This document shows, in pieces, positions 1 through 11,157 of a DNA stretch of 11,157 nucleotides (the stretch's first letter is position 1; each line of letters begins with the position of its first letter). Both the position numbers and the translations under genes were made by a program. The DNA comes from Gemmatimonadota bacterium (GTDB lineage: Bacteria; Gemmatimonadota; Gemmatimonadetes; Longimicrobiales; Gaopeijiaceae): contig WGEM01000621.1 in assembly GCA_015492755.1 (NCBI GenBank), positions 1 to 11,157 of the forward strand. Reading direction: 5' to 3'. The notes beneath the pieces are model-generated. The model saw only the letters and a program-made list of their open reading frames with translations, was not told the DNA's origin and did not search any database.

Positions 1-52
1 AGTGGTGCCTGCACCCTGCGCGGTGGCCACCGCGCAGGGTGCAGGCACCACT
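1..52. repeat. Perfect 52-bp palindrome at the window edge (26-bp arms, no loop)
   Basis: Bases 1-26 are the exact reverse complement of bases 27-52. The centre, GGTGGCCACC, is naturally palindromic and fits normal coding for the Val-Ala-Thr-Ala stretch typical of these Ig-like repeats (a similar GGTGGCCACCGCG occurs at about 331-343). The right arm reads on into good BIG2 sequence; the left arm is simply its mirror. The simplest reading is a fold-back artefact of library preparation or assembly at a contig end, which makes the first eight or so codons of the adjoining gene unreliable. A real inverted repeat cannot be excluded. Confidence 0.95.
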
Positions 53-1066
53 TCGGTCATCGTGGAGGCCACCCGGGCGGGCGTCACACGGGCCGACACC
101 GCGTCACTCTCGGTGGCGGTGGAGCCCGCGTCCGTCGTCATCACCCCGGACACCGCCACCCTGACAGCGGTGGGGGCGGTGGTGGACCTCTCGGCGCGCG
201 TGGCGGTGCGTGATGCCAACGGCAATGCCGTACCGGGTGCGACGGTGGCGTGGAGCAGCCTTGCGCCCACCGTGGCCACGGTGGATGGGGCGGGCACCGT
301 AACGGCGGTGGCACCGGGCGTGGCGCAGGTGGTGGCCACCGCGGGGACCGTGGCCGACACCGCCACCGTCACCGTCGACATCCAGGCGGCCCGTCTCGTG
401 ATCGTGCCGGCCGCAGACACGGTGGCGGTGGGCGGAAGCGTGCAGTTCGCCGCCCTGGCATTCGACGCCGGCGGTACACCACTCACGGCCTCACTCACCT
501 GGAGCACCACCGACGGGGCGGTGGCGACCGCGGACGCGTCGGGGCGCGCCACCGGTGTGGGCGCGGGCGTGGCAGGTGTGGTGGTGACGTCGGGAGCCGC
601 CGCGGACACGGCGTGGCTGGGCGTAGCGGGCGCGAACTCCATCGTGTCCACCGCCTTCCCCGGGGCGCAACCGAGGGACACGGTGGCGGCGGGTGCCCAG
701 GTGACGATTCCGGTGACCTTCGACATGAGCCGCGTGAGCGCCGACGGCGACCTGGGTTCGGTCCGGGTGGTGCTCACCTACGATGCCGGGCTCTTCGATC
801 TGGTGAGTGCCACCGAGGGTGTCACGGGAACCACCGTGATCAACACCGACGTCGCCGGGCAGGTAACCTTCGGGTTCATCAATACGAGCGCCCAGGGCTC
901 CGCGAAGCTCACGCTCTTCACCGTAGTGCTTCAGGCGAAGGCGGGCGCGGTGGCGGGAAGTGTGGGCGGGCTGGGCCTCACCTTCACCGAGACTCCGGCC
1001 AGGACCGACTTCACCCTGTACGCGACGCCGGTTGCGGTGGCGGGCGAAGTCGTGATCGGAAACTGA
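2..1066 (+). CDS. Partial secreted protein with BIG2 Ig-like repeats and a C-terminal cohesin-like domain
   Basis: The 5' end lies outside the window, so no signal peptide is visible and the apparent GTG at position 2 is not the true start; it sits in the edge palindrome. Counting from base 2, residues 1-40 are the end of one BIG2 (bacterial Ig-like) repeat. Residues about 41-126 and 128-208 are two full repeats with the typical V-x-W-S-S core and the pattern VATVDGAGTVTAVAPGVAQV. Residues about 213-354 look like a cohesin domain: an N-terminal proline/valine strand (VTIPVTFDMS), then VRVVLTYDAGLFDLVSA, then a glycine-rich strand and a closing GEVVIGN. It is probably a surface or exported stalk protein that displays a cohesin. 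It ends with TGA and the next gene begins 22 bases later, so the two are likely co-transcribed. Cohesin assignment is by pattern only; a related CBM or Ig fold is the alternative. Confidence 0.8.
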   Translation: MVPAPCAVATAQGAGTTSVIVEATRAGVTRADTASLSVAVEPASVVITPDTATLTAVGAVVDLSARVAVRDANGNAVPGATVAWSSLAPTVATVDGAGTVTAVAPGVAQVVATAGTVADTATVTVDIQAARLVIVPAADTVAVGGSVQFAALAFDAGGTPLTASLTWSTTDGAVATADASGRATGVGAGVAGVVVTSGAAADTAWLGVAGANSIVSTAFPGAQPRDTVAAGAQVTIPVTFDMSRVSADGDLGSVRVVLTYDAGLFDLVSATEGVTGTTVINTDVAGQVTFGFINTSAQGSAKLTLFTVVLQAKAGAVAGSVGGLGLTFTETPARTDFTLYATPVAVAGEVVIGN

Positions 1067-1074
1067 GATGCGTA

Positions 1075-1080
1075 GGGAGG
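1075..1080 (+). promoter_or_regulatory. Shine-Dalgarno GGGAGG that fixes the start of the lipoprotein gene
   Basis: GGGAGG lies 8 bases before the ATG at 1089. An earlier in-frame ATG at 1068 has no such site and lies upstream of this one, so the ATG at 1089 is preferred. Confidence 0.7.
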
Positions 1081-1088
1081 ATCGTCAG

Positions 1089-1694
1089 ATGCGCATAGAG
1101 GCGAGTGAGGGCCGCACAAGTGCCCGCGAGAGGCGGAGCGCGTACCGGGCCGCGCCCATCCGGCGGAAGCGGCGGATCCTTCGAGCGGCGCTGTGGCTGG
1201 CGCCCGTGATGGTACTCGCCTGCGACGACAGCCGCGTGGCGGGGCCGGGCGCGGCGGACGACGCCCTCCAGCGCCTTCCCCCGGGCATCCACCCGGTGCT
1301 GTTCGTGCCACCCGGCGCCGGTGCGGTCCACGAGATCCGCCTCCACCTCTACGGCGTGGAGACGGATGCGTCCGTGGCTTCGTATCAGGGTGAGATCACC
1401 TATGACGCCGAGGCGCTCGAGATCGTGGGAGCGACGTTCGACGAGGGCGTCATGGGCGCGTGGAACGTCACCCGACCCGGACATCTGCGGATTGCGGGGA
1501 TCTCGCTGGACGGAATCAGCGGCACGCCCGCCGTGACGCTGAAGGTCCGTTCCAGCCGGATCCCCGTGGCGGCGGACTTTCACGTGAAGCTCGAGGAGCT
1601 CCGGGGGAGCGGAGACTTCATCGACCTGACGGGGCGGGTGGTGGAGCGGGACCATCCGGTCCTCACCCGCACCGATCCGGGCGTGCGGCGCTGA
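1089..1694 (+). CDS. Lipoprotein with a cohesin-like domain
   Basis: The product has 201 residues. The first 34 are rich in Arg, then a hydrophobic stretch (LRAALWLAPVMVLAC) ends in the lipobox V-L-A-C at Cys45, so lipid anchoring after signal peptidase II cleavage is expected. The N-region is unusually long for a lipoprotein signal. Residues about 69-189 resemble a cohesin: VLFVPPGAGAVHEIRLHLYG, then SYQGEITYDAEALEIVGA, then a strand that closes in FIDLTGRVV. It is shorter than typical cohesins (about 140 residues). It sits between a gene ending in a cohesin-like domain and a dockerin-bearing protein, which suggests that it anchors the dockerin partner to a membrane. The family is assigned by pattern; no enzyme motif is visible. 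Start chosen by the Shine-Dalgarno site; an ATG at 1068 would add seven residues. Confidence 0.75.
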   Translation: MRIEASEGRTSARERRSAYRAAPIRRKRRILRAALWLAPVMVLACDDSRVAGPGAADDALQRLPPGIHPVLFVPPGAGAVHEIRLHLYGVETDASVASYQGEITYDAEALEIVGATFDEGVMGAWNVTRPGHLRIAGISLDGISGTPAVTLKVRSSRIPVAADFHVKLEELRGSGDFIDLTGRVVERDHPVLTRTDPGVRR

Positions 1695-1695
1695 G

Positions 1696-1748
1696 GTCCA
1701 CCGGTGTCGGGCGTGCGCATGCGGGCGGTGATCCGGGGCACGGTGGAC
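1696..1748 (+). repeat. Inverted repeat between the two cohesin/dockerin genes
   Basis: GTCCACCG at 1696-1703 is matched by CGGTGGAC at 1741-1748, with 37 bases between; allowing one bulged G extends the pairing by two bases. It fills most of the 75-base gap between genes and could form a hairpin in the polycistronic RNA. There is no T-run, so it is not a standard terminator. It may also be chance in GC-rich DNA. Confidence 0.35.
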
Positions 1749-1757
1749 GGCTGCTCC

Positions 1758-1763
1758 AGGAGG
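1758..1763 (+). promoter_or_regulatory. Shine-Dalgarno AGGAGG for the dockerin protein
   Basis: AGGAGG lies 6 bases before the ATG at 1770, which begins a textbook signal peptide. Upstream in-frame starts at 1704 (GTG) and 1719 (ATG) lack a comparable site and would place charged residues before the signal sequence. Confidence 0.8.
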
Positions 1764-1769
1764 ATTGCC

Positions 1770-4700
1770 ATGAGGATGCTGGTTGCGGCCCTCCTTCTTC
1801 TGGGTGTGTCCGCGGCGGCTCCGTCCGTTCCTCTCCCGGCGCCTGTGCCGGCTGGCGGCGTCGTGCGCGGAGACGTGGACGGAGACGGCACCATCGCCGC
1901 GTTGGACGCGCTGGCGACGCTCACGCACGTCGTCGGCCGCGCCATCCCCTCCGACTGGAGCGTGGATCCTCAGGGAGACGGCAACTGCGACGGCCAGATC
2001 ACCGCCTTCGACGCGCTTCTCATTCTCAGTTACGCCGTGGGGAAGGACGTATCCTCCTTCTGCGTGGGCGATCCCCTCGCCACCAGTCTCACGCTCACAC
2101 CGGACTCGTCGCTCATCAGGGTGTCCGACACGCTGCGCGTCGTGGCGGACGCGCGAGACGCCGGGGGCGGCTCCGTCACGGGCCTCCCGCTGGAGTGGAG
2201 TCTCTCGGATTCCGCCGTGGCGGAGGTGGATTCCACCGGTCTCGTGCGCGGGACCGCGCCCGGCACCACCTGGGTCCGGGCCCGCACCGGGAGTCTCGTG
2301 GATTCGGTGCGGGTGGACGTGGTGCTCTTCCTCGCCGGACGCCAGACGGTTCAGATTCAGCTTCCGGCGGGAGTCCCGTCCACCGGACTCGTGGTGCGTA
2401 CACCCAACGACTCCGTTCCTGCGGCGGACCTCCTGAACATTCCGGTGAATCTGGCCACCGACCTCATCAGCACCATCGGGGTGCTGGACGCGAACCAGAA
2501 CCCGATTCTGCTGGGGCCCGCCCTCTATCCGCCGGACGGCGATACCGTCAGCATCAGCACCCTGAGCACCGCGACATCTCTGGTTCTCATGAACCCCTTC
2601 GTGGCGGCGGTGCTGTACTTCGATCCGGCGGGGGACAAGAACTATGCGTCCACCATCGCAGCGCTGCCGGAGACGCAGACGCTGGCGAACCTCATCGCGC
2701 AGAAACTGCCGGCGAATCCCGGCATCCTTACCGCCATGGACGCGGAGGTGCAGACGGCCGTGCACAACGCGTCCATGGCCTTCCTGAACACGCTCGGGAG
2801 CCTACCGACGAAATCCGACGCGGTCCCCACGGGCGAGGGGCCGGCTAGGGTGGTGGCCTCCGGACCGGACAGCGCTCAGAGCGGGGTGATCATCACCCGG
2901 ACACCCTTCGATTCCGCAGGCACTCGGTATCTGCGCCTGGATGTGACGAACCAGCGCCGGCGCTATGTCTATCTGGTGGTGGAGGACTCCACCGGGCGGA
3001 AGTTCGGTACGCCGGAGAGCTACTTCATTCCGCCGGCCAACGACCTCATCTCATTCCAGCCGCTCAAGGACTCCAAGTCCCGGTCCGTGCTCGATCTTCG
3101 TGCCGTCTCCGACTCCGCGGCCGGGAGAAAGGTGAAGGTGAAGGTGTACGGCCCTGGCATCTCGGGCTTCCCGCCCACCGGTGAGGGCAGCCGCCTCGTG
3201 AGCCCCATCGTGGCCACGGCCATGACGCAGTTCATTGCTCCGGTGGTGAGCGAGCTCCTCGGTGCGCCCAGCGCCTGTGTGATCGCGCTTCAGAACAATA
3301 TGTTCGCCGCCACACTGGGTGATGTGGCGCTCACTGCGAGCGTCGAGCAGAAAGCAAAGAATGGCGAGTACGTGAGCGCCATCCTTGAAATCCTCGGATC
3401 CTTCCTCTCCAAGATCGTGGATGTGGACGTGCTCACAAACGCCCTGGCGGGGTGTGGAGCCAGCGCCGCACAGGCCGCAGTCATGGCGGGCAATGCCGCC
3501 TCGTATGCCGCGCCCGTGGCCGGCCAGGTCAGACTCGCGGTGAGCGCGTTCAACGTGTCCGTGGTGGCGGTCCCCACGCTGGCGGACATCGCCATGAGCG
3601 ACGCCCGGAGCACGTGGGACATCTGGAACTCGCTGAACGTGAGTCTTGAAACCTCTTCGATTGACGGTCTCACAGCGAGGTTCCGCACGGTATGCACGTC
3701 CGATACGGGAGATACCGTCTCCTGTGGGACATTGGCGTACGACTATGGGGATGGGACGACCGCCACGGTCACGGCGGACTCCGCAACCCACACGTATGCC
3801 CGGTCCGGAAAGTACACCGTGCGCGTCACCGCCACAGACGTCGATGCGGCTAGAGCCGACACCACACTGGACGTATGGGTGGCCACGCCTGTCCGGGGTG
3901 CGGTGGCCTTCATCGGATGCCCGCCCGAGGACAACAACTGCAACAACGGGACGTACCTGTTCTTCTACGACCTGCTGGCGGACACGGTGACTCAGATCTA
4001 CCAGTGGTCATCCAGCGATCCCACACAACCGGCACGGAGTATGAGCCTGTCGCACGACGGAGCGATGGTCGCGTGGATGGCGAGCGACTACAGCTACCAC
4101 ATGCTGTTCGTGCCGCAGCCGGACGCACCGACGAAGCTGAATCTTCCGAGGCTGGACGAGTGCGACGCGGTGGAGATGAATACCTGCGTCCGACAGCCCA
4201 TCACATTTGGATACGACCGGAATCTCTACGCGGTGGGGGGACGGTACCGCATTGAGGGTACGAACACCGTCCTGGGAGAACTGCTCCTCAGAATCAGTCC
4301 CAGTGCCGCCGCGCCCTACACCGAACTTGTCGATCTGGTGAAGGAGTCCTCCACACGTGGTGTTGCGCAATGCCTTCCCACGTGGCTGGAGATGGCTCCG
4401 TACTATCCGGACGGGACGTGGCTCACGATGCAGACCGCAACCTGGTTGCCGGCTCCGACCGATCCCGACGACCTCTGGTGGAGGAACGGCATCTGGGGTC
4501 CGTGCGAGCTCTCCACGTCCACGCGATCCGGCGCAAGTCGGTTCGACACAGGATGGCGGGGACAGCCGTATCAGAAGGTGTTCCGCACCAAGGGCGGGGG
4601 ATACGTGAGCTACCTTTCCGCCAACCCGCCCCCACTCTGGAATGCGGACGGCACGGTGGAACAGCAGGTGAGGAGCCTCAGCGACTACTACTTCGACATG

Positions 4701-4853
4701 GCATACAACTGGGATGAGGATGTCATCCTCATCGCGGAAGGTTTCTTCGGGATCACCGTGGTCAAGGCGACGGACCTCACCGATAAGCAACGCCGGCTCT
4801 CCGGATACCGGGTCAACGAGGTGTACACGTCGCCCTATCCGAGCGGGCGCTGA
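1770..4853 (+). CDS. Large secreted protein: N-terminal dockerin, BIG2, unknown region, PKD, propeller-like C-terminus
   Basis: The product has 1027 residues. Residues 1-17 form a signal peptide (MRMLVAALLLLGVSAAA). Residues about 33-98 are a type I dockerin with two complete calcium loops: D35-x-D37-x-D39-G with D46, and D70-x-N72-x-D74-G with D81. Each loop is followed by a helix (LDALATLTHVV, FDALLILSYAV). Residues about 104-185 are a BIG2 Ig-like repeat. Residues about 186-625 I do not recognise; they contain a long Ala-rich, probably helical part (about 478-600). Residues about 634-705 are a PKD domain with AYDYGDGTTATV and a Tyr-Thr-Val-Arg-Val-Thr strand. The rest (about 708-1027) has repeated beta-strand patterns such as SLSHDGAMVAWMAS and GYDRNLYAVGGRYRI that suggest a propeller. 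No catalytic residues are evident. A dockerin at the N-terminus is less common than at the C-terminus. It follows two cohesin-like genes, so it may dock onto their products. Confidence 0.85.
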   Translation: MRMLVAALLLLGVSAAAPSVPLPAPVPAGGVVRGDVDGDGTIAALDALATLTHVVGRAIPSDWSVDPQGDGNCDGQITAFDALLILSYAVGKDVSSFCVGDPLATSLTLTPDSSLIRVSDTLRVVADARDAGGGSVTGLPLEWSLSDSAVAEVDSTGLVRGTAPGTTWVRARTGSLVDSVRVDVVLFLAGRQTVQIQLPAGVPSTGLVVRTPNDSVPAADLLNIPVNLATDLISTIGVLDANQNPILLGPALYPPDGDTVSISTLSTATSLVLMNPFVAAVLYFDPAGDKNYASTIAALPETQTLANLIAQKLPANPGILTAMDAEVQTAVHNASMAFLNTLGSLPTKSDAVPTGEGPARVVASGPDSAQSGVIITRTPFDSAGTRYLRLDVTNQRRRYVYLVVEDSTGRKFGTPESYFIPPANDLISFQPLKDSKSRSVLDLRAVSDSAAGRKVKVKVYGPGISGFPPTGEGSRLVSPIVATAMTQFIAPVVSELLGAPSACVIALQNNMFAATLGDVALTASVEQKAKNGEYVSAILEILGSFLSKIVDVDVLTNALAGCGASAAQAAVMAGNAASYAAPVAGQVRLAVSAFNVSVVAVPTLADIAMSDARSTWDIWNSLNVSLETSSIDGLTARFRTVCTSDTGDTVSCGTLAYDYGDGTTATVTADSATHTYARSGKYTVRVTATDVDAARADTTLDVWVATPVRGAVAFIGCPPEDNNCNNGTYLFFYDLLADTVTQIYQWSSSDPTQPARSMSLSHDGAMVAWMASDYSYHMLFVPQPDAPTKLNLPRLDECDAVEMNTCVRQPITFGYDRNLYAVGGRYRIEGTNTVLGELLLRISPSAAAPYTELVDLVKESSTRGVAQCLPTWLEMAPYYPDGTWLTMQTATWLPAPTDPDDLWWRNGIWGPCELSTSTRSGASRFDTGWRGQPYQKVFRTKGGGYVSYLSANPPPLWNADGTVEQQVRSLSDYYFDMAYNWDEDVILIAEGFFGITVVKATDLTDKQRRLSGYRVNEVYTSPYPSGR

Positions 4854-4974
4854 CCCCCCACCGCCGATCCCCCGGCGCCACGGTGAGCGTCACCCGCTCA
4901 CCGTCACGGAGGACGACGATGGTCACTGTGCCCCCGGGCTTGGTCTCCCGTGGTGCCCAGGTGTACGCGTAGAT
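4854..4974 (-). pseudogene. Relic of the 3' end of an M28-PDZ peptidase gene
   Basis: This segment aligns without gaps to 8102-8222, the 3' end of the M28 peptidase gene, with 98 of 121 bases identical, including a 21-base exact match (4879-4899 with 8127-8147). Read on the minus strand it encodes 38 residues, of which 27 match the PDZ end of the peptidase (residues 560-597), with IVVLR and GERVTLTV shared. The stop codon is lost (TAG became TGG). Upstream of 4974 the likeness ends abruptly, so there is no start, catalytic domain or full PDZ. It begins directly after the TGA of the dockerin gene. It is either what is left of a decayed paralogue or a gene end displaced by insertion of the copper block. 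That it is homologous is seen directly; the history is inferred. Confidence 0.85.
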
Positions 4975-4993
4975 CCGCGGTTTCCGAAGATTT

Positions 4994-5026
4994 CTTCATC
5001 GAGGATTCACGGAATCTTCATCGAGC
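4994..5026 (+). promoter_or_regulatory. Putative operator upstream of copA: three TTCA half-sites at 11-bp spacing
   Basis: TTCA occurs at 4995, 5006 and 5017, exactly 11 bases apart, within the units CTTCATCGAGG, ATTCACGGAAT and CTTCATCGAGC. The outer units share an 11-base exact repeat (TCTTCATCGAG at 4993-5003 and 5015-5025). The same arrangement lies before the YHS gene. Direct repeats of 11 bp are the usual target of OmpR/PhoB-type winged-helix response regulators; the unit resembles the GTTCACC-N4 repeat known for Streptomyces PhoP. It ends about 90 bases before the copA start. No regulator gene is present in the window. Confidence 0.55.
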
Positions 5027-5117
5027 CCTGCCCTTATTCAGAACCATTCTCGTTTCGGGCATGGGCATCGAGCTGCAGCCCCGTGCCCTGAAGTTGTGCC
5101 GTTATGGGATGGTATCC

Positions 5118-6953
5118 ATGCGAAAAACCGGTAGCCCCATCACGCGACGCTCGTTCCTGCACTCTTCCGCGATGGCGGGGGTCTTTGCGGGACTCCGCCC
5201 GATTCTTCCCTCGTACTCCGCGTTCGAGCCCGATGTTCGTGGCATGGAGCCCCAGGACGTGAGTCCCGGGAGGAAGGTCTACGACCTCACCATCGAGGAG
5301 GTTCGCCTCGACATCGAGGGGCGGTCGACCACCGCCACGGCGATCAACGGATCGGTCCCGGGCCCTCTGCTTCGATTCCGGGAGGGCGACGACGTGACGC
5401 TACGTGTCACGAACAAGCTCCATGAGGACACCTCGATCCACTGGCATGGCATCCTTCTCCCCTTCGATCAGGACGGCGTGCCGGGTGTGAGCTTCCCCGG
5501 CATCAAGCCGGGAGAGACCTTCACGTATCGCTATACGATCCGGCAGACCGGTACGTACTGGTACCACAGCCACAGCGGGCTGCAGGAACAGACCGGCGTG
5601 TACGGGCCCATCATCATCGACCCGGCGGGAGAGGACCCGCACCCGTACGATCGCGAGTACGTGGTCGTTCTGGGAGACTGGACGTTCGAAGACCCGAAGA
5701 CTGTTCTCTCGAAGCTTCGCAAGTTCCCGGGCTACTACAACTACCAGCGTCGTACCCTGCTGGACCTCTTCCGAAACGCCGACGGGAAAGGTTTCGGCTC
5801 CGACCTGAAGGATCGCCTGGCCTGGGCTCGCATGAGGATGGACGCGACGGACATCGCCGACATTACGGGGGCGACGTACACCTACCTCATCAACGGGATG
5901 GGGCCGGAGGATAACTGGACCGGCGTCTTCCGACCCGGTGAGCGTGTGCGGCTGCGTTTCATCAACGCAGGGGCGGGAACCTTCTTCGATGTCCGGATTC
6001 CCGGACTCGAGATGACGGTGGTGCAGGCAGACGGACAGGACGTGCAGCCGGTGACCGTCGACGAGTTCCGGATCGCCATTGCAGAGACGTACGACGTGAT
6101 CGTGCAGCCCAAGGAAGACCGGGCGTACACCATCTTCGCCGAATCGATGGACCGGAGCGGCTTTGCCCGGGGGACGCTTGCGCCCCGGGAGGGGATGACT
6201 GCCGAGATCCCGCCTCGTCGACGTCGCCCGCTCCGCACCATGGCGGACATGGGGATGGACCACGGGTCCATGGGCATGGATGGCATGGCGCATGGCGAGA
6301 TGGGGCATGGCGAGATGGCCCACGGCGAGATGGCCCACGGCGAGATGGGCGGAGCCATGGCGATGGGTGCTGCCCAGCAACTGGCGCCGGCCGGAGCGAT
6401 CCCTGAGGCCAAACCCCACGGGCCCGACACCCATGGGCCGGGGAATGCGGCCGTCCCCATGCAGACCCGGAGTCGCCTCCATGAGGCCGGTGTCGGCCTC
6501 GGGAACGACGGGCGCAGGGTTCTCCTTTACACCGATCTGCGGGCCCTACCCCCGGGGCATGGATACCAGGAGCCGGCACGTGAGATCGAGCTGCACCTGA
6601 CGGGGAACATGGAGCGGTACATGTGGTCGTTCGACGGGAAGGAGTATTCCCGAGCTCCGGACCCGGTGGAGCTGCGCCACGGTGAGTGGGTCAGGCTCGT
6701 CCTCGTCAACGACACCATGATGGAGCACCCCATCCACCTTCACGGAATGTGGATGGTGCTCGAGAACGGAACCGGACCGTATCTCCCGAGGAAGCATACG
6801 GTGAACGTGAAACCGGCTGAGCGACTCTCGGTTCTGGTGCATGCGGACGCGCCGGGGCCGTGGGCGTTCCACTGCCACATTCTCTATCACATGGACATGG
6901 GTATGTTCCGGGTCGTCCGGGTATCGGGCGCCACGGCCGAGGAGGTGGAGTGA
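5118..6953 (+). CDS. copA: Copper-resistance multicopper oxidase, CopA/PcoA type, Tat-exported
   Basis: The product has 611 residues, close to the roughly 600 of PcoA/CopA. It begins with a twin-arginine signal (ITRRSFLHSSAMAGVFAGL, residues 8-26), so it should be exported folded to the periplasm, where the family oxidises Cu(I) and binds copper. All four copper motifs are present: H108-W-H110-G; H150-S-H152; H537-P-I-H540-L-H542; and H585-C586-H587 with H591 and M596, giving the type 1 site and the trinuclear cluster. Residues about 375-421 are a Met/His-rich insert with four tandem M-x-H-G-E units, a likely copper-binding loop. The ATG at 5118 is chosen because it gives a compact Tat signal; a weak GGGAT lies upstream, and an ATG at 5109 is possible. 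An in-frame start at 4950 is rejected because it lies in the M28 relic. Its TGA overlaps the ATG of copB. Confidence 0.93.
   Translation: MRKTGSPITRRSFLHSSAMAGVFAGLRPILPSYSAFEPDVRGMEPQDVSPGRKVYDLTIEEVRLDIEGRSTTATAINGSVPGPLLRFREGDDVTLRVTNKLHEDTSIHWHGILLPFDQDGVPGVSFPGIKPGETFTYRYTIRQTGTYWYHSHSGLQEQTGVYGPIIIDPAGEDPHPYDREYVVVLGDWTFEDPKTVLSKLRKFPGYYNYQRRTLLDLFRNADGKGFGSDLKDRLAWARMRMDATDIADITGATYTYLINGMGPEDNWTGVFRPGERVRLRFINAGAGTFFDVRIPGLEMTVVQADGQDVQPVTVDEFRIAIAETYDVIVQPKEDRAYTIFAESMDRSGFARGTLAPREGMTAEIPPRRRRPLRTMADMGMDHGSMGMDGMAHGEMGHGEMAHGEMAHGEMGGAMAMGAAQQLAPAGAIPEAKPHGPDTHGPGNAAVPMQTRSRLHEAGVGLGNDGRRVLLYTDLRALPPGHGYQEPAREIELHLTGNMERYMWSFDGKEYSRAPDPVELRHGEWVRLVLVNDTMMEHPIHLHGMWMVLENGTGPYLPRKHTVNVKPAERLSVLVHADAPGPWAFHCHILYHMDMGMFRVVRVSGATAEEVE
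6285..6344 (+). repeat. Four tandem 15-bp units encoding M-A/G-H-G-E in copA
   Basis: Four consecutive 15-base units (6285, 6300, 6315, 6330) encode MAHGE, MGHGE, MAHGE and MAHGE. The third and fourth units are identical at DNA level. Being in-frame, copy number could change by slippage without breaking the gene, altering the number of Met and His ligands. Confidence 0.9.
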
Positions 6954-7732
6954 TGCGGCCCAACGACGCTCCCCGCACAGCACGTGCTCGTCGGTTCGTG
7001 CCGGTCTTCTTCGCGGTTCTCGCCGGCGCGCTCTTCGCCGGGACGGCTGCACCTGTATCCGCACAGGCTCTCCTGCGACTCGAAAACGAGAACGTGTACG
7101 GGTACACCCTGTTCGACGTTCTGGAGATGGCGCCGGACCTTGACGGTCGCCCCATGCGATGGGACGTGATCGGATTCGTCGGGAAGCAGTACGATCGGAT
7201 CTGGTTCAAGAGCGAGGGAGATCTCTCCACCGTATCTCGGACGGGAGATTTCGACCTGCAGGCCCTCTACAGCCGGGTCTTTGCGCCATACTGGGAGGTC
7301 CAGGTCGGGTTCCGGGCGGAAGCGGAGTACGACGCGGAGGACCTCCGGACCCGGGGGCACCTGGTCCTAGCCCTGGAGGGACTCGCTCCGTACTGGTTCG
7401 AACTTGAGCCGTCCGTGTTCGTGAGCGAAAACGGCGATGTCTCCGCGGAGTTCAGCGCGAGCTACGATCTCTTCGTCACCCAGCGGCTACTTGTCCAGCC
7501 CCGGTTCGACCTCCTCGCTGCGTTGCAAGACGTACCCGAGTGGGGTGTCGCGTCGGGGATCTACCGGGTCGGGATGAGTCTGAGGCTCCGTTACGAACTC
7601 CGGCGTGAGTTCGCGCCCTACGTCGGGATCGACTGGACCCGAAACACCGGTGGGGGCGCAGACCTCGCCAGAGCCGCCGGGGAGGACGTGAGCCGGGGAG
7701 TCCTGGTGGCGGGAGTGCGGATCTGGCGGTGA
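6953..7732 (+). CDS. copB: Copper resistance outer-membrane protein CopB
   Basis: The product has 259 residues. A signal peptide (RRFVPVFFAVLAGALFAG) ends near VSA-QA after Ala37. The mature part carries the hallmarks of the CopB family (outer-membrane copper-binding beta-barrel): YDRIWFKSEGD at 80-90, GLAPYWFELEPSVFVSENG at 143-161, then LLVQPRFDLLAALQ and the closing REFAPYVGIDWTRNTGGGAD with a final VAGVRIWR. The Met/His-rich N-terminal segment of the Pseudomonas CopB is missing; the Met-rich region here is in CopA instead. The ATG overlaps the last base of the copA stop codon (TGATG), with GGAGG at 6941-6945, so the two genes are translationally coupled. The pairing matches the classic copAB and pcoAB operons of periplasmic and outer-membrane copper resistance. 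Confidence 0.93.
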   Translation: MRPNDAPRTARARRFVPVFFAVLAGALFAGTAAPVSAQALLRLENENVYGYTLFDVLEMAPDLDGRPMRWDVIGFVGKQYDRIWFKSEGDLSTVSRTGDFDLQALYSRVFAPYWEVQVGFRAEAEYDAEDLRTRGHLVLALEGLAPYWFELEPSVFVSENGDVSAEFSASYDLFVTQRLLVQPRFDLLAALQDVPEWGVASGIYRVGMSLRLRYELRREFAPYVGIDWTRNTGGGADLARAAGEDVSRGVLVAGVRIWR

Positions 7733-7786
7733 GAGACGCCTGACGAGGGGCGGTGAGCCGGCTACGCTGCGTCCTCGTGAGGGAAA

Positions 7787-7819
7787 GTTCACCTCCGATT
7801 CAGCGAACGTTCATGCCCG
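7787..7819 (+). promoter_or_regulatory. Putative operator upstream of the YHS gene: three TTCA half-sites at 11-bp spacing
   Basis: TTCA lies at 7788, 7799 and 7810, again exactly 11 bases apart, in the units GTTCACCTCCG, ATTCAGCGAAC and GTTCATGCCCG. Aligned with the copA site, 19 of 27 bases agree, giving TTCAYC-N3-GATTCA-N2-GAA-N2-TTCAT. It ends about 55 bases before the YHS start, in the 139-base gap after copB. This suggests that the YHS gene has its own promoter under the same response regulator as copA. Confidence 0.55.
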
Positions 7820-7831
7820 CTGCGCCACGTT

Positions 7832-7852
7832 TGGACATCGACGGGATGTCCA
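7832..7852 (+). promoter_or_regulatory. 8-bp dyad just upstream of the YHS gene
   Basis: TGGACATC (7832-7839) is the exact reverse complement of GATGTCCA (7845-7852), with 5 bases between. It lies between the TTCA array and the Shine-Dalgarno site, so it could be a second operator for a dimeric regulator or a hairpin in the 5' leader. No T-run follows, so it is unlikely to be the terminator of copB. Confidence 0.4.
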
Positions 7853-7871
7853 TGGACGTAAGGAGGGCGCA

Positions 7872-8090
7872 ATGCTCGTGCACGATGAAGTATGTGGCAT
7901 GACGATCAGGCGAGAAGAGGCCGCCGCCCGTCATCGGTTTCAGGGTACGACCTACTACTTCTGCTCCAAGCGGTGTAAGACTCACTTCATCGCTCACCCC
8001 GACTGGTACGTCGAGGTGCGGCCGGCGGGTGATCCAGGCGCGGCCGGAGACGAACCTGCGCCTCGGCGCGCGCCGGGCAGCGGGTCCTGA
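7872..8090 (+). CDS. Small YHS-domain metal-binding protein
   Basis: The product has 72 residues. Residues 5-46 form a YHS domain: D-E-V-C8-G-M near the start, then YYF-C31-S-K-R-C35-K, and a closing HPDWYV. The family (named for Tyr-His-Ser; here TYYFCS replaces the usual centre) is found in copper-transporting P-type ATPases and small soluble proteins linked to heavy metals, with the cysteines as probable ligands. There is no signal peptide, so it is probably cytosolic. The tail (51-72) is Gly/Pro/Ala-rich and disordered. AAGGAGGG lies 5 bases before the ATG. It follows copB on the same strand and shares an operator-like array with copA, so a role as copper chaperone or buffer is likely but inferred. 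Its stop lies 15 bases from the convergent 3' end of the peptidase gene, with no clear terminator between them. Confidence 0.88.
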   Translation: MLVHDEVCGMTIRREEAAARHRFQGTTYYFCSKRCKTHFIAHPDWYVEVRPAGDPGAAGDEPAPRRAPGSGS

Positions 8091-8105
8091 TGGAGCCCGT
8101 ACCCC

Positions 8106-9899
8106 CTACCGCCGCTCCCCCAGCGTCACGGTGAGCGTCACCCGCTCCCCCTCGCGGAGGACCACGATCTTCACCGTGTCGCCGGGCCGCTTGTCCCGTA
8201 GCGCGTAGGTGTAGGCGTAGATGTCGGCGATCTCCTTCCCGTCGAACTCCACCACGTTATCGCCGGCGCGCAGGCCGCCCTTCTCGGCGGGGCTCCCCTC
8301 CCGAACGCCCGTGAGGCGGAGCCCGAAATCGCGGGGCGTCATGTCGGGGATGGTGCCCAGGTAGGCGCGCCCGTAGCCGCTCCGGGACTCCGACGACGCC
8401 GACGGTGCGGTGGGCGGGGTGGGTCGCTCGGTGGCCACGGGCGTGGGCGTCACGGGTGCCGTCGCGACGCCCGCCAGCTCACCGACCACCTCCGACGCCA
8501 GCGCCACCACCCGCTGCAGGCCCTCGACGTTGATCTTCGGCCAGTCGTCGCTGGGCCGGTGGTAGTCCTCGAGGGTGTTGGTGAAGAAGTGCAGCACGGG
8601 GAGCCCGGCGCCGTGGAAGGAGGAGTGATCCGAAGGTCCGTACCCGTCGGGGGATTTCGCGATGGTCAGCGGGCGTTCCAGCGCCGCGTTGGCCCGGTCC
8701 ACCACGGCGTCCCACTCCGGGGCGGTGCCGAAGCCGAAGACGGTGAGGTTGTCGTCCACCATCCGCCCCACCATGTCCAGGTTGAGCATGGCCACCGCCC
8801 CTCTGAGGTCCACGCTGGGCTCCTGCACGAAGCGGGCGGAGCCCCAGAGCCCCTTCTCCTCGCCGGTGAACGCGATGAAGAGCACCGGACGGGCGGGACG
8901 GGGTCCCGAGGCCAGCGTGCGGGCGATCTCCAGGAGTGCGGCGGTGCCGCTGGCGTTGTCGTCGGCGCCGTTGTGCACCTCCCGGGCGTCGGGGGCCAGC
9001 GAGCCCTCACCGCCCCATCCCAGGTGGTCGTAGTGGGCCCCCACGATGACGAACTCGCCCGTGTGCTCCGGCTCGGCGCCCGGCAGGAGCGCCACCACGT
9101 TTCGGGCCTCGCTCATCATGGGGCGCACGTCGGTGCGAAGGCGTGCGGGCGCCCCCGCCTCCGCCGCGGCGCGCATCCGCACCGCCGCGTCGCCACGCAC
9201 TACCGCCACGGGCACCGTCAGCGCCGCCCGCGTTTCGGTGTCGACGGCGGGGAGTGACGCGCCCTCGGGAAGGAGCAGCACCACGGCAGCGGCGCCCCGG
9301 CCGGCGGCCACGGTGGCCTTGAAGTGCGGATCGCCCCGGATGGATCCCCCGTGCGGCGCGTCGGGATCACCCGACTCCACCACCAGAATCCGCCCGGTGA
9401 GGTCGAGGTGAGCGAAGCGGTCCTCCGGCGAGCCCGGACGGCTGAGCCCGCTCCCGCCGTAGACGAGCGAGCCCTCCACCTCCGCCGAGGCGGAGAAGCC
9501 CAGCGGTGTCCACGCGTCTCCCAGTGCCAGGTGCATTCCGTCCACCTGAAGTTCGTTGTCCGGGCCCAGCTCGGTCCCGCTGCGCACGGGGAAGGTGTGG
9601 AAGTAGGTGCCCTCCGCCCCGGCGGGCTCCAGCCCCAGCTCGCGGAAGCGCGCGGCGAGGTACTCCGCGGCGCATCGCTCGCCCGGCGTGCCCACCTCGC
9701 GCCCCTCCAGGGCGTCGTCCGCGAGATACCGGATGTGACGGAGCGTCTCAGGTGTGACATTATCCAGACCGGCGATGACGGGGCAGCCTTCCTGGGCCGG
9801 CCACGAATCGGCGTCGGAACGGGCCGCCATGGTAAAGACGGCGGCGGCGAGGACGAATGTGACGCCCCCGAGGGCGCGTAGACGCGAGGAACGGTTCAT
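8106..9899 (-). CDS. Secreted M28 metallopeptidase with PA and PDZ domains
   Basis: The product has 597 residues. Residues 1-30 look like an uncleaved or cleaved signal sequence ([19 protein letters not shown]). Residues about 140-255 are a protease-associated (PA) domain inserted before the core. The M28 zinc core follows: H289-Y-D-H in AHYDHLG, the bridging Asp in GADDNASG (311-318), E347-E348 in TGEEKG, D375 in NLDMVGR, and H425 in SDHSSFH. Both zinc sites and the catalytic Glu are thus present. A Pro/Thr-rich linker (about 476-505) leads to a PDZ domain (about 510-597; [20 protein letters not shown]). The family are aminopeptidases, probably periplasmic or secreted here. The ATG at 9899 is preferred because the signal follows directly; there is no clear Shine-Dalgarno site. 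It diverges from the TolB-like gene with overlapping start codons. By eye it is richer in GC than the copper genes beside it. Confidence 0.92.
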
Positions 9900-9900
9900 G
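9897..9900. other. Overlapping divergent start codons (CATG)
   Basis: The plus-strand ATG at 9898-9900 and the minus-strand ATG at 9899-9897 share two bases. The plus gene has GAGGA at 9886-9890, 7 bases before its start; the minus gene has no visible Shine-Dalgarno site. The promoter and ribosome binding site of each gene must therefore lie within the first codons of the other, unless one start is misplaced (an ATG at 9910 would serve the plus gene). Confidence 0.7.
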
Positions 9901-11013
9901 ACGGGTTCGATGAGGGATGCTGCGCCGAACCGGCGCTCTGTGGTCGTGCTGCTTCTGGCCTCGGCCGTGTGGGCCGCCTGTGGTGGTGAAACACCTCGGG
10001 GCGAGGAGAGTGCCGGCGGCGATGCGAGTTCGTCGTCGGCGCTGACCATGCCCGGCGAGACGCACCTGCGCAACGTGCGCCAGCTCACCTTCGGGGGTGA
10101 GAACGCCGAGGCCTACTGGGCCTTCGACGGCTCCAGGCTCATCTACCAGGCGCGCAAGCCGGGGATGGAGTGCGACCAGATCTTCATCATGGACCCGGAG
10201 ACGGGTGAGTCGCACATGGTGAGCACCGGGAAGGGCCGCACCACCTGCTCGTACTTCTATCCCTCGGGCGAGCAGATCCTCTACTCCTCCACGCACCACC
10301 ACGATGCGTCGTGCCCGCCGAACCCGGACTTCTCCATGGGCTACGTGTGGCCCATTTATCACACCTACGACATCTTCGTGGCCAACGTGGACGGCTCGAA
10401 CCTCCGAGCGCTCACCGAGACCGACGGCTACGACGCCGAGGCCACCTTCTCCCCCACGGGCGATCGCATCGTCTTCACCAGCGTGCGCGACGGCGACCTG
10501 GAGCTCTACTCCATGGCGCCCGACGGCTCCGACGTGCGCCGGCTCACCAACCGCATCGGCTACGACGGCGGGGCGTTCTACTCGCCCGACGGTTCGAAGA
10601 TCGTCTGGCGGGCGCACTACCCGGAGCCGGGACAGGAGACGTAGGACTACCTGCGGCTGCTGGAACAGGGGCTCCTGCGATGGGGTGAGCTGGAGATCTA
10701 CGTGATGGACGCCGACGGCTCGAACCAGCGGCAGGTGACCCACCTGGGCGGGGCCAACTTCGCGCCCTACTGGCACCCCGACGGGGAGCGGATCCTCTTC
10801 AGCTCGAACCATGAAGACCCCGACGGGCGCGAGTTCGAGATCTACATGATCAACATCGACGGCACCGGCCTTACCCGCATCACCCACTCGGAAGGCTTCG
10901 ACGGCTTCCCGGTGTTCAGCCCGGACGGGCGCTACCTGGTCTTCGGATCCAACCGGAACAACGGCGGTACCAGCGACACCAACATCTTCATCGCCGAGTG
11001 GGTGGAGGAGTAG
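9898..11013 (+). pseudogene. TolB-like beta-propeller lipoprotein, interrupted by an in-frame TAG
   Basis: Without the stop the product would have 371 residues. The TAG is codon 249 (10642-10644), and the same frame continues to TAG at 11011-11013 with no shift. Residues 1-28 are a probable lipoprotein signal ([17 protein letters not shown], Cys28; the lipobox W-A-A-C is not canonical), followed by a Gly/Ser-rich linker. The rest consists of WD40-like (PD40) repeats as in Tol[71 protein letters not shown] and VFSPDGRYLVFGSN. The sequence beyond the stop (DYLRLLEQGLLR, then LEIYVMDADGS) continues the repeat pattern, so the break is recent, a sequencing error or read through. An internal ATG at 10702 could start only a 103-residue fragment. 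Such proteins are periplasmic and often stand next to peptidases; function here is unknown. Confidence 0.85.
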
Positions 11014-11128
11014 GAGCCTGTCCGAGTAAGAGAGCGGGCCGCGTTGGGCGTGCCGCGCCCAACCCAAAACCTTCGATGTCATGGTCCTGCAGGTGGATGG
11101 GCACATGGTGGGTTCGCGGTTGATCCAT
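10988..11128 (-). CDS. Doubtful 46-residue frame with a good Shine-Dalgarno site
   Basis: An ATG at 11128 follows GAGGAGGAG with 5 bases between, one of the strongest ribosome binding sites in the window. The frame ends with TGA at 10988-10990 and overlaps the 3' end of the TolB-like gene by 26 bases. The product starts MDQPRTHHVPIHLQDHDIEG and ends Pro/Thr/Arg-rich, which looks like read-through of non-coding DNA. It has no known motif. It might be a short peptide or the surviving start of a longer gene truncated near 11013. Confidence 0.25.
   Translation of the reverse strand: MDQPRTHHVPIHLQDHDIEGFGLGAARPTRPALLLGQAPTPPPTRR
11043..11063. other. Hairpin downstream of the TolB-like gene
   Basis: GTTGGGCG (11043-11050) pairs exactly with CGCCCAAC (11056-11063) around the loop TGCCG. 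It lies 30 bases after the TolB-like stop codon. No T-run follows on the plus strand (the next bases are CCAAAACC), so it is a weak candidate terminator. The remaining bases to 11157 show no gene I can support on the plus strand. Confidence 0.4.
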
Positions 11129-11157
11129 CGTCGCTCCTCCTCGCCGTAGCGCTGCTA

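Follow-up and report, generated by a model that had tools for sequence, protein, structure and literature searches.

A conserved cohesin-dockerin gene trio in Gemmatimonadota, probably a non-cellulosomal anchor for a large exported protein

The window analyzed here is a stretch of 11,157 bp that begins at base 1 of its contig (C621) and comprises that entire contig, from a Gemmatimonadota metagenome-assembled genome (MAG) of 637 contigs that is 82% complete and 6% contaminated. Three consecutive open reading frames (ORFs) lie on its plus strand, at 2-1066, 1068-1694, and 1704-4853, as the first-pass annotation had claimed. The contig opens with a 26-bp perfect inverted repeat (1..52), in which bases 1-26 and 27-52 are 100% complementary without a spacer. 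This repeat is probably an assembly artefact, and the first residues of protein 1, which it encodes, are probably artefactual as well. No tRNA was found in the window by ARAGORN, and no Rfam family was matched at its gathering score.

Genes for a CopA-type multicopper oxidase, CopB, a YHS protein, and PD40 propellers lie 3' of the trio, together with an M28-PDZ peptidase gene on the opposite strand. The first three of these, next to the trio, make up a copper-related cluster (4950-8090). Direct repeats of 122 bp, 81% identical to each other, are found on both sides of this copA-copB-YHS block (4853-4974 and 8101-8222), and the one just after the dockerin gene looks like a decayed copy of the end of the M28-PDZ peptidase gene, on its 3' side. 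Further along, a PD40/TolB-like propeller is split into two ORFs (9754-10644 and 10702-11013), which may be one broken gene.

The first gene (2..1066, plus strand) encodes an Ig-stalked cohesin protein whose frame runs off the edge of the contig; window and contig being one and the same, the protein is truncated at its N-terminus. The stalk matches the Pfam family Big_2 in two stretches (E = 2.3e-14), the better of which lies at 131..376 (residues 44-125). It is followed by a candidate cohesin domain of 142 residues at 638..1063 (residues 213-354), identified by alignment, PDB profile matches, and hhalign, with 37-39% identity to four relatives. The protein in the same gene position at locus L051, where the three-gene order is that of the window, possesses a start codon and a lipobox pattern. 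Since the N-terminus of protein 1 itself is cut off, its surface anchoring is proposed from such lipobox-bearing relatives.

The second gene (1068..1694, plus strand; start at 1068 or 1089) encodes a small cohesin lipoprotein (LIP). Its lipobox Cys codon is found at 1221..1223, where the translation reads VLAC followed by DD, and this Cys is conserved in at least 90% of 66 LIP alignment rows. A crude signal-peptide rule misses the window LIP, whose start is long and basic. The cohesin-like domain, taken from the range aligned by hhalign, spans 1296..1637 (residues 70-183 counted from ATG 1089). Proteins 1 and 2 thus yielded one cohesin-like domain apiece, gene 1 being truncated.

The cohesin fold is a nine-stranded jelly-roll. 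The first-pass annotation had read both residues 213-354 of the first product and the second product as cohesins, which direct Pfam searches did not support and profile comparisons did. The window's own residues 213-354 gave no PF00963 match at E ≤ 1, and the window LIP stayed below the Pfam cut-off (E = 0.044; 14.4 versus 24.1 bits); the LIP profile matched nothing in the PDB. The stalk domain is tied to cohesins through its counterpart in the L051 protein, which is 38% identical to it and matches PF00963 at E = 1.6e-11 (45 bits against a cut-off of 24.1), and through a profile of five stalk domain sequences that matches solved C. cellulolyticum cohesins in the PDB (E = 0.0016-0.0018). For the LIP, the evidence lies in the hhalign comparison of its profile with the stalk profile (97.1%) and in the small cohesin of L099, the one relative of ten scanned to exceed the PF00963 cut-off (31.1 bits). 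Among seven small cohesins searched with Pfam, L099 was above the cut-off, three were at 0.0002-0.003, and three had no match, and no PF00963 match was obtained for three small cohesins of family f3 in single-protein scans. Four of 13 stalk proteins in relatives exceeded the cut-off, one of three in f3 (L051; no match was seen in L052 and L054) and three of ten in other families (L099, L101, and L118).

Owing to the worry that the iterated cohesin profile had drifted, six cohesin groups were compared by hhalign. Eleven pairings gave 90.5-99.5% and six pairings of cohesin groups with a Big_2 Ig-domain control gave at most 0.9%, in a comparison that is not fully independent, as the groups had been collected with the same iterated profile. 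Judged from sequence, the stalk and small cohesins are homologous to each other and, via relatives, to PF00963; the absence of any cohesin relationship, which the first-pass annotation had allowed for, was not borne out by these profile comparisons.

The third gene fills a frame of 1049 residues, and a better start at ATG 1770 yields an exported dockerin protein of 1027 residues (1770..4853, plus strand), as indicated by ORF, Pfam, and homologues. The protein has a signal-peptide pattern and two near full-length homologues with 43% identity. Its type I dockerin (1866..2066) contains two calcium loops, DVDGDGTIAALD and DGNCDGQITAFD, both of which are complete 12-mers with Asp or Asn at the coordinating positions, and matches Dockerin_1 (PF00404) above the curated cut-off (E = 2.3e-5; 24.9 versus 22.9 bits), which confirms the complete two-loop dockerin proposed for this product. 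Two or more complete calcium loops are present in 46 of 52 dockerins, the window's included, and a profile of 25 dockerins matches solved cellulosomal dockerins in the PDB at 4e-13. Positions 10-11 are Ala-Leu in loop 1 and Ala-Phe in loop 2, making the window dockerin nearly symmetric. Dockerins of mesophilic clostridia carry Ala/Leu(Ile) at the loop positions according to the available text of PMC5748583, and in cellulosomes the dual binding mode is believed to stem from dockerin symmetry (PMC4728124, available text). The remainder of the protein includes a Big_2 Ig-like domain (2082..2309; residues 127-202 of the 1049-residue frame), a PKD domain (3663..3860; residues 654-719 of the same frame), and a C-terminal region with no named Pfam domain.

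The window dockerin also has one Cys in loop 2 and another near the dockerin end (1986-2063). "NC" plus at least two Cys was seen in 19 of 52 dockerins, and it is possible that the paired Cys form a disulfide.

To describe the cargo of related dockerin proteins, 48 of 75 distinct dockerin ORFs, picked to fit a size limit, were scanned with Pfam, and PF00404 was found in 40 of the 48 at E ≤ 0.001. Sortilin-Vps10 propellers were the commonest cargo (19 of 48), followed by Ig-like domains, beta-helices, M6 and S8 peptidases, RCC1 propellers, and a phosphoesterase. In all, 21 Pfam families were matched at E ≤ 1e-8, every one of them listed, and 40 at E ≤ 0.001, of which 25 were listed. No glycoside hydrolase or carbohydrate-binding module was among the 21 families in the 48 dockerin proteins, and none was matched in the window, in keeping with the earlier claim that these are lacking here. 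A dockerin protein at L064, outside the set of 48, matched PF18565 (Glyco_hydro2_C5) above the cut-off and otherwise has Ig-like domains; the stalk protein of L131 matched the same family below the cut-off. PF18565 is, by its name, an accessory C-terminal domain. Dockerin placement varies, being near the N-terminus in some proteins and C-terminal in others. With at most 15 candidates scored per genome, a single dockerin was found in 53 of 73 dockerin genomes, and the incomplete MAG of the window has one dockerin match at E ≤ 1e-6.

Distribution of the gene set was assessed with the LIP, searched first as a single sequence against 146 genomes of the order and then, in profile form, against 395 of the phylum. 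The LIP was matched in 12 of the 146, its own included, and in 42 of the 395, and a dockerin profile was matched in 73 of the 395. A dockerin was present in 40 of the 42 LIP genomes versus 33 of the 353 others (p = 3.9e-32). The small-cohesin homologues that bear an organism name (11 of 100) are assigned to Longimicrobium, Longimicrobiaceae, or "uncultured Gemmatimonadetes bacterium", all of the phylum Gemmatimonadota.

All LIP search matches together with the window gave 52 LIP-picked loci. Counting as neighbours those dockerins that share the ORF or lie on the same strand no more than 1.5 kb away, a dockerin adjoins or is fused to the small cohesin in 45 of the 52, with the cohesin upstream in 39 and downstream in 6; the other seven have no dockerin partner. 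A dockerin and a small or fused cohesin are accompanied by a stalk cohesin in 29 of the 52. The stalk and LIP labels follow from simple length rules, and a few of them (such as L059 and L136) are doubtful, since frames were taken as running between stop codons. Starting from dockerins instead, in 21 genomes without a LIP match at E ≤ 1e-6, the iterated profile found a cohesin neighbour at 20 of 23 loci, and the partner was absent in three. Two of the partnerless loci, L066 and L104, run up to the end of their contig. By these neighbour counts, all of them inflated by near-copies (L102/L103, L131/L132) among loci that are not independent, the adjacency of the trio is far beyond chance, and the prediction that the genes stay together in relatives held. 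Co-occurrence and gene order demonstrate a functional link, not binding.

The dockerin loci were sampled from 21 of the 27 LIP-negative dockerin genomes outside f11 and from four of the six f11 genomes. The latter belong to another class, and the iterated profile found no cohesin beside the dockerin in the four f11 loci. Fifteen dockerin loci were left out of the main counts (the dockerin-picked L062 and L063, and L163-L175, second dockerins of LIP-positive genomes). A cohesin was present on the stretch in eight of these and absent in seven, and some dockerins therefore lie away from any cohesin gene. Genome G357 has nine dockerin places, four of which are consecutive on one contig (L172) with no cohesin found on the stretch by profile.

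Cohesin and dockerin occur together in five families (f1, f3, f4, f5, and f9) while the cargo varies. Some f3 loci, among them L053, L060, L061, and L064, have LIP and dockerin, and no stalk gene was found nearby. In L060, two phage Tail Collar domain genes are located 3' of the dockerin gene (15821-16856), and similar-sized genes, known by size and place only, follow the dockerin gene in L053, L061, and L064.

The set is rare in the window's own family, f1, where the small cohesin was found only in genomes G000 and G057 and the dockerin only in G000 and G108. MAG contamination was considered because of this near absence. The M28-PDZ peptidase on the same contig has f1 sequences as all of its 19 best matches (60-65% identity), and the window small cohesin is nested within a 21-row clade made up of f3 and metagenome sequences (support 100/99). 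Nucleotide-word correlation over 4.5 kb was 0.79-0.86 between the window and nine of its own contigs, 0.82-0.92 among the own contigs, and up to 0.87 between the window and f3 loci (L060). The G+C content of the window, 67.2%, is slightly under that of 11 own contigs (67.7-73.4%). The set may have been transferred from an f3-like source or lost within f1, or its presence here may stem from a binning or assembly error.

Lipobox patterns were present in 62 of 76 LIP ORFs, 31 of 43 stalk ORFs, 8 of 75 dockerin ORFs, and 2 of 24 ORFs in which cohesin and dockerin are fused, by a crude pattern of which a few matches far inside an ORF are due to chance. The equally crude signal-peptide rule matched 54 of 74 dockerin ORFs and 19 of 23 fused ORFs. 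The cohesins therefore tend to be lipoproteins and the dockerins exported free proteins. At L055, the small cohesin and the dockerin form one natural ORF, with the stalk gene still upstream.

Given the domain relationship, gene order, conservation, and lipobox and signal-peptide patterns described above, the trio is probably a dedicated non-cellulosomal cohesin-dockerin anchor for a large exported protein at the cell envelope. Protein 2 would be an envelope lipoprotein that presents a cohesin, as would protein 1, by homology, with its cohesin at the tip of an Ig-domain stalk. Protein 3 would be exported by means of its signal peptide, and its dockerin, having bound two calcium ions, would plug into the cohesin of protein 1 or 2; the simplest mechanism has the lipoprotein with its cohesin as the anchor. 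Cohesin-dockerin binding is among the strongest protein plugs known. The body of protein 3, consisting of the Ig and PKD domains and the C-terminal region, would thereby be held on the cell surface non-covalently. We infer the docking, its calcium dependence, the surface rather than periplasmic site, and the choice of cohesin partner, and the domain kinds suggest that the cargo probably serves adhesion or the binding of extracellular material.

The anchor reading could be extended, compatibly, to the assembly of chains or fibres, in which dockerin proteins are linked in series from the lipoprotein, each exported cohesin+dockerin protein plugging into the previous link and receiving the next; the window would then be the shortest, one-link form. 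We regard this as possible but on the doubtful side. ORFs with both modules were detected by the iterated profile in 13 of the 52 LIP-picked loci, and L097 and L099 each have one protein above the Pfam cut-offs for both Cohesin (25.4 and 25.8 bits) and Dockerin_1. In genomes G315 (L097/L170) and G157 (L099/L169), the order is stalk, LIP, cohesin+dockerin, cohesin+dockerin, dockerin, cohesin+dockerin, and the signal-peptide and lipobox counts of the fused ORFs (19 of 23 and 2 of 24) fit exported links. However, the window dockerin protein does not itself carry a cohesin, PF00963 was matched at E ≤ 0.001 in only 2 of the 13 fused ORFs within the 48 proteins scanned, the two modules of a fused protein could fold onto each other, and a single dockerin is the rule among dockerin genomes (53 of 73, with no more than 15 candidates scored in each). 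The fuller proposal of a surface display shared by several families, in which the LIP cohesin starts a self-assembling chain, operon order equals link order, and the window is a single-link case, is tentative; if true, the chain system would possibly be a natural chain-building kit. It is unlikely, although conceivable, that the LIP displays nothing and acts as a periplasmic holder, keeping the dockerin protein soluble until the stalk cohesin or a secretion machine takes it over. The 29 of 52 loci that also have a stalk cohesin are consistent with such a role, as are the 14 of 76 LIP ORFs without a lipobox pattern and the Asp directly after the lipobox Cys of the window LIP. In E. coli, an Asp in this position keeps lipoproteins at the inner membrane. 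Yet it follows the Cys in just 3 of the 62 lipobox-bearing LIP ORFs, and in f3 loci without a nearby stalk gene, such as those named above, the LIP seems self-sufficient.

Two further readings question the binding or the non-cellulosomal nature of the set. As cohesin-dockerin binding is here deduced from sequence, the modules may be plain Ig-like and EF-hand-like domains that do not bind each other, their genes kept together as one adhesin operon; this is rather improbable, because the partners stay together in five families despite changing cargo and the dockerin is close to the N-terminus in some proteins and C-terminal in others. An ordinary cellulosome, or its remnant, would use a pair of modules identical in kind, and the Ala-Leu and Ala-Phe at loop positions 10-11 resemble the Ala/Leu(Ile) described for mesophilic clostridia in the available text of PMC5748583. 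Nevertheless, this reading is hardly credible: glycoside hydrolase and carbohydrate-binding families are missing from the 21 families at E ≤ 1e-8 in the 48 dockerin proteins, the PF18565 match at L064 concerns what is by name an accessory domain in an otherwise Ig-like protein, the prevalence of single dockerins in the genomes as scored does not fit, and no scaffoldin with repeated cohesins for many dockerins was found in the window, whose gene 1 is truncated.

To our knowledge, the role of cohesin-dockerin binding outside cellulosomes is poorly understood. Cohesin and dockerin modules were reportedly found by Peer et al. in 2009 in organisms thought not to degrade cellulose, work that PMC9012536 and PMC6461901 cite; what differs here is recurrence, with dockerin cargo encoded together with a stalk cohesin and a small lipoprotein cohesin in several families within a single phylum. 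The C. cellulolyticum type I pair (PDB 1g1k, 2vn5, 2vn6) is matched by the stalk and dockerin profiles and shares Ala-hydrophobic loop residues with the window, but it works with cellulosomal enzymes and a scaffoldin, which were not found here. That cohesins and dockerins exist outside cellulosomes is already known (PMC9012536, available text). The "Planctosome" of freshwater Planctomycetes is likewise a proposed non-cellulosomal envelope anchor with cohesin, and its adaptor with dockerin and cohesin resembles the proteins of L097 and L099; it differs in its lamin-tail-domain anchor and in having peptidases as dockerin cargo, and a small cohesin lipoprotein is not mentioned in the available part of that report (PMC6461901). 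ANME archaea and their partner sulfate reducers have adjacent cohesin and dockerin domains; they differ from the present set in the scaffoldin-like proteins of ANME, which carry as many as five cohesins, and in an S-layer context (PMC9012536 and PMC10553843, as far as their available text goes). In the cellulosome-like complex of Ca. Stygibacter, dockerins are carried, as here, by exported enzymes including S8 peptidases in a non-Firmicutes phylum, whereas its large scaffoldin has repeated cohesins and carbohydrate-binding domains (PMC8542988, available text). Among titles and abstract openings, no description of dockerin or cohesin in Gemmatimonadota or Longimicrobium was found. We rate the trio as a variant of known non-cellulosomal cohesin-dockerin systems, and as itself new.

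The anchor reading would also point to the way in which propeller, Ig, and beta-helix proteins of large size stay on the surface of these cells. As a compact set conserved in relatives of Longimicrobium (Gemmatimonadota), the trio offers a small number of testable cohesin-dockerin pairs and a simple way to ask what purpose a non-cellulosomal dockerin has.
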